Positions 1 through 64,000 of a stretch of 64,000 nt of DNA are shown in pieces. The DNA is taken from assembly GCA_003141895.1 (NCBI GenBank), contig PLNT01000007.1:225783-289782 (forward strand), given 5' to 3'. Position numbers and translations under genes: made by a program. The notes beneath the pieces are model-generated. The model saw only the letters and a list, made by a program, of their open reading frames with translations. It was not told the origin of the DNA and did no database searches. The DNA comes from Bacteroidales bacterium. Lineage in GTDB: Bacteria; Bacteroidota; Bacteroidia; Bacteroidales; VadinHA17. The stretch's first letter is position 1. Each line of letters begins with the position of its first letter.

Positions 1-338
1 CAGGTACTACAAAAGATAATCTCTATGCAGCCGCTGAAGGTGAACATGAAGAATGGAGTGACCTCTATCCTTCTTTTGCACTTGTAGCAGAAGAAGAAGG
101 TTTTAAGAACGTTGCCGCAGCATTTAAGGCTATTACGGTCGCTGAGAAGACTCATGAAGAAAGATACAGAAAACTGCTCGCAAACGTCATGCAGGATAGA
201 GTATTCCAACGTGATGAAAAAGTATTCTGGTACTGCAGGAAATGCGGTTACATTCATTTTGGTACCAAACCTCTTAAAAATTGTCCTGCATGTCTTCATC
301 CTGAAGCTTATTTTGAACTGCTACCAAATAATTATTAA
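1..338 (+). CDS. Rubrerythrin, C-terminal part (gene enters from the left edge)
   Basis: An open frame from the window edge to TAA at 336-338 encodes about 112 residues that end a rubrerythrin. Visible are the last helices of the four-helix diiron domain, with an EEEGF glutamate and an ExxH motif (EKTH). A C-terminal rubredoxin-like zinc/iron knuckle follows, CRKCGY then CPAC. Family role: NAD(P)H-dependent peroxide reduction in anaerobes and microaerophiles, in the cytoplasm. The nitroreductase gene begins 2 nt after the stop, so the two are probably cotranscribed as an oxidative-stress pair. The start lies outside the window. The assignment rests on the paired CxxC motifs after a ferritin-like helix and is firm at family level. 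Confidence 0.85.
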   Translation, partial: GTTKDNLYAAAEGEHEEWSDLYPSFALVAEEEGFKNVAAAFKAITVAEKTHEERYRKLLANVMQDRVFQRDEKVFWYCRKCGYIHFGTKPLKNCPACLHPEAYFELLPNNY

Positions 339-340
339 TA

Positions 341-892
341 ATGTTTGATTGTAAAGAAATCCTGAGTCTTATTATCAGTCGTCAGAGCGACAGAAAATAT
401 AGTGACAAAGAAATTGAGAAAGAGAAACTCGGAAGGATAATTGAGGCAGGAAGGATGGCTCCTTCTGCTTGTAATGCCCAGCCCTGGAAATTTATAGTTG
501 TAACAGAACCCGAACTTATTGCTAAGGTTGCTGAAGCCGCATCTGCTAAACTTATAGGCATGAATAGTTTTGTCGGACAGGCTCAGTCAATTATTGTTGT
601 AGTAAGAGAAAAACCCAATCTTTCATCAAAAGTCGGTGCTACCATAAAAAATAAAGATTACTCTCTGATTGATATAGGTATAGCCACTGAAAACATTTGT
701 ATCCAGGCCAAAGCCGAAGGTATCGGATCGTGTATTATAGGCTGGTTTGATGAAAGCGAAATAAGAAGGCTGCTGTCAATACCAAAGTCAAAAAGAGTTG
801 AATTGTTAATCACATTAGGGTATTCATTGAGTGATCAGAGGGAGAAAAGGAGAAAACCGGCAGAAGAGGTGGTATCGTATAATAAGTACTGA
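341..892 (+). CDS. Nitroreductase family FMN oxidoreductase
   Basis: A 183-residue protein of normal length for the short nitroreductase family. Residues near 14-21 (RQSDRKYS) and 43-49 (SACNAQP) match the FMN phosphate- and ring-binding segments. The middle helix with AKAEGIGSCIIGWF is the usual family core, and a basic tail (REKRRKP) is typical of many members. It should be a homodimeric flavin enzyme using NAD(P)H to reduce nitro or quinone compounds; the true substrate cannot be told. ATG starts 2 nt after the rubrerythrin stop, which suggests translational coupling in a redox-stress operon. Confidence 0.85.
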   Translation: MFDCKEILSLIISRQSDRKYSDKEIEKEKLGRIIEAGRMAPSACNAQPWKFIVVTEPELIAKVAEAASAKLIGMNSFVGQAQSIIVVVREKPNLSSKVGATIKNKDYSLIDIGIATENICIQAKAEGIGSCIIGWFDESEIRRLLSIPKSKRVELLITLGYSLSDQREKRRKPAEEVVSYNKY

Positions 893-897
893 ACTCA

Positions 898-1080
898 GTG
901 AAATACCAACTTTCAAAAATAGAAAAGATATATCCGATTGAGCCGCCGTGCAAGAAGACTATGTATAGAACTAAGTCCGATGCTCAGGAGGCAATTAAAT
1001 ATGTTAATGAAAACCGGAGGATAGAATTAAGTGCATATCAATGCGAAATATGTGGCTTCTGGCATTTGACATCTAAATAA
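898..1080 (+). CDS. Small CxxC zinc-knuckle protein (60 aa)
   Basis: GTG start at 898, 5 nt after the nitroreductase stop, gives 60 residues. The C-terminus has AYQCEICGFWHLTSK, a CxxC followed by WH that resembles half of a zinc ribbon as seen in short nucleic-acid-binding proteins. The N-terminal part is basic and helical. No other ligand pair is present, so zinc binding would need His50s plus dimerisation or would be absent. It is probably the third gene of the rubrerythrin operon. The function is unknown; that it is a real gene is supported by tight spacing and the sharp C-terminal motif. Confidence 0.6.
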   Translation: MKYQLSKIEKIYPIEPPCKKTMYRTKSDAQEAIKYVNENRRIELSAYQCEICGFWHLTSK

Positions 1081-1110
1081 ACCGTTTGAGCTATAGTCTT
1101 TCTTAATTTT

Positions 1111-1296
1111 TTACCCCCTTTCATTTTCCCTCAAGGGAGGGCCAAGCGTATGAAAATTGCCTTGTAGGCAATTTTAGCGAAGGCGCCAGACTGCCGCGTT
1201 AGCCACCTCTCATACTGGCCCCTCCCTAAAATTAGCCAAAGGGCTAATTTCTTAACGGCCGGTCCCCCCCTTGGGGGAAGGTTGGGAAGGGGGTAA
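1111..1296. repeat. Composite intergenic hairpin element bounded by TTACCCCCTT inverted ends
   Basis: The element begins TTACCCCCTT (1111-1120) and ends with its inverse (AAGGGGGTAA, 1287-1296). Inside are two perfect 9-bp hairpins: AAAATTGCC/GGCAATTTT at 1153-1161/1167-1175 and AAATTAGCC/GGCTAATTT at 1229-1237/1242-1250. A longer imperfect pairing joins GGGAGGGCC near 1135-1143 with GGCCCCTCCC near 1218-1226. It sits between convergent genes (stops at 1080 and 1334). The right 29 nt recur, inverted, at 57184-57213. No open frame is contained. Confidence 0.7.
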
Positions 1297-1333
1297 TCAA
1301 CCTAAAGAACCACTGATATAATCAGAGAAGAAA

Positions 1334-2527
1334 TTATTTTAGTTTTTCCAGAGCTCTCTTTATTCTCTTCACAGCTTCTATGAGAAGATCATCGGAAGTT
1401 GCATATGATATCCTGATGCATTCCGGGGCACCAAATGCATCGCCTCCAACGGTTGCGACCTGGGCTTGATCTAACAGATAAAGTGCAAGCTCATCGGAAT
1501 TGGTGATTTTGGTTACACCATCCGATTTCCCGAAATAATAACTTACATCCGGCATTACATAAAATGCTCCTTCCGGAATTCCAATCTTTATACCTTTCAC
1601 TTCTTTTAGAAGCCCGCATATCAGATCGCGCCTGCGGAGAAATGCGTCCTTCATTATCCTTCGTGAATCTCCTTTACCCTGTATAGCTGCCAGAGCGGCT
1701 CGCTGAGCAATGGAGCAAACACCGGAAGTAAATTGTCCCTGCAGTTTATTACATGCACCGGCTATCCATAATGGAGCACCAATATACCCGATCCTCCATC
1801 CTGTCATTGCATATCCTTTAGATACTCCGTTAACAGTAATCACCCTGTCGTATATAAAATCAAAGGAAGCCATGCTGACATGCTTGCCTGTAAATATAAT
1901 GTGCTCATAGATTTCATCTGATATAATGAAAACACCTTCATGCTTTTCGATAACTCTTGCGATTTTCTCCATTTCCTTACGGCTGTAGACCATCCCGGTA
2001 GGATTTGACGGAGAATTGAAAATCACAAGTCGTGTTTTTTTTGTTATTGCTGCCTCGAGCTGTTCGGGACTTATCTTGAAATCATTTTCAAGTTTAGTTT
2101 TAATAATTACCGGTTTCCCTTCAGCGAGAATTACCTGGTCGTAATAGCTGACCCAGTAAGGTGCAAGAATAATTACCTCATCGCCCGGATTGACAATTGA
2201 CAGAATAACATTTATAAGAGAGTGCTTACCTCCCGCTGATACGATAACCTGTTCAGGTGAATATGTTATCCCATTCTCCTCTTTGAATTTTTTTGAGATT
2301 GCTTCACGGAGATCAGCATAGCCGGGAACAGGAGGATATTTGGAATAATTATCATCTATAGCCTTTTTAGCGGCTTCCTTAACATAGTCAGGAGTATTGA
2401 AATCAGGTTCACCAAGACTAAGGCTTATTACATCAATGCCTTTTGCTTTCAATTCCCTGCTTTTCTGTGCCATTGCAAGTGTCTGGGAGACTGATAATGA
2501 TTTAATGCGGTCGGACAAATATTCCAT
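1334..2527 (-). CDS. Class I/II PLP aminotransferase, aspartate aminotransferase type (AAT-Ib)
   Basis: A 397-residue cytosolic fold-type I PLP enzyme. Residues: NSPSNPTG near 171-178 carrying the conserved Asn, ISDEIYEH near 202-209 with the PLP-ring Asp and Tyr, the Schiff-base lysine K237 in VSKGYAMTGWRIGY, and the substrate-carboxylate Arg in CIRISYAT near the C-terminus. Length and motifs match bacterial Ib aspartate/prephenate aminotransferases, which transfer the amino group between aspartate or glutamate and 2-oxoacids. It is monocistronic and convergent with the rubrerythrin operon across a hairpin repeat. Substrate range (Asp, aromatic, prephenate) cannot be decided here. Confidence 0.9.
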   Translation of the reverse strand: MEYLSDRIKSLSVSQTLAMAQKSRELKAKGIDVISLSLGEPDFNTPDYVKEAAKKAIDDNYSKYPPVPGYADLREAISKKFKEENGITYSPEQVIVSAGGKHSLINVILSIVNPGDEVIILAPYWVSYYDQVILAEGKPVIIKTKLENDFKISPEQLEAAITKKTRLVIFNSPSNPTGMVYSRKEMEKIARVIEKHEGVFIISDEIYEHIIFTGKHVSMASFDFIYDRVITVNGVSKGYAMTGWRIGYIGAPLWIAGACNKLQGQFTSGVCSIAQRAALAAIQGKGDSRRIMKDAFLRRRDLICGLLKEVKGIKIGIPEGAFYVMPDVSYYFGKSDGVTKITNSDELALYLLDQAQVATVGGDAFGAPECIRISYATSDDLLIEAVKRIKRALEKLK

Positions 2528-2619
2528 GTTTTTTAACTTTTAATTGTGCTAAAAAATGATGGAATAAAAGTAGAAACTAAAATCGGAATATAGAACAAAA
2601 ATGACATTTTGTGGAAAGT

Positions 2620-2745
2620 ACCCCCTCGCCCTTCGGGCACTCCCCAAAAAGGTGAGAAATACAGTTCATTACAACAAAATATATCTACTGATGAAAGTGA
2701 TTTTTCTCCCCCTTGGGAGAGATGTCGCTAAGCGATAGAGGGGTT
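2620..2745 (+). repeat. Intergenic repeat type A, copy 1
   Basis: The left end, positions 2620-2645, contains a GCCCTTCGGGC mini-hairpin and is identical over 26 nt to 3370-3395. The right end has GAGATGTCGCTAAGCGATA (2719-2737), a stem-loop matched at 3486-3505 with small changes. Both copies have the same orientation and lie either side of the gene at 2842-3363. It lies in the divergent gap between the aminotransferase and that gene. It contains no coding frame. Confidence 0.7.
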
Positions 2746-2793
2746 TCAATGCCTGACATTTCACTTTCGACTTTCGACTTTCGACTTTTTCCT

Positions 2794-2825
2794 TTTGACT
2801 TTTGACTTTATATTAATTAGGTTTG
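2794..2825 (+). promoter_or_regulatory. Bacteroidota-type promoter for the gene at 2842
   Basis: TTTG at 2794-2797, a 20-nt spacer, then TAGGTTTG at 2818-2825 match the sigma-ABfr consensus (TTTG/N19-21/TAnnTTTG) exactly at all defined positions. The expected start of transcription falls near 2832, leaving a leader of only about 10 nt. The -33 box lies inside a short degenerate tandem array built on CTTTCGA (three perfect units at 2764-2784, then variants to 2810), so the promoter was partly assembled from repeat DNA. Confidence 0.6.
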
Positions 2826-2841
2826 TATAAAATTAATCAAA

Positions 2842-3363
2842 ATGGAAGCTTTCACCGACATTTTAAAAATCACCATCCCGGCGCTCATAGTCTTTTTAAC
2901 AGCCTGGGCAGTTTTAAGAAATCTGGTAAAGAATGATCAGGATAAGCGCAAACAGGAACTGATTCTTCAGAACAGCAGGATTGTTACCCCCATAAAACTT
3001 CAGGCATATGAGAGAATAGTTCTTTTCCTTGAAAGAATTTCCCTCGAATCGCTTATAGTAAGGGTGAGTTTATCGGACATGACTGCTTCGCAATTACATT
3101 CCGCAATGCTTAATGCTATCAGGAGCGAATTTGAACATAACCTGTCGCAACAGATATACATGAGTCAGCAAGCCTGGGAGGTTGTAAGGAATGCACGATC
3201 CAATATGATCAAAATAATAAACAGTGAAGTTGAAAAGCTTCCCTCCGATTCATCAGGCATGGTACTAAGTAAAAAACTCCTTGAGAAAATAATGGAACTC
3301 GAAAAGGAGCCTACCCGTGCAGCAATTGACTATATTAAGGGTGAGATATCGCGTATGATATAA
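2842..3363 (+). CDS. Membrane-anchored hypothetical protein conserved in Bacteroidota (173 aa)
   Basis: Residues ~8-27 form one hydrophobic segment (ILKITIPALIVFLTAWAVL). A basic turn (DKRKQE) and then about 140 predominantly helical residues follow, including LQAYERIVLFLERIS (about 54-68) and a long amphipathic C-terminal helix pair. The pattern suggests a single N-terminal anchor with a cytoplasmic helical domain. I recognise it only as a conserved Bacteroidota family without known function. It is monocistronic, has a near-perfect promoter, and lies between two direct copies of intergenic repeat A (2620-2745 and 3370-3513). Confidence 0.7.
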   Translation: MEAFTDILKITIPALIVFLTAWAVLRNLVKNDQDKRKQELILQNSRIVTPIKLQAYERIVLFLERISLESLIVRVSLSDMTASQLHSAMLNAIRSEFEHNLSQQIYMSQQAWEVVRNARSNMIKIINSEVEKLPSDSSGMVLSKKLLEKIMELEKEPTRAAIDYIKGEISRMI

Positions 3364-3369
3364 GATGAG

Positions 3370-3513
3370 ACCCCCTCGCCCTTCGGGCACTCCCCCCAAG
3401 GGGGGAGAAATTTCTGCAGATAAATATAAATTCGATAAAAGGACGAGTATTTTCGCCCCCTGCCTACCGGCAGGCAGGCTTTAGGGGAGATGTCGTGAAG
3501 CGACAGTGGGGTT
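3370..3513 (+). repeat. Intergenic repeat type A, copy 2
   Basis: Second copy of the element at 2620-2745, same orientation. The first 26 nt are identical and are followed by TCCCCCCAAGGGGGGAGAAA, which forms a CCCCCC/GGGGGG hairpin. The middle differs and contains CTACCGGCAGGCAGG; the right end (3484-3513) pairs with itself as GTCGTGAAGCGAC. It fills the convergent gap between stops at 3363 and 3520 and may act as a bidirectional terminator. Confidence 0.7.
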
Positions 3514-3519
3514 CCAAGG

Positions 3520-5565
3520 TTAAAGCAGATCTACACTTCTCTTAACGAATACACTCAATTCTTCACCTCTTAACATATTGTTAGCCAGTAATGCCAGATC
3601 AATAAGCTGCTTAACAACCTTATTGTCTGCACCGTATGATTCAAGAATATCTTTTCGTGCATTTTCAACAGTTGTAAGCTCTTTGCGTAATTTTTCGAGA
3701 TCATCCTTTTCCACCTGGCTGATCTCTTCAGGTTTTTTGTTCTTGTGCTCCTTCTCTGTAAAATCAATCTCTTCCTTAATTCTCTTTCTCTCCTTATTGT
3801 TTTCAGCGAGCCTTGCTCCTTCCTTAGTCTGTAGATCCTCCGAAATTTTGCTTACAATTTGGTGGTTAGGATTAACAACAAGATTATAACTATCAGGCAG
3901 TTCACCGTAGAAATTCATTCCGCCTCCCATGGCCGACATATCTTTCATACGGCGCATAAACTCCGACTGTGTAATAATGACAGGAGCTTCTTTTTCATCA
4001 AGTGTTTCAAAAACTACATTATAAATTTCCTTGGTTTTTACTTTTACATTGAAAACACTTTTAAGATCATCCTTCTGTTCTTCCGATAATTTCGACTCAC
4101 GGGTTTCATCTTTCAATATAAGTTTATCAACAACATCTGAATCGACCCTAACAAAACGTGTATCCTTCAATTTACTTTCTAACTGATTGATAAGATGCAC
4201 ATCGAGCTGACCATCAAGCAACAGAACATCATAACCCTTGTTCCTGGCTTTTTCGATGTAGCTAAACTGATCAGTTTTGTTATTTGAGTATAAATAGATA
4301 AGCGTATTATTCTTGTCTGTCTGGTTTTCTTTTATGATTTTCTCGTATTCTTCAAAAGTGAAGTACTTACCATCGGTATTTTTAAGAAGAGCAAACTTTG
4401 AAGCTTTTTCATAGAACTTCTCTTCGGTTATCATGCCATATTCGATAAACAGTTTCAGATTATCCCATTTCTTCTCAAACTCTTCCCTGTTATTTTTAAA
4501 TATATCATTCAACCTGTCGGCCACTTTTTTAGTTATATGACTTGAGATTTTCTTCACGTTTGAATCGCTTTGAAGATAACTCCTCGAAACGTTAAGAGGA
4601 ATATCGGGTGAATCAAGAACCCCATGTAAAAGAGTAAGAAATTCAGGAACAATTCCCTCAACTGAATCGGTTACAAATACCTGGTTGCTATATAATTGTA
4701 TTTTATTTTTCTGTATTTCAATATTGCTCTTAATCTTTGGGAAATAAAGGATTCCCGTAAGTTTAAAAGGATAATCAACATTAAGATGAATGTAAAACAG
4801 CGGATCATCGCCGGTAGGATAAAGCTCCCTGTAAAATTTGTTATAATCTTCTTCCTTAAGATCAGCTGGTTTTAATGTCCAGGCAGGTTTTGTGTTATTG
4901 ATTATTTTGTCTTTGCCGGTTTCAACATATTTTCCATCCTTCCATTCTGTTTCTTTTCCGAATGCAATCTCAACAGGAAGGAACTTGCAGTATTTTTTGA
5001 GCAGCTGTTCAACCTTACCCACTTCAAGAAAATCTTTCGATTCCTTATCGATGTACAAAATAACATCAGTGCCAACATTTTCCTTTTCAACCTCTTCAAT
5101 TGAAAACTCCGGACTCCCATCACACGTCCATTTAACAGCTTTGGCCCCATCCTGATATGACTTTGAGATTACTTCCACCTTATCTGACACCATGAATGAG
5201 GAATAAAATCCCAGACCAAAATGACCAATTATAGCACTTGACTGATCTTTATACTTGTCGAGAAAATCATTGGCACTTGAAAATGCAATCTGGTTAAGGT
5301 ATTTGTCAACCTCTTCCTTGGTCATGCCTAATCCTCTATCTGAAACTTTAATTGTTTTTTTCTTCTTATCAACTGATACGCGTATAGTTGTATCTCCGAT
5401 CTGTCCTTTATAATCACCCGCCAGGGCCATGGTTTTAAGCTTCTGTGTAGCATCTACGGCATTTGAAATAAGCTCGCGCAGGAAAATCTCATGATCAGAA
5501 TAAAGGAATTTTTTTATTATCGGGAAAATGTTCTCAGTTGTTACTCCAATCTTTCCGGTTTCCAT
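3520..5565 (-). CDS. htpG: HtpG, bacterial Hsp90 chaperone
   Basis: 681 residues, close to the length usual for Bacteroidota HtpG. The N-terminal GHKL ATPase has ELISNAVDA (the Mg-coordinating Glu and Asn), DRGLGMT (DxGxGM) and GHFGLGFYSSFMV (lid and phosphate loop). The middle domain carries LNVSRSYLQSD with the arginine that contacts ATP-gamma phosphate. The C-terminal dimerisation domain ends at VKRSVDLL. It is an ATP-driven cytosolic client-remodelling chaperone. The gene is monocistronic; the next minus-strand gene upstream begins 400 bp away across a large inverted repeat. No CIRCE-like operator was seen before the start. Confidence 0.95.
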   Translation of the reverse strand: METGKIGVTTENIFPIIKKFLYSDHEIFLRELISNAVDATQKLKTMALAGDYKGQIGDTTIRVSVDKKKKTIKVSDRGLGMTKEEVDKYLNQIAFSSANDFLDKYKDQSSAIIGHFGLGFYSSFMVSDKVEVISKSYQDGAKAVKWTCDGSPEFSIEEVEKENVGTDVILYIDKESKDFLEVGKVEQLLKKYCKFLPVEIAFGKETEWKDGKYVETGKDKIINNTKPAWTLKPADLKEEDYNKFYRELYPTGDDPLFYIHLNVDYPFKLTGILYFPKIKSNIEIQKNKIQLYSNQVFVTDSVEGIVPEFLTLLHGVLDSPDIPLNVSRSYLQSDSNVKKISSHITKKVADRLNDIFKNNREEFEKKWDNLKLFIEYGMITEEKFYEKASKFALLKNTDGKYFTFEEYEKIIKENQTDKNNTLIYLYSNNKTDQFSYIEKARNKGYDVLLLDGQLDVHLINQLESKLKDTRFVRVDSDVVDKLILKDETRESKLSEEQKDDLKSVFNVKVKTKEIYNVVFETLDEKEAPVIITQSEFMRRMKDMSAMGGGMNFYGELPDSYNLVVNPNHQIVSKISEDLQTKEGARLAENNKERKRIKEEIDFTEKEHKNKKPEEISQVEKDDLEKLRKELTTVENARKDILESYGADNKVVKQLIDLALLANNMLRGEELSVFVKRSVDLL

Positions 5566-5703
5566 ATAATATATTTTTAGTGTTTAACATAACGAATCTG
5601 CCCGTAGGCTTTCAAAAGTTGTGCCGTAAGTTTTAATATGACAAATAGTCACATCTGAAGAAATGAAATCATCCCTTTACAAATCGTGCTAAAAAGATTA
5701 GGG

Positions 5704-5853
5704 GATTCCTCGCTCCGCTCAGGAATGACACGTCATTTCTTTGTTAGATGGAGGAAGGAAGGAGCATTGAATCGTGCGCGCGATTCAATGCTCCTTCCTT
5801 CCTATAACTTCGCTAAACCACACTAAATGTCATTCCGAGCGGAGCGAGGAATC
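5704..5853. repeat. Nested double inverted repeat (150 bp)
   Basis: The outer arms are 5704-5730 and 5828-5853: 26 positions pair, with one extra A in the left arm; the core is GATTCCTCGCTCCGCTC. Inside is an independent perfect inverted repeat of 23 bp, 5752-5774 against 5781-5803, with a 6-nt TGCGCG loop. As single-stranded DNA or RNA it would form a cruciform or long hairpin. It occupies the 384-bp gap between HtpG and the next gene, which otherwise shows no coding sequence. The outer arm resembles a dispersed element common in Bacteroidota genomes; no transposase is present. Confidence 0.75.
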
Positions 5854-5949
5854 TCAATGGTTTAAAACAAGACCATTTGTGTGATATTACTTTCCATAAA
5901 TGTGTATAAGTGGTAGCTCCTTTTTGATATTTTGCATACGTGAACTATC

Positions 5950-6468
5950 TTAGAAATATTGCGGCAGCTTAAAATAAGCCAGAATAATCAAACCGAGCGC
6001 CAGTAAAAGAAATCCAAGTAATATATAAACTGAAAAAACAGCCTTTTTTCTGAAGATCCCAAGACTATGTTCGCTTATAAGTTTCTTTACCGTGTTATGA
6101 ATACGAAGAATTGAATTGCCATTTTTGGGGATATAAGCATCGATATTGAACTTTACAATTTTCTTTATTGTTTCCATCTTGTCTGCTGGTCCAAGAAGAA
6201 TAAGTCCGGTTTTGGAATCGATTCTTTGAGTCTCCATTGTAAGCTGATTTATCATCTCGAATTGTTCATTTGTGTCGTGCAGTCCAAGTATTGCTATTTT
6301 ACAAAAATTGCTTTCTTTTTCTGTTTCGAGATGTTTAATGAACTCTTCCCTGGTCTGGAAAGAAACCACAGTATATCTTGACAAATCAGTAAACCGTTTT
6401 CTGACGTCCTCAGCGAATCCCCTGTGGTCATCATAACAGTAAAGGTGAGTTTTTATATTCTTTGGCAT
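5950..6468 (-). CDS. Tail-anchored degenerate receiver-like protein
   Basis: 172 residues. The first ~125 fold like a response-regulator receiver: acidic pair DD near residue 13, a beta-3 strand ending ILGLHD, GLILLGP as beta-4 with a Gly where Thr/Ser is usual, and YIPKNGN carrying the switch lysine. The phospho-accepting Asp position in beta-3 is not clearly kept, so it is probably a pseudo-receiver. Residues ~146-167 form a hydrophobic segment at the very C-terminus, giving a tail-anchored topology with the receiver in the cytoplasm. It is last in a minus-strand operon that begins with a LytTR regulator. Confidence 0.6.
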   Translation of the reverse strand: MPKNIKTHLYCYDDHRGFAEDVRKRFTDLSRYTVVSFQTREEFIKHLETEKESNFCKIAILGLHDTNEQFEMINQLTMETQRIDSKTGLILLGPADKMETIKKIVKFNIDAYIPKNGNSILRIHNTVKKLISEHSLGIFRKKAVFSVYILLGFLLLALGLIILAYFKLPQYF

Positions 6469-6523
6469 AACTTTGTGAAGATAATAAAAGTTTGGACTTT
6501 ATGGAAGAGTAAAGGAAGAACTG

Positions 6524-7348
6524 TCACTCATTCCTGACATCCACATTGATCAAAAGCTTCCACAATCCGTCTTTGAAATTATAAGCATCAAATGAATAAT
6601 CTGGACCATAGAATTCCCGATCATCCTTCTTCGAAGGTGAGAATGGAACCAGGTGATCAAAAACTATTGAATTATCTGACCTGAAACGAAGCGACATCAT
6701 TGCATTGGACGCATATTCAAAAACCGCTCTGAAACTTATGCCTTTATCTGAGTCAAACCATTTTTCCCCGAATACAATTGTACCATCAGGTTTAAAAGTC
6801 AATACCTCGATGATCTTCCGGCTGATATCTGCATTTCCATAATCTATTCCGAGAAGTACCCAGCACCTGTTGCTATCAATAATAAATGGTTTCAAGTCAT
6901 AGTACAGGGCACCGTACCAGTCAGATTCAGTATATGTTGTATCAGTCCTGACGGGTTTTTCATTATAACTGGTTGATAGTCTGTATATTTTATTGACTTT
7001 CCCCAGATCCTGTTTCCTGATAAAATAGCAATAATACTTTCCGGGCTGATTTTCAAGGACAAGATTCCAGGTTACTATTTTTAAAAGTGAATCGGGCGAC
7101 ATAATCTGACCCAGGTATCTGAGGTTCGTAAACCTGTGACTAAATACTGAATCAGATTTAACATAATCATCGAGTATCAACCTGATTGAGTCATTTGTAC
7201 TAATCCGTTCAACGTCATTATAATTGCCAACAAGTCTGTCAAAAAGCTCCTCAAGTTTCGTTGAAGTATCTTTTTCAGGGACCTGGCTTTTCGCTACGCC
7301 TGTTGATAAGAACAGAAACAGGAAGAAATATAAAGAAATTCGTTTCAT
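6524..7348 (-). CDS. Secreted protein of unknown function (274 aa)
   Basis: A Sec signal peptide is clear: [22 protein letters not shown], cleavable after AKS or SQ, with no lipobox cysteine. The mature part is mostly beta, rich in aromatic residues and short strands (for example YYCYFIRKQD and WVLLGIDYG), like Bacteroidota periplasmic proteins that have no assigned name. I do not recognise a catalytic motif. Its ATG overlaps the stop of the upstream aminotransferase gene by 4 nt (ATGA), so translation is coupled. A 55-nt gap leads to the pseudo-receiver gene. Confidence 0.7.
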   Translation of the reverse strand: MKRISLYFFLFLFLSTGVAKSQVPEKDTSTKLEELFDRLVGNYNDVERISTNDSIRLILDDYVKSDSVFSHRFTNLRYLGQIMSPDSLLKIVTWNLVLENQPGKYYCYFIRKQDLGKVNKIYRLSTSYNEKPVRTDTTYTESDWYGALYYDLKPFIIDSNRCWVLLGIDYGNADISRKIIEVLTFKPDGTIVFGEKWFDSDKGISFRAVFEYASNAMMSLRFRSDNSIVFDHLVPFSPSKKDDREFYGPDYSFDAYNFKDGLWKLLINVDVRNE

Positions 7349-8550
7349 TTTTTACCTGAATTACTCATTGCATCATCAAGAAGATCCTTCAGAAGCTTGC
7401 ATGCGTGAATGATTTCTGTTTCATTAATAATCAAAGGCGGAGCAATTCTGAAAGCATTATTGCAAAGAAGGAAATAATCGAGTACAAGTCCATGTTCCGG
7501 TGCATGAGCGATGACATATGGTATTATCGAGGCGTTATTGAGTTTAACTGCAAGCAGTAATCCCTCTCCTCTGATTTCGGATACAAGATGGTGGGATAGC
7601 TCCTTTCTAAAAAGTGCACATTTTAAATTGGCACTTTCAGCTAACTTCTCATCAATAATTACGTTAAGAGCAGCCAGACCAGCTGCACAACAAACCGGAT
7701 GTCCGCCGAAAGTTGTTATATGACCCAGAGTAGGATTGGATACAAATGCCGACATTATCTCCCGGGAAGCAATAAACGCACCCAGTGGCATACCGCCTCC
7801 AAGAGCTTTCGCCAGAAGCAGGATATCGGGCACAACTCCGAATCTTTCGAATGCAAACATTTGTCCAAGACGTCCAAAACCTGTCTGGATTTCATCGAAG
7901 ATCAGCAAAGCACCTGTTGAGTTACACTGGTCTCTTAATTTTTGAAGAAAGTCGTTTTCCGGATATATTATTCCGGCTTCACCCTGAACAGGTTCAACTA
8001 TAACACATGCTGTATTTTTTGTTATTGCTCCCAGAGATTTTTCATTGTTAAAATCTATCTGGAATGTATCGGGCAAAAGTGGTCTGAAGGCATTTCTGTA
8101 AATCTCGCTTCCCTGTATGCTTAATGCACCGTGAGTGCTCCCATGGTAAGAATTTCTGAATGATATTATCCGGCTTTTGCCAGTATATCTTTTTGCAAGT
8201 TTCAGAGCACCTTCCACGGCTTCGCTTCCGGAATTAACGAAATATACTGAGCTAAGAGATGATGGGAGAATTCCTGTAAGACGTTCAGCGTATTTAACCT
8301 GAGGGCTCTGAATAAACTCACCGTATACCATAAGATGCATATACAGGTCAACCTGGGTTTTTATAGCTTCAATTACTCTGGGGTGACCATGACCCGTATT
8401 GCTGACTGAGACACCTGAAATAAGATCGATATACTTTTCCCCGTGAGGTCCGTACATGTAAATACCTTCAGCCCGTTCAATTTCAAGCATCATAGGTGCT
8501 AATGAAGTCTGCCCCAGATGCTGCAGGAATAATTGACGATTTGTGAGCAT
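7345..8550 (-). CDS. Class III PLP aminotransferase (acetylornithine/ornithine type)
   Basis: 401 residues, typical for the ArgD/ornithine aminotransferase group. [16 protein letters not shown] near 105-120 binds the PLP phosphate, [13 protein letters not shown] near 215-227 carries the PLP Asp, and K248 in [14 protein letters not shown] is the Schiff-base lysine. Omega-amino groups are transferred to a 2-oxoacid. No arginine-biosynthesis gene is nearby, so the substrate may not be acetylornithine. It begins 14 nt after the LytTR regulator stop and its stop overlaps the next start by 4 nt, so the four genes form one operon. Confidence 0.85.
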
Positions 8551-8564
8551 GAGAATTTATGTGA

Positions 8565-9272
8565 TTACCGTGCCATCACGTTAATATCGTTCAGCAGCGA
8601 GTCTCTGAATGATTTCCCGACCGGGATGTTCTTTATTGTCTTTCCTACCAGCAGATCGAGACTATTTTCCTTAATAGTCTGGATCATACTCTTGTTGATT
8701 ATAAACGAACGGTGTACCCTGATAAATACTCCTGAAGGCAGCTGGTTCTCTATCGCCTTCATGGTAAAATGAATTGTAAACCTGTCGTCGTTGGTATTAA
8801 GGGTAACATAATTTTCAAGTGCTTCAATAAAAATGATCTCTGTAAGTTTAAGTTTAACAAGTGATGAACCTTTCTTTATGAATATTTCCTCATCGCCGCT
8901 ATTAGTTACTTCTTTACGTGTGAAATATCTGATCGTTTTGTCTATTGCTTTACAGAAACGCCCGTAAGTAATAGGTTTAAGAAGGTAATCAACAACATTG
9001 AAATCGAATGCCTCGAAGGCAAATTCCTCGGCAGACGATACAATTATTATATTTGGCGGGAAATCGAGGCTACGGATAAAATCAAAGCCATTCATTTCCG
9101 GCATCTGAATGTCGAGAATAACCAGATCAATATCCTTACGCTTTGTTAAAACATCCCTTGCAGCAACTGAATCACTGAAAACGCCAATGAGATTAAGAGA
9201 AGTGGATTTATTAGCGAACCCTTCCAGTATTTTACAGGTCAAAACATCATCATCAACTATAATACAGTTCAT
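8565..9272 (-). CDS. LytR/AlgR-type response regulator (receiver + LytTR)
   Basis: 235 residues. The receiver spans ~1-115 with acidic DDD at 7-9, phospho-accepting D54 in VILDIQMPEMNGF, and the K of LLKPITYGRF. The C-terminal LytTR DNA-binding domain (~130-235) shows IFIEALENYVTL and FIRVHRSFIINK, the diagnostic signatures. In Bacteroidota such regulators usually pair with a LytS/YehU-like sensor kinase. None is encoded in this operon, so the partner must be elsewhere or the regulator is an orphan. It is the first gene of the operon that continues with the class III aminotransferase. Confidence 0.9.
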   Translation of the reverse strand: MNCIIVDDDVLTCKILEGFANKSTSLNLIGVFSDSVAARDVLTKRKDIDLVILDIQMPEMNGFDFIRSLDFPPNIIIVSSAEEFAFEAFDFNVVDYLLKPITYGRFCKAIDKTIRYFTRKEVTNSGDEEIFIKKGSSLVKLKLTEIIFIEALENYVTLNTNDDRFTIHFTMKAIENQLPSGVFIRVHRSFIINKSMIQTIKENSLDLLVGKTIKNIPVGKSFRDSLLNDINVMAR

Positions 9273-9490
9273 CTACAAAGCTTAGTTTCAAAGAATTTCA
9301 TAACCAAAATTAATAAATATTTTTCAAGAAATTTTACGAAAGTGGTTAAAGATGAAAAACTACTGATACTTTCCATAAACCTTGTCATCGTTTTTCCATA
9401 GGTTAAAACTCCTGTTAGCTTTTCTTATAACAAATATAGTCTATTATTGTTTCGGTGACACTTTTCACAGAATCGGTTTTTGGCAGCTTA

Positions 9491-10255
9491 TTAAGGAATA
9501 AATTTATGAGGATTCTGGTTATGTCTTACAAAGGCTTCGGCATTTTCGCAATTCAATTCGATACCCCGGAATCTTTGAATTGTTTTTTGTATCTTTTCAT
9601 ACCAGTCTTCCGGATATTGGCTATCATGAGACATACAGCACGCATTTTTTTGTTCCATAACAGGTCCTATATTTATATAATCAGTTGGATAAAAGTTTTG
9701 TGTTTCATTTCCTGAAGTAACCTCATAATAGTACAACGCAAAATTTTTCTCCATTGCAATCTAGGCATCATAAGCAAGAATTGAACATATCCGATGATCG
9801 CGGTGACTGACTATAGGCCAATGAGTAAATACTAAATCGGGATTCTCTTTTTTAATGAAATCATTTACCTGTGCATAGCTGTTTTCCTTTATTTCACAAT
9901 TCCCGTCGATCTGTCCGAAAAACTCCGCACGGCATTTAATAATCTTACATTCCTTCAAAGCCTCATCTGTTCTTATCTTTCCCGCTTCTTCGTATGATTT
10001 CCCCTGTACACCCGCTTCTCCGCGCGTAAGATAGGCTGCTACCACTTCATGTCCCGCCGCAGTGAATAATGCAATAGTTCCACCGCATCCGCATTCAGGA
10101 TCTCCAGGATGGGCACCTACAACAATTATTTTGAGCTTTTTGGACTGTAATCCAGATTCCGCTGGATTTTTTGAAATGGTATGTATTCCGGCCAGGGAAG
10201 CAACAGCTGACATACCTGATAAGCCGATCATGTTTCTTCGCGAGATATTTTTCAT
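9491..10255 (-). pseudogene. PIG-L (LmbE-like) deacetylase with an in-frame amber stop
   Basis: The N-terminal segment (10255 down to 9761) starts with a Tat-type signal (SRRNMIGLSG), then the zinc motif AHPGDPE and the downstream HRDHR, and stops at TAG (9763-9761) right after ICSILAYDA. The same frame continues without shift as IA, then MEKNFALYYYEVTSG, down to 9491. The segment after the stop is the expected C-terminal part of the family. A single TGG to TAG change therefore explains the split. The twin-arginine signal predicts an exported Zn-dependent GlcNAc-type deacetylase. It is either a recent nonsense pseudogene, a suppressed stop, or a sequencing error. TATATTTG, a -7-like element, lies upstream on this strand at 10285-10278. 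Confidence 0.75.
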
Positions 10256-10632
10256 AAACTCATTAATTATGTTGTCTCAAATATAATGAATAACCATCAA
10301 CCTCCTATTCATACAATTTATCATGCATAGTGGTGTCGTGGGCTTCGCCATTTGTGTTTCCTTCGCCAAAAGGAATAAAAAAAGCTGCCCTTTCGAACAA
10401 CTTTTCTCAAACAAATAACACGATCTCATACATTTTGCTCTTATGCAAATTTCGATCTGATCAGATGTTCCCGAAGAGTCAGTAGTATCCTTTCCACTGT
10501 TGTCCTCTGTACTCCAATGTAATACCTTATGAAGTTCTTCAATACTTTTTAACACAAAGTAAGTTTTACCTCATCCTTTACCTCAACCTTAACTTTTGGT
10601 TTCCTGCAGATTTTAAATAAAGAAACTACTAT
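10256..10632. other. Non-coding stretch, 377 bp
   Basis: It lies between the broken PIG-L gene and the FISUMP lipoprotein, both on the minus strand. I see no convincing gene. A 92-codon open frame here is compositionally unlike a protein and crosses low-complexity DNA. The right part has CCTCATCC/CCTCAACC-like short repeats near 10568-10600. The only site noted is the possible -7 box at 10278-10285 for the PIG-L gene. Confidence 0.5.
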
Positions 10633-12249
10633 TTAATTATCCTTCAGGCAACGAACAGAAAATCCATAGTTTTTAGGGGAAGGGCTTCTAAAAAAGTTTT
10701 TATTTTCATAACCTAAATTCCGAAAATAAGCATCAGTAGCTGTATTCTCTGTGGATGTCCACCAATTAGCATAAACACCTGTGTATGAGAACCATCCAGG
10801 CCCCCGGACGCCACCCGGACGACCTGTAAAGCCGCTGCTGTTATTTGTAGCCTGATCATTTCCAACATTGCCAGGCGTAAGAGCTGTGGCCCACCCCGAT
10901 GTTGAAGCCATAGATTTACCAATATCTATACTGCTGCCCTGGTACCCATACCCATTATTTATTAGGTAATCTGACAAAGTTGTCCATTCAATGTCAGTTG
11001 GTACATGCCAACCAACAGGACACACATTATTACCTCCATTGGTGGTTGCATCAGTTACATACCAGTTGTAAATAGCTCCAAAAACAGACTTGTTTGTTAC
11101 CTCATCATTGTTATACCAGCAATAACCGGGACTGGTTAGAGTTTCCCAACTGGTTTCATCAGTAACTAAAGGAATAGGTATACCAATATTGTATTTAGTA
11201 ACTTTTAGATTCTCTTTCAACCAGACCTGGGTACCAATTGTAATAATGTTATAGATATTTCCTTCAGTATCAGTAACAGAGGTAAGAACCGGAGTCGTAA
11301 ATGTCAGATCGATTCCATAGGTGATCCCATTAGAATTTTCAGCTTTTATTCTAAAATGGTAAACGGTTCCTTCCGTTAGTCCTACAATGATGGCATTAAC
11401 ATCAGTGTCAGTATTCCCGCTTATTGTATTTGGAGTCGCATTTACGTTCTGTCCGTAAGTTGCAGACGCACCATATTCAAAAGTAACAGTAGTAGACTGG
11501 TCGTTGGCATTTACCTTACCATTTAAAGTAGCTGTCGAACTGGTAACACCTGTTGCCGCCAATGTTGTTGCAGCTGGTGGTTGAAGTGTCTTAAAAACTA
11601 CTTCATTCCCGTAAGCTGTTCCGACCGTATTTGTGGCATAGGATCTCACGTAATAATTTGTCCCTGGCTGCAGTCCGGTTAAATTACTAACGAAACTGCC
11701 GATACCAGATCCATCTGATGTTTTAGTACTTGAGGTTGTCGGGTTTGTTGTCGTTCCCCAGCAAATTCCTCTTTCTGTCACTGCACCGCCATTATCAGCT
11801 GTAATATTTCCTCCTGAAACAGCAGTGGTTGTTGTAATAGAAGTAATTGCAGTTGTTGTCAGAACAGGAACTTCGAGCTGGATTGTTTTAAATGATACTT
11901 CGTTGCCGTATGCTGTTCCCTCACTATTTGTTCCATAAGCCCTGACATAATAAGTAGTACCAGGAATAAGTCCGGTCAAATTACTCGTGAAAGCTCCTAA
12001 CCCGCCACTTTCAATAGTCTTGTTGTTATTAATGGTTGGTTCAAGAGAGTTGCTCCAGCAAACACCTCTGGCAGTTACATAGGCTCCACCTATATCTGTC
12101 AATTCTCCTCCGGCAGTAGCAGTTGTATAAGTTATCTCTGTCACCTGGGATGAAGTAAGAACAGGCTGGGTAAGTTTTGGATCCTCAGTACATGAATAAA
12201 TCAGAAAAGCTGCAATGATTAGTTGTGAAATAAGGTTTAAATTTTTCAT
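10633..12249 (-). CDS. FISUMP-domain lipoprotein with three fibronectin-like repeats
   Basis: 538 residues. MKNLNLISQLIIAAFLIYSC is a lipoprotein signal (lipobox IYSC), so it is a surface or periplasmic lipoprotein. Then come three ~90-residue beta-sandwich repeats, the first two sharing the phrases ARGVCW or ERGICW, GSFVSNLTGL and YYVRAYGTNS.GTAYGNEV. The third is a different Fn3-like type with VYHFRIKAENSNG. From about residue 335 follows the FISUMP domain (IGTQVWLKENLK, ICPVGWHVPTD-like, FSVRCLKDN at the end). The family is expanded in Bacteroidota and Fibrobacter; its function is unknown but surface adhesion is commonly supposed. Paralogues are at 35446 and 32439; a remnant is at 12454. 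Confidence 0.85.
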   Translation of the reverse strand: MKNLNLISQLIIAAFLIYSCTEDPKLTQPVLTSSQVTEITYTTATAGGELTDIGGAYVTARGVCWSNSLEPTINNNKTIESGGLGAFTSNLTGLIPGTTYYVRAYGTNSEGTAYGNEVSFKTIQLEVPVLTTTAITSITTTTAVSGGNITADNGGAVTERGICWGTTTNPTTSSTKTSDGSGIGSFVSNLTGLQPGTNYYVRSYATNTVGTAYGNEVVFKTLQPPAATTLAATGVTSSTATLNGKVNANDQSTTVTFEYGASATYGQNVNATPNTISGNTDTDVNAIIVGLTEGTVYHFRIKAENSNGITYGIDLTFTTPVLTSVTDTEGNIYNIITIGTQVWLKENLKVTKYNIGIPIPLVTDETSWETLTSPGYCWYNNDEVTNKSVFGAIYNWYVTDATTNGGNNVCPVGWHVPTDIEWTTLSDYLINNGYGYQGSSIDIGKSMASTSGWATALTPGNVGNDQATNNSSGFTGRPGGVRGPGWFSYTGVYANWWTSTENTATDAYFRNLGYENKNFFRSPSPKNYGFSVRCLKDN

Positions 12250-12453
12250 TAAGTTAGTAATTTAAGTAAAGGATCTCAAAATACATTTCCTTACTAATTT
12301 ACAAATTGCTTAAGACAAATGCAACAATTCTCACACATCTCACTTGCTTCATCGAGCTCTGACCGATGTTAACTTCTCTAAAATCTTTAACCTTTCGATA
12401 ATCCCAACGACTATAATCATCATTATTCGAATTAACAATAAAAGGTTTCCCAA

Positions 12454-12721
12454 GGAAAACTCATGGAAACAGGATCAACACATTGGGAAAATCCAAATGC
12501 GGGTTCAACAAATTCAAGCGGGTTTACGACTCTTCCCGGTGGTTATCGCAGTAACCATGGCGCATTCGCAAAGATTGGTTTTTTTTGGTTTTTAGTGGTC
12601 AGCTACAGAAAACTACCCCACAACTTCATGGTGCAGAACAATGGGTTGTGCCGGGACAGATGTGCTCAGAATCTTCAGTATTAAGAAGAACGGTTATTCT
12701 GTTCATTGCATAAAAGATTGA
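12454..12721 (+). pseudogene. Remnant of a FISUMP domain (N-truncated, frameshifted)
   Basis: In frame 12454 onward the DNA encodes GKLMETGSTHWENPN, SSGFTTLPGGYRSNHG and FAKIGFF. After the T-rich run near 12577-12597 the frame shifts and continues as WSATENYPTTSW and finally IKKNGYSVHCIKD with TGA at 12719-12721. These are the C-terminal landmarks of the FISUMP domains at 10633 and 35446 (GKLKETGTSHW, SGFTALPAG, WWSST, GFSVRC). Everything upstream of GKLMETG is lost. It lies on the opposite strand to the intact paralogue next door. It is a decayed copy, not a working gene. Confidence 0.8.
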
Positions 12722-12765
12722 TCAATGTGTTCACAGAATTTTTATAAATATCTATACTAACAGTG

Positions 12766-12912
12766 TTAAAGCAGCATACCTCCAAATAATAAAAGTGCTG
12801 CTACAAGAAGCAGCAGACCTATAACTTTCCCTAAAACTGATACGATTTTCAACATCAGGATCAGTAGAATTACTAACAAGACGGTTAGAATAATTTTTTT
12901 TATTCTCCTCAT
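12766..12912 (-). CDS. Possible 48-aa membrane miniprotein
   Basis: ATG at 12912 opens a 48-codon frame ending at TAA (12766). The sequence is MRRIKKIILTVLLVILLILM, then LKIVSVLGKVIGLLLLVAAL and LLFGGMLL: a basic start, a hydrophobic helix (~7-25), a short turn with Lys29, and a second hydrophobic helix (~31-48). GAG-rich bases precede the start. It is followed on the same strand by a gap and is not clearly in an operon. The hairpin-like two-helix arrangement fits small Bacteroidota membrane proteins, but low complexity makes chance possible. Confidence 0.4.
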   Translation of the reverse strand: MRRIKKIILTVLLVILLILMLKIVSVLGKVIGLLLLVAALLLFGGMLL

Positions 12913-13087
12913 TAGCTTATAACAGAATTTTATTATGAAAGAATTACTTACTTAAAATGAATACTGGATTCCTTGAGATATATGCATAACTAAAGCGGTA
13001 AAATACAGAAAGATACAGCCAGGCACAGTCTGATTTTATATAAAGATTATTACCTCAAATTTTATTAGAGGAGCAGGAAAACTTTTA

Positions 13088-13276
13088 TTATTTTTTCTCC
13101 TCAACTTTTACCTCAGTTTTCTTTTCAGAATCGTCGTCAAGCTGTGAAGCTTTTTTGAATTCTTTCATCCCCTGACCTATTCCTTTCATCAATTCAGGAA
13201 TCTTCTTTCCGCCAAATAATAAAACAACAACAAGCAGAATTAAAATCAGGTGCATCGGGCTACTAAAATCTAGCAT
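13088..13276 (-). CDS. tatA: TatA/E-type twin-arginine translocase subunit, copy 1
   Basis: 62 residues: a short N-terminal periplasmic tip, transmembrane helix [20 protein letters not shown] (about 10-29) with the FGGKKIPEL hinge, an amphipathic helix [14 protein letters not shown], and an acidic/lysine tail. This is the TatA layout that forms the Tat pore with TatC. A second copy at 24088 is nearly identical over the first ~43 residues. No tatC or tatB is in the window. At least one neighbour, the PIG-L deacetylase, carries a Tat signal. Confidence 0.85.
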
Positions 13277-13615
13277 AATAATTTAATTTAATGAATATGT
13301 AAAAATTACTCTTATTAAAATCTTAATTGTTAAAAATGAATTACAGCTGTTATTTGTACTGTATAATTATTTCCCCAGAAAACAAACGCCAAATGTATAA
13401 GTATATTTCTACTTCACCACTAAAGAACAAAAATAAATTCAGGAATATTAAATAAAATAATTGCGTACACCGTGCTCCGTGCATTTTTACATCGCCTGTC
13501 GACAATAATACATTCCTTTGTCTTGCGGTCGTGCGGTCTTGTAGTCTTGCGTAGTGCGACGTGCGCCTTGGATTGGGATTGCTCGCTGTGCTCGCGATCC
13601 CTCGGGGGGAGCTTC
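13277..13615. other. Non-coding stretch with degenerate CTTGCGGTC-type words
   Basis: The span between tatA and the tRNA terminator holds no supported gene. Around 13510-13570 are loose repeats of TCTTGCGGTC, GTCTTGCG and GTGCG. The same words recur near 25096-25112, 35295-35330, 37136-37163 and 38532-38547. A CTCGCTGTGCTCGCGA mini-hairpin sits near 13582-13597. Confidence 0.5.
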
Positions 13616-13656
13616 AAAGTTTAAAAATCCCGCTTGCGCGGGATTAATTTAAACTT
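13616..13656 (-). terminator. Stem-loop downstream of tRNA-Ser
   Basis: Immediately 3' of the tRNA CCA on the minus strand, AAAGTTTAAA...TTTAAACTTT encloses AATCCCGC/GCGGGATT with a TTGC loop. The stem is long, with a GC core and an A/T base, as expected for an intrinsic terminator of the tRNA transcript. Confidence 0.6.
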
Positions 13657-13748
13657 TGGCGGAGAAAGAGGGATTCGAACCCCCGGAACCGTGGTTACAG
13701 TTCAACGGTTTTCAAGACCGCCGCATTCGACCGCTCTGCCATTTCTCC
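13657..13748 (-). tRNA. tRNA-Ser (UGA)
   Basis: Read on the minus strand it starts GGAGAAATGGCAGAG at 13748. The anticodon loop CTTGAAAA has UGA. A long class II variable arm (GTTGAACTGTAACCACGGTTC region) is followed by the T arm GGTTCGAATCC. The acceptor strand TTTCTCC pairs with GGAGAAA, then G73 and an encoded CCA (13659-13657). UGA plus the long extra arm identifies serine. Length with CCA is 92 nt. Confidence 0.95.
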
Positions 13749-14025
13749 ATTCCGGTCATTTTGTTCAACGGGATATTTTTATTCGCTCGCAAAGATAAGA
13801 TTTTTTTAATTTTTTAGAATTATTTTAAAAAAATTATATAATTAACTTAATTTCAACTAATTACAGTTTTTATCAACAGATTATGAACAAAATTTCGAAA
13901 AAAAGTTACTCTCTTTAAGGACTAGTGAGGGGTTGCGACATTTTGTCCAAATCTCGAATTTCATGCAAAAATATGGCTGTTTTAACCTAAAAGTGGCACT
14001 ATTTGTGGAAAAACGGCAAAATAAA
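13749..14025. other. AT-rich upstream region of the HU gene with DnaA-box-like 9-mers
   Basis: The 350-bp gap between tRNA-Ser and HU is AT-rich (13795-13865) and has no gene. TTATCAACA (13870-13878) and TTATGAACA (13881-13889) lie 11 bp apart on the plus strand, and TGTGGAAAA (14004-14012) is a near match in reverse to the DnaA box TTATCCACA. Three imperfect matches are suggestive only; this could equally be chance in AT-rich DNA. Confidence 0.25.
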
Positions 14026-14056
14026 TTTGCATATGAATTAAAAAAAAATAATTTTG
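14026..14056 (+). promoter_or_regulatory. Bacteroidota-type promoter of the HU gene
   Basis: TTTG (14026-14029), 19-nt spacer, TAATTTTG (14049-14056): a full match to the sigma-ABfr consensus at the defined positions. Transcription should start near 14063, giving a ~37-nt leader before ATG 14100. Confidence 0.75.
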
Positions 14057-14099
14057 TATACAATTAGTAAGATAGGTCTAACCTTTAAATCTTCGCATT

Positions 14100-14369
14100 A
14101 TGACAAAAAAAGAATTAGTAAGTGCAATCGCAGCTGATGCTGAACTTTCAATTAAGGATGCTGGCAAAGCATTAAACGCATTCGTTGGTGCATTTGGAAA
14201 ATCAATGAAAAAAGGTCAGAGAATCCAGCTCCCGGGTCTGGGTACTTTCAAAGTTGACAAGAGGAGTGCAAGAGTAGTTCGTAACCCTCGTACAGGTGCT
14301 AAATTGAATGTTCCTGCAAAAAAAGTAGTTAAATTCAAAGCAGCTCCCGCACTTAACAAAGGTCTTTAA
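14100..14369 (+). CDS. HU family DNA-binding protein
   Basis: 89 residues, the standard HU length. MTKKELVSAIAADAELSIKD forms the N-terminal helix pair, QRIQLPGLGTFKVDKR is the beta-saddle start, and ARVVRNPRTGAKLNVPAKK is the DNA-bending arm with the conserved RNPRTG and a Pro at the arm tip, followed by VVKFKAAPALN. It is a nucleoid-architectural protein that binds and bends DNA as a dimer. It has its own near-ideal promoter and terminator, which implies strong monocistronic expression. Confidence 0.95.
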   Translation: MTKKELVSAIAADAELSIKDAGKALNAFVGAFGKSMKKGQRIQLPGLGTFKVDKRSARVVRNPRTGAKLNVPAKKVVKFKAAPALNKGL

Positions 14370-14391
14370 TCTTAGCTGATTGAGATTGCTG

Positions 14392-14418
14392 AAGGGGTGT
14401 TTTTACACCCCTTTTTTT
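14392..14418 (+). terminator. Intrinsic terminator of the HU gene
   Basis: AGGGGTGT (14393-14400), TTTT loop, ACACCCCT (14405-14412), then a run of T to 14418. A textbook rho-independent terminator 22 nt after the HU stop. Confidence 0.9.
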
Positions 14419-14451
14419 GTCTGACCACATTACCTGACATAAGAATTTCCA

Positions 14452-16326
14452 TCACAAAAATAGTCCCATCACCAGCACATCATCCACCTGCGTATTAGTC
14501 CCTTTCCAGCTGTCAAACTCCCTTTCAAGTTCTTTTTCCTGTTTTGACACCGGCAGATTATGTATTTTATTAAGGAATGCCTTCAATGTCGCATATTTGT
14601 ACTTTTTACCGTTCGGTCCCCCGAACTGATCGGCAAAACCATCAGAAAACATATAAACAACATCACCTGGCAAGGTTTCTATATCATGCCTTGTGAAATT
14701 TTCATCCGATCGCTCATAGATCCCTATTGGCATATGATCTGCACGATATTCAATTAGTTCATTATTCCGTATAAGATACAAATCATTATAAGCTCCCGAG
14801 TACTGAAGGGTCTTTGCCTTTTCATCAATAACACATAATGAAATATCCATTCCGTCCTTGGTCCCCTCCCCCCCTGTCTGGTGTAAAGCCCGTTGAATTT
14901 CGATCCTGAGCTCGGAAAGGATCTTATCACTCTCCAGAATTTCTCTCCTATTTACGATTTCTTCAAGGAATGATATTCCCAGCATGCTCATCAGCGCTCC
15001 GGGGACTCCATGACCTGTACAGTCACCGACAGCAATTATCAATTTCCCGTCAGTCTTTGTGAACCAGTAGAAATCACCGCTTACTATATCTTTTGGCAGA
15101 TAGAGTATGAAACACCTGTTATTCAGACCTTTTATTTCTTTTTGTTCAGGCAACAACGCCCTCTGAATTCGGCTCGCATAATTAATACTATCCGTTATAT
15201 CTTTATTTTTTTCTTCAATAATGTCATAGGCTTGCTTAAGCTCCACATGTCTCAACCTGTAAATCTCCTTTTCCTGCTCAGATTTTTCAATGGCATGTGC
15301 TACCTCAATGTTGCTTAACCTGCTGCGGGTTTCACTGCTCTGATACGAATCCTTCTCCTTCAGAAATTGCTTAAAGCTCTTTAGTGCCTTAGCCGGTTGG
15401 TGCGACAATTCATAATGGCTTGCAAGAGCGGAATGCACCTCTGCTAATAGCACTTGTGAATTGAGCTCTTTAGCCATTCTGAGGGACTCTGTCAGTCTTG
15501 CCTCAGCTTTTTCTGCGTTGCCGGTCTGATTACAAACTCTGCCCGAACCCATAAGAGCCTGCAGGACGCACCTCTTATCACTGCCGGTCATCGTTTGTTC
15601 ATAATAATCCAGAGACTCACGGTACATTTTCATGTCCTCGTATGTATTTGCTATTCCAAGGAGTGTCCATGGGATGGCCGAAACCTGTTTGTTCTCTTTC
15701 CTGATTTTAAGACTGCGGAAATAATAATCCAAAGCTTCCTCATATTTATAGGTTTGCCTCAACACCATACCTATCCTGTTAAGCGAAGAAGCAACTGCAT
15801 TTTCATCCTTAAGTTCCTCCCTGATCTTCAGACCTTTATTAAGATACTCAAGCGCTTTTGCGAAATCATTAAGTCTGGAATAGATAAGACCAAGCTGACT
15901 GCACGACTCTCCTTCCGACTCAATATCTTTTAAATCCTTTGAAACTTTATAAGCTTCAAGCCAGAGTGAAAGAGTCTTCTCGTAATCACCGAAGCTTTCG
16001 AAAATATTGCCCTTAAGAAGGATGGCCCTTGCATAACCTGATTCATCTTTATTATTTGCAAACCATTGAAATGCGTCTGTAAGATACCTCAAAGCAACTT
16101 CACTTTTTGATTGAAAGAAGTTGGCTGCAGCAATATTCAGTTTTGCATATGCCACTCCTCTTTCGTATTGGATTTTTTCAGCAGCTGAAAGATTTGAGGC
16201 AATATCTTTTTCACCGGCTTTTGAAATTGCATAACGACTATTCCACAATCTCAGGTTGGCTTCATCAATTTTTGATTCTCTTATGCCCGTCTTCTTCATT
16301 CGCAATTTTGAGTTTATTTTGTTCAT
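14452..16326 (-). CDS. TPR-containing SpoIIE-type PP2C serine phosphatase
   Basis: 624 residues. About 55-345 is a run of tetratricopeptide repeats (for example SQLGLIYSRLNDFAKALEYL and LNRIGMVLRQTYKYEEALDY). A short coiled coil (~355-390, KSEQEKEIYRLRHVELKQAY) joins the C-terminal PP2C-SIG domain, with PKDIVSGDFYWF, VGDCTGHGVPGALMSMLG and MFSDGFADQFGG holding the metal-binding aspartates. No signal peptide is seen; it should be cytosolic. Such proteins dephosphorylate anti-sigma-factor antagonists or other Ser-phosphoproteins in Bacteroidota. It is divergent from the HEPN-STAND-barrel operon with a 180-bp shared upstream region, which makes a regulatory link possible. Confidence 0.9.
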   Translation of the reverse strand: MNKINSKLRMKKTGIRESKIDEANLRLWNSRYAISKAGEKDIASNLSAAEKIQYERGVAYAKLNIAAANFFQSKSEVALRYLTDAFQWFANNKDESGYARAILLKGNIFESFGDYEKTLSLWLEAYKVSKDLKDIESEGESCSQLGLIYSRLNDFAKALEYLNKGLKIREELKDENAVASSLNRIGMVLRQTYKYEEALDYYFRSLKIRKENKQVSAIPWTLLGIANTYEDMKMYRESLDYYEQTMTGSDKRCVLQALMGSGRVCNQTGNAEKAEARLTESLRMAKELNSQVLLAEVHSALASHYELSHQPAKALKSFKQFLKEKDSYQSSETRSRLSNIEVAHAIEKSEQEKEIYRLRHVELKQAYDIIEEKNKDITDSINYASRIQRALLPEQKEIKGLNNRCFILYLPKDIVSGDFYWFTKTDGKLIIAVGDCTGHGVPGALMSMLGISFLEEIVNRREILESDKILSELRIEIQRALHQTGGEGTKDGMDISLCVIDEKAKTLQYSGAYNDLYLIRNNELIEYRADHMPIGIYERSDENFTRHDIETLPGDVVYMFSDGFADQFGGPNGKKYKYATLKAFLNKIHNLPVSKQEKELEREFDSWKGTNTQVDDVLVMGLFL

Positions 16327-16450
16327 ACTTTATCTAACTTAAAGTATTGTTCCGTAAATATAATAATTAATTGGAATGCAATTTAAATGACCTGATTATT
16401 AGTTTGATAAGTCACTGCTTTACTCCTTCATAAAAGGAAATAAATGTTTC

Positions 16451-16482
16451 TTTGTGATTATCAATTTGATTCTTTATATTTC
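16451..16482 (+). promoter_or_regulatory. Candidate promoter for the HEPN-STAND-barrel operon
   Basis: TTTG at 16451-16454, 20-nt spacer, TATATTTC at 16475-16482; one mismatch (C for G) in the -7 element. Expected start near 16489, 18 nt before ATG 16507. Confidence 0.4.
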
Positions 16483-16506
16483 GGTTTGATAACCTGAGCC
16501 TCCGCG

Positions 16507-17541
16507 ATGAATATTAATGAAGTTATGATCAGGAAGGTTTTTGATGAGATGGTTAAATATAAGCCGTCCCTTTCAAAAATGGTTATGTCGGACGATGAGG
16601 ATGAAGAAACATCTGATTACAGGATACTCGCTGATCTGATAATAAAGAACTTTCCCTGGCCCATAGGAGTTGAACTGAGAAGACTGTTCTCAGGATCGAT
16701 GCGGCAGCTTGACCGTATGAGACTCGATCAGATATTCAAGACTATCGAGCGTTCAATGCAATTCCTCTGTTTTGTAATGCTGGCTCAGGTAACAAAATCC
16801 AAACTGGAAGGTAAACTGACAATACCCGAAAACTTCAGCAAAGAATTTACAGGCAGATTTATGGTACTGAGCCTTGGCAACTTTTCATGGATGATAAGAG
16901 CCATAGGCAATCTTTTTCAGGATCAGAAAATCGAATGGTTTATGCCGGAAATGTCAGGATGCTTTGATAATAAGTTCTATGCTGCTCTCGATTTCTGGGT
17001 ACCTGAACGTAACGAGATCGGTCATTATCAGATCAATTTAACCCAGGAAGAAATAGAGAAAAGATGTGTTGAATATGAAGAGAAGCTGAGTTTTATCCTT
17101 GAAAGAATTTCTTTCCTTGCAAAATACAAACTGGTCTCGGTAAAAGAGATTAAAGTGATCAAGTCTAAAATAAAGGAAGCTTCATTCCATCATGTTTTTA
17201 ACCTTCTTAACAGCTCTGATTCCGATTTCAAGGCAAATGAGATTAATGAAGCAACATATACCGACAGCCATTCGGTGCTGCTGATGAAAAACATAAAAAC
17301 TATCGACGAATATCTTAATCTGTCTCCATTGATAATAGATACCAGTACGGAAGTTCTTGATACCAAAGAAAAGTTTGATATCAAAAAAGATATCTTCATG
17401 TACTCCAAGTTTCGCAATGACCAGCTGATGTACCTGGGAACTGAAGTTACAGAAAAGATTGACTTGCGATCGTTAAAAAACTATAAGGTGCTGTTGATGG
17501 AATTTAAACACCTGTTATCAACAATATCGGCTGAAACGTAA
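16507..17541 (+). CDS. HEPN-like protein with an R-x4-H motif, first gene of the STAND operon
   Basis: 344 residues, almost wholly helical, with no signal peptide or membrane segment. WVPERNEIGHYQ places R168-N-x3-H173 at a helix start, the arrangement that HEPN-superfamily RNases use (R followed by a polar residue, then His). The preceding ~90 residues (FKTIERSMQFLCFVMLAQVT onward) form the long helices expected of a HEPN bundle. A C-terminal ~130 residues (from about 210) look like a separate partner or effector-association domain. I do not recognise a named family. It ends 5 nt before the STAND NTPase start, so the two are surely co-expressed. It could be the catalytic effector of that NTPase; equally the motif may be coincidental and the protein an adaptor. 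Confidence 0.55.
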   Translation: MNINEVMIRKVFDEMVKYKPSLSKMVMSDDEDEETSDYRILADLIIKNFPWPIGVELRRLFSGSMRQLDRMRLDQIFKTIERSMQFLCFVMLAQVTKSKLEGKLTIPENFSKEFTGRFMVLSLGNFSWMIRAIGNLFQDQKIEWFMPEMSGCFDNKFYAALDFWVPERNEIGHYQINLTQEEIEKRCVEYEEKLSFILERISFLAKYKLVSVKEIKVIKSKIKEASFHHVFNLLNSSDSDFKANEINEATYTDSHSVLLMKNIKTIDEYLNLSPLIIDTSTEVLDTKEKFDIKKDIFMYSKFRNDQLMYLGTEVTEKIDLRSLKNYKVLLMEFKHLLSTISAET

Positions 17542-17546
17542 ATCAG

Positions 17547-20420
17547 ATGCAAAAGAGTCCATTCAAGTTTCTGGACAGCTATACGAAGGAGGACCGCGAT
17601 ATCTTTTTTGGACGTAATAAAGAGATAGAGGAACTTTATTCACGGGTTTTCGAAAGTAAAATCCTTGTCATCTATGGTATTTCAGGAACTGGTAAATCAT
17701 CTCTTATCAATTGTGGACTTGCAAATAAATTCAGTGATACCGACTGGTTGCCTGTTAATATCAGAAGAGGTACAAATATCAATCAGAGTCTTTTCGACGG
17801 TCTGGCCCGTTCGGCAGCTACTGGAGCCGGGACAAATATTGTAAAGGTTATCCGGTCGATATATCTTGACAACTTTAAACCTGTTTATCTCATTTTTGAC
17901 CAGTTCGAAGAGCTGTTTATTTTTGGCAGTAAAGAGGAAAAAGATGAACTTGTCAGCAACATAAGGAAGGTGATTGATTCAGATTTGCAATGCAGGTTCA
18001 TCTTTTCAATAAGGGAAGAATACCTTGCGGGTGTAACGGAATTTGAAAAAGTCATACCTTCTTTCCTTTCAAACAGGATAAGGATTGAAAAGATGACAAG
18101 GCAAAATGCCCTTGAAGTAATAGAGGGTCCGTGTCGTTTTAACAGGATTGTAGTTAATCCTGGTTTTCCGGAAGCGCTTCTTGCAAAACTTAATCCCGAC
18201 AACCCTGAAGTAGAATTAACCTATCTGCAGGTGTACCTTGATAAAGTTTTTCATATAGCATCCTCTGATGGTAAAGATCCTGAAAAACTTACTCTTGATC
18301 TGCTTGACAAGGCGGGAGATGTCAAGGACCTTCTCGGTACATTTCTTGAAGAACAAATAGCAAAGCTTGATGAGCCGGAAACAGGACTCGTAATCCTTAA
18401 ATCCTTCGTTTCGGTAAAAGGGACCAGGCAGCAGATCACAGAAGACGAGGTCATTGAATATTCAAAAACTCTTGGTAAAGATATTGAGAGGGAAACTGTT
18501 AAAAATCTGATCCAAAAGTTTATCGGATTAAGGATCCTGCGGGATAAAGACGAAAATGGAAGGTATGAGCTCCGGCATGACAGTCTTGCAACAAGAATCT
18601 ATGAAAAGATAAGCCTGGTTGAGAAAGAACTGCTCGAAATAAAGCAATTCATTGAAAATGCCTACCATAACTTTGAAAAAAGGCATTTATATCTTCCGGC
18701 TGAAGATCTTGAATACATTGCGCCATATGAGGGCAGATTATTTCTTAATGATAAAATTGCAAAGTTCATTTCCCAGAGTAAATGGGAAATACATAAAGCA
18801 AAACGCAGAAGGCAAAATGTACTTATATCTGCTGCAGTCATAATAATTACTGTCTTATCCTTTTTCACTATATGGGCTTTGAAAGAGAGAACCAATGCTA
18901 TCACCCAGAAGCAATTCGCCGATATACAAAAGAATTCTGCAATTAAGGCAAAGGAGGCGGCCGACTCTGCAAGCCGCGAAGCCTTTATTTCAAGAAATCT
19001 TGCCGTTGAAAAAGAAAATCTTGCGGTAACTGCTCAAAAACAATCTGAAGAAGACCGGAAAGAAGCCCTCTCACAGCGAAGTTTTGCCCTTGAGCAAAAG
19101 AACAGGGCGGAAAAACTTTCGGTTACTGCAAATGAGCAGGCCCAGCTTGCAAATAAAGAAAAACTGGCTGCAGAACGGGAAAGGTCAAAGGCTATTTTAG
19201 CAGAAGGAAAAGCCAGACAGCTTGGACTTCTCTCCACAGCCCAAAATCTGGCTCTGAAATCCTCATCTGTGGAAAAGAATACTGAACTGATGGGTTTGCT
19301 CGCTGTACAGGCTTTTGTTTTTAACAAGGAGAATGGAGGAAAAATGGAAGATCCTATTATCTGGGAAGCGTTAAATAATGCATGGTCAACTCTCGATAGC
19401 TCCCGTCATTCAGTATTCACGGGTTCTCCAAATGAAATATGGGCACTGGGAGAAAAAAACAATGGTTTATTAACGGCTGATCTCGATGGACAAATAAAAA
19501 TCTGGACTCCCGATGGCTCAGGTAAAATCTTCAGATCATTCCATTTCACATCTCCGGTAAATTTCGTTGCAAGCAATTCCACTGGCGATAAGATAATTAC
19601 CCAACATGATAATCTCGATCTGTTTTTATGGGCCTCAAAATCTTTTGATAACACCGATCCTTTTCCTGAAAAGCTCGAAGGGCATAAAGGACTTATCCGC
19701 ACTGTGGCATTTGACAATGACGCGAAAAGTATGGCAACTGCAGGCAGCGACAGCCTGATAATTATCTGGAATATCAGTCAGCAACCCACCGTGAAAACAG
19801 ATACAATAAAAACTCAGTCTTCAATAAAGGCAGTTGTTTTTACCGGTCCCGATACTGTTATCTCTGCAAGGGAGGATGGAACCATTATCCTGTCGGATAT
19901 TAAACAAGGAGTGAATACATCATTATATAACTCAGCTTCCGGGAAGCCACTTTGCCTCGCATGGAATAATAAAAAAAAAATGCTTTTTGCAGGGTGTTCT
20001 GACGGCAGCCTCATCGCAATTGATCTGAACAAAAATAAATCTTCAGAACCCGTCAGATATGCCATACATTCTGCAGGGATTGATCTTATTACTTTCAATT
20101 CCGATTTTTCACTTCTTGCAACATCCGGCTGGGATAAAACAATCAGGTTTTACAATTATCATGAATTTTTTGACCTGGGAAATACAGTCGGTGGTGTCGA
20201 AAATATTAAAAATCTTAACCAGAGAACCAGATCATTGATCTTTACTGATGATAACAAATTGGTGGCAGGCTTATCAGATAAAAGCATAAGAGTGTGGGAA
20301 ACATCTTCTACGAAGCTCTCTTCGATGATCTGTGACCGGATAAAAAGAGATTTGACAGTTAAGGAGTGGAATGACATGGTTGGACCAGATATACCTTATG
20401 AAAAGACCTGTGGCAAATGA
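17547..20420 (+). CDS. Membrane-anchored nSTAND1-type NTPase with coiled coil and WD40 repeats
   Basis: 957 residues. FFGRNKEIEEL at 20-30, Walker A GISGTGKSS (44-52), Walker B LIFDQFEELF (114-123), sensor-like SIREEYL (154-160) and a winged-helix ending LRHDSLATRIYE (342-352) define a STAND NTPase of the novel-STAND-1 type. After the basic stretch HKAKRRRQ comes a single transmembrane helix (~424-444), then a ~110-residue Ala/Glu/Lys/Gln coiled coil (447-560), and from ~620 to 945 WD40-like blades (for example GQIKIW, SLIIIWN, KSIRVWE). Positive-inside topology puts the NTPase in the cytoplasm and the coiled coil plus propeller in the periplasm. The stop overlaps the next ATG by 4 nt. STAND proteins are ligand-triggered switches; here the sensor would face the periplasm. 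Confidence 0.85.
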   Translation: MQKSPFKFLDSYTKEDRDIFFGRNKEIEELYSRVFESKILVIYGISGTGKSSLINCGLANKFSDTDWLPVNIRRGTNINQSLFDGLARSAATGAGTNIVKVIRSIYLDNFKPVYLIFDQFEELFIFGSKEEKDELVSNIRKVIDSDLQCRFIFSIREEYLAGVTEFEKVIPSFLSNRIRIEKMTRQNALEVIEGPCRFNRIVVNPGFPEALLAKLNPDNPEVELTYLQVYLDKVFHIASSDGKDPEKLTLDLLDKAGDVKDLLGTFLEEQIAKLDEPETGLVILKSFVSVKGTRQQITEDEVIEYSKTLGKDIERETVKNLIQKFIGLRILRDKDENGRYELRHDSLATRIYEKISLVEKELLEIKQFIENAYHNFEKRHLYLPAEDLEYIAPYEGRLFLNDKIAKFISQSKWEIHKAKRRRQNVLISAAVIIITVLSFFTIWALKERTNAITQKQFADIQKNSAIKAKEAADSASREAFISRNLAVEKENLAVTAQKQSEEDRKEALSQRSFALEQKNRAEKLSVTANEQAQLANKEKLAAERERSKAILAEGKARQLGLLSTAQNLALKSSSVEKNTELMGLLAVQAFVFNKENGGKMEDPIIWEALNNAWSTLDSSRHSVFTGSPNEIWALGEKNNGLLTADLDGQIKIWTPDGSGKIFRSFHFTSPVNFVASNSTGDKIITQHDNLDLFLWASKSFDNTDPFPEKLEGHKGLIRTVAFDNDAKSMATAGSDSLIIIWNISQQPTVKTDTIKTQSSIKAVVFTGPDTVISAREDGTIILSDIKQGVNTSLYNSASGKPLCLAWNNKKKMLFAGCSDGSLIAIDLNKNKSSEPVRYAIHSAGIDLITFNSDFSLLATSGWDKTIRFYNYHEFFDLGNTVGGVENIKNLNQRTRSLIFTDDNKLVAGLSDKSIRVWETSSTKLSSMICDRIKRDLTVKEWNDMVGPDIPYEKTCGK

Positions 20421-21487
20421 TCAGGAATATTAGTTTAATATTAATGTTTCTGTTTAGCTGTTCCCTTGTTCAGGGACAGAAAACAGTTAAGCCGGTAAAG
20501 AATGATCAGGCATGCTCTGATATTATTAAAGAGGCAGACAGGTTATTCCCGGAGGGACATTATGACAGATGTATAACTGATTTGGAAGAAGTGATGAAAT
20601 CATGTGATCTTTCACGAGGCGAAAAAGAACATTCTCTTGAACTTCTTGCTAAAGCTTATGTTGAAACTGGCGACATTGGAAAAGCTGACGCAACGGTTAA
20701 TATTTTGCTTAAAGGGTTCCCTCATTACGAGCTAAAAGAGGCTGATAATTCTGAGGTATTTAACCGCCTTATAAAGAAATATAAAATTCATCCAAAGTTT
20801 TCAATAGGAATAAGAAATACAGCTGATTGGCTTCATTATACAACAACCAAAGTCTACTCGGTACTCGATGGGCTCAATTATACTGCACCTTATGTTTTGA
20901 AAGGCTATGGATTCATGTATTATGGTTGGGCAGAATTTGAATTTGATAAGGACATTTCTGTAAATGCAGAACTTATCTGGAGAATAACAAGATATGGGAG
21001 AGATATCCAATCCAAGGTTCCGGAAATAGGTTTCACTGGCTTTTCTGAAAATGATTCTTATATTCAGGTTCCTCTTTATCTTAGGAAGTACTATCATGTC
21101 GGACAAAATATCATCCCCTATTTTTCTGCCGGGATTACATATTTATATATGACTCAGGCACTGGGAACTGCCTCAATCTTTCATACTAAGGAAAATATCC
21201 TGACACGATCAGACAACAAGAACATGCTTGACATGAGAAACAGGAACACTTTTGAGTGGATTGCTGGTGCAGGGATTGGATACAAACTCAAAAATCTGCG
21301 TCTCTTTCTTGATATGAGGTATTATGGCGGATTGAATAGTTTTACAAATTCATCAAAACGGCTGAGCAACCAGGATCTGGTAGATAATTACTACTATGTT
21401 GATAACTCAGTAACACTGAATCAGTTTGAGATTGGGGCTTCAATTTCATATACTCTTTTTAATTCTGTGAAGAGAGTGAAACGTTAG
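20417..21487 (+). CDS. Outer-membrane beta-barrel protein with N-terminal TPR-like helices
   Basis: 356 residues. A Sec signal peptide (MIRNISLILMFLFSCSLVQG; the internal Cys is followed by S-L-V and is unlikely to be a lipobox) precedes about 90 helical TPR-like residues (EADRLFPEGHYDRCITDLEE, LLAKAYVETGDIGKA). From ~135 to the end alternating strands appear with aromatic girdles (GYGFMYYGWAEFEF, YIQVPLYLRKYYHV, PYFSAGITYLYM), ending SISYTLFNSVKRVKR like an 8- to 10-stranded barrel. Coupled by ATGA overlap to the STAND gene, it likely gives that system an outer-membrane partner, with the periplasmic TPR part meeting the WD40 domain. Confidence 0.75.
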   Translation: MIRNISLILMFLFSCSLVQGQKTVKPVKNDQACSDIIKEADRLFPEGHYDRCITDLEEVMKSCDLSRGEKEHSLELLAKAYVETGDIGKADATVNILLKGFPHYELKEADNSEVFNRLIKKYKIHPKFSIGIRNTADWLHYTTTKVYSVLDGLNYTAPYVLKGYGFMYYGWAEFEFDKDISVNAELIWRITRYGRDIQSKVPEIGFTGFSENDSYIQVPLYLRKYYHVGQNIIPYFSAGITYLYMTQALGTASIFHTKENILTRSDNKNMLDMRNRNTFEWIAGAGIGYKLKNLRLFLDMRYYGGLNSFTNSSKRLSNQDLVDNYYYVDNSVTLNQFEIGASISYTLFNSVKRVKR

Positions 21488-21610
21488 CCTGACTTTCATC
21501 GGGCAGCCACTTATGATTCTTTTGCTTCCTGACAGTTAGTTGTCCCCGGGATGATACTTTTGAGGTCGCGAGGAAGCGTAACAGGGTCACTTAAACCCAT
21601 TAATAATTAT

Positions 21611-21618
21611 TATATTTG
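21611..21618 (+). promoter_or_regulatory. Candidate -7 element for the ABC exporter operon
   Basis: TATATTTG matches TAnnTTTG exactly, 47 nt before ATG 21666. No clear -33 TTTG is found at the proper distance, so activation by a factor or a weaker promoter is possible. Confidence 0.4.
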
Positions 21619-21665
21619 TATAAGGAACTGTCTCTCAAGGCAGTCTCTGAAATAATTAGTAAAAC

Positions 21666-22556
21666 ATGAATGAACCAATTATCGACATAACTGATCTCTC
21701 AAAATTCTATGGGAAAGCCAGGGGCATTGAACATATCAACCTGCAGATCAACGAAGGAGAGATCTTTGGATTCATCGGACCGAATGGCGCCGGAAAATCC
21801 ACAACAATCAGGATTTTAATGAACATGATCTTCCCTACCGCCGGCAGCGCCCGAATCATGGGGATGGATGTTATAAAGGAAACAAAGAAGATCAAAAATC
21901 ATGTAGGTTATATCCCATCTGATGCCAATGCATATACCTCTATGGATGTCCATGAATTCCTTTCTTATTGTCTTCATTTCTATAGCACTGAAAACGGGGA
22001 AAAGAGGATTTCGGAGTTCCTTGAAATGTTTGGACTAGAGCCCGGCAGGAAAATTGCAGAACTATCCCTGGGAAACCGTAAGAAAGTTTCAATTATACAA
22101 AGCCTTCTACACAATCCGAAGCTACTTATACTCGATGAACCTACAACAGGACTCGATCCGCTTATGCAGTCAGTTTTCTTTGAACTTCTCCGGTCGGAAA
22201 ATAAAAAAGGTATGACAATTTTCTTTTCCTCACATATTCTGGCTGAAGTTCAGATTCTCTGCAGAAGAGTGGCAATAATAAAGTCCGGGAAAATTATTCA
22301 GGTGGAAGACATAGAAAACCTCAGGAAAAAGCAACTGAAAAAAGTATCAGTCGAATTTGGTGATCCTGCTGAAAAAGCAAAATTCACAATCCCGGGTATT
22401 GAAAGAATTATAACCACCCCTTCTAATTTGATGTCATTTATGTATTCGGGCACAGTTGAAGATCTGGTTAATTTTCTTTCAAATAAGAAGCTGAATAATC
22501 TTACAATCGAAGAACCGTCACTCGATGAAATCTTCCTTCACTATTATAAAAATTAA
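21666..22556 (+). CDS. ABC transporter ATP-binding protein (ABC-2 exporter type)
   Basis: 296 residues. Walker A GPNGAGKST (38-46), signature LSLGNRKKVSI, Walker B LLILDEPTTGLDP and the switch-His in FFSSHILAEVQ all present. The extended C-terminal ~70 residues are typical of CcmA/YtrB-like subunits that drive ABC-2 permeases. Cytosolic face of the inner membrane. Twelve nt separate it from the permease gene, so the pair forms one exporter. Substrate unknown; no receptor or regulator gene (for example GntR) is adjacent. Confidence 0.9.
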   Translation: MNEPIIDITDLSKFYGKARGIEHINLQINEGEIFGFIGPNGAGKSTTIRILMNMIFPTAGSARIMGMDVIKETKKIKNHVGYIPSDANAYTSMDVHEFLSYCLHFYSTENGEKRISEFLEMFGLEPGRKIAELSLGNRKKVSIIQSLLHNPKLLILDEPTTGLDPLMQSVFFELLRSENKKGMTIFFSSHILAEVQILCRRVAIIKSGKIIQVEDIENLRKKQLKKVSVEFGDPAEKAKFTIPGIERIITTPSNLMSFMYSGTVEDLVNFLSNKKLNNLTIEEPSLDEIFLHYYKN

Positions 22557-22568
22557 GTATTCACGACA

Positions 22569-23384
22569 ATGAACAGAAACCTGTTTTTAAAGGAGATGAG
22601 AAGGAACGCATTCAGTCTTATGATGTGGACAATAATAATAACATTGCTTATCATTCTTACCATGTCGGTCTACCGCACATTCATGGAGAACCAGTCGCAG
22701 ATCGCCGGGATGCTCAGTATTATTCCCAAGGGAGCCCTTCAGTTCAAAGGTATTTCAAACTTAAATGATCTTATGTCAGTGCTCGGGTTCTATTCGGTCA
22801 ACAATATTATATATATGATGGTACTGGGAAGCATATTCGGTATTGTACTCTCATCAAATATTCTGTTAAAGGAAGAATACAATAAAACAGCCGAATATCT
22901 TTTAACACGTCCACTCGCAAGAAGTGAGATCTTCATAAGTAAAACAGCCGTGGTTTTGCTCAACATATTCATTTTGAATCTGATCACATCGCTTTCAGGA
23001 TTCATCTGCATTGAAATAGTTAAGACCGGTCCATTCAGTATCAGGGCATTTTTAATTCTTTCATTGTATACCTTATTATTGAACGTTCTGTTTGGGGCCA
23101 TCGGACTTTTCCTGTCTACGCTGGTTAAACGGGCAAAGCCGATTACCACTTTTGGAATTGCCCTGGTCCTTATCTTCTATTTTATATATACACTTTCAAA
23201 AATCACTCATGAACAAGGAGCTTCAAATCTGGGGTACATCAGTCCGTTTAAATTTGCAAATGTTGACGCAATAAATCCTTCATATACAATTGATTTCTGG
23301 CATCTTGCGTACTTTATTGGTATTACAATTCTGCTTACAGCTCTCTCCTGGAGGATATATAGGAGGAAGGATATATATACTTAA
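22569..23384 (+). CDS. ABC-2 type permease
   Basis: 271 residues with about six hydrophobic segments: ~18-38, ~75-95 (IIYMMVLGSIFGIVLSS), ~128-150, ~158-180, ~190-210 and ~245-262. The motif EYNKTAEYLLTRPLARSEIF is the cytosolic coupling helix typical of ABC-2 permeases of the NosY/YtrC group. With the ATPase upstream it should form a homodimeric or 2:2 exporter. Its TAA stop directly abuts a TAAAGGCG tandem array beginning at 23385. Confidence 0.85.
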   Translation: MNRNLFLKEMRRNAFSLMMWTIIITLLIILTMSVYRTFMENQSQIAGMLSIIPKGALQFKGISNLNDLMSVLGFYSVNNIIYMMVLGSIFGIVLSSNILLKEEYNKTAEYLLTRPLARSEIFISKTAVVLLNIFILNLITSLSGFICIEIVKTGPFSIRAFLILSLYTLLLNVLFGAIGLFLSTLVKRAKPITTFGIALVLIFYFIYTLSKITHEQGASNLGYISPFKFANVDAINPSYTIDFWHLAYFIGITILLTALSWRIYRRKDIYT

Positions 23385-23429
23385 AAGGCGTAAAGGCGTA
23401 AAGGCGTAACGGCGTAAAGGCATAAAGGC
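23385..23429 (+). repeat. 8-bp tandem array, unit TAAAGGCG
   Basis: About 5.5 units of TAAAGGCG with two variant units (TAACGGCG, TAAAGGCA), starting at the stop codon of the ABC permease. An inverted array of the same unit lies at 25127-25158, so the three genes between (secreted PepSY-like, tatA, ompH) are bracketed. Confidence 0.85.
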
Positions 23430-23606
23430 CCATCATGTTATCGTCTTTCGCTTATAATACATTATACATTCACCCCGATTCCGTTGAAGAAATTCCTTAT
23501 TGAATTTAACATATTCATTAATTATTTGTTAAATAATCACCAACTTCAGATTTGCTTCAGAATTGACAAATAATTTTATCGTGTTAAACCAACAATTTAA
23601 TTAATT

Positions 23607-23957
23607 ATGAAAAAAGTACTTTTTATTATGGTATTGTTGATGTCAGCTTTAGTTATAAATGCTCAGACAACAACTAAAACCACAAAATCAACTGCAACAA
23701 CAACAACTGCAAAATCTGCCCCGACACCTGTTAAGGTAGCCGACCTTCCTAAGCCGATTACTGACAATATCGCAAAAGACTATGCTGGTTTTACCGTAAA
23801 GGATGCCAGCAGCGTTACAGCTAACAATGTTACTACTTATCATGTGGTTGTCACTAAAGGCGCATCAACCGAGACGCTTGTATATGACGGTAGTGGTAAG
23901 TTTTTAAAGAAACTTGGCAGTAAAGCACCAGCTCATAAAACTGCTAAAAAGAAATAA
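23607..23957 (+). CDS. Small secreted PepSY-like protein with Lys-rich tail
   Basis: 116 residues. Signal peptide MKKVLFIMVLLMSALVINAQ, then a 25-residue Thr/Lys low-complexity linker (TTTKTTKSTATTTT), then ~55 residues resembling one PepSY/BLIP-like module: VADLPKPITDNIAKDYAGF and VVVTKGASTETLVYDGSGKFLKKL. The end is AHKTAKKK, strongly basic. Bacteroidota encode many such small periplasmic proteins; function is unknown. It carries its own strong terminator, suggesting a separately expressed abundant transcript. Confidence 0.7.
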   Translation: MKKVLFIMVLLMSALVINAQTTTKTTKSTATTTTAKSAPTPVKVADLPKPITDNIAKDYAGFTVKDASSVTANNVTTYHVVVTKGASTETLVYDGSGKFLKKLGSKAPAHKTAKKK

Positions 23958-23995
23958 TCCCACCGGGATTTAATTAACTGAAGTTCTGAAGCAGC

Positions 23996-24043
23996 AAAGT
24001 CTATCCATTAATAATAAGTTGAATGGATAGACTTTTTTTTTTT
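23996..24043 (+). terminator. Intrinsic terminator after the PepSY-like gene
   Basis: AAAGTCTATCCATT (23996-24009) pairs perfectly with AATGGATAGACTTT (24022-24035), with a 12-nt loop and T's to 24043. Confidence 0.85.
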
Positions 24044-24087
24044 GAAAAATCCGGATTATAAATTAGTAATATTTTAATAGTGGTAAT

Positions 24088-24303
24088 ATGTTAGATTTTA
24101 GCAGTCCAATGCACCTTATCTTAATAATACTTGTAATAGTTTTATTATTCGGAGGAAAAAAAATTCCGGAATTAATGAAAGGAATAGGTCAGGGCATGAA
24201 GGAATTTAAAAAAGCATCAGCAATGGATGCCGAGCCAGAGAAAAAAGAAGAAAAAGAACCTGAGAAAAACAATACTGAAGTTAACGTTCCGGAAAAGAAA
24301 TAA
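24088..24303 (+). CDS. tatA: TatA/E-type twin-arginine translocase subunit, copy 2
   Basis: 71 residues. The transmembrane helix [20 protein letters not shown] and amphipathic helix [14 protein letters not shown] match the copy at 13088-13276 almost residue for residue; only the acidic, lysine-rich tail differs and is nine residues longer. Duplicate tatA genes are known to share TatC, with differing roles or expression. No tatC is adjacent to either copy. The two lie ~11 kb apart in opposite orientation. Confidence 0.85.
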   Translation: MLDFSSPMHLILIILVIVLLFGGKKIPELMKGIGQGMKEFKKASAMDAEPEKKEEKEPEKNNTEVNVPEKK

Positions 24304-24324
24304 GCCTTCGGAGGCACAGGGCGC

Positions 24325-24360
24325 AGGGGATCATAGTAACATTACTCCATGATCCCCTTT
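24325..24360 (+). terminator. Stem-loop terminator after tatA copy 2
   Basis: AGGGGATCAT (24325-24334) pairs with ATGATCCCCT (24349-24358), 14-nt loop, followed by TTTATTTG. Confidence 0.6.
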
Positions 24361-24564
24361 ATTTGTTCCGTATTCCTCATGCCTCGCACTTAACACCTGA
24401 TTCCTCTGTGGCCCTCTGTGACAGTTCTTCTTTACTTTTTATAGCCACACACCGCGCACCAGATTTAACTACCCCTTAACACACATTAACTATTACTTAA
24501 CCCATTAACATGCTAATCCTGACTAATTTTATTGATAATTTTGCCTGACCAAATATTCATATAC

Positions 24565-25095
24565 ATGAAAAATTTTCTGACAACCATTTTCGGAGCCGTG
24601 CTGATCTCAGTTTCAATGACATCATTTTCACAGACAACACTAAAAATAGGACATGTTGATATAGCCCAATTGCTCGCCGCAATGCCTGAAAGAGACAGTG
24701 CCGCCACAGTATTAGGAAGGGAGACAAAAGAAATGCAGAAAACTTACGATGACATGACAGATGTCTATAACAAGATGCTTGACGATTATGAAAAAGATCA
24801 GGCTGTTTTAACTGAAATTGTAAAGAAGAACAAAGAAGCTGAATTGCTCGATAAAGAGAAAAGACTCAGGGAGTTTGAACAGACTGCCACTGAATCCCTT
24901 CAGAAAAGAAATTCTGACCTTATTCAGCCAATACTCGATAAAATACTTAAAGCCGTTGATAAAGTTGCCGGCGAGAACGGCTTCACCTATGTCCTAGATG
25001 TAAGCAAAGGATCGGTGGTCTTCACCTCAAAAGACAGTCAGAACATAAATTCGCTTGTGCTTAAGGAATTACTACCGGAAACGGGAAAGAAATAA
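24565..25095 (+). CDS. OmpH/Skp family periplasmic chaperone
   Basis: The start was set at ATG 24565 because MKNFLTTIFGAVLISVSMTS then FSQ makes a clean signal peptide; an upstream in-frame ATG at 24532 would bury it. 176 residues. After KIGHVDIAQLLAAMPERDSA (the conserved OmpH beginning) two long charged helices (~55-115) form the Skp tentacle, and the return strands include VDKVAGENGFTYVLDVSKGS. Skp holds unfolded outer-membrane proteins in the periplasm as a trimer. It is not beside bamA here, so this may be one of several copies. TAATTTTG at 24536-24543 is a possible -7 element. Confidence 0.85.
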   Translation: MKNFLTTIFGAVLISVSMTSFSQTTLKIGHVDIAQLLAAMPERDSAATVLGRETKEMQKTYDDMTDVYNKMLDDYEKDQAVLTEIVKKNKEAELLDKEKRLREFEQTATESLQKRNSDLIQPILDKILKAVDKVAGENGFTYVLDVSKGSVVFTSKDSQNINSLVLKELLPETGKK

Positions 25096-25126
25096 GTCGT
25101 GCGGTCTTTATTGACGATCTGCATGA

Positions 25127-25158
25127 CGCCGTTACGCCGTTACACCTTTACGCCTTTT
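25127..25158 (-). repeat. 8-bp tandem array, inverted copy (unit TAAAGGCG on minus strand)
   Basis: Four units read CGCCGTTA, CGCCGTTA, CACCTTTA, CGCCTTTT on the plus strand, the reverse complement of the array at 23385. The rest of the 356-bp gap 25096-25451 shows no gene; a GTCGTGCGGTC word lies at its start. Confidence 0.75.
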
Positions 25159-25451
25159 ATAAAGTAACAATTCCTCCCCCTTCCTTATTAAACCATAAAT
25201 CTGATCGAAATGACTTGTATGCCTAAGCAGGTTTTATAAATTAATAGTGAACGATATGGACCTGATAAGGTATTGACGGACATTTCCTTAGTAGTATTCC
25301 CGCTCCTTGTTAGCCCATTTTAGAGATGTGACTGACGGGGCGGAAGTATATCAATTCCATCACTTCTCATCACTGATACCTGATGCCTGTTGCCTGAATT
25401 ATGGCATAATATTTGTGGATTTATCAGTTACCTCTAATACAGAAGACTGCC

Positions 25452-26210
25452 ATGAAAAAACTCTCCCCTTTGAAAAGTATATTATTTGCAGCCATTCTTC
25501 TTGTATCAGGTTGTGAGAAAGAACAATCCTATTCCGGACAGGGAAATGCCAGGCTCAAACAGGAATTCCTGTACAACATTGATTCTCAGACAATGATAGG
25601 AATAGTAAAGGAATATGAATACAACGATCAGGGAAAGATCAGCAGGACATCAACTCCCATGTATGAAAATAGGTCGATAACAGGAACCATAAGTTATAAC
25701 CTGTATGATTATGATTCTTCAGGTCGCCTGGCAAAAATCACCAATTATAATGCAAATATTAATTCCCCGACGGGTTTTATTAACCTGAGCAACTTAATTT
25801 ATGAATACTCCGGTGATGGGTTAAAAACAAAAGAATCAGTTGAATATCCGGCCTCAGGAATAAAAGAGTATACCGATTATGAATATACAGCGGGCAGGCT
25901 GACGGGTAGTAAAAAATATTCAAATAACAAATTAGAGAGTTATATCCGATACCAATATGATAATTCAGGAAGATTAATAAAAGAATCTACATTTGCTTCT
26001 GACGGACAAGGTCTGAGTTATACGATACACTCCTACTCCGGATCACTGCAGATAAAATCTGATTTTTACACGTATTCAAATAAAGTTCTGTACCGGTCTA
26101 TAACCCGTACATATGATGAAGGCAATAATCTGATTAATCTTGAATCAAAAGAGATGGTGCCCTCAAGTTCGATGATGAGTTTTGTAATGAAATACATCTA
26201 TTATCAATAA
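25452..26210 (+). CDS. Lipoprotein with YD/RHS-like short repeats
   Basis: ATG 25452 was chosen: MKKLSPLKSILFAAILLVSGC is a lipoprotein signal with lipobox VSGC; an upstream in-frame start at 25413 would add an unlikely leader. 252 residues. The body holds four or five YD-type beta-hairpin repeats such as YEYNDQGKISRTS, YDYDSSGRLAKITNY and YQYDNSGRLIKES, as in Bacteroidota DUF4595/RHS-like surface lipoproteins. No catalytic motif. It is probably periplasmic or surface-exposed. Monocistronic. Confidence 0.75.
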   Translation: MKKLSPLKSILFAAILLVSGCEKEQSYSGQGNARLKQEFLYNIDSQTMIGIVKEYEYNDQGKISRTSTPMYENRSITGTISYNLYDYDSSGRLAKITNYNANINSPTGFINLSNLIYEYSGDGLKTKESVEYPASGIKEYTDYEYTAGRLTGSKKYSNNKLESYIRYQYDNSGRLIKESTFASDGQGLSYTIHSYSGSLQIKSDFYTYSNKVLYRSITRTYDEGNNLINLESKEMVPSSSMMSFVMKYIYYQ

Positions 26211-26375
26211 GCCGGTACGGGATGCATGGGGCATAGTGCGTGGTTAAAGGATTTTGGATTTCAGATTTCACTTTTGTCTTTATACTTTTGTTCCCCCCAC
26301 GCCTGATGATGCTGGTTGCTGGTTACCAGGTAGTTCAACGTTAACCTCAACCTTTTATTCACAAATCCTAAAAAA

Positions 26376-26759
26376 ATGAGAAACACAACAATTTTAAGTA
26401 TTATTCGATGGACAGCTCGCATTGTTGGAACATTGATCGTTTTCTTAACTTTGTTCATTGGAATTGGCGAAATGCTTGAGGGACAGAGGAACCCTGGCTC
26501 TAGTTCGTTTAACACCTTATTGATAATAACTTTTATTATTTGGGGGTTAGGTCTTGTAGGACTACTTCTCGCCCTATGGAAGGAGGGTATAGGAGGAATT
26601 ATCTCATTATTTTGCTTTATTATTTTCAACATTCTCGTAGCGACTAATCCTAATCCGGAATCAAGATACAGCATCGTTCTCTTGGTCTTCATGATTCCTT
26701 CAGTATTATATTTATATTATTGGTGGTTAGCAAAGAAATCATCTAATAAAATTTCTTAA
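26376..26759 (+). CDS. Four-helix integral membrane protein (127 aa)
   Basis: Hydrophobic segments at ~12-32, ~45-66, ~71-90 and ~98-118 with short loops. RWTARIVGTLIVFLTLFIGI and GEMLEGQRNP near the start match a Bacteroidota family of small membrane proteins with no known role (the DUF7670 type, from memory). No charged residues typical of transport are inside the helices. The coding strand is supported by the hydrophobic pattern; the antisense frame at 26261-26692 is its shadow. Confidence 0.65.
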   Translation: MRNTTILSIIRWTARIVGTLIVFLTLFIGIGEMLEGQRNPGSSSFNTLLIITFIIWGLGLVGLLLALWKEGIGGIISLFCFIIFNILVATNPNPESRYSIVLLVFMIPSVLYLYYWWLAKKSSNKIS

Positions 26760-27215
26760 TAGTAAAGGGATAATCACTACTATAAGTTCCTTAAAAGCAA
26801 GGATCTGTTTATATGACAAATTGAACTAAAACCAGCCCATAACACGGTCAAAGTAAATTAGCTTGTCACAGTATTTGTCTGGTCAACAAGATAAGATATA
26901 AATCAATTAGACATTCTAATCAACTATAAGCTATTCACCTGTAACACGATAGTGATGACACAATCGCACTCCATAATACCAAAAACCGAGCATGCCTGTC
27001 TTGCCTATTGAGATTTCTCCTTATTTAATACAGGAGAACAAAACCGATTGGAAAGTGCCGAGTAGATTAACTTTAAGATATCAGTTACTTATATCAATAT
27101 ATTTTCATTCTTGCTTTTGTACCGTTTCTTATTCTATTTATTTAAATTGCAGTTCAAATTATAATGCAAGTAATTAATGTACTTTTATTTAACCAGATAA
27201 AAACTTTATTATATA
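26760..27215. other. Non-coding AT-rich stretch, 456 bp
   Basis: Between the membrane protein and the DndC-HNH chimera I see no supported gene. A 61-codon frame at 26992-27177 has no recognisable features. Neither a tRNA end nor an attachment-site duplication was found, though this is the left edge of the accessory block. Confidence 0.4.
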
Positions 27216-28385
27216 ATGGCATTGAATGTAGACTATATTGAAAATGAAATAATTGACCAATACTTGTTTGATGAAAATCCAACGCGACCATGGATTATTG
27301 GATTTAGTGGGGGGAAAGACAGTACAATGCTCTTACAAATTGTCTGGAATGCTTTAAAAAGAATTGATCCAATCCTTCTTACAAGAAAAATCTATGTGGT
27401 ATGTAATGATACGTTGGTGGAGAATCCCAGAATTGTAAAATTTATTAATACTACTTTAAGAAAAATACAGGAAGCAGCTAATTTGCAACAAATCCCATTG
27501 TTTGTTCAACAAACGACACCAAGACTGGATGATACCTTCTGGGTGCGATTAATCGGATTGGGCTACCCCGCACCTAATAAATTTTACAGATGGTGTACTG
27601 ACCGAATGAAAATCACCCCAACAACTCGCTTAATTGTTGAAAAAATTGCAGAAAATGGGGCAGCAATTATTCTATTAGGTACTCGCTCCGCTGAAAGTTC
27701 TACTCGTGCAGCTTCAATGAAGAAGCATGAGATAAAAGGTCAACGGTTGCGGAAACACCAACTTCCTAATGCTTATGTATATGCACCTATAAAGGATGTT
27801 TCCACCAACAATTTGTGGCAATATTTAAACCAGGTTCCTCCTCCCTGGGGTGGAAACCATAAAGAATTGGTGACTCTTTACAGAAATGCCAGTTCCGGAG
27901 ACTGCCCTCTGGTAATTGACAGTACAACTCCAAGTTGTGGAAATAGCCGGTTTGGTTGCTGGGCTTGTACAGTTGTTCAAAAAGACAGGAGCATGGAAGG
28001 ATTGATAGACAATGGAGAAGAATGGATGCTCCCATTGGCAGAAATAAGAAACTTTCTTGTCGAAACTAGAGATAATCCGGAGATATACAGGGAAAAGCGC
28101 AGACGTAACGGGGAGATTGTTGAAAAATACTTCAGCGAAAGTTATGATGATACAATAACAAATGGAATTGCCTTGTGTCCTAATCTTCACAGAGCGTTTG
28201 ACCGAGGATTAATTACTATTGATAACAACTACAAAGTAATTGTTTCAAAAACATTCAAAGAGGATGAAACAAATTACAGCATTCGTATTTTTGAAAACCA
28301 ACAAATCTTTTTGCCGAAGCAAGAAATACATTTTCCGCTAATAGATAATTTTAGCTGGCATAGAAGAAAGATATTCAAAGCATAG
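27216..28385 (+). CDS. dndC: In-frame chimera: DndC N-terminal part fused to the C-terminal end of an HNH endonuclease
   Basis: 389 residues. About 1-300 is DndC, the PAPS-reductase-like enzyme that puts sulphur into the DNA backbone: PP-loop SGGKDST (31-37), YRWCTDRMK with C127, and the iron-sulphur cysteines C230, C241, C248 and C251 (GDC, PSCGNSRFGCWAC). At EKRRRNGE (~293-300), where DndC normally continues for 100 or more residues, the sequence changes. FSESYDD, then NGIALCPNLHRAFDRGL (N316, C321, H325), then ITIDNNYKVIVSKTF and WHRRKIF at the end are the tail of an HNH endonuclease. The first HNH histidine (usually in AHIxP) is absent. So it looks like a deletion joint between a dndC and a nuclease gene. 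The frame stayed open, so the protein may be made, but neither half is complete. Confidence 0.8.
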   Translation: MALNVDYIENEIIDQYLFDENPTRPWIIGFSGGKDSTMLLQIVWNALKRIDPILLTRKIYVVCNDTLVENPRIVKFINTTLRKIQEAANLQQIPLFVQQTTPRLDDTFWVRLIGLGYPAPNKFYRWCTDRMKITPTTRLIVEKIAENGAAIILLGTRSAESSTRAASMKKHEIKGQRLRKHQLPNAYVYAPIKDVSTNNLWQYLNQVPPPWGGNHKELVTLYRNASSGDCPLVIDSTTPSCGNSRFGCWACTVVQKDRSMEGLIDNGEEWMLPLAEIRNFLVETRDNPEIYREKRRRNGEIVEKYFSESYDDTITNGIALCPNLHRAFDRGLITIDNNYKVIVSKTFKEDETNYSIRIFENQQIFLPKQEIHFPLIDNFSWHRRKIFKA

Positions 28386-28392
28386 AACCAAA

Positions 28393-28512
28393 ATGGAAAT
28401 CATCTACATATTCCTTTCAGTTATTACGATTCTCCTTATCATAAACATCATTCTTACTTTTAAAACAGGTGGGAAATGCAGGAATGAATTAGCTGAAATA
28501 AAAATTCATTAA
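28393..28512 (+). pseudogene. Truncated duplicate of the rmuC 5' end
   Basis: A 39-codon frame, MEIIYIFLSVITILLIINII then LTFKTGGKCRNELAEIKIH, lines up with the first residues of RmuC at 29389 (MVQYFILALLAILLIVNIIL, TLKAGKDGSGNELSEIK), including stretches of identical DNA (GATTCTCCTTATC). It breaks off after the membrane helix. It begins 8 nt after the DndC-HNH stop and is separated from full rmuC by the BRO-family gene, so that gene sits between a partial and a full copy. Confidence 0.75.
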
Positions 28513-28543
28513 CCTGACTCATTTAATAATAAAAAGTAATACG

Positions 28544-29374
28544 ATGGGCTACGTAAAACTATTTGAGCAAAAGGAAATCCGTTCGTTATGGAACGAAGAA
28601 GAACAGAAATGGTATTTCTCTATTGTAGATATCGTAGCAATATTAACAGATAGCCCTAATCCTCAAGTGTATTGGAGGGTAATGAAAAAAAGATTGAAAG
28701 ACGAAGGCAACGAAACCGTTACAAATTGTAACGCTTTGAAAATGCAGGCTCCTGATGGTAAAATGAGACTGACTGATGTTGCCGATACAGAGCAACTTTT
28801 AAGGCTTATCCAATCCATCCCGTCACCAAAAGCTGAACCCTTTAAGCAATGGCTGGCAAAAACAGGATATGAAAGGATGAAGGAAATTGCTGATCCAGAA
28901 CAAAGCCTGGACAGAGCAAGAGAAAATTGGCAAAAACACGGTCGAAGCGAAAAATGGATTCAGCAACGCATGACTGGTCAGGAAACCCGAAACAAGCTGA
29001 CAGATTACTGGAAACAAAGCGGAGTGAAGAAGTCGGACGAGTTTGCTTTTCTGACAAACATTATCCATCAGGAATGGACTGGATTGACAGTAAAGAAACA
29101 CAAAGATTTAAAAGGGCTGAAAACACAAAATCTTCGTGACCACATGAGTGAAGCAGAACTCATTTTTACAGCACTTGCCGAACTCTCTACACGTCAGATT
29201 GCAGAAACCGATGAAGCCAAAGGCTTAAAGCAAAATGCGACCTCCGGGAAAAAAGGAGGAAGAATCGCTAAAAATGCCCGTTTAGCATTAGAACAAAAGA
29301 CAGGAAAAAATGTCATTACCTCTGATAATTTCCTGCCTCCTGCCAATGAGAAAAAGAAAATTTATAAAAAATAA
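28544..29374 (+). CDS. BRO-N/DinD-like (DNA-damage-inducible D) protein
   Basis: 276 residues. The N-terminal ~110 residues are a BRO-N-type DNA-binding fold (IRSLWNEEEQKWYFSIVDIV, YWRVMKKRLKDEG, LTDVADTEQLLRLIQSIPSP, KQWLAKTGYERM). The rest (SLDRARENWQKHGRSEKWIQ, TGQETRNKLTDYW, LKGLKTQNLRDHMSEAE) is the long DinD-type helical domain, ending in a basic tail. DinD inhibits RecA filaments in E. coli, and relatives are common on islands and prophages. It lies 14 nt before full rmuC and may be co-transcribed with it. Confidence 0.8.
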   Translation: MGYVKLFEQKEIRSLWNEEEQKWYFSIVDIVAILTDSPNPQVYWRVMKKRLKDEGNETVTNCNALKMQAPDGKMRLTDVADTEQLLRLIQSIPSPKAEPFKQWLAKTGYERMKEIADPEQSLDRARENWQKHGRSEKWIQQRMTGQETRNKLTDYWKQSGVKKSDEFAFLTNIIHQEWTGLTVKKHKDLKGLKTQNLRDHMSEAELIFTALAELSTRQIAETDEAKGLKQNATSGKKGGRIAKNARLALEQKTGKNVITSDNFLPPANEKKKIYKK

Positions 29375-29388
29375 TCTCAAGAGCAATC

Positions 29389-30879
29389 ATGGTACAGTAT
29401 TTCATTCTTGCCCTTCTTGCGATTCTCCTTATCGTAAACATCATTCTCACTTTAAAAGCAGGCAAAGATGGTTCTGGTAATGAATTGTCTGAAATAAAAG
29501 ATTCAATAAATTCACTTGTACAAACCCTTAAAGTCACCGAAGCAAATTTAAAAGGTGAGTTTGCAACAAACAGAAAAGAAAACTCAGATAATGCAAAAGG
29601 ATTGAGAGAAGAAGTCAATAATCATTTAAACACTTTCACTAAAACATTTTCAGACCAACTAACTACCCTAACCAACTCAGTGGCTGAAAAATTTACTGTA
29701 TTCCAGAACAGTATTGACTCAAACAATAAGGATAGCCGCAAAGAACTTAAAGAAAATCTTGAAGCATTTAAAAATGAATTGAATATTGCCTTAAAAGATT
29801 TCAAAGAAAACATCAGAGATAGCTTTTCTGATTTCAACAAGCAACAACAAACTCAGAATTTTGTAAACACCGAAAAACTGGATGGATTGAAAAAAACATT
29901 GGAATCCTCCATCAAAAATTTACAGGACGGTAATGAGAAGAAGCTGGAAGAAATGAGAAACACCGTTGATGAAAAGTTGCAGAAAACTCTGGAGACAAGA
30001 TTAACCCAATCATTTGAAATTGTGAGCAAGAACCTGGAATCGGTACAAAAAGGGTTAGGAGAAATGCAACAACTTGCAACCGGAGTTGGTGATTTGAAAA
30101 AAGTTTTAAGCAATGTTAAAACAAGAGGGATTTTAGGTGAATTGCAATTATCAAATATTCTCGAACAATTACTTTCACCGGAACAATATGAAATAAATGT
30201 CATTACTAAAAAAGGAACAACCAACCGGGTTGAATTTGCAATAAAAATACCACAGCTTAATCAGGAAAATAAAGTACTGTTAATGCCCATCGATTCTAAG
30301 TTCCCTATAGAAGATTATTATACACTCTTGACTGCGTATGATACAGGAGACACGTCATCTATTGAGGTATCGGGTAAGGCGTTGGAATCAGCAATTAAAA
30401 AAGCTGCTAGGGACATCCATGATAAATATATTGATCCACCCGACACGTCTGAGATAGGATTGCTTTTTTTGCCAGTCGAAGGATTATATGCCGAGGCTGT
30501 TCGAAGACCCTCCCTGATTGAAACTCTTCAAAGAGATTTTCAGGTAATAATTACGGGTCCTACTACATTATCAGCAATTCTCAGCACAATCTCCTTTGGT
30601 TACAAAACAATGGCAATGGAACAAAGAAGTGGTGAAATTAAAAGGACTTTAAGCGCAGTAAGAACGGAGTTTAACAAGTTTGGGGACGTCTTAAAAAAAG
30701 CCAAAGATAAAATTGACAAAGCAAGTGAGGATATAGATGAATTGGTTGGAGCCCGTACAAGAAAAATTCAGTCAAAACTTAAATCATTTGATGAGTTACC
30801 AACCTCAGAAGTTAAATTGATTTTAGAGACAACCACAGAACCCGATCCGGCTGAAGAAACTAAAGATGATAAGGACTAA
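29389..30879 (+). CDS. rmuC: RmuC family DNA recombination protein
   Basis: 496 residues. N-terminal hydrophobic anchor (~4-22), a coiled-coil region (~30-215) rich in Lys/Glu, then the RmuC nuclease-like domain from about 215 to 440: GVGDLKKVLSNVKTRGILGE, LMPIDSKFPIEDYY, IGLLFLPVEGLYAEAVR and ITGPTTLSAIL. The C-terminal acidic tail is variable. RmuC limits inversions at short inverted repeats in E. coli. The 4-nt overlap with the convergent cysteine-desulfurase gene is tail to tail. In this island it may belong to the former defence cargo. Confidence 0.9.
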   Translation: MVQYFILALLAILLIVNIILTLKAGKDGSGNELSEIKDSINSLVQTLKVTEANLKGEFATNRKENSDNAKGLREEVNNHLNTFTKTFSDQLTTLTNSVAEKFTVFQNSIDSNNKDSRKELKENLEAFKNELNIALKDFKENIRDSFSDFNKQQQTQNFVNTEKLDGLKKTLESSIKNLQDGNEKKLEEMRNTVDEKLQKTLETRLTQSFEIVSKNLESVQKGLGEMQQLATGVGDLKKVLSNVKTRGILGELQLSNILEQLLSPEQYEINVITKKGTTNRVEFAIKIPQLNQENKVLLMPIDSKFPIEDYYTLLTAYDTGDTSSIEVSGKALESAIKKAARDIHDKYIDPPDTSEIGLLFLPVEGLYAEAVRRPSLIETLQRDFQVIITGPTTLSAILSTISFGYKTMAMEQRSGEIKRTLSAVRTEFNKFGDVLKKAKDKIDKASEDIDELVGARTRKIQSKLKSFDELPTSEVKLILETTTEPDPAEETKDDKD

Positions 30880-32054
30880 ATCATATTCTTTAATTCTTTG
30901 ACCCGCTTTTTTATTGCTTCAATAGTTATTTCAATTTCAGCCCTGGTATTCTGTTTTCCCAGACTAATCCGTATGCTACTAAAAGCATCATTTTCATTTA
31001 AACCCATAGCTGTTAGAACGTGACTGGGTTCTATCGAGGAAGAGGTACATGCGCTTCCATTACTAATAGCAATCATTGGGAATTCATCTTCAGGATTGCT
31101 TAATCCCATGATTAAAGCGTCACTATCGACACCCTGAAAGCAAATATTTAATGTGTTAAACAATCTTTGTTCTTTGTTCCCATTGATCCGGGTATTCTCA
31201 ATAGATAATAGTTTATCTTCCAAAAGATTTCTTAAATCAGCAACTTTCCTGGAAGTGCTTATCATTTCTTTTTTTGCTAAATCACCGGCAACCCCAAGAG
31301 CAACAATTCCGGGTACATTAAGTGTCCCGCTTCGGATACCTCTTTCATGTCCACCCCCATGTAATAATGCAGGAATTTTTATCCGGTTATTTCTTTGCCT
31401 TATAAATAATGCACCAATTCCCTTAGGAGCATATAATTTGTGCCCGCTAATACACATCAGATCAATCCCGGATTCATCAATGTTTACTGGAATTTTCCCA
31501 ATTGCCTGGGTTGCATCAGTCATAAAAATTGCACCTGCAGAATGAGATAGTGCAGCAACTTCTTTTATAGGCTGCAGAACGCCAGTTTCATTATTTGCTA
31601 ACATAACGGACACAAGAATTGTCTCCTCTTTTAAAGCATTCCTGAGCTCTGATAAATCAATTAAACCATCTGACCTGACAGACAAATATGTTACTCTGTA
31701 ACCTCTGGATTCAAGATATTTACAAGTATCAAGAATAGCTGGATGTTCAGTGGCGACGGTTATAATATGTTTTCCTTTTGAAAAGTAGTTTTCTGCGACA
31801 CCTTTAATTGCAAGATTTATGGCTTCTGTAGATCCGGAAGTAAAAATTACTTCGCTGGTTTCAGAGCCAATTAAATCAGCGATTTTGCTTCTTGCTAACT
31901 TTACCGCTTCATAAGCTTCAACACCAAATTTATGTGTACTGTTTGCGTTGGCGTAATTGGTGGTAAGATATGGCATCATAGCCTCCAACACACGTTCATC
32001 AATAGGTGTAGTTGCATTATTGTCAAGGTAAATTATCTTTTTTCCGGAATCCAT
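30876..32054 (-). CDS. Cysteine desulfurase (NifS/IscS class; candidate DndA role)
   Basis: 392 residues. IYLDNNATTPID at the start, ATEHPAIL with H104, PLP-lysine K206 in SGHKLYAPKGIGAL and active-site C336 in SNGSACTSSSIEPSHVL are all kept, so it is catalytically intact. The enzyme takes sulphur from cysteine as a persulphide. In phosphorothioation systems a desulfurase (DndA or IscS) feeds DndC. The convergent position next to the DndC-HNH remnant, with no isc/suf scaffold gene adjoining, makes a former DndA role likely. A housekeeping NifS-like role cannot be excluded. Confidence 0.8.
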   Translation of the reverse strand: MDSGKKIIYLDNNATTPIDERVLEAMMPYLTTNYANANSTHKFGVEAYEAVKLARSKIADLIGSETSEVIFTSGSTEAINLAIKGVAENYFSKGKHIITVATEHPAILDTCKYLESRGYRVTYLSVRSDGLIDLSELRNALKEETILVSVMLANNETGVLQPIKEVAALSHSAGAIFMTDATQAIGKIPVNIDESGIDLMCISGHKLYAPKGIGALFIRQRNNRIKIPALLHGGGHERGIRSGTLNVPGIVALGVAGDLAKKEMISTSRKVADLRNLLEDKLLSIENTRINGNKEQRLFNTLNICFQGVDSDALIMGLSNPEDEFPMIAISNGSACTSSSIEPSHVLTAMGLNENDAFSSIRISLGKQNTRAEIEITIEAIKKRVKELKNMI

Positions 32055-32438
32055 ATATAAGACAAATTTATGAATTTAAGATGGATGATCACTATATAAA
32101 AAATTAGATATGAAACATAATTAAATTAAACCACAAGTACCGCAAAAGCTTTAATCTGATAAAGTACATGCTCAAATTAGGTATTATGGAAAATTACTGC
32201 TCATATAATGACAAATCTTATCTTTTCCATAAAGTATCAGCAAATATTATTAAAATTTAATAAATAAAGAAGGCGGTACATTTTGTCTCACTGCATTTCT
32301 CAATAACATAAGCAAGGATGAGTTCTGTTCCGGGTAATTTAGTATTCTTGACTAAAGTGAAATAAATCATTTGAATTTATATTGTTAAACTTGTCTAAGA
32401 AGATTATTTCAAGAAAATCTGTCAATATTTAACCTTAC
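32055..32438. other. Non-coding stretch, 384 bp
   Basis: A divergent gap between the cysteine desulfurase and a FISUMP lipoprotein. AT-rich; I see no gene, stable hairpin or clear promoter. TAAATTTG on the minus strand (32070-32063) resembles a -7 box but lies too close to the start at 32054 to be convincing. Confidence 0.4.
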
Positions 32439-33224
32439 ATGAGAAAAATATCTAAAATTTCAGAAAGATTTTTACTGTTTATATCGCTATTAATACTTAT
32501 CCTTTCGTGCAAAAAAGATAAACCCATTACTCAGAATCCCATCATCTTTAATCCTGACTTAACCTATGGTACAATGACCGACTATGATGGAAACGAATAT
32601 AAAACTATAACTATTGGTACTCAAATATGGATGGCTGAAAACCTGAAAACTACAAAATTTAATGATGGTATAGACATACCTCTGATAACAGATTACAATT
32701 CATGGAATAATAGTACCACTCCAGCTTATTCCTGGTACGACAATAATTCTACTTTTTATAAATCAATATATGGAGCCTTGTATAATGCTTACACTATAAA
32801 TACCGGCAGGCTCTGTCCTCTCGGTTGGTCGGTTCCAAATAATAATGACTTGACAACATTAGTAACCTTCCTGGGAGACACTGCCGGAACATATCCCTAT
32901 AGCGCCAGAGCTGGCAATAAACTAAGAGAAATAGACACTTACCATTGGACTATTGGTATGGCTGGTGGAGCAGGTGTCTGGTATCCAAGCACTAATGTTG
33001 GCACTAATGAAAGCGGTTTTACCGCTCTGCCATGTGGCCGACGAGGTGGCGACGGCTCTTCTGTGGGGAGTGGTTCCAACACCTATTGGTGGAGTTCTTC
33101 AGTACATGTTTTAGTAGGGAACAACTGGTATTGGAGTGTTGGAAACGTATACGGTGGAGTAGCTAGTAACTACGATTTCAGCAAGAATTATGGTTTTTCT
33201 GTTCGCTGTTTAAAAATAAATTGA
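32439..33224 (+). CDS. Short FISUMP-domain lipoprotein
   Basis: 261 residues. Lipoprotein signal with lipobox ILSC (near residues 21-24, followed by KKDK). No fibronectin-like repeats: after a ~25-residue linker the FISUMP domain begins with MTDYDGNEYKTITIGTQIW, MAENLKTTKFNDG, then CPLGWSVPNNNDL, ESGFTALPCGRRGG, YWWSSSVH and the end FSVRCLKIN. It is the minimal member of the family in this window. Its product should be a surface or periplasmic lipoprotein of unknown role. It stands alone between the Dnd remnant and Fic. Confidence 0.8.
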   Translation: MRKISKISERFLLFISLLILILSCKKDKPITQNPIIFNPDLTYGTMTDYDGNEYKTITIGTQIWMAENLKTTKFNDGIDIPLITDYNSWNNSTTPAYSWYDNNSTFYKSIYGALYNAYTINTGRLCPLGWSVPNNNDLTTLVTFLGDTAGTYPYSARAGNKLREIDTYHWTIGMAGGAGVWYPSTNVGTNESGFTALPCGRRGGDGSSVGSGSNTYWWSSSVHVLVGNNWYWSVGNVYGGVASNYDFSKNYGFSVRCLKIN

Positions 33225-33493
33225 TAACCACCTGATCCTAATAATTACAATAAAGCACGAAACGCTAACTTGGACGCTTTAGTTAATTTGCTTCCGCAGC
33301 CCGGACTACTTCGTAATCAGCCCCCAAAGTCTATGATATAGAACTTTAACCCACTTATTAAATCTTCTAACACCCGGACTGATCCTGCTGCCGTGACAAA
33401 GTCAATATCAACTTTATTTGTTAGCATCGCATGAAGCATACAGGGATTGAATTACTCCTAAGCAAGTTGTGTTTAATTCGCGACTCCCTGCAC

Positions 33494-33524
33494 TTGAGAT
33501 AGAAAGAACTAATTAGTATCTTTG
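33494..33524 (+). promoter_or_regulatory. Promoter of the Fic gene
   Basis: TTG at 33494-33496, 20-nt spacer, TATCTTTG at 33517-33524, matching TAnnTTTG. Transcription start expected near 33531, inside the palindrome that follows. Upstream DNA 33225-33490 holds no gene. Confidence 0.6.
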
Positions 33525-33545
33525 ATAGTATCAAATGATACTATC
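33524..33545. promoter_or_regulatory. Perfect palindrome (operator candidate) at the Fic promoter
   Basis: GATAGTATC (33524-33532), AAAT, GATACTATC (33537-33545): 9-bp arms, 4-bp spacer. A further half-site AGTATC lies at 33515-33520. The site overlaps the end of the -7 box and the predicted start, where a repressor would block transcription. The Fic protein's own C-terminal winged-helix-like region is an obvious candidate to bind it. Confidence 0.6.
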
Positions 33546-33560
33546 GTTAATTAAGTTTCT

Positions 33561-34535
33561 ATGAAGCCTCCTTACCAGATAACAAATAAAATTATCGAGT
33601 TAATTGCTTCAATTTCTGAAAAAATTGGAGAAGTAAATTCTGCTCATTTATACAGACCACCAACTGAATTAAGAAAAAAGAACAGAATCAAAACAATTCA
33701 GTCTTCCTTGGAGATTGAAGGAAACACTCTTTCTATCGAACAGATAACTGCGATTTTAGAGAATAAAAAAGTTGTTGCGCCTAAAAAAGATATTCTAGAG
33801 GTAAAAAATGCAATTATTGTTTACGACAAACTCGCAGATTATAAACCATATAGTTTAACTTCTTTCTTTAAGGTTCATGAGATTCTTATGAAAGGACTTG
33901 TTGACAATCCAGGCTGTATCAGAAGTAAATCTGTTGGGATTATCAAAGGTTCGGTAATAACACATGTAGCACCTCCAGGCAACATAGTTCGTTCATTATT
34001 GAAAGACTTATTTGACTATCTCAAAAAAGACAAAGACCTACTTCTTATTAAAAGTTGTATCTTTCATTATGAGGTAGAATTTATCCATCCATTTATTGAT
34101 GGAAATGGAAGAATGGGCCGACTTTGGCAAACAGTACTTCTGAGACAATATTCCCCGGTCTTTGAGTTTCTTCCTGTTGAATCTTTAATAAAGGCAAAAC
34201 AAGAGGAATATTACAGAATTCTTGGAGAATCTGATAATCAAGGAGATTCAACTGGATTTGTGGAGTTTATGCTTCAAATCATTAATGACTCGCTTGAGAA
34301 TTTATTAATCAACCAAAATGTGAACCTTACAAGTGAGGACCGGATAAATATCTTTAAAGAAAAGGCAGGATCTGATTCATTCACAAGACAAGACTACATG
34401 AGACAATTTAAGGATATTTCATCTGCTACTGCCAGTCGAGATTTAAAAGAAGCAGTTGACAAAGGGACCTCAGAAAGGACCGGTGACAAAAGGACTACAC
34501 AGTATAGATTTAAAAATAAAAAACATCAGTTTTAA
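33561..34535 (+). CDS. Fic family protein (AMP-transferase type) with C-terminal HTH
   Basis: 324 residues. The catalytic loop HPFIDGNGRMGR (176-187) is intact, with H176, acidic D180 and the phosphate-binding GNGR. An N-terminal autoinhibitory helix is present: S49-LEI-E53-G54 matches (S/T)xxxE(G/N), so it is a class II, self-inhibited Fic. The C-terminal ~70 residues (FTRQDYMRQFKDISSATASR, then DLKEAVDKG) resemble a winged helix. Such proteins add AMP to target hydroxyls in the cytosol; targets cannot be predicted. The promoter palindrome suggests self-control. It is followed 13 nt later by an RDD membrane protein. Confidence 0.9.
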   Translation: MKPPYQITNKIIELIASISEKIGEVNSAHLYRPPTELRKKNRIKTIQSSLEIEGNTLSIEQITAILENKKVVAPKKDILEVKNAIIVYDKLADYKPYSLTSFFKVHEILMKGLVDNPGCIRSKSVGIIKGSVITHVAPPGNIVRSLLKDLFDYLKKDKDLLLIKSCIFHYEVEFIHPFIDGNGRMGRLWQTVLLRQYSPVFEFLPVESLIKAKQEEYYRILGESDNQGDSTGFVEFMLQIINDSLENLLINQNVNLTSEDRINIFKEKAGSDSFTRQDYMRQFKDISSATASRDLKEAVDKGTSERTGDKRTTQYRFKNKKHQF

Positions 34536-34548
34536 TTCTATTTGTAAT

Positions 34549-34938
34549 ATGAATCGTATTAAAAAGTCAACCCGGTTTTACAATTTTTTAATTGATTCCA
34601 TAATATTTAGTGTTTTAGCCCTGATAATTGTTCCGCTCATCGTCAGATATGTTCCCGGTTTCAAAGTTTATAACCCCAAAAACAACAGAATTCTGGCTAT
34701 GTCATTATACTTCTTATACTATTTCCTGTTTGAGATTGTTTTTTCATCCACACCCGGAAAACTGATTACAAAAACCAGGATAGTTGATAAACTAACATTT
34801 TCAAAATCATCCATATTTAAAGTATTCATCAGAACACTTTGCAGATTCATTCCACTTGAAGCGCTGACAATTTTCTTCGATGAGAATAATCTTACATGGC
34901 ATGATAAAATCTCAAAGACTACTTTAATTAATATATAA
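34549..34938 (+). CDS. RDD family membrane protein
   Basis: ATG 34549 was chosen; a longer in-frame start at 34456 would run 80 nt into the Fic gene. 129 residues with three hydrophobic segments: ~14-33, ~50-68 (SLYFLYYFLFEIVFSSTPGK) and a weaker one ~92-108. R(F)Y-N-F-L-I-D-S (RDD motif variant) near 9-17 and STPGKLITKTRIVD are the family signatures; the tail WHDKISKTTLI is typical. Function is unknown in general; some relatives act in sodium transport. Confidence 0.75.
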   Translation: MNRIKKSTRFYNFLIDSIIFSVLALIIVPLIVRYVPGFKVYNPKNNRILAMSLYFLYYFLFEIVFSSTPGKLITKTRIVDKLTFSKSSIFKVFIRTLCRFIPLEALTIFFDENNLTWHDKISKTTLINI

Positions 34939-34975
34939 CTTAAACAATTTCATCCCTATCTCTAAATATAATTCT

Positions 34976-35275
34976 ATGAAAAAAGTAAAAATCATGATTT
35001 TGGCTATTTTATTATTGGTAGCTGTCATTTTACCTTCATGTGCAACATTATTTTGTGGCCCTGTATCAGCATGCCAAAGAACTAAACCCGCCGCCGGAGA
35101 ACCACAAAGAGAAGTCAGAGTCGGTGCTCTGGTTCTTGATATTCTGCTTTTCTGGCCTGGTGTAATTGTTGATTTTGCAACTGCGGCAATTTATAAACCT
35201 TGCAACAGGGAATTTGAGGTTCACATGGTGAAGGGTGCAGAACCTGCGATGCGAGGCACAAGACGACAGATATGA
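34976..35275 (+). CDS. Small lipoprotein whose C-terminus runs into repeat DNA
   Basis: 99 residues. MKKVKIMILAILLLVAVILP then SC is a lipoprotein signal. The mature part has CGPVSACQRTKP and VGALVLDILLFWPGVIVDFA, a second hydrophobic stretch often seen in small YceK-like lipoproteins, then IYKPC. The last ~10 residues (AMRGTRRQI) and the stop lie inside the intergenic repeat that starts near 35251. The original stop was therefore probably lost by repeat insertion and the tail is novel. Confidence 0.65.
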   Translation: MKKVKIMILAILLLVAVILPSCATLFCGPVSACQRTKPAAGEPQREVRVGALVLDILLFWPGVIVDFATAAIYKPCNREFEVHMVKGAEPAMRGTRRQI

Positions 35276-35328
35276 GGCGTGAGGTACGGGGTGTGCGGCA
35301 AGACCGCATGACAGCACGACCGCAAGAC
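35251..35328 (+). repeat. Intergenic repeat type B, copy 1
   Basis: It contains GCGAGGCACAAGACGACAG, ATGAGGCGTGAGGTACG and GTGTGCGGCAAGACCGCA, all found again in the same order at 37049-37163. The GCGG..CCGC arms form a small hairpin. The two direct copies bracket the FISUMP lipoprotein gene at 35446-37035. Confidence 0.7.
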
Positions 35329-35445
35329 TATTATTTCACACGACGCACGATGTACGGGTCAGTGTTAAAATAAAGTTGCATTCTGATTAAACAAATTGTA
35401 AATTGAGAAATGTATTATGAGATCAATAACTTAAATACAAACTCC

Positions 35446-37035
35446 ATGAAAAATTTAACCGGAATATTAGTTTTTATCCCTGTAGTTTTTCTGATCCATT
35501 CATGTAAACCGGATCCAAAACTTACCCCACCTGTTCTTACTTCAGCGCAGGTGACAGAAATTACTTATACAACTGCCACTGCCGGAGGAGAATTAACGGA
35601 TATAGGAGGAGCTTATGTTACTGCCAGGGGTGTCTGCTGGAGCACTTCTGTTGAACCAACCATTTCTGACTACAAGACTACTGAGAGTGGTGGATTAGGA
35701 GTTTTCACAAGTCAGCTAACCGGGCTGACTCCGAATACTATGTATTATGTCAGGGCTTATGGTACTAATAGTGCCGGAACAGCTTATGGCAATGAGGTAT
35801 CATTTAAAACACTCCAGATTGAGGTTCCGGTTTTAACAACAACAGAAATAACTTCTATTACACAAACTACAGCCTCTTCAGGTGGAAATATAACAGATGA
35901 AAAAGGAGGATCGGTGACTGCAAGAGGAATATGCTGGAGCACACATACAAACCCTACAACATCAGATAACAATACCAGTGATGGTGCAGGAACCGGAAGT
36001 TTCAACAGTTCGCTGACTGATCTGGTTCCAGGGACAACCTATTATGTTAAAGCATATGCAACAAACAGTGTAGGGACTGCTTACGGAAATGAAATAAGTT
36101 TTATATCGTTGACAACAATACCAACCGTCACCACTACAGCAGTTTCCTCAATAAAACAAACAAATGTGGTAGGGGGAGGCAATGTAACCAGTGATGGCGG
36201 ATCAACTGTGAATGCGAGAGGTGTCTGTTGGAGTACGTCATCAAATCCTTCAATTACGGATAACCACACCACGGACGGAACAGGAACAGGAATATTTGCA
36301 AGTTCAATAATTGGACTTACCCCTAAAACCAGTTATTATCTCAGATCTTATGCTACAAATAGTGAAGGTATTGTATATGGAGATGTTGTACCGTTTACAA
36401 CTCAAAATTTTGGCACCCTAACAGATATTGATGGGAATGTGTATAAAAGTATAGATATTGGAACGCAAACATGGATGGCTGAAAACCTGAAGACTACCAA
36501 GTATAATGACGGTACGGCCATACCTTTGATTACTGACAATACTGCATGGTTAGTATTGACTACTCCGGCATACTCCTGGTATAATAATGATGCAGGTACC
36601 TATAAAGAAACTTATGGAGCCCTGTACAACTGGTTTGCCGTGGATGAAGTAAGTAACGGTGGTAAAAATATTTGCCCCACAGGTTGGCATTTGTCAACCG
36701 ATACCGAATGGATAATACTTACAACTTATGTTGGGGGAGTAAATAATGCAGGTGGTAAACTAAAAGAAACCGGGACAAGTCATTGGAACGCACCTAACAA
36801 AGATGCAACCAATGAAAGCGGATTTACTGCACTTCCGGCAGGACTCCGTCATGACTACTCAGGTGAATTTCTCTATATAGGAATGGGTGGTGTCTGGTGG
36901 AGTTCTACAACAGGCAATCCTGGTAACGCTTATCGCTGGGATACATACTACGAAAGAGCCGATGTGGGATATAACGGCGACATTCCTCTGCAAAAGCGCG
37001 GTGGCTTTTCTGTTCGTTGTGTTAAGAATAACTAA
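35446..37035 (+). CDS. FISUMP-domain lipoprotein with three Ig/Fn-like repeats, paralogue of 10633-12249
   Basis: ATG 35446 was chosen: MKNLTGILVFIPVVFLIHSC gives lipobox IHSC; an upstream ATG at 35410 would add an odd leader. 529 residues. Three ~90-residue repeats share ARGVCW or ARGICW and YYVRAYGTNSAGTAYGNEV. The first repeat is nearly identical to that of the paralogue at 10633 (TSAQVTEITYTTATAGGELT against TSSQVTEITYTTATAGGELT). The C-terminal FISUMP domain runs from GTLTDIDGNVYKSIDIGTQT to GGFSVRCVKNN. The third repeat differs in type from that in the paralogue, so repeats have been exchanged. Likely surface lipoprotein. Confidence 0.85.
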   Translation: MKNLTGILVFIPVVFLIHSCKPDPKLTPPVLTSAQVTEITYTTATAGGELTDIGGAYVTARGVCWSTSVEPTISDYKTTESGGLGVFTSQLTGLTPNTMYYVRAYGTNSAGTAYGNEVSFKTLQIEVPVLTTTEITSITQTTASSGGNITDEKGGSVTARGICWSTHTNPTTSDNNTSDGAGTGSFNSSLTDLVPGTTYYVKAYATNSVGTAYGNEISFISLTTIPTVTTTAVSSIKQTNVVGGGNVTSDGGSTVNARGVCWSTSSNPSITDNHTTDGTGTGIFASSIIGLTPKTSYYLRSYATNSEGIVYGDVVPFTTQNFGTLTDIDGNVYKSIDIGTQTWMAENLKTTKYNDGTAIPLITDNTAWLVLTTPAYSWYNNDAGTYKETYGALYNWFAVDEVSNGGKNICPTGWHLSTDTEWIILTTYVGGVNNAGGKLKETGTSHWNAPNKDATNESGFTALPAGLRHDYSGEFLYIGMGGVWWSSTTGNPGNAYRWDTYYERADVGYNGDIPLQKRGGFSVRCVKNN

Positions 37036-37048
37036 TCTATTTCACGAC

Positions 37049-37163
37049 GCGAGGCACAAGACAACAGGTATGAGGTATGAGGCGTGAGGCGTGAGGCGTG
37101 AGGCGTGAGGCGTGAGGCATGAGAGGTACGTGGTGTGCGGCAAGACCGCACGACCGCATGACT
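37049..37163 (+). repeat. Intergenic repeat type B, copy 2, with 7-bp tandem expansion
   Basis: It repeats the words of 35251-35328, but the GAGGCGTGAGG part is expanded to six units of GGCGTGA (37081-37122, last unit GGCATGA). It sits in the convergent gap between stops at 37035 and 37187. Confidence 0.8.
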
Positions 37164-37186
37164 ATTAATAGCCTTTACGCCCTTCG

Positions 37187-37432
37187 TTACAGCAACTGAT
37201 AAATCTTAAGGTATAGAAAATGCCACTCAGTAAGTTCTTCGAGATTAGTGGTTTTCCAGCCGGATTTCCTGATACCATGTGGAGATACAGTTTGAACCTC
37301 TCCTTTCCGGAGCTTGACTAAATAACTTTTTTTGCCCAGATCCTCATGCATAAATTCTACCGTTTTATCAGCGTCATGCAACCTGGTTATAACCTTATAT
37401 TTTAAATTCAGAAGATCATTTTCAGTAATCAT
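37187..37432 (-). CDS. Hypothetical protein (81 aa)
   Basis: 81 residues with no signal peptide or membrane segment. Sequence features: KYKVITRLHDADKTVEFMHE, GKKSYLVKLRKGEVQTVSPH and a C-terminal helix LEELTEWHFLYLKIYQLL. Mixed alpha/beta composition and normal codon use suggest a real small protein. I do not recognise a family. It is alone, convergent with the FISUMP lipoprotein. Confidence 0.45.
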   Translation of the reverse strand: MITENDLLNLKYKVITRLHDADKTVEFMHEDLGKKSYLVKLRKGEVQTVSPHGIRKSGWKTTNLEELTEWHFLYLKIYQLL

Positions 37433-38068
37433 CTTGATTATAATAATTTTAAATACCGGATATAGGAAGTTTTCATTTTTGATTTTATGAGAACTACTAA
37501 TGCTGCAAATCTAAAGCTATAATTCCAGCAGGGGATTAATATCAGATTAGTTAGGGGTTAATTATAGATTAAGAAAAGGCATGTTACTCCGTACAACCAT
37601 GTGTTTAAACTTTTATGAACCATTGAACCAAAGAACAATTGAACAAATAGAACCATCGAACCATCGTATCATAGAACCGTTGTCCCATCAAATCCATAAA
37701 CGACAATCGTCAATCGATCAATCGCCTATCGCTATAATACATCACTCCCTTCCCCCCGGATGGCATCCATACTCAACATTCCCGGTCATTATTCACAAGT
37801 CACCCCACTTTGACTTCCGTTCGACTTGTTCACGTTGTTGAGTGGGAAATTTCTGGCAATTTCCCCGGGTGCCATCCTTCTTTTTAGTCTCCCGGCTCTT
37901 TCTGTAATTGCAAAGTGCAAGGCGCATGGTGCAACAAATGTTAGATTCTGCTCCCATCCTTGGGGAAGCAGAATTTATGTGGACCTCTGTGCTTCTCTGT
38001 GTAAGTTCCTTGCATTTTGACTTTTGTCTTTTTACTTTTGTCTTTTATCTTGATCCATCGAGTTAGTC
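37433..38068. other. Non-coding 636-bp stretch of short repeated words
   Basis: No gene is supported. 37615-37740 is built from GAACCAT, GAACAAT, ATCGAACC and CAATCG words in loose array. Near 38017-38050 TTTTGACTTTTGTC and TTTTACTTTTGTC follow, like the arrays at 2764-2810 and 26270-26300. Open frames of 60-86 codons here are by-products of this low-complexity DNA. Confidence 0.55.
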
Positions 38069-38530
38069 ATGCCAAAAAAAAGTGCAGGTATTTTAGTTTA
38101 CCGCAAAACTAAAGAAGAATATGAAATTTTGCTGGTTCATCCGGGCGGACCATTCTGGGCGAAGAAGGATATGAATTCCTGGTCAATACCAAAAGGTGAG
38201 TTTGAAGATGATGAAGAACCACTTGCTGCTGCAAAAAGAGAATTTGAAGAAGAAACAGGATTTAAAATTGAAGGTGAATTCATCGAACTGAATCCTGTGA
38301 AACAACCAGGTGGAAAATTAATTTACTCATGGTCCGTGGAAGGTGATATCAATGCTTCTGAAGTAAAAAGCAATCTCTTTAAAATGGAATGGCCTCCCAG
38401 ATCAGGGGCCTTTAAAGAATTTCCGGAAATCGACAGGGCGGAGTGGTTCAGTTTCAAAACTGCAAAACAGAAGATAATTACGGGACAAATTCCGATAGTT
38501 GAAAATCTCAGAAATAAACTTAAAGGTTAA
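38069..38530 (+). CDS. Nudix hydrolase
   Basis: 153 residues. The Nudix box is complete: G-x5-E-x7-REFEEETGF, read in EFEDDEEPLAAAKREFEEET. N-terminal KKSAGILVYRKTKEEYEILL and WSIPKG are typical of the Ap4A/dATP-pyrophosphatase-like branch (DUF-type NUDIX with WSIPKGE). It cleaves nucleoside diphosphate linkages. The last 11 nt overlap the end of czcA tail to tail. Confidence 0.9.
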   Translation: MPKKSAGILVYRKTKEEYEILLVHPGGPFWAKKDMNSWSIPKGEFEDDEEPLAAAKREFEEETGFKIEGEFIELNPVKQPGGKLIYSWSVEGDINASEVKSNLFKMEWPPRSGAFKEFPEIDRAEWFSFKTAKQKIITGQIPIVENLRNKLKG

Positions 38531-41500
38531 TGTCTTGCGGTCTTGCGACAACCATTTTCTCCCTGTACAATTTGTGAACTATTACCGGAAAGATCAGCAA
38601 CGTAAGCAGTGTTGCACTTATTAGTCCTCCTACAATAACAATGGCCAGAGGTTTTTGGGTCTCAGAACCGATTCCTGTTGATATTGCTGCCGGCAATAAG
38701 CCAAAAATTGCCATTAATGCCGTCATTACAACAGGACGGACTCGGCTTATCACACCTGTCTTCAATGCATCATCGAGAGTCATCCTCTTTACCAGATTTT
38801 GCTTAAATACAGATATAATTATTACACCATTCTGAATACAAATTCCGAACAAAGCAATAAATCCTATACCTGCAGCAATATTAAAATGCGTACCGCTAAT
38901 AAGCAAAGCCAGGATTCCTCCGACCAGAGCAAATGGTATATTCATAAGTACAAGAAGAACATCCTTTATCTTACGAAACAAGATCAACAGGATAATGAAT
39001 ATGATTACAAGGCTCACAGGTACAACGATCGATAATTTCGTCATTGCTCTGATCTCACTTTCGTACTCGCCGCTCCATTTTATCGAATATCCCTTAGGCA
39101 GTTTTATTTCATTGTTAAGTTTAATCTGGGCTTCAGCAACTGTACTGCCAAGGTCTCTTCCTCTTACGGCGAATGCAACTGCCGTGAAGCGTTTATTATT
39201 GTCGCGATAGATAAATGAAGGTCCGCTGCTTAGTTTTATGTCTGCAATTTCTTTAAGCGGTATCTTTTCTCCTGAAGCCGCAGGAATCATCAGCTCGCCA
39301 ATCTCCTTTTCCGATTTCCTGTAAGAATACTGATATCTGACACGGATATCAAATTTTTTCTCATCTTCATATAACTGGGAAGCAGCTTTTCCGCCAATAG
39401 CCAGTGCAATAACTGCATTTGCATCAGCAGTTGATACTCCAAACGCTGCCATTTTCCCTCTGTCCAATTCAATCCGTAATTCAGGCTGACCAAGATTCTT
39501 AAGAATCCCCACATCTTCCATTCCACGGATTGTTTTCACCTTATCATTTACTTTCTTTGCCAGATTGGAAATTGTATCCAGGTTCTCTCCAAACACTTTT
39601 ACTGCCTGATTTACATTGATACCCGCCACCGCTTCGTTTACATTATCAATTATCGGCTGTGAAAAACTCCACACTGCCCCTACGTAATTAGAATCAAGTC
39701 TTTCCTGCATTTTATCAATCAGCTGGTCTTTTGTAAGATGCGATTTCCATTTTTCTTTAGGATACAGGTCGACTAAACATTCCACGTCATAAAATCCTTT
39801 CGGATCTGTTCCGTCATCAGGTCTCCCAATCTGAGATATTACTTCATGCACTTCAGGAAACTTTAACAGATCATACCTCATACTATCCGCGAGTATCTTT
39901 GCCTGCGGTAAAGAAATACTCATAGGTGCACTTCCCTCCACCCACAATGAGCCCTCATCGAGATGTGGAATGAATTCTGTTCCAAGAAACTTTGCTGAAA
40001 TAAATGTTAATCCTATAACTGACATAGCCAGACCGAAACTTAGCTTTTTATGTTTCATTATCCAGTTATAAGAGATCTCATAGTATTTGATCATCCCGGC
40101 CACAAGTGGATTATGTTTTTCAACAACATTTTTATGAAGCAACCGGCTTGTAAGTGCAGGAACAAAAGTGAGGGTGAACAATAATGCACCTAATAATGCA
40201 AAACCTAATGTGTAAGCGAGTGGTGAGAACAATTTACCTTCCACTTTTTCAAAAGAAAAAATTGGAATAAGCGCAGTGATAATAATTAATTTTGAGAAAA
40301 GGATAGCTTTTCCCATATTAACGCCTGTGCGCCTGATAAGACCGAGTTTATCTACCTTATTAAATTTTTCCATTCCGATCTCAGCTGCATAATATCCCAA
40401 AGCAACAAATACTCCTTCCACCATCACAACCGCTCCGTCAATTAAAATTCCAAAATCAATTGCACCTATAGATATCAGATTTGCGAACATGCCTTTTAAA
40501 TAAAGCATCATGAATGAAAAAAGAAGCGAAAGCGGAATTATCAATGAGACAATTAGTGTGGCTCGCCAGTCGCGCATAAAAATCAGAATTACTGCTGTAA
40601 CGAGAATAATTCCCATAAGTACATTGTGAAATACTGTGTGTAAACAGAAATTGATAAGATTCTGTCTGTCATAAACAGTCTGGATCTCCACTCCCGTAGG
40701 AAGAACTTTCTCGTTCAGCTCTATCACTTTTTCCCTTAGCGCTTTCAATACTGGCCCCGGATCAATACCCTTTCTCATTAATACAATTCCTTCAACTACA
40801 TCAGGTTCATGACCTCTTGCTACCATCCCTAACCGTGGCAGGTTCGATTCTTTTACCTCGGCAACATTTCTAATAAGAAGTGGTGTTCCTTTAATATTCT
40901 TGACAACAACATTCCTTATATCCTCAATGTTGTTGATCAGGCCTATACCCCTTACCACAAATGCCTGAGAGGATTTTTCAATTACATCGCCGCCAACATT
41001 AACGTTGCTCTTGCTGATAGCATCGTAAACATCTACAGCCGTCAGATCATATTGTGAAAGAAGATCAGGATTTACATTAACATCATATGATTTAATCGGG
41101 CCTCCAAAAGCTACAACATCAGCAATTCCCGGAACAGTATGGAGGTTACGGTCAACAATCCAGTCCTGAATAGTCCTTAGCTCTGTTGGTGTATGATTGG
41201 TGGAATGAATAGTATAACGGAATATCTCATCTGTAGGACCTGTAGGAGGTGTAAGTTCAAAATCTGCCCCCTCAGGAAAATCGATTGAAGGCAACAATCC
41301 GGTTATCTGCTGACGGGCATACATATCTTCAACGTTATCCTCAAATACCAGTGTCACAACTGAAAGCCCGAACAGGGATTGTGATCGAAGGTTAGTTTTT
41401 CTCTGCACTCCGTTGAGTGCAATTTCAACAGGTATCGTTACAAAACGTTCAACCTCCTGGGCACTTCGTCCGGGCCAGCGTGTTATTATTTGTATCTGGG

Positions 41501-41642
41501 TATTTGTAAAATCGGGGAATGCGACAATAGGGGTTTTTATAAATGAGTAAATCCCTGCAATCGCAAGAATACCAGTCATGAAAAAAACAAATAGTTTATG
41601 TCTCAACGAAAAGGAAATGATATTCTTAACAAGGTCGTTCAT
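38520..41642 (-). CDS. czcA: CzcA-type heavy-metal RND efflux pump
   Basis: 1040 residues, with 12 predicted membrane helices in the RND layout and two large periplasmic loops. AIDFGILIDGAVVMVEG in helix IV has the DFG...DGA signature of divalent-cation (Co/Zn/Cd/Ni) pumps rather than copper/silver CusA. GTEFIPHLDEGSLWVEG starts the second periplasmic loop. It forms the inner-membrane trimer of a tripartite exporter with the adaptor and TolC-type genes upstream (operon order czcC, czcB, czcA). The last residues ARPQDINL are encoded by a copy of a CTTGCGGTC repeat word (38532-38547), which suggests a replaced C-terminus. Confidence 0.92.
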   Translation of the reverse strand: MNDLVKNIISFSLRHKLFVFFMTGILAIAGIYSFIKTPIVAFPDFTNTQIQIITRWPGRSAQEVERFVTIPVEIALNGVQRKTNLRSQSLFGLSVVTLVFEDNVEDMYARQQITGLLPSIDFPEGADFELTPPTGPTDEIFRYTIHSTNHTPTELRTIQDWIVDRNLHTVPGIADVVAFGGPIKSYDVNVNPDLLSQYDLTAVDVYDAISKSNVNVGGDVIEKSSQAFVVRGIGLINNIEDIRNVVVKNIKGTPLLIRNVAEVKESNLPRLGMVARGHEPDVVEGIVLMRKGIDPGPVLKALREKVIELNEKVLPTGVEIQTVYDRQNLINFCLHTVFHNVLMGIILVTAVILIFMRDWRATLIVSLIIPLSLLFSFMMLYLKGMFANLISIGAIDFGILIDGAVVMVEGVFVALGYYAAEIGMEKFNKVDKLGLIRRTGVNMGKAILFSKLIIITALIPIFSFEKVEGKLFSPLAYTLGFALLGALLFTLTFVPALTSRLLHKNVVEKHNPLVAGMIKYYEISYNWIMKHKKLSFGLAMSVIGLTFISAKFLGTEFIPHLDEGSLWVEGSAPMSISLPQAKILADSMRYDLLKFPEVHEVISQIGRPDDGTDPKGFYDVECLVDLYPKEKWKSHLTKDQLIDKMQERLDSNYVGAVWSFSQPIIDNVNEAVAGINVNQAVKVFGENLDTISNLAKKVNDKVKTIRGMEDVGILKNLGQPELRIELDRGKMAAFGVSTADANAVIALAIGGKAASQLYEDEKKFDIRVRYQYSYRKSEKEIGELMIPAASGEKIPLKEIADIKLSSGPSFIYRDNNKRFTAVAFAVRGRDLGSTVAEAQIKLNNEIKLPKGYSIKWSGEYESEIRAMTKLSIVVPVSLVIIFIILLILFRKIKDVLLVLMNIPFALVGGILALLISGTHFNIAAGIGFIALFGICIQNGVIIISVFKQNLVKRMTLDDALKTGVISRVRPVVMTALMAIFGLLPAAISTGIGSETQKPLAIVIVGGLISATLLTLLIFPVIVHKLYREKMVVARPQDINL

Positions 41643-41675
41643 ACAATTTATTGAAAAATGAGTTAGTAAAAATAT

Positions 41676-42797
41676 TTACAAACCTTTTAATGCAGTGAAA
41701 ATATATAACCCGTTTCTTGATACCAGTAGATTTCCATCATGTAAAGAATCGCATTCAACAAAATTCAGATCATTGACCGATTTGAAGATGTTTATTTTCT
41801 GAATGCTTACTTTGCACTTTCCATTGAATCTTAAAACATAAGTGTAACTGTCATCAAAAATTATAGAATTGGATTTTAAAGTAAGCATCTTCTTATCTCC
41901 TGGAAGAAGTAACGAAATATGAGCATACATACCTGGCTTAAGAGTGAAATCCTTGTTATCCAGTCGTATCTTAATACTCATAACCTTTGTATCTGGGTCA
42001 AGAACATTAGAAATACGATCCACTTTGCCTTTGTACTTTTTATCAGGGTAACTAAGCGTGACTACCTCAGCATTGGATCCGACTCTGATTTTTGAAATAT
42101 CTGTTTCATATACATTTGCTATTGCCCATAATTCCTTGAGGTCGCTGATGGTGAAAAGATTGTCATTTGCATCTGCTCGGAGATCCATTCCGGCAGTTAC
42201 ATTTTTATCAACAACAAAACCGCTGATTGGTGCTTTAATAATATATCCTGATCCTGTGGAATCATTCGGTGCGAATGTACTTCCATAAATCTTCAGCACT
42301 TCACTGATCCTTTTATTCTCTGACAGAGCCTTTTGATAATCATTCTGTGCAATGAGATAATCTTTTTCAGAACTGACGCCGCTGCTACGCATATTGCCTG
42401 TTACTTCAAGATTCTTTCTGGCAATAGTCAGTTCTGCCTGAGAAGAATTATACTCATTATAATAATTTGCCATATCAGAGCTTTCGATCACCGCCAGGGT
42501 TTTACCTTTTTCCACAAAGTCGCCCAGTGAAACTTTTACCTCCTTTACATGTCCGCTGACAAGTGGATAAATCCTTGATACACGGTCCTCATTAAATGTA
42601 ATTTTCCCCGAAAAAGAAAGTATACTGTTATTTGGTGCAGTATGTATCGTATCGAAAGTAACATTTTTTAATAGCGAATCAGGAATACAGAATCTTTTCT
42701 CAGCCGGCTGTTCAGTAGGACCGCGGTGTCCACAAGAAAAGATAAACAGAACTGCAATAATAAAAATCAGAATTGATGAAAACTTTTTGTGTTGCAT
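41676..42797 (-). CDS. czcB: RND periplasmic adaptor (membrane-fusion) lipoprotein, CzcB-like
   Basis: 373 residues. Lipoprotein signal with lipobox FSC near residue 22. YPLVSGHVKEVKVSLGDFVE and PISGFVVDKNVTAGMDLR are the two halves of the biotinyl-lipoyl-like domain; the alpha-hairpin (YNEYNSSQAELTIARKNLEV) lies between. The beta-barrel domain follows. It bridges the pump and the outer-membrane channel in the periplasm. It lies 33 nt upstream of czcA and 6 nt downstream of the TolC-type gene; same operon. Confidence 0.9.
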   Translation of the reverse strand: MQHKKFSSILIFIIAVLFIFSCGHRGPTEQPAEKRFCIPDSLLKNVTFDTIHTAPNNSILSFSGKITFNEDRVSRIYPLVSGHVKEVKVSLGDFVEKGKTLAVIESSDMANYYNEYNSSQAELTIARKNLEVTGNMRSSGVSSEKDYLIAQNDYQKALSENKRISEVLKIYGSTFAPNDSTGSGYIIKAPISGFVVDKNVTAGMDLRADANDNLFTISDLKELWAIANVYETDISKIRVGSNAEVVTLSYPDKKYKGKVDRISNVLDPDTKVMSIKIRLDNKDFTLKPGMYAHISLLLPGDKKMLTLKSNSIIFDDSYTYVLRFNGKCKVSIQKINIFKSVNDLNFVECDSLHDGNLLVSRNGLYIFTALKGL

Positions 42798-42803
42798 GTT
42801 TTC

Positions 42804-44081
42804 TTATTTAATAATTGTTGTGCCTACGGCTAAATTCAGGCTTTCAATAGACTCGAAGCGATTATTAAGAAGATGATAGTATTCGTTTTTGGAATCTTTA
42901 TATGTCTCGTAATAATCGATAAACTCCAGCAAACTGATTGTGTGATTTTTATAGGCATCTGTAAGCCCATTGAACAGTTTTTCATAATTGCTGTCAAATC
43001 TCCTTGAAGACGATTTATAAAGCTTGTCAGTTTCAATAAATTGTGTGTAAGCCCTGGTAATATCACTTTTTACCTCAAGTTCTTTCTCATTTTTGACTAC
43101 TCTGTTTTCTTCAATTTTATTTTCAGAGACCTTTATATTCCCCTGGTTGTGATTCCAAAGCGGCAGATCAAAACCCAATGAAAGGGAATTATAATTATGT
43201 ACGTAACTTCCAGCCTTATCATACCTTGCTCCTATAGTCATGTCAGGGACACGCATTGCTTTTTGCAACAACAGGTTCATCTTTTCAGATTCAATCTGGG
43301 CTTCAGCAATTTTAAGATCGGAACGATTATTCAGAGCTGAATCAACTAGTTGTACGAGGTTAAATGAATCGGGATTTATGACGTCCAAAGAAGAAAAAGA
43401 AATGACGGGTTTTATAGACCTTGATAGAGAGTCGCCTGTAAGCAGAATCAGGTCAGCTTGTTTTTCAGAAGCATCCTTCATCACCTCAAGCTTTTCATTT
43501 TCCAGACTAAATTGCAACGCCTGCAACCGTGCAAGTTCCTTAAAAGCCACATTCCCCTTCTGATATTCAGTATAATAAGCATCAATAAGGGTTTTTAGTG
43601 GTTCAAGCTCCCTGTCGTACACGGAAAGGGTTTGTTGCAAACAATAAAGGTCTACAAATGATGTTCTCAACTCATATCTCAATGTTCGTATCAGGTCATA
43701 AAACTGGTACCGGGCAATATGCAAATTGATTTTTTCAATGTTAATCCTTTTATTCCTTTTACCTGCCAGATAAATAAGCTGTTGCACGCTGGCAGCCGAT
43801 TCCCCGGTTTGAGAAAAATCGAACCATTTCCCGGTATTCTTATTATATGCACCCTGTTCAAAGTTGAAATTAGGGTTGTCCCACAATCTGGCCTGAATCA
43901 CTGCTGCATCGGCTTCATTTATTTGATATTTTGCAGCCAAAAGATCAAAATTGTTTTTCAGGAACAGATTTTCAGCTTCCTGCATTGACAACGAAAGTGT
44001 ATCAATTGATAACCTTACCTGAGCTTTCACATTATTAAAAACAGTGAAAGAACAGATCATCAGGATAATAATTCTATCCAT
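42804..44081 (-). CDS. TolC-family outer-membrane channel, CzcC-like
   Basis: 425 residues with signal peptide MDRIIILMICSFTVFNNVKA. Two internal repeats with long helices (YQINEADAAVIQARLWDNPN and IESEKMNLLLQKAMRVPDMT) and short beta segments, NFNFEQG and GFDLPLWN, are typical of the CzcC/CusC class. Trimers form an outer-membrane barrel with a periplasmic tunnel. It is first of the efflux operon. The 268-bp upstream region carries a -7 box and four 11-bp-spaced repeats. Confidence 0.9.
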   Translation of the reverse strand: MDRIIILMICSFTVFNNVKAQVRLSIDTLSLSMQEAENLFLKNNFDLLAAKYQINEADAAVIQARLWDNPNFNFEQGAYNKNTGKWFDFSQTGESAASVQQLIYLAGKRNKRINIEKINLHIARYQFYDLIRTLRYELRTSFVDLYCLQQTLSVYDRELEPLKTLIDAYYTEYQKGNVAFKELARLQALQFSLENEKLEVMKDASEKQADLILLTGDSLSRSIKPVISFSSLDVINPDSFNLVQLVDSALNNRSDLKIAEAQIESEKMNLLLQKAMRVPDMTIGARYDKAGSYVHNYNSLSLGFDLPLWNHNQGNIKVSENKIEENRVVKNEKELEVKSDITRAYTQFIETDKLYKSSSRRFDSNYEKLFNGLTDAYKNHTISLLEFIDYYETYKDSKNEYYHLLNNRFESIESLNLAVGTTIIK

Positions 44082-44273
44082 TATTCAAAGAGTCAGTAAA
44101 AATTCAATAAATAAACAATTCATAGTTATTGGTTATTCTGTTTAATCTTCATTTAACTTAATTTTAACAACAATCATCTTCAAACTGCTGATACCTAAGT
44201 AATTTATCAAAATATTAATCAGATTAAGCGAAAAAACAGTTCGACTTATAAATCAAAACGATTAATAAGGCAG

Positions 44274-44281
44274 CAAAACTA
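44274..44281 (-). promoter_or_regulatory. Candidate -7 element of the czc efflux operon
   Basis: TAGTTTTG on the minus strand matches TAnnTTTG. The start of transcription would be near 44267, leaving a ~185-nt leader. No TTTG lies at the usual -33 distance; instead the direct repeats at 44291-44330 take that place, as in an activator-dependent promoter. Confidence 0.5.
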
Positions 44282-44290
44282 TAAAAATCA

Positions 44291-44330
44291 AATTAGAGAC
44301 TAATTAGAATCAAATTAGAATTTGATTAGA
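44291..44330. promoter_or_regulatory. Four direct repeats (AATTAGA) at exact 11-bp period: probable response-regulator site
   Basis: AATTAGA at 44291-44297, 44302-44308 and 44313-44319, and GATTAGA at 44324-44330. The period of 11 bp is one helical turn, the arrangement bound by tandem OmpR/PhoB-family dimers. The block lies 10-49 nt upstream of the -7 box and 20 bp from the end of the histidine-kinase gene, whose partner regulator is of this family. Within it AATCAAATT/AATTTGATT (44308-44316/44319-44327) is also palindromic. Confidence 0.6.
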
Positions 44331-44349
44331 ATTGCATTTGCAGACAATT

Positions 44350-45714
44350 TTATGACTTTTTTAACATTATTGTAACGATAGTTCCCTTTCCAGGTGTTGA
44401 CTTAACGAAAAGAAGTCCGCTATGGAGATTAATGATTTTCTCACATAAAGATAATCCTACTCCTGATCCATTAAAAGAGAGTGCATTTTCGGATCGGTAA
44501 AAGGTTTGAAATATTTTTTCAACATCTTTTTCAGGAATACCGATTCCTGAATCGGTTATGGTCACAATAACCTTGTCGGGAGAATTATCCATTAAGATTT
44601 TTACGTTTTTATTATTGGAAAACTTATTGGCATTTTCTAATACATTTTCAAATGCAATAGACAAAAGATTTTTATTTCCGGTAACTAAGAGATCTTCGGA
44701 ATTTTCGGGCAAATTTTCAAAATACAAATCCATTTTACTTTCCGTCATCTGTTTTTTTACAGATTGTATTGATTCTTCAAGCAATTCATCAATGCGTAGT
44801 CGTTCCATACTAATTGTCTTGATATCAGAACTGGCCTGCGCAATGTTCAATAATCCATCGCTTAATTTATGTAATCGTTCCGCTTCTTCAAGGACAGTAT
44901 TCAGAACGATTTTATATTCCTCGGCGCTTCTCTGTCGTGAAAGAAATACTTCAATATTTCCGATAATCGAAGTAAGAGGAGTTCTTAATTCGTGAGATGC
45001 ACTTGCAACAAAGCTTTGTTGAAGTTTAAAAGCATTTCCCAGCCTTTTAAGCATTTTGTTAAATGTAATAGCAAGTTCAGCAAGTTCATCTTTCCCGTTA
45101 CCTTCGTTTAGTCTCAGGTCCAGATTAGAATCTGTGATGCTGTTAACATGAGCAATGATTTCATTAATTGGCCTAAGCATCTTTTTTGTAAAAAGTCCGC
45201 CGATAAAATAGAGAACAATCAGGTTCAGTAAAAAACCTAAGATTAATATGTTACCAAGATGTTTTAATTTTACATCGCCACTTTTGTCATCAGCGGAGAC
45301 AAGAATTACAAAATCGCCCTGGTTATCAGTATAAAAGATTCCATAAGTATACGTTCTATGGTCTTTGTTCCTGTATATTTTTTCTTTTCTTGTCTTTTCA
45401 ATAACTGAAACCGGAAATGCTGATGGAGTATAATCCTCAATAAATGCAGGCTGGTTCCGCATATCATAAAACCTTATTGTCTCTCCGGGCAGTTTCTCGA
45501 GAAACTTGACCTGAAATTCCTGAAATATCTTCTTGCTCACTTCATCTTCTTCAAGATAGACATTTGCAGCAGCATAGACTCTTTGCTGTAACCTGAAAAA
45601 GAAATCTGACGACGCAAAGGATCTGCTTAATGAATAAATGTAAAAATTTAATGCAATAAGCATAAGCGCAATTACTAATGTAAATAAAAGAGAAAGTTTT
45701 GTCTTAATTCTCAT
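44350..45714 (-). CDS. Two-component sensor histidine kinase next to the metal efflux operon
   Basis: 454 residues. TM1 ~8-30, periplasmic sensor ~31-150, TM2 ~153-175, HAMP ~176-228, HisKA with H241 in ASASHELRTPLTSI, and HATPase with NKFSNNKNVK, DSGIGIPEKD and GSGVGLSL. It is an inner-membrane sensor of the CusS/CzcS kind. The ATG overlaps the regulator stop by 11 nt. Signal is likely a metal in the periplasm, inferred from neighbours. Confidence 0.9.
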   Translation of the reverse strand: MRIKTKLSLLFTLVIALMLIALNFYIYSLSRSFASSDFFFRLQQRVYAAANVYLEEDEVSKKIFQEFQVKFLEKLPGETIRFYDMRNQPAFIEDYTPSAFPVSVIEKTRKEKIYRNKDHRTYTYGIFYTDNQGDFVILVSADDKSGDVKLKHLGNILILGFLLNLIVLYFIGGLFTKKMLRPINEIIAHVNSITDSNLDLRLNEGNGKDELAELAITFNKMLKRLGNAFKLQQSFVASASHELRTPLTSIIGNIEVFLSRQRSAEEYKIVLNTVLEEAERLHKLSDGLLNIAQASSDIKTISMERLRIDELLEESIQSVKKQMTESKMDLYFENLPENSEDLLVTGNKNLLSIAFENVLENANKFSNNKNVKILMDNSPDKVIVTITDSGIGIPEKDVEKIFQTFYRSENALSFNGSGVGLSLCEKIINLHSGLLFVKSTPGKGTIVTIMLKKS

Positions 45715-46390
45715 TCTCGCCTTCTTTTAAAATATATCCCATTCCCGTAACAGTATGAATCAGCTTGGAATCAAAGTCTTTGTCAATTTTATTTCTCAGA
45801 TAATTTATGTATACATCAACTACATTTGAACTATTCTCGTATGTATTACCCCAGACAGATTCCATAATTTGGGCACGCGACTTAACAACACCACGGTTAT
45901 TTATTAAATATTGCAGAAGAGAAAATTCCATTGCTGTTAATTTTACAGTCTGACCGAATCGTTTGACTTCTTTTGTAGAATCGTTCAATTCAAGTCCTGC
46001 AATTTTGACTACAGGGTTAATCATCCTGTTCTGATTTCTGCGTATCAGGGCATTAATTCTTGCGAGAAGTTCCTTAAATTTGAACGGTTTCACCAGGTAG
46101 TCATCAGCGCCGGTTTTTAATCCGGTAACGATATTTTCAGTTGAGCCCAGGGCCGTAAGCATAAGAATTGGAGTCTCTATTTTACATTCTCGCAGCATCC
46201 GGCATACCTCCAATCCATTGATATGTGGGAGGATTATATCAAGAAGAATAAGATCGTAAAATTCCTGCAGTGCCAATTCTTTCCCTGTATAACCATCAAA
46301 TGCAACGTCAACGTGATAAGACTCTTCTTCCAGTCCTTTTTTAATGAACGCCGAAACATTCACTTCGTCCTCGATAAGAAGTATATTCAT
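45704..46390 (-). CDS. OmpR-family response regulator
   Basis: 228 residues. Receiver with D9 region (LIEDEV), phospho-accepting D51 in LILLDIILPHINGL, T in LMLTALGS and K in LVKPFKF. C-terminal winged helix (~130-225) with RGVVKSRAQIMESVWG and VDVYINYLRNKID, the trans-activation-loop and recognition-helix signature of OmpR/PhoB. It precedes and overlaps the kinase gene. Its expected targets are tandem direct repeats one helical turn apart, as found at 44291-44330. Confidence 0.92.
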   Translation of the reverse strand: MNILLIEDEVNVSAFIKKGLEEESYHVDVAFDGYTGKELALQEFYDLILLDIILPHINGLEVCRMLRECKIETPILMLTALGSTENIVTGLKTGADDYLVKPFKFKELLARINALIRRNQNRMINPVVKIAGLELNDSTKEVKRFGQTVKLTAMEFSLLQYLINNRGVVKSRAQIMESVWGNTYENSSNVVDVYINYLRNKIDKDFDSKLIHTVTGMGYILKEGENEN

Positions 46391-46585
46391 AGTAAGAAAA
46401 GTTTAGAAGTAATTATGGTCGAAATTAAATCTAAATTATTGATATCAACGCAATTTATGTTCAATAATTGCAGCGTTTAATATGAATAAAGTACAGATTT
46501 CGTGCTACTTTCCACAATTGTGAGCACCTGGACAATACCATATTAAAGGACACTTAATAAAAGTCAGAATAATGCGGGACAAGCT

Positions 46586-46849
46586 TTACTTTACTATTTT
46601 CATGCTATTCTTCAACTTACTGAACAACTCATTATATTCTTCCGGTACTTTTTCAAGATCTACCGGAGTGCTGCTTGTTCCGACATTCAGTTGATAGTAA
46701 TTCCCATCTTTGATCCTTTGAGCCGATGGATCTGGTTTAATGACCTCAATTAACCTTACCAGCTCCTTGTCAGTAAAGTTCACTTCCACTTCAGCCATTT
46801 TTGTTATCGGAATAAATCCGCCGGTTCGTATAAGTTTTATTTTCATCAC
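46586..46849 (-). CDS. Emfourin-like protease inhibitor
   Basis: 87 residues: KIKLIRTGGFIPITKMAEV at the start, then a mixed alpha/beta body and YYQLNVGTSSTPVDLEKVPE. RTGGF and the placing 2 nt after a cytosolic-type M4 peptidase gene match emfourin, the inhibitor encoded next to protealysin in Serratia. There it binds the mature enzyme's active site and keeps it in check in the cytoplasm. The assignment rests on context and a short match, so it is likely but not proven. Confidence 0.65.
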   Translation of the reverse strand: MMKIKLIRTGGFIPITKMAEVEVNFTDKELVRLIEVIKPDPSAQRIKDGNYYQLNVGTSSTPVDLEKVPEEYNELFSKLKNSMKIVK

Positions 46850-46851
46850 TT

Positions 46852-47937
46852 TTAAACTTTGGCTTCAAGCCATCCCTGTTTTACCGCTTTTACTTCCAGA
46901 CTGTTGATGCCGAATAATCTCTCAGCATGCTGGATAGTCATATTTTTTACATCAACAAATTTTGCGTCATGGGCTAAATTACTGTCAGTCAGAACAGCAT
47001 ACCAGATCCTTCCTGTCTTTTCCCATGAATATCCTCCAATATTGAATGCAGAAACATAAAAAGCAAAATTAGGGATTCCTGAATTAATATGCACTCCTCC
47101 CCAATCACCTGATTCAGTATTTGGCATGTCCTGATAGTTATCCATAATGGCAGGCTGGGGATCATCACCTAATTCCGGATGATTCCTGTAGCCTGTACCC
47201 GGGGCTTTCAGGCTTCTCAATGCGTAATTGATACCTATCAGGACTTTTTCACCAATAAGCCAATTGGATTTTTTAACATCCTGATTATTATATCTTTGCT
47301 TTATCATAATCCCAAAAATGTCAGAAAAAGATTCATTAAGGGCTCCGGTTTGATTTTCATAATCCAGATTGGCTTCATTTTCGGTAACACCATGTGTGAG
47401 CTCATGACCGATTACATCTATATCACTTGTAAAACTGGTAAATACCACCCCATCTCCATCGCCGTAAACCATCCTTCTCCCATCCCAGTAGGCATTATCC
47501 ATTCCTTTATCGTAATGAACATATTGTTTTATAAGCAGTCCATTATTATCAATAGAGTTCCTTCCGAAAAGATCCCGGTAGAAATCCCATGATGCTTTTC
47601 CACCTTTAATTACATTTTTACCGGCAATGGAATTAAATCTCTGCTTGTTTTTTGTATCCCAAAGTAATGTTGCATTAGTAAGGTCCGTTGTTTGCCTGCA
47701 GTCATAAACCTCCATCTGCATTGTACTTTTAGCAGGCTTTTTTGGAACAGCTCCCAGGATTGTTTTTTCATAAAAGCTGGCAGCCCTGAAGAAGTTTCTG
47801 TCGCTTAGGAAGCGATAGCTTCGGAATTTAGAATTTACAGCCATGTCGGCAACTTTTTTATTCCCCGATTCTATCAGCTTGCTTAACATGTACGGGGGGA
47901 TAATACAATGAATGGGATTTAAATGGTTTTTATACAT
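46852..47937 (-). CDS. Protealysin-like M4 metallopeptidase
   Basis: 361 residues. No signal peptide; a short ~60-residue propeptide starts IHCIIPPYMLSKLIE, the PPY-containing cue of protealysin-like precursors. Zn motif H178-E-L-T-H182 and third ligand E202 in GALNESFSDIFG, with the catalytic His in GGVHINSGIPN (~285). Thermolysin-fold endopeptidase. With emfourin downstream (2 nt) it forms a protease-inhibitor module thought to act inside the cell or on contact with other cells. A possible -7 box TATGTTTG is at 47969-47962. Confidence 0.88.
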   Translation of the reverse strand: MYKNHLNPIHCIIPPYMLSKLIESGNKKVADMAVNSKFRSYRFLSDRNFFRAASFYEKTILGAVPKKPAKSTMQMEVYDCRQTTDLTNATLLWDTKNKQRFNSIAGKNVIKGGKASWDFYRDLFGRNSIDNNGLLIKQYVHYDKGMDNAYWDGRRMVYGDGDGVVFTSFTSDIDVIGHELTHGVTENEANLDYENQTGALNESFSDIFGIMIKQRYNNQDVKKSNWLIGEKVLIGINYALRSLKAPGTGYRNHPELGDDPQPAIMDNYQDMPNTESGDWGGVHINSGIPNFAFYVSAFNIGGYSWEKTGRIWYAVLTDSNLAHDAKFVDVKNMTIQHAERLFGINSLEVKAVKQGWLEAKV

Positions 47938-48117
47938 GATTTTAAGATTTTAGATCTTTATCAAACATAAAGCTCCATTAAATGTCTTATCTGCAGACAG
48001 GTATAAATTTAGAAAATAATGAGATTAAAACAAAATTTAACCTAAGGTCAAAATGTTTAAAAAAGAACACAATCCCTTATTGAAATGTTATAATTTTATA
48101 ACCATAACTTACTTACC

Positions 48118-50322
48118 ATGGATAAAGTATTGATAGTCCCCCAGGAAAACATAGGCAAAAATTTCGTTCCACCTGAATATCTCCCTAAAGGGAAAGATGA
48201 ATACTACCTGCGAAACCGGCAGTCTGTTCCACCAAAATCGGGGTGGAGAAATTTAAGATCTGATGAGGTTGAAAAACTTGTTAAAAATGATAATACATCC
48301 GATAACTGGGATGAAATACTTGTAACCGATCAGTTTGAGCCGAATCAGATTAAAAATACCAGATTCTTTGGACTGGTAAGAATTGGCACTCTGAGGAATG
48401 TCATGCTTCAGCATCACGATCTGAGGGTTCCGGCGGGAATTACAAATAGTCTTATCATCTCTTCAGACATAGGGGATGATTGTGCCATCCATAATGTACA
48501 TTACCTGGCTCACTACATTATAGGGGAACGTTGTATCCTCTTTAATATTCAGGAAATGCATACAACTGATCATGCAAAATTTGGCAATGGAATTATAAAG
48601 GATGGGGAACCGGAAAGCGTACGGACGTGGATCGATCTTATGAATGAAACCGGATGCCGACGGGTACTCCCTTATGATGGTATGATCACTGCCGATGCAT
48701 ATTTATGGGCTAAATATATCGATGACAAACCTTTGCAGGAGAATCTGAAGAAAATAACCCAGAAATGCACTCATAACCAGCGGGGTTTTTACGGAACGAC
48801 CGGCAACCACTGTGTTATTAAGAATTCTCTGATCCTGAAGGACGTGAAGATCAGTTCATACTGCTACATCAAAGGAGCAAATAAATTAAAAAATCTTACA
48901 ATTAATTCATCCGAGGAGGAACCGACTCAGATTGGAGAAGGAGTCGAACTTGTAAATGGCATAATCGGTTATGGTTGTCATATTTTTTATGGCTGCAAGG
49001 CTGTAAAATTCATTCTTGGTAACAATTCCAGCCTGAAATACGGAGCCAGGCTGATCAATTCATTCCTGGGTGATAATTCAACAATTTCATGTTGTGAAGT
49101 TCTGAACAATCTTATATTTCCGGCACATGAACAACACCATAACAATTCCTTTCTTATTGCTTCAGTTGTAATGGGTCAGAGCAACATGGCAGCCGGGGCA
49201 ACAATCGGATCAAATCATAACAGCAGGGCAAATGATAATGAAATTCAGGCAGGACGCGGATTCTGGCCAGGCTTGTGCACAAGTGTAAAACACTCCTGTC
49301 GTTTCGCATCATTTACCTTATTATCAAAAGCAGATTATCCAGCCGAACTTGACATTCCCTTACCTTTCTCCCTGCTGAATAATAATGTTTCAAAAGATCA
49401 GCTTGAGGTTATGCCTGCTTACTGGTGGTTATATAATATGTTCGCCCTGGCACGCAATTCCTGGAAATTTCAGAATCGCGATAAACGCATACATAAAGAT
49501 CAGAATATTGAATTTGATCCTTTCGCTCCTGACACGGTCGAGGAAATATTCACTGCCCGCACACTAATGGAGATATGGACAGCTAAAGCTTACCTCACGA
49601 AAAGAGGTGAATCCATAAAAGGGAAAAATGATGATGAACTTTCAGTAATTGGACGGAATTTGTTATCGGGAAATGAAAAAGATATTAATGACCTTGAGGT
49701 ACTGGGCGAAAACATGGAAAATACCAGAAGGAAGGTTGTGATATTAAAACCATACAAATCATACCACGCTTATTCTGATATTTTACATTATTATGCCGTA
49801 AAAAATCTGATGTCATACCTGAATACAGCTCAGAATGTCACCTTAAAATCGATGAACAAAAAGATGAAAGATGAAAGGCATAAAGAATGGAGTAATCTTG
49901 GCGGACAGCTTATTCTTAAGCAGGATGTCGATAACCTGAGGAAGGATATTGGTTCCGGAAAATTAAAGACATGGAAAGAGATTCATAACAGGTATGATGA
50001 ACTCTGGATGAAATACAAAACTGATAAACAAAAACATGCGTACGCAACCTTATGCGAACTGTATGGAACAGAAAATATTTCAGCATCGGATTGGACGAAA
50101 GCAATCGAAAAGACAGTCAGGATTCAGAAATTCGTCAGCGATCAGGTTTACACTTCGAGAAAGAAGGATTATGATAACCCGTTTAAGATGACTACTTTCA
50201 GAAATAAGGATGAAATGACAGCTGCATTAGGTACTGTCGATGAAAACAGCTTCATTATTCAGGTCCGACAGGAAACAGAGGAGTTTATTAAGCTGTCGGA
50301 AGAAATCAAAAAAAGATTATAG
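48118..50322 (+). CDS. DUF4954 family left-handed beta-helix protein
   Basis: 734 residues, cytosolic by sequence. ~95-390 is a series of irregular hexapeptide-like turns (SLIISSDIGDDCAIHNVHYL, IGERCILFN, IKNSLILKDVKIS, LGDNSTISCCEVLNN), implying a left-handed beta-helix like acyl- or nucleotidyl-transferases. HNQRGFYGTTGNHCVI and HHNNSFLIASVVMGQSNMAA are highly conserved in DUF4954. The C-terminal ~280 residues are helical. No enzyme activity is established for the family. It leads a pair with the URO-D-like gene 25 nt later. Confidence 0.85.
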   Translation: MDKVLIVPQENIGKNFVPPEYLPKGKDEYYLRNRQSVPPKSGWRNLRSDEVEKLVKNDNTSDNWDEILVTDQFEPNQIKNTRFFGLVRIGTLRNVMLQHHDLRVPAGITNSLIISSDIGDDCAIHNVHYLAHYIIGERCILFNIQEMHTTDHAKFGNGIIKDGEPESVRTWIDLMNETGCRRVLPYDGMITADAYLWAKYIDDKPLQENLKKITQKCTHNQRGFYGTTGNHCVIKNSLILKDVKISSYCYIKGANKLKNLTINSSEEEPTQIGEGVELVNGIIGYGCHIFYGCKAVKFILGNNSSLKYGARLINSFLGDNSTISCCEVLNNLIFPAHEQHHNNSFLIASVVMGQSNMAAGATIGSNHNSRANDNEIQAGRGFWPGLCTSVKHSCRFASFTLLSKADYPAELDIPLPFSLLNNNVSKDQLEVMPAYWWLYNMFALARNSWKFQNRDKRIHKDQNIEFDPFAPDTVEEIFTARTLMEIWTAKAYLTKRGESIKGKNDDELSVIGRNLLSGNEKDINDLEVLGENMENTRRKVVILKPYKSYHAYSDILHYYAVKNLMSYLNTAQNVTLKSMNKKMKDERHKEWSNLGGQLILKQDVDNLRKDIGSGKLKTWKEIHNRYDELWMKYKTDKQKHAYATLCELYGTENISASDWTKAIEKTVRIQKFVSDQVYTSRKKDYDNPFKMTTFRNKDEMTAALGTVDENSFIIQVRQETEEFIKLSEEIKKRL

Positions 50323-50347
50323 GTAAAATAATAATATTCAAACCCGG

Positions 50348-51505
50348 ATGAACTCAAAGCAAAGATTCCTCAATGTATTATCAAGGAAGAAAACTGACAG
50401 GCTGCCTGTTACAACTCATCACCTGATGCCCTCTTTCCTGAAATCACATATGAATGGAATTTCTGACCAGGAATTCTTTGACTATTTTGGGTTGGATCCT
50501 GTTAAATGGATGATAGCTCATACCTTTGATGCATCGAAAGGAGAATATTTCGATCCTGATCAAGGTGAGATCGGTTTTCTTGAGGCGAGAAGAATCTGTA
50601 CAGATAACTGGAGGTTTTCATCTGAGGATATTCTTGGTCTTGCACATGCGACAAGACGGTTGAAGATAGTTACGCCTGAAAAGACACTGTCGATGGTACT
50701 GCAATCAGATGAGCACACCACCTGGCTTAATGAACACGTCATCAAGGAAAAGTCAGATATTGATATTCTGGCTAAATATATGCCTGCTCCAAAATGTGAT
50801 GTGGATGCAATCAACAAGGTGTCAGATGAATTTGGCGACAGAGGATTGATGAGAGGTCATATACCCTGCTTTGACGGATTCGGGCAGCCGGGTTGCTGGC
50901 AGGATGCAGCCTGTATGTACGGGATTGAGAATCTTATTATGGCAACCTTCATGGATCCTCAATGGGTGCATGCATTTCTGAAGTTGTTACAGGCCAGAAA
51001 AATGATCTTTATAGAATCGCTGAAAGGCGCCAGATATGATATACTTGAATTAGGCGGAGGAGATGCTTCAACAACTGTTATCTCCCCCGATATTTTCAAT
51101 GAATTTGTGGCGCCGTATGATGCCCCGCTTATTGAAGCAGCACATAAGGCACGACAAAAAATCTCGTATCATACCTGCGGTGGAATGATGCCAATTCTTG
51201 AAGATATAGCCTCAATGAAACCTGATGCCATGGAGACCTTCTCTCCTCCTGCTATGGGCGGCGATACAATTCTTGATGAAGCAAAAAAGCGTATAGGTGA
51301 TAGAGTATGTATGATCGGTGGTTTTGATCAGTTTCATTTTTTCACCGGATGTTCGGAACAGGTAACAAAGAATGAAGTCAGAAGATGTTTTGAAGCTGCC
51401 GGTACTGACGGAGGGTTCATCCTCTCCCCGTCAGATCATTTTTTTGAAGCTGATCTGAAATTGATCAAAGCATTTGCTGATGAAGCAAAGCAGTGTATCT
51501 ATTAA
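50348..51505 (+). CDS. Uroporphyrinogen-decarboxylase-superfamily protein (methyltransferase-like)
   Basis: 385 residues in a TIM-barrel fold. ISYHTCGGMMP supplies the H-x-C motif that binds zinc in MtaA/MtbA-type methyltransferases, and CMIGGFDQFHFFTG is the late-barrel segment. The heme-branch HemE residues (the N-terminal arginine pair and the catalytic Asp in its usual phrase) are not evident, so this is more likely a corrinoid-linked methyltransferase or demethylase of uncertain substrate. No cobalamin-binding protein or MtaC is adjacent. Co-transcription with the DUF4954 gene upstream is likely. Confidence 0.8.
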   Translation: MNSKQRFLNVLSRKKTDRLPVTTHHLMPSFLKSHMNGISDQEFFDYFGLDPVKWMIAHTFDASKGEYFDPDQGEIGFLEARRICTDNWRFSSEDILGLAHATRRLKIVTPEKTLSMVLQSDEHTTWLNEHVIKEKSDIDILAKYMPAPKCDVDAINKVSDEFGDRGLMRGHIPCFDGFGQPGCWQDAACMYGIENLIMATFMDPQWVHAFLKLLQARKMIFIESLKGARYDILELGGGDASTTVISPDIFNEFVAPYDAPLIEAAHKARQKISYHTCGGMMPILEDIASMKPDAMETFSPPAMGGDTILDEAKKRIGDRVCMIGGFDQFHFFTGCSEQVTKNEVRRCFEAAGTDGGFILSPSDHFFEADLKLIKAFADEAKQCIY

Positions 51506-51555
51506 TGAACAGAACGTCCTGATTTAAGGGGAAAATTAATTTAATCTTTAATCTC

Positions 51556-53220
51556 ATGCAAAATCGTCTATACATTTTAATACTTCTTTCTTTTTGTTTT
51601 CTTCAAATTTCAGGGCAGCAAAAAGATATTGTGAAAAACCAGGGGATTACTTCTCCTTTACATCAGGCTAATATCGGGAAGATCATTTTTACATCGAAAT
51701 CGATTCCTTTGTCAGAACTGAAGGAAAGCGATTTTTTAAATAATTACGAGCTGACAAATAAAAGTGATTTATTTATCACTGTGTTTATGGGTAACTCTAT
51801 GACAAACTTCATGCATTTCATTGCTCCTGATCTGAGTGCCTCAGAGCTGGTCCAATCGGGAGATTTCCAGTTTTCTCTTTATGTGGATAATAAGCTAATA
51901 TATAAGAGTAACCTACTACCCGGCGCTCCATATGCAAGAATACAGGATACAGCAACAATTTTCAGCAAACCGTTTATTGATAATAAATCGACAAATGGAT
52001 TGTGGAGTCAGTCCTTCTGGAACAGATTTATGAACAATGGAGGAGATAGTGCTCTAACTGAGGGGAAACATTTACTGAAGATGGAGATCAGACCATATGT
52101 TAATTCAGGCTCTGCCTTGAAAATCGGGGAAATAATTGCTTCAGGATCATTGAACCTAAATGTAAAAAGGAAACCAACAATTGACATCTCTCAAATTAAA
52201 TTAACAGACATCAAACCTTATAATGGATTTTTACTTTCATTAGACAATTATGACAAGGATCTGATAAAGACTCTTAAAGGAAATATTGAGGAAGGTGTTT
52301 TCAAGAAAATTAGCAGCCTGATAGTAATCAAAAATGGCAAACTCCTTATTGAAGAGTACTTTAACGGAGAAACCAGGGATTCCCTGCATGATCCACGCTC
52401 AGCAGGAAAATCATTTTCCTCAACTGTAACAGGTATAGCAGAAAGTGAAGGATATTTGAAAGATGAAGATCAGACATTGAAAGAGTTTTACAAGATTAAG
52501 TCTTTTGAAAATTATGCGCCTCAGAAAGAGGATGTGTCAATTAAAGACTTACTGACAATGAGCTCCGTTTTTGATGGGAATGACGATGATTACGATTCAC
52601 CGGGAAATGAAGAGAATATGTACCCGACCGCAGATTGGGTAAAATTCACTTTGGACTTACCCGTTAATCTGACCAGACCAAAGGAAGAATGGCACTATTT
52701 TACAGCCGGCGTTGTTCTTCTGGGTGATATATTGAATAAAACCGTACCGGGAGGACTTGAAAAATATGCCGATCAAAAGCTTTTTAAGCCGTTGGGTATT
52801 ACAAAGTATCAATGGCAACATACTCCTCGGGGGGTGCCAAATACGGCAGGAGGTATAAGGATGAATGCTTTGGATTTTGCAAAATACGGACAGCTTTATA
52901 AAAACAAAGGGAAGTGGAATGGAAAACAGATAATTCCTGAAGCATGGATCGATAAAACTTTCACAAAATATAAATCAATCCCAGGCAGAAAGGAAGAATT
53001 CTACGGATATCTTTTCTGGAATAAAAAATACATTGTAAAGGATAAAGCATATGAGACTTTCTATTGTGCCGGTAACGGTGGAAATAAAATCTATGTCTTT
53101 ATCGATCAGCCACTAGTAATAGTCATTACTGCAACTGCCTATGGCGCCTCCTATGCTCACTCACAGGAAGATAAAATGATGACTGATTATATATTGCCGG
53201 CTGTTTTAAATGTAAAATAA
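51556..53220 (+). CDS. Serine hydrolase of the class C beta-lactamase/6-aminohexanoate-dimer-hydrolase type
   Basis: 554 residues. Signal peptide MQNRLYILILLSFCFLQISG. ~30-205 is an extra beta-rich N-terminal domain, and ~230-550 the beta-lactamase-fold domain. Catalytic S282-A-G-K285 in RSAGKSFSST is the SxxK motif; EWHYFTAGVVLLGDIL gives the Y-x-x second motif; FYCAGNGGNKIYVF is the third (GxGG). Periplasmic or secreted. Substrate unknown: esters, D-amino peptides or cyclic amides are possible. Monocistronic, convergent with the GH2 gene. Confidence 0.85.
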   Translation: MQNRLYILILLSFCFLQISGQQKDIVKNQGITSPLHQANIGKIIFTSKSIPLSELKESDFLNNYELTNKSDLFITVFMGNSMTNFMHFIAPDLSASELVQSGDFQFSLYVDNKLIYKSNLLPGAPYARIQDTATIFSKPFIDNKSTNGLWSQSFWNRFMNNGGDSALTEGKHLLKMEIRPYVNSGSALKIGEIIASGSLNLNVKRKPTIDISQIKLTDIKPYNGFLLSLDNYDKDLIKTLKGNIEEGVFKKISSLIVIKNGKLLIEEYFNGETRDSLHDPRSAGKSFSSTVTGIAESEGYLKDEDQTLKEFYKIKSFENYAPQKEDVSIKDLLTMSSVFDGNDDDYDSPGNEENMYPTADWVKFTLDLPVNLTRPKEEWHYFTAGVVLLGDILNKTVPGGLEKYADQKLFKPLGITKYQWQHTPRGVPNTAGGIRMNALDFAKYGQLYKNKGKWNGKQIIPEAWIDKTFTKYKSIPGRKEEFYGYLFWNKKYIVKDKAYETFYCAGNGGNKIYVFIDQPLVIVITATAYGASYAHSQEDKMMTDYILPAVLNVK

Positions 53221-53249
53221 ATCCTATTCTTTTCTTAACCCTACCCAAA

Positions 53250-53383
53250 CCCTTCCCTTAAACATTAAGGGAAGGGCTCAATTTTGTCATATATTAGAGA
53301 TATTTGAGTAATATTTAAGATAATTATTAACAGTATATATGGCTGAAGATCACCCCCTTCCCTTATTGTTTAAGGGAAGGGGG
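53250..53383. repeat. Twin perfect hairpins at a convergent junction
   Basis: CCCTTCCCTTAA (53250-53261) with TTAAGGGAAGGG (53265-53276), 3-nt loop; and CCCCCTTCCCTTA (53353-53365) with TAAGGGAAGGGGG (53371-53383), 5-nt loop. Both share the CCCTTCCCTTA core. An outer TTAACCCT...AAGGGTTAA pairing (53235-53242 and 53392-53400) encloses them. They probably terminate transcription from both sides. Confidence 0.75.
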
Positions 53384-53406
53384 CTGGGGGAAAGGGTTAA
53401 AGAAGC

Positions 53407-56235
53407 TCATTTGTTCTTCAGAAGCACTGGTTTTACTTTACTATTTCCGTCAATACTTAAATATGGCTGTGTTCCTTGAAGATCTTCTGTTTCAATTGTG
53501 GCTTTAACAGTTTTTTCTTCACCCGGAAACAGAATTATGAAATTTGAATCCCAGAAAGTCGGTAGTATTTCTTCCCCGTTTTCTCCTATGGTTATTACAA
53601 GCCTGTTGAAAAAGGAAAGTTTTCCGGTATTGTTTTTCAGATTCACTGTTATATGACATTCTTTTCCGGTATCTTCTTTATAACCTGAAAGATCAATTGC
53701 AACCGGCTCAAGGTTCGCCAGTGCTGAATAATCAGGCTTTTCTGAAGAAGACAACCAATATATGTTTTCGGATAACAATAACCCTCCCCTGTTCCTTAAT
53801 TCAAGTTTAACGAAGTAAACAGGGGTCTTTACCGGCCCCTTGGGAATTGAAAACAACTCTTTATACATGTCTGCACCCACATTTACAGTTTCTGATCTGA
53901 ACCATGTGGTATTCATATCTAAATCCACAACTCTGGCGAGCAGTTCAAGGCTATCGAGGCTGACATGCCGCGTATTTATCAATGATACCATTTTATTATT
54001 TGCATTCATCTGGATATGAATAGGCTCCATTGCCTTTTGCGCATAATAAAATGATGCATTCTGACAGAGATACCAATCATATAACTGCCATAGAACCGAT
54101 GGCCAGCAATCATTAAGCTTCCATAGCATTACACCACTTGTTATTGTCCACATACGATGATTTGCCGCCTCAAACATGGCACGGTAACTGTTTGCATTTA
54201 CATACTGGGCTTTTCGGGCATAGTCCTCAACACTTGAAGGTTTTCCATATAATGTTCTTATCGCATTATCATAACCTCTGAATGCATAATTATTATCATC
54301 CCAGGCGCCGTGTTCGGCCCATGTACTGTCTAATGGGAATATGGCATTCTTTGTATCAGTACTGAACCTTGGTATGAATTTTTTCAGGCTGCTGTAGACC
54401 GGAACTGAGGCTACTCCAAGTTCATTCCTGAATGCCTGTTTGTCAACTTCAAGTATCTTGTCAAAATAAAAATGCTCAGGATTCCAGTTATAATCCGGAT
54501 CACCATCATCGGTTGTACCCAGCGGAAGGTCTGGTTTTATATATGAAGTGAACTTATCAATATCCCAGCTTGTACTGGATGCAGCCAGAAAAGGCCTTGT
54601 ACCATCTAAATCAGATACATACTTTTTCAAAGGATTGTAAATATCCTCAGCTACTGTAACCTCATTTGCTGCACACCAGATAACCAGCGAAGGATGGTTC
54701 CTGTATCTTTTGATTATATCCTGCGCCTCTTTCAATGCGAGCTTGTGATCAACAGGATTATTTTCTGTGGCAGTGTCTCCCGGATACATCCTCCAGCATT
54801 GATAAAAAGTTTCCCAATACATCAGACCGTATTTATCGTACGAATCAAGGACAATATCAGGGGCTGATGGCGCATCTTCACTTGCAACCATATTGACATT
54901 AGCCTTGGTCAGCAAGCGTGCCTCATCATAAACTCTTTTCTCAGGCATATTCTGAAATGCATCGGGTTGAAGCCATCCTCCCTTGCAGAATACTCTTTGC
55001 CCATTTATATAGAATATTCTGCCATAATCATTTCCTATTTTCTTTATTTTATTCGTGACTTCTCTGATACCAAAGGTTGTGTTCTCCCTGTCAGAAATTT
55101 TACCGTTAATACTGAATGTTAATTCCAGGTTATGCAAATATTGTTTACCATAGCCGTTTGGCCACCAGAGGTATGGGTTCTTTATAGTTAACAATGGAAA
55201 TTCAGATGGGTTAAAGGAGACTTCCATTTTTTGTTCAGGAGCAAGTTTTACTTTCGTGCTAAAAGTAATATCCTTCATGGTTCCTCCCATTACTTTATTA
55301 TAAGTTGGAAATTTCACCGTATCGATAAGGCTTATTTTTACAGTCAATAAACCATTCACTTCTGTTTTCAGGGAGTTCTTTAATTCTGCTGTAATTTTTA
55401 AATCAGCCCTCGTTGTATCAGGCAATGGGAGTTTTGTGACTACAAAAGGGTTGTCAATCGAAACCGGACCTGTAGCCGTGATATATACTTCCTGATATAT
55501 CCCCATATTCCGGTCCCTGATTACCGGAGCACAATCCCAGCCGCCGGTAAATTTCAGTGTTTCATCTTTAAATATATCTACTGCATGTCCGCGTGTTTTT
55601 CCAAATACTTCAAATTGAACTCCGGGAGATGGAATACCCGGATGATCAACCTGATAGACTTTTACTGCCAGATAATTCGTTTGATTTACAAGTGCATATT
55701 GAGTTATATCATACCTGAACCGAAGAAACATGCCAACCATTTCCTTTTGTCCTGCAATCTCATGTCCATTCAGCCAGACATCGGCCCGGTAATTTATCCC
55801 ATCGAAATTCAGCCAGAGTTGCTTACCTGTATAACTCTCAGGTATCATAAATTCTCTACGAAACCAATAAGGATCCTTCCATGGATTAGTTCCACCGTCA
55901 ATATAACTGTATTTTGCCAGGTCATACTTCTTATTAAATTCATCAGAAACGTCAGGGATTTTATAGTTATTCAGACCTATCCACGGATCGGGATAAATCT
56001 TATCTTTTATCAATGCATTCAGCACAGTTGTTGGTACCTGTGCCGGATACCATTCCCGTGGGGTGTATTTATCTGTGGAAATTATTTCACCACTTTCCTT
56101 TGCGACGACGGACGATCTGATAAACCATTCACCAGAAAGAGATAATTTGGCCAGTTCTGTTTCAGGTTTCCCAACACATGAATTTAATACAGACGCCAAT
56201 AAAAAAATAGTCGAAAGCTTGACAAAGGATTTCAT
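53407..56235 (-). CDS. GH2 exo-beta-D-glucosaminidase/mannosidase-like lipoprotein
   Basis: 942 residues from ATG 56235; a TTG two codons upstream is a weaker start. Lipoprotein signal MKSFVKLSTIFLLASVLNSC. Sugar-binding jelly roll (INYRADVWLNGHEIAGQKEM), Ig-like domains, TIM barrel with IWCAANEVTVAED (acid/base Glu after Asn) and FRNELGVASVP (nucleophile region), and C-terminal beta domains. The overall layout matches exo-beta-D-glucosaminidases of GH2 (CsxA-like) and, less well, beta-mannosidases. The neighbouring sugar-phosphate SIS and ROK genes favour amino-sugar substrates such as chitosan oligomers. Outer-membrane or periplasmic. Confidence 0.8.
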   Translation of the reverse strand: MKSFVKLSTIFLLASVLNSCVGKPETELAKLSLSGEWFIRSSVVAKESGEIISTDKYTPREWYPAQVPTTVLNALIKDKIYPDPWIGLNNYKIPDVSDEFNKKYDLAKYSYIDGGTNPWKDPYWFRREFMIPESYTGKQLWLNFDGINYRADVWLNGHEIAGQKEMVGMFLRFRYDITQYALVNQTNYLAVKVYQVDHPGIPSPGVQFEVFGKTRGHAVDIFKDETLKFTGGWDCAPVIRDRNMGIYQEVYITATGPVSIDNPFVVTKLPLPDTTRADLKITAELKNSLKTEVNGLLTVKISLIDTVKFPTYNKVMGGTMKDITFSTKVKLAPEQKMEVSFNPSEFPLLTIKNPYLWWPNGYGKQYLHNLELTFSINGKISDRENTTFGIREVTNKIKKIGNDYGRIFYINGQRVFCKGGWLQPDAFQNMPEKRVYDEARLLTKANVNMVASEDAPSAPDIVLDSYDKYGLMYWETFYQCWRMYPGDTATENNPVDHKLALKEAQDIIKRYRNHPSLVIWCAANEVTVAEDIYNPLKKYVSDLDGTRPFLAASSTSWDIDKFTSYIKPDLPLGTTDDGDPDYNWNPEHFYFDKILEVDKQAFRNELGVASVPVYSSLKKFIPRFSTDTKNAIFPLDSTWAEHGAWDDNNYAFRGYDNAIRTLYGKPSSVEDYARKAQYVNANSYRAMFEAANHRMWTITSGVMLWKLNDCWPSVLWQLYDWYLCQNASFYYAQKAMEPIHIQMNANNKMVSLINTRHVSLDSLELLARVVDLDMNTTWFRSETVNVGADMYKELFSIPKGPVKTPVYFVKLELRNRGGLLLSENIYWLSSSEKPDYSALANLEPVAIDLSGYKEDTGKECHITVNLKNNTGKLSFFNRLVITIGENGEEILPTFWDSNFIILFPGEEKTVKATIETEDLQGTQPYLSIDGNSKVKPVLLKNK

Positions 56236-56256
56236 AAGCAATAATTATAATATCTT

Positions 56257-57162
56257 TTAAATTCCCCCCTGCATTACCAGACAGGCTGCTCCTATGAAGC
56301 CTGCATTATCACCTAACGAGGCACTTACAATTTTTATTTTTGAAGCCGGAACCGGACAAATATTTTTTCTTAATACAATATCCATCTGATTGTAAAAAAG
56401 ATCCATTGAATTTGAAATGGACCCTCCAATAATTACTATTCCAGGATCGATCATATTAATTCCCCATGCAATCGAAATCCCAAGTGCTTCCCCGAATATA
56501 TTCCATGTTTCTATAGCGTTCGCATCGCCGTCCCGGGCAAGTTCAGAGATTTCTTTTGCCGTTTTCCATTGTTTTGAAAGACTATGGTAAATTGAGCTCA
56601 CTCCTCTTCCGGATACAATATCCTCAATTGATCCATCTTTATACGGAGAAGGCCATATTTCACCTGCGAGACCATTTGTGCCTGAAAAAAGCTTATTGTC
56701 AATTACAATTGCACATCCCAGACCTGTACCCAGCGTATAGCCAAGAGTGATCCCGAAGTCTTTGCCGGCACCCCAGATACTTTCACCCAGCAGCAGAGCA
56801 TTTGCATCATTGTCCATGAATACAGGTAGTTCAAATTTCGCAAGGATTTTATCACGAAGAGGATAAAAATGCATTGTTGGAAGCTGAGGGCATTCCAGTA
56901 TAGTGCCGGTATTATTATCCAGAGGACCAGTTACTCCCAACCCAATACCCTTTATATCTGAAGGTCCAACTCCTGATTTTTGAATGACCTTATCAATTGA
57001 ATCTGTAATTCTTTTGAATATTTTTTCGCTTTGATCATCACCACCTGTATCAACTGTAACAGGTTCTCCAATAATCTCTCCTTCAGGATTAATCGCTCCG
57101 GCTTTTATACCTGTCCCCCCGATATCGACTCCTATTATTATTTTTTTCTTTGATGATTGCAT
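56257..57162 (-). CDS. ROK family sugar kinase lacking the usual zinc-cysteine motif
   Basis: 301 residues. GVDIGGTGIKAGAI binds ATP; PVFMDNDANALLLGE holds the catalytic Asp; GTGLGCAIVI is the phosphate-2 loop. In most ROK kinases an H-x..CxCGxxGCxE zinc segment follows; here it is replaced by GEIWPSPYKDGSIEDIVSGR, with no cysteines. The substrate is probably a hexose or amino sugar such as glucosamine. It lies 21 nt upstream of GH2 on the same strand; a hairpin repeat separates it from the SIS gene upstream. Confidence 0.85.
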   Translation of the reverse strand: MQSSKKKIIIGVDIGGTGIKAGAINPEGEIIGEPVTVDTGGDDQSEKIFKRITDSIDKVIQKSGVGPSDIKGIGLGVTGPLDNNTGTILECPQLPTMHFYPLRDKILAKFELPVFMDNDANALLLGESIWGAGKDFGITLGYTLGTGLGCAIVIDNKLFSGTNGLAGEIWPSPYKDGSIEDIVSGRGVSSIYHSLSKQWKTAKEISELARDGDANAIETWNIFGEALGISIAWGINMIDPGIVIIGGSISNSMDLFYNQMDIVLRKNICPVPASKIKIVSASLGDNAGFIGAACLVMQGGI

Positions 57163-57183
57163 TCCGTTTTTTTTTAATTATAT

Positions 57184-57250
57184 GACCCCCTTCCCAACCT
57201 TCCCCCAAGGGGGAAGGAGCAGGAACAAATCCTTTCCCCCTTGGGGGAAA
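57184..57250. repeat. Twin hairpin intergenic repeat within the SIS-ROK-GH2 operon
   Basis: CCTTCCCCC/GGGGGAAGG at 57198-57206/57209-57217 and TTTCCCCC/GGGGGAAA at 57233-57240/57243-57250, each with a 2-nt loop. Positions 57184-57213 match 1267-1296 in inverse orientation. In the mRNA it may attenuate read-through or stabilise the upstream SIS part. Confidence 0.7.
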
Positions 57251-57324
57251 TAAGAAAGAGGGTTAAAAAAAGATTTCTCTTATTCAATCTCAGAGAATTT
57301 ACTGCAAATGAAGGATCTTAAGTC

Positions 57325-58377
57325 TTATTCAGTAGTGGTAACTTTAGCTCCCATAATGAAATTTCCCGGTTCGTGACCTTCATCAGTTGCCCACTGGTTA
57401 ACAATGAACTGGAGAGGAATAATTGCTCCAACAGGGAAAAGATATTCATCCTGACAGGGTATCCGAATTGTGAAAATATTGGTATCTGTCATCCGGGTTG
57501 AACTATTCGTAATTAAAACCACTTTACCTCCGAACCGTGTTATGTCTTCGGCCATTTTTATTCCCTGGTCGTAGGTAGCTCCAATCGGTGCAAGAATAAC
57601 TGCCCTGAATCCTTTTTTTGACATTTCCATCGGACCGTGCCTGAACTCACCTCCAAAGATACCCGCGGCAGGATTTCGTGCAGCCTCCATAAACATGAGA
57701 GCTCCCTGAAGCACAGAAGAATACGAGAGGCCCCTTCCTATTATCTGAACAAAAGGAGGATGACCCATAAAATCCATCACAGAAGACAACCATTCATCCC
57801 TGGTATCTATAATGCTGCTTACCGTTTCTATTACAGATTTTAGTTCCGGCATTGCACATGGATTCCATTTCCCTGACAATACGTTGGAGTAAATGTGCAA
57901 AACAAGCAAGGTAGAAATATATGTTTTAGTTGAAGTCATGTCTTCCCTGCCCGCTTTACTCAGCAGAGTGGCTGAAGCTTTTGATGCAAGCGTGCTGGTT
58001 TCTTCGTTTGTAATACCGATACAGGTTATTTCAGAAGTAATTTTTTCTAGCACTTTCACCACTTCATAACTTTCTCCCGATTGTGATATGCATGTTAAAA
58101 GAACTTCTTTTTTTAAAAGAGGAAGATGATAGTGAAGCAATTCTCCGGCATTAATATTGCCTGAAGATATCCCATAATTGCTTAATATACATGAAGCTGT
58201 ATAAGGAGCAAAATATGAGCTTCCCATACCGGTGAAAAGAACACTTTTAAATCTTCCTTTCTTCCATATTTGCGAGACCTTTTCAAGTTCTGCTTGTCCT
58301 TCACCATGCAGGTAGTAATTTAATGTTTCTTCGAGAGCCCGTGGCTGCTCAAAAATCTCTTTTAAAAATTTATTCAT
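57325..58377 (-). CDS. SIS-domain sugar isomerase/deaminase (GlmS isomerase-domain type)
   Basis: 350 residues with two SIS domains and no N-terminal glutaminase. VLFTGMGSSYFAPYTASCIL and SQSGESYEVVKVLE in the first domain bind the sugar phosphate; EDMTSTKTYISTLL, ARNPAAGIFGGEFRHGPMEM and the closing VNQWATDEGHEPG match the GlmS isomerase half (the GEFRHGP and C-terminal lid). It would interconvert glucosamine-6-phosphate and fructose-6-phosphate with release of ammonia, or handle AgaS-type sugars. First gene of the SIS-ROK-GH2 operon. Upstream DNA 58378-58666 contains only short ACCAAGACTCCAAGACACGAAG-like words. Confidence 0.85.
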   Translation of the reverse strand: MNKFLKEIFEQPRALEETLNYYLHGEGQAELEKVSQIWKKGRFKSVLFTGMGSSYFAPYTASCILSNYGISSGNINAGELLHYHLPLLKKEVLLTCISQSGESYEVVKVLEKITSEITCIGITNEETSTLASKASATLLSKAGREDMTSTKTYISTLLVLHIYSNVLSGKWNPCAMPELKSVIETVSSIIDTRDEWLSSVMDFMGHPPFVQIIGRGLSYSSVLQGALMFMEAARNPAAGIFGGEFRHGPMEMSKKGFRAVILAPIGATYDQGIKMAEDITRFGGKVVLITNSSTRMTDTNIFTIRIPCQDEYLFPVGAIIPLQFIVNQWATDEGHEPGNFIMGAKVTTTE

Positions 58378-58666
58378 AAAAATCAGATTTTAAAATGAAT
58401 AGTCAACCGGAAAACAAAATAACAAATTTTTCAGTATTACTATCTTATCTGATTACATTAATTTTAAATAGCCACCAAGACTCCAAGACACGAAGCTGCA
58501 CCAAGTTAAAAATTGCTTCTTTGTGAGTCATGGCGTCTTTGTGCCCCTACCTACATGGCAGGCAAATTGGTAGCAAAAAAATCACTTATCCGAACTTAAT
58601 TTTCATGAAGTGAGGAAAAAACCATATATTCCCGTCTTCCTGACGATTTAACAAATAAGACATAAT

Positions 58667-59785
58667 ATGAATACAGATTCACAAACTTTGAATCCACCCG
58701 TTCAGGGCAGGGTGACTTCAATTGATTTCTTTCGTGGATTTACAATGTTTCTTCTGGCAGGTGAAGCTACTGAGCTTTACGGTCATCTTGAAAAATCAAA
58801 TATAGGTGTAGTTCAGTTTCTAGGTATGGAACTCAGTCATCATGAATGGCATGGATTGCATTTCTGGGATCTGATTCAACCCTTTTTTATGTTTATTGTT
58901 GGAGTAGCTATACCCTTTGCTGTAGCCAACCGGTTGAAAAAAGGTGACAGTATTAAGACCATTACCAGGCATGCCTTAAAACGTTCCGCTTTGCTATTAT
59001 TTCTGGGGTGGGCTCTTTATTTTACAGATGCAGGGAAACTTGTATTCCGTTTTCAGAATGTACTGGCTCAACTGTCTGTAACGTATCTTGTAGCATTCCT
59101 GATCAGAAACAAAAGTTTCAAGTTTCAGATGGTCTTCACCCTGATAATCCTGTTGCTCATTGATCTTGCATACCGGTTTTTCCCGGTTGACGGATTTAAT
59201 CATCCATGGGTGAATTTTGAAAATCTCGGTGCCTGGTTCAATAATAAGATCGAGGGTGTCGACAAGGCGAGCGAATGGGCCACATTAAACTTTGTATCAA
59301 CAACCTCTCATACAGTCTGGGGAGTTCTTTGCGGTAAACTTCTGATGAGCGATAAACCTGTCTCAAAAAAAATACTCACGTTATTGATTGCAGGAGTTTC
59401 AGCTTTATTAATCGGATATTCTCTTGATGGACTAAATATCACTCCTATTATCAAAAAGATAGCAACTTCGTCATTTGTTTTTGCCAGCGGTGGATGGGCC
59501 ATCCTTGCGCTTTGTTTCTGCTATTGGCTGATCGATGTTAAGAAACAATTTCTGACAGGATCAAAAATGTTTATTATTGTTGGAATGAACAGCATTTTTA
59601 TTTATCTCTTCTTTTCAATCGGAGGAGGTGGTTTCATTCACAGAATAATTGCTCCTTTCAGCAATCTGCTTTTTTCGTGGACAGGTGAATATATGGTTGA
59701 GATAATTACCAGTCTGGGTATATGGGCTGTGCTATGGTATATATGTTACTGGCTGTATAAGAATAAAATATTCGTAAAAATATAA
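58667..59785 (+). CDS. DUF5009/HGSNAT-like membrane acetyltransferase (NagX type)
   Basis: 372 residues, about ten membrane helices. SIDFFRGFTMFLLAGEATE at the start, then SHHEWHGLHFWDLIQPFFMF with the conserved His pair and IVGVAIPFAVANRL are typical of the heparan-alpha-glucosaminide N-acetyltransferase family. These proteins sit in the inner membrane and acetylate glucosamine, or act as amino-sugar transporters (NagX). Divergent from the SIS-ROK-GH2 operon, it fits a glucosamine-use locus: the enzymes release and the membrane protein takes in or acetylates the sugar. Confidence 0.85.
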   Translation: MNTDSQTLNPPVQGRVTSIDFFRGFTMFLLAGEATELYGHLEKSNIGVVQFLGMELSHHEWHGLHFWDLIQPFFMFIVGVAIPFAVANRLKKGDSIKTITRHALKRSALLLFLGWALYFTDAGKLVFRFQNVLAQLSVTYLVAFLIRNKSFKFQMVFTLIILLLIDLAYRFFPVDGFNHPWVNFENLGAWFNNKIEGVDKASEWATLNFVSTTSHTVWGVLCGKLLMSDKPVSKKILTLLIAGVSALLIGYSLDGLNITPIIKKIATSSFVFASGGWAILALCFCYWLIDVKKQFLTGSKMFIIVGMNSIFIYLFFSIGGGGFIHRIIAPFSNLLFSWTGEYMVEIITSLGIWAVLWYICYWLYKNKIFVKI

Positions 59786-59805
59786 ACCTCACACCTCGGA
59801 ATTTT

Positions 59806-59929
59806 GGCCCCCTACCTCATAAAGGGGGGTTAATTCTCAGTCTTTCAATAAGTTCATCAATGACACCGAATTTGTCCCCCTTTAGGGGGACAGCCGCGCA
59901 GCGGCAGGGGGTGCGCGAGGTATGAGGTC
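59806..59929. repeat. Intergenic hairpin repeat at the convergent DUF5009/M1 junction
   Basis: GTCCCCCT/AGGGGGAC (59874-59881/59884-59891, 2-nt loop) and GCCGC/GCGGC (59893-59905) hairpins. The left part GCCCCCTACCTCATAAAG (from 59807) pairs with CAGGGGGTG near 59905-59913, and CCTCAT pairs with ATGAGG near the end. It fills the gap between stops at 59785 and 59928. Confidence 0.65.
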
Positions 59930-62690
59930 ACTTCTTCTTCATTGCCTTTTCTTCTCCATCCGGTGATTTTAAGATGAAATCAGTTACCTCGCCTTTGTCG
60001 TTCTCATTAAACGATATTGAATAATCATCCAAGAATTTTATTCCGAATTTGTCTTTGGAAACAGGTATTAATTCCATATCGGGCTGTTCGGGAATGGTCA
60101 GAACTAATGTTTTATTTTCTTTCAGAGCAATGTTAGCCAGTGATCCGTCAAGGTCATACTCGCCTGCATATTTTTGAAGTGTCTCTGCAGGAACTGTAAC
60201 TGTTTGAGGTGCTTTTGGCCTGGAGGGCAGCTTTGATTTTACATAATCTGCCTGTTCGGTCATGCCCTTTGTCTGTTTGCTGTTGGCTATTCCATTCAGG
60301 ATCATACCATTTAAGTAGGGATCAGTCTGCGTGCGGTACTGACCTGGAATTGTATCTCGAAAGTTGGTAATCATATCAATTCCTTTCTTAAAATTATCAG
60401 TATTTTTTATCCGTTTGAGCATATTGGCAAATGGTTGGAGTACACCAAACTTTTCTCCGAAAGGCAGATCATTAAACCTGCCTGCAAGCGAATCAAAATC
60501 AGCTTCATTTGAGTTGTTAAATAATACATTTGTCACCGCATCGAACAATTCTCCCTGTACGTGCTGACTTGATATAGTTTTTGCGTTTTCAAGTGCTGCT
60601 ATTGTATCTATTGCAGTAAGCGCAACCAGGGCGCTACCAGATATAGAATAAGATGAATCCTTAATAGCTTTCAGAAATAAGGGTTTATATATTATATTTT
60701 TATATCTTCCAAGGGCTCGGATGGCTCCGGCTCTAACAAGGGATTTTGGATCATTTTTTACCATATCAACTATTAGAGGTTCAACCGATTTCTTAACCGA
60801 GTCGTCTGTCAGGTTCAGCCTCTCAAGTGCAAACAGACGTAAACCATAATACTTGTCTTTCAGAGCTTCTTTCATAAAGTCCAGAGCCTTATGATCATTT
60901 GCCTGGTTCCGTGCTGCAAACTCGATTGCTTCCCTCCTGTCAAGATATAATCCAGCATTTTTATATTGAAAGATATAATTGTCAAGAGTCTTGGGATCAT
61001 CTTTTTCGCATAAAAGTATTTTATCACCATCCACATTTATAAGATCGGGTTTGGAAACAGTATTGAAAACAAAAGTATCAACCGGATGCTCCAGCCAGAC
61101 TTTATAGCGTTTTTTTGCAGTTCCTTCATATACATCAATTGCTACAGGCATTTTAAATATCTTTCCAGTCTGAGTTTGCTTAATAGTTACTTTAGCAGTC
61201 TTACCGGTCGGAGCATAATTATAATTAATACTGAGTTTCGGATGACCGCTGCCATAATACCACTGATTCCAGAACCAGTTAAGGTCCTGCCCTGTAACGT
61301 CTTCAAAGGCAAGGCGCAGATCCTGGGCTTCGGATGAACTGAATTTTTTAGTCCGGAGATACAGGTTAAGAGATTTGAAGAAAGCGCTGTCTCCTACACA
61401 GTTTCTCAGCATATTAAGAATTCGTCCGCCTTTCTGATAGCTCACCAGGTCGAATATATCCTCACGGTCATTGTAATAAAAGCGAACCAGGTCTTTCTTT
61501 TCATTACCTCCCCGTAAATACATCAGAAGGCTGTTATAATTATGTTCAGCGGCTGCATCGGGACCATGTTTATGTTCTAACCAAAGTATCTCGCTGAAGT
61601 CAGCAAATGATTCATTCATTGTCAGGTTGCTCCAGCTTTCACAGGTAACATAGTCTCCGAACCATTGATGAAAGAGTTCATGGGAAATAATGTCCTCCCA
61701 CCTGTTTTCGTCAACTAATTGACGTGCATCCTGCTGTGCTCCCTGTGCATGCAGTGTAGCAGTTGTGTTTTCCATCGCTCCGCTTACATAATCCCTCACC
61801 ACAATTTGTGAGTATTTTGGCCATGGATAATCCACACCGGTAATTTTTGAATAGAAACCTATCATCTCAGGTGTCAATCCAAAAATCTTTCTGGCGACCG
61901 GGGCATATTCTTTTTCAACATAATAATTTACTTCTTTTCCCTTGTAAGAGTCTTTTATAATAGAGAATTGCCCGACCGCCATCATCAGAAGATATGGGGC
62001 ATGAGGTAAATTCATTTTCCAGGTGTCGGTTCGCGTTCCATTAGGATTCAGCTTATGACTGACCAAAATTCCGTTTGACAGAGTCTGATACTTGTCAGGA
62101 ACAGTCATAGTGATCTCATCTGTTTGTCTTTGATTTGGTTTATCAATTGTTGGAACCCAACCTGAATTTGATTCTGTTTCTCCCTGTGTCCAGATTTGTA
62201 TTGGTTTCTTTTTATCCTTGCCAAGCGGGTTAATAAAATACAGTCCCTTGCCACCTGATATTGCTGCGCTTCCTTTTCTCTTTATATCGTTTGGTTTCGC
62301 TACATAATCAATGTACACGGTGTAATTTTCCCCGGCTTTGTATGTTTTGTCAAGAGTAATTTTAAGGTACACACTATCATAAGAGAACTTCAATGGACTC
62401 AACTTGCCTGAATTAAATAGTGACACCTGATTAATATTCATGTTTTTGGCATCAAGCTTTAATGAATCAGTCGGATAATAGTGAGGGTGCAGAGTAATCC
62501 ATTCTTTGCCATACATCCACGATTTGGAATAATCGAAACTGACATCAAGTTTCGTATTTACAAGGTCATTGATTTTTGTTGCAGACGGCCGATAGATGTG
62601 TTTCCAGTTTTCTGATTTTAATGAATCCTGTTTTTGTGAATAGCAAGTAATTGAAAGCAGGAGAATAACTCCTGAAAGAATGTTTCTCAT
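59928..62690 (-). CDS. M1 family metallopeptidase (aminopeptidase N type) with C-terminal helical repeats
   Basis: 920 residues, signal peptide MRNILSGVILLLSITCYSQ. Substrate motif GAMEN (304-308) and zinc site H337-E-L-F-H341 with E360 (HExxH-x18-E) are intact. ~560-780 is an ARM/HEAT-like region (VRAGAIRALGRYKN), and ~830-920 a C-terminal beta domain (KYAGEYDLDGSLANIALKEN) often linked to M1 enzymes of Bacteroidota. Likely periplasmic, removing N-terminal residues from peptides for uptake. The start lies just after the bPH/SHOCT gene stop (21 nt), same strand. Confidence 0.9.
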   Translation of the reverse strand: MRNILSGVILLLSITCYSQKQDSLKSENWKHIYRPSATKINDLVNTKLDVSFDYSKSWMYGKEWITLHPHYYPTDSLKLDAKNMNINQVSLFNSGKLSPLKFSYDSVYLKITLDKTYKAGENYTVYIDYVAKPNDIKRKGSAAISGGKGLYFINPLGKDKKKPIQIWTQGETESNSGWVPTIDKPNQRQTDEITMTVPDKYQTLSNGILVSHKLNPNGTRTDTWKMNLPHAPYLLMMAVGQFSIIKDSYKGKEVNYYVEKEYAPVARKIFGLTPEMIGFYSKITGVDYPWPKYSQIVVRDYVSGAMENTTATLHAQGAQQDARQLVDENRWEDIISHELFHQWFGDYVTCESWSNLTMNESFADFSEILWLEHKHGPDAAAEHNYNSLLMYLRGGNEKKDLVRFYYNDREDIFDLVSYQKGGRILNMLRNCVGDSAFFKSLNLYLRTKKFSSSEAQDLRLAFEDVTGQDLNWFWNQWYYGSGHPKLSINYNYAPTGKTAKVTIKQTQTGKIFKMPVAIDVYEGTAKKRYKVWLEHPVDTFVFNTVSKPDLINVDGDKILLCEKDDPKTLDNYIFQYKNAGLYLDRREAIEFAARNQANDHKALDFMKEALKDKYYGLRLFALERLNLTDDSVKKSVEPLIVDMVKNDPKSLVRAGAIRALGRYKNIIYKPLFLKAIKDSSYSISGSALVALTAIDTIAALENAKTISSQHVQGELFDAVTNVLFNNSNEADFDSLAGRFNDLPFGEKFGVLQPFANMLKRIKNTDNFKKGIDMITNFRDTIPGQYRTQTDPYLNGMILNGIANSKQTKGMTEQADYVKSKLPSRPKAPQTVTVPAETLQKYAGEYDLDGSLANIALKENKTLVLTIPEQPDMELIPVSKDKFGIKFLDDYSISFNENDKGEVTDFILKSPDGEEKAMKKK

Positions 62691-62711
62691 AATTTAAATT
62701 TTAATATAACG

Positions 62712-63326
62712 CTAAAGTCCACTTATAATACGTGCTTTGATAGATTCATATTCCGAATCAGTAATCAGTTTTTTGTCGAGCATTTCTTTAGCTTTTTCCA
62801 ACTTTGCCGATGCATCATCTGAAGAAGAATTTGTTTGGGGACTCATGGAGTTGGTACCTATTGTAACACCTCCTGATTTTGCTCTTAATTCCTCAAGATC
62901 ACGTATTCTTCTTTTTTCTCTCCATGACTGGTCCTGAGCCTGAGCTAACCTGTAAATCTTTTCTGCCTGTTCTTTTCTGAAACCTGGCAATATCAATACC
63001 TGATTTGCATCTTCAGATATTGCAAGATCGGAAGACCCGGAAACTTTCATAAAAATGTCCGCGCCAAAGATCCCAACTTTTATCCTGGCATCAGCAAGGT
63101 CCTGCCATCGAAAATCGACCATATTAAATCCACCTAATAACCCTCTTTTGATTTCAATAAATCTGCCTGAGGTTGCAGCAATAAGAATTCGTCTTTTGCT
63201 AATAGCAAATAATCTTCTTTGAATTGCCCATGCGTCGAGTGTTTCCCCCGACACAAGAACTGAATTCAGATGCTCGAGCGCTTTGGTTATGTGCAGATCT
63301 CCCGATGTGTTTTCGTTAGTAGTCAT
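62712..63326 (-). CDS. Bacterial PH-domain protein with C-terminal SHOCT
   Basis: 204 residues. ~30-130 has a bPH fold (SKRRILIAATSGRFIEIKRG then FRWQDLADARIKVGIFGAD), ~170-204 has the short SHOCT helix pair KLEKAKEMLDKKLITDSEYE. Both modules are common in bacteria with no settled role; bPH domains are often linked to membrane or stress proteins. Cytosolic by sequence. A -7-like TAATTTTG is at 63371-63364 on this strand. Likely co-transcribed with the M1 gene. Confidence 0.75.
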   Translation of the reverse strand: MTTNENTSGDLHITKALEHLNSVLVSGETLDAWAIQRRLFAISKRRILIAATSGRFIEIKRGLLGGFNMVDFRWQDLADARIKVGIFGADIFMKVSGSSDLAISEDANQVLILPGFRKEQAEKIYRLAQAQDQSWREKRRIRDLEELRAKSGGVTIGTNSMSPQTNSSSDDASAKLEKAKEMLDKKLITDSEYESIKARIISGL

Positions 63327-63460
63327 GGTTACAACAATTTATATAAATGATACAATTTAACATCAAAATTAAATTAATTGTTCAGATGTATATGATAATT
63401 GTTTAACAATTGCCTAGTCCTGTTTTTCAAATGGTAGATTATTAACCTTTTCATAAAATG

Positions 63461-63488
63461 GAATGGCCACATTTTTCTGTGGCCATTC
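63461..63488 (-). terminator. Terminator hairpin after the RND gene
   Basis: GAATGGCCACA (63461-63471), TTTTTC loop, TGTGGCCATTC (63478-63488): 11-bp perfect stem 37 nt downstream of the RND stop; a short T run follows on the minus strand (CATTTTATG). Confidence 0.75.
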
Positions 63489-63525
63489 ATTTATGTAATT
63501 ATTGTTGGAATGATTATATCGTGCA

Positions 63526-64000
63526 TCAACTCAATCTGTTCTTTCTCCTTAGTTTTTGCAATTTCCGACGTTGTCTGTTAATATTCCTGGTGTAAATTAC
63601 AGAATACATAACAGGAATCAGAATAAGTGTTAAGAAGGTTGCAAAGCTTAATCCAAAAATTATAGTCCATGATAATGGTCCGAAGAACATTACGTTATCT
63701 CCTCCAAAATGCAACTGGGGATTCAAATCTCTCAGCAATGAACCAAAATTGATATTCATCCCTACAGCTAATGGTATAAGTCCCAGAATTGTAGCAGTTG
63801 CTGTCAGTACCACAGGTGTTATACGGATAAGTCCTGCCTGGATTATAGCCTGCCTGGTTCTGACTTTCTGATCTTTCAATTTATCAGTAAACTCCACAAG
63901 CAGGATTCCGTTTCTGACCACAATACCAGCTAGTGCAACAATACCCATACCTGTCATAATTATTGAAATAGTCATTCCGAAAATCATGTAGCCAAGCAAT
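63526..64000 (-). CDS. RND multidrug/efflux permease, C-terminal part (runs off the right edge)
   Basis: The last ~158 residues of an RND pump: MGIVALAGIVVRNGILLVEF, AIIQAGLIRITPVVLTATAT, ILGLIPLAVG and PLSWTIIFGLSFATFLTLIL are the final transmembrane helices. The VVRNGILLVEF and RITPVVLT phrases point to an AcrB/MexF- or CusA-like HAE family member, not to CzcA (38520). The gene starts beyond the window. A basic tail (RQRRKLQKLRRKNRLS) ends it. Its adaptor and channel should lie to the right. Confidence 0.85.
   Translation of the reverse strand, partial: LLGYMIFGMTISIIMTGMGIVALAGIVVRNGILLVEFTDKLKDQKVRTRQAIIQAGLIRITPVVLTATATILGLIPLAVGMNINFGSLLRDLNPQLHFGGDNVMFFGPLSWTIIFGLSFATFLTLILIPVMYSVIYTRNINRQRRKLQKLRRKNRLS

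Follow-up and report, generated by a model that had tools for sequence, protein, structure and literature searches.

A candidate membrane-anchored STAND receptor with a putative HEPN-like ribonuclease effector in trans in Bacteroidota

Avs proteins are soluble, and to our knowledge the bacterial STAND immune receptors that have been studied experimentally are all cytoplasmic. The effectors of Avs are fused N-terminally (PMC10907252), and the EACC1 system consists of two genes, the 5' one with one conserved TM helix in its product and the 3' one with a caspase (PMC7159879). PMC3710099 also mentions bacterial proteins that carry HEPN and STAND modules at the N-terminus. We found no description of the gene pair analysed here, gene 1 and gene 2, in PMC8195603, PMC7159879, PMC10907252 and PMC3710099, though their supplements or other papers may list it.

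The pair comes from a Bacteroidales bacterium (VadinHA17; assembly GCA_003141895.1, contig PLNT01000007.1, positions 225,783-289,782 of the forward strand). This whole stretch of 64,000 nt is called the window below, and L-numbers (e.g. L048) label loci, i.e. the stretches around family matches. Three genes are of concern:

16507-17541, + strand: gene 1, 344 aa, standalone HEPN-like protein, predicted effector (open reading frame and alignment)
17547-20420, + strand: gene 2, 957 aa, nSTAND1-TM-coiled coil-WD40 protein (Pfam and hydropathy)
20417-21487, + strand: gene 3, 356 aa, outer-membrane beta-barrel protein with a signal peptide-like N-terminus (PF13568)

All three genes are on the same strand, genes 1 and 2 being separated by 5 nt and genes 2 and 3 overlapping by 4 nt, so the coupled spacing reported by the first-pass annotation is borne out. 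Its broader proposal, a three-gene envelope system, came through the tests designed to refute it mostly favourably, but is not supported for the three genes as one fixed unit. By Pfam, the neighbourhood comprises genes for a TPR-SpoIIE protein, the nSTAND1 and barrel proteins, and an ABC transporter. The TPR-SpoIIE gene (window 14452-16326) is divergent, lies upstream and resembles SiaA; a 62% homologue of it is found near the gene-1 locus L029. With slightly better than even confidence, we read genes 1 and 2 as a membrane-anchored STAND receptor whose HEPN ribonuclease effector is supplied in trans.

For the comparison among relatives, we collected 75 different open frames of the gene-1 family from the stretches around hits and from the loci of a contig scan. 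With at least 180 aligned residues and the window included, 65 rows were counted, 45 of them standalone and 20 fused to further sequence. Those omitted are short (L034, L083-L086, L158, L159 and one L141 piece, all with fewer than 180 aligned residues) or distant (L157, L161, L162, with RN..GHG motifs). L157, L159, L161 and L162 are large proteins with weak similarity to gene 1 and motifs of the RN..GHG type, and L157 matches the PADLOC Avs2 model (8.7e-12).

Gene 1 and a STAND gene are found together in most cases. Of the 44 standalone relatives, 35 are followed on their own strand by a gene-2-like STAND no more than 1200 bases away (22 with a gap of at most 60), as are 19 of the 20 fused members (16 with such a gap), the remaining one ending at its contig. 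Of the nine standalone exceptions, L058 and L060 are at contig ends, L026 has a second gene 1 between gene 1 and the STAND, L063 has its STAND one gene further, and in L019/L056 the STAND is 5 kb away, which leaves L059, L062, L139 and L144 (a broken gene), where no STAND was found near gene 1. Similarly, a close gene-2-like STAND (E<=1e-30) is present in every one of the six related genomes in which gene 1 is near full-length; the others of the 60 related genomes are 4 with a STAND and no gene 1, 3 with gene-1 fragments and no STAND, and 47 with neither (Fisher p 2.9e-4, relatedness ignored, a generous value since the genomes are mostly of one genus). The expected co-occurrence of gene 1 with the STAND is thus supported. 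L024 and L026 contain a tandem pair of gene-1 copies ahead of a single STAND.

On the other hand, STANDs do occur alone. The window genome encodes another close STAND of 1372 aa, which has WD40 and a membrane helix at 433 but no gene 1 next to it. A less closely related nSTAND1 protein of this genome likewise combines a membrane helix with propeller-like repeats. STAND-TM-WD40 as such is therefore not special to this system. Since one gene 1 is also accompanied by two STANDs in L019, L021, L025 and L030, one effector may serve several sensors. An orphan close STAND of about 1375 aa is found with similar neighbours in three genomes (L178, L180, L181), two of them without gene 1, as if it were vertically inherited.

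The features of gene 2 are as follows:

17559-18596, + strand: nSTAND1 NTPase domain, residues 5-350 (PF20703, E 7.8e-39)
18819-18875, + strand: single membrane helix, residues 425-443 (hydropathy 2.53)
18885-19226, + strand: charged stretch, probably coiled-coil, residues 447-560 (judged by eye)
19383-20327, + strand: WD40 repeats at about residues 613-927, predicted to be periplasmic (WD40 and propeller models of Pfam)

PF20703 scores 134.8 bits on gene 2 against a cut-off of 27.1, and together with the Walker A motif (GISGTGKSS at 44-52) this places the protein among the nSTAND1 NTPases. This motif, the Walker B region (PVYLIFDQFEEL, beginning at 112), the one TM helix at 425-443 by simple hydropathy, and the WD40 blades with Pfam WD40-type matches were all called earlier and are recovered here; for the coiled coil called at 447-560, the charged stretch is present and the coiled-coil assignment is by eye. 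The membrane helix is preceded by KAKRRR, with 6 K/R on the NTPase side against 3 on the other, so hydropathy and charge back the suggested inner-membrane topology, in which the NTPase side is predicted to be cytoplasmic. The same signal extends to the relatives: by simple hydropathy rather than a trained predictor, 36 of the 41 complete partner STANDs of at least 500 aa have a membrane helix at 380-520, and all 36 carry more K/R within 15 residues on the NTPase side. The other five are three second halves of split STANDs, one double STAND, and one with no helix. In partner STANDs the nSTAND1 profile starts at residue 4-8 (n=16 Pfam-scanned, window included), or at 22-33 in the exceptions L064, L068 and L069, so that no room is left for a preceding effector domain.

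Beyond the helix, the partner STANDs are variable. Pfam scans of 15 further partner proteins, gene 2 aside, gave as matches over the cut-off WD40 in L020, L021, L025, L064 and L081, GldM_3rd in L023 and L063, FGE-sulfatase in L065, and LRR in L075. Below the cut-off are TPR in L068 and L069 and WD40 in L156, and L070, L151 and L160 show no Pfam match in this part. L065 has an additional, separate GldM_3rd-4th gene. As the solved structures of GldM cover its periplasmic part (title of 6ey4), the GldM_3rd ectodomains fit the predicted topology.

Gene 3 is related to only part of this variety. The barrel claimed for it is supported by OMP_b-brl_2 (PF13568) at 162-310 (E 4.7e-8), and its hydrophobic stretch 1-19 fits the predicted signal peptide by hydropathy; the TPR-like helices are represented by weak matches far below cut-off (BamD 2e-4, TssQ 0.023). 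A gene-3 homologue follows 11 of the 14 STANDs with the gene-2-type ectodomain (match of at least 300 residues) and 1 of 30 others, or 9 of 11 versus 1 of 28 after five duplicate loci are removed. Gene 3 thus accompanies just one WD40 ectodomain subtype; it is rejected as part of the core of the system and not supported as a fixed component. The remaining case is the CHAT-type locus L145, where gene 3 is matched weakly (21%) and the ectodomain over a short length. This hints that the barrel and the ectodomain may move as a pair when the effector is exchanged.

In gene 1, we consider three features:

16612-17148, + strand: helical domain with HEPN-like fold, residues 36-214 (AlphaFold2 pLDDT 74.6)
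17008-17025, + strand: RNEIGH, R168-x4-H173, putative RNase active site (conserved R and H)
17131-17538, + strand: C-terminal part, residues 209-344 (alignment, LNLxPLxI region)

The HEPN motif is given in PMC3710099 as Rx4-6H with a polar residue after R. RNEIGH, which begins with R168 and ends with H173 as had been claimed, has this form. Since R[NDH]xxxH arises by chance in 2.55% of 2000 gene-1 shuffles, it is the conservation among relatives, not the rarity within one sequence, that bears the weight. In the gene-1 alignment of 28 rows (23 different, 42-77% identity to gene 1), N directly follows R in all rows, and 27 rows retain both R168 and H173. The exception is L006; in L006/L082, a standalone copy adjoining an intact STAND, K and R replace R and H. 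The Rx4H pair is retained in L048/L049, which are 29-30% identical to gene 1. Conservation of the pair differs between the types of member: it is present in 44 of the 45 standalone members (window included) and in none of the 20 fused ones (Fisher p 7e-16, relatedness ignored).

What the fused members carry instead is mostly a recognizable effector domain. There are 11 with CHAT, 3 with C14 caspase, 1 with TIR and 1 with a PDC-S60-like domain, besides 3 with an N-terminal extension (one of these, L074, comes from a broken gene, of which it is a piece) and 1 in which the domain stands behind STAND domains. Pfam confirmed CHAT in all 6 tested, C14 in both tested, and TIR_2 at 1.2e-18, and the rest of the CHAT and C14 labels were assigned by eye. 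The N-terminus of L036/L075 matches PADLOC PDC-S60 at 8.6e-9 with no Pfam hit, and is presumably DUF4062. Peptidase_C14, CHAT or TIR_2 is thus carried by gene-1 relatives that occupy the same gene position, and caspase, CHAT and TIR domains are among the conflict-system effectors named in PMC8195603, PMC7159879 and PMC10907252. Fused and standalone members should not be counted as independent events: in a maximum-likelihood tree (quick method), with many weak inner branches and long branches that meet, the standalone/fused state changes 2 times and the motif 3 times, which yields just 1-2 independent pairs. Motif loss with effector gain is therefore a clear pattern, not a replicated test.

Two further arrangements were observed. 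In L052, L053 and L150 a short motif of the NxNIVIQxVxxSxITINV type precedes the gene-1 domain. At L149:2508-8774 a CHAT-type gene is followed by a protein in which two nSTAND1-like stretches are fused with a second gene-1-like domain, and then by another STAND, which we regard as a compacted version of the system. The C-terminal part of gene 1 is conserved across both standalone and fused members, and is possibly a module for coupling to the STAND.

The fused members also lend some weight to the reading that gene 1 derives from HEPN but is catalytically idle, serving as an adaptor that links the STAND to something else, as the domain seems to do in these fused members; the real effector would be another protein or the membrane itself. 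Their keeping of the domain without R/H (0/20) suggests that it is useful without catalysis, L006/L082 is a standalone copy lacking the pair, and motif-less HEPN domains may act non-catalytically according to PMC3710099. But retention of R and H in nearly every standalone member, to about 30% identity, would be hard to explain if the pair were functionless, and we regard an idle gene 1 as unlikely.

About the same low probability is given to a housekeeping module of Bacteroidota for envelope stress or signalling rather than immunity, in which the STAND monitors the condition of the envelope and RNA or translation is adjusted through gene 1. In favour of it, gene 1 is well conserved, unlike fast-evolving defence effectors: the contig scan gave 20 loci with 60-79% identity in Bacteroidales, Cyclobacteriaceae and other Bacteroidota genomes. 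In addition, no gene-1 relatives were found in viral contigs or in phage and plasmid collections. Against it, the distribution is patchy, with matches in 9 of the 60 related genomes (6 near full-length, 3 fragments only), and profile hits in 18/393 genomes of the order and 2/395 of the phylum; a broader profile found 20/393 of the order and 16/395 of the class. There are tandem and fragmentary gene-1 copies, and the variability of the sensors and the exchange of killer domains resemble conflict systems. The fragments (L085, L086/L185, L087, in genomes without STAND match) are apparent remnants of decayed copies.

As for the fold, gene 1 has no hit to Pfam, NCBIfam or PADLOC models at E<=1, and its best match among the sequences of solved structures has only E 0.89. 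In the full-length model, the C-terminal half is poor and HEPN rows are mixed among unrelated helical bundles. For a domain-only AlphaFold2 model (36-214), HEPN structures top both the Foldseek and the VIA lists. The first 11 Foldseek rows are all HEPN chains, from only two proteins (HepT, YutE), and the first 13 VIA rows are HEPN, from about eight proteins by title, with the lower HEPN rows tied with (within 1 of) unrelated rows. The Foldseek E is never below 0.18 for either model, and the RNEIGH stretch is modelled with middling confidence (block mean 63). With hhalign, gene-1 profiles against 10 single HEPN proteins showed no separation from 150 neighbour-protein controls. In distant relatives, L049 is touched by HEPN_RiboL-PSP (5.6e-4; L048 at 0.016) and HEPN_Apea (1.4e-3), both Pfam models below cut-off, and by a Cas13a model (9.6e-5). 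The HEPN fold proposed at first is hence favoured by the domain-only model, with an ambiguous full-length model and no hhalign signal on the other side, and the similarity of the gene-1 domain to the HEPN fold is moderate. That gene 1 is instead a generic helical bundle with a structural RNEIGH is the least probable reading, for although Foldseek E values above 0.1 throughout, the middling Z that helical bundles reach by chance in VIA, and the lack of profile or hhalign signal agree with it, the HEPN chains leading both lists and the N after R in every alignment row, the polar residue of PMC3710099, do not.

HEPN active sites form in dimers. Under the receptor-effector reading, gene 2 would sit in the inner membrane with its NTPase inside, while the coiled coil and the WD40 ectodomain would reach into the periplasm, close to the gene-3 outer-membrane barrel. 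An envelope ligand or disturbance, such as phage adsorption, outer-membrane damage or non-kin contact, would release the NTPase, whose oligomerisation may bring gene-1 protomers together; these, once assembled, would cleave RNA, and growth stop or cell death would result, in a presumed role in defence or kin recognition. More tentatively, and with well under even confidence, the family may represent a modular class of transmembrane immune receptors of Bacteroidota, composed of barrel, periplasmic propeller, inner-membrane STAND and cytoplasmic RNase, in which one effector serves several sensors and the HEPN RNase became an inactive adaptor in members onto which caspase, CHAT or TIR was grafted. 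If true, a periplasm-facing STAND with a separate, exchangeable effector would give bacteria an equivalent of transmembrane immune receptors, and phage could be sensed at the envelope, ahead of DNA entry. The gene-1 family would also be a place to ask how an enzyme becomes an adaptor.

Membership in described systems was considered and rejected for three of them. EACC1 itself spans the membrane, whereas gene 1 lacks a membrane helix (of the 44 standalone relatives, only L023 and L030 show a borderline hydropathy segment, at 195-214), and gene 2 has no caspase match. For Avs, genes 1-3 have no PADLOC match at E<=1, and nSTAND1 starts at residue 5. For HEPN-MNT toxin-antitoxin systems, the gene-1 neighbours include no nucleotidyltransferase gene.

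Overall, the locus shares the NTPase switch with the NTP-dependent conflict systems of Kaur, Aravind and colleagues (nSTAND1 is named in PMC8195603). These, the EACC1, ternary and EAD-coupled systems, likewise have exchangeable effectors (caspase, TIR), often in a neighbouring gene, and exchangeable sensors (FGS, superstructure-forming repeats). Unlike in those, what stays constant in this family is a HEPN-like domain able to carry the active-site motif, and the gene-2 membrane helix comes right behind the NTPase, with no room for an N-terminal EAD, the small adaptor domain on effector and NTPase (just 4 residues precede nSTAND1). With Avs and other antiviral STANDs it has the STAND switch and a C-terminal sensor in common, while its predicted effector is in trans and its sensor is predicted beyond the inner membrane. 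With HepT-MntA and Csm6, the HEPN toxins and RNases, it has the Rx4H motif and a predicted HEPN-like fold in common, but an adjoining nucleotidyltransferase gene and a CARF domain were not found, and the link is to a STAND NTPase instead. The logic of HEPN plus STAND is also that of the proteins mentioned in PMC3710099; here it would be divided between two genes, and a membrane helix and an ectodomain predicted to lie in the periplasm are added.
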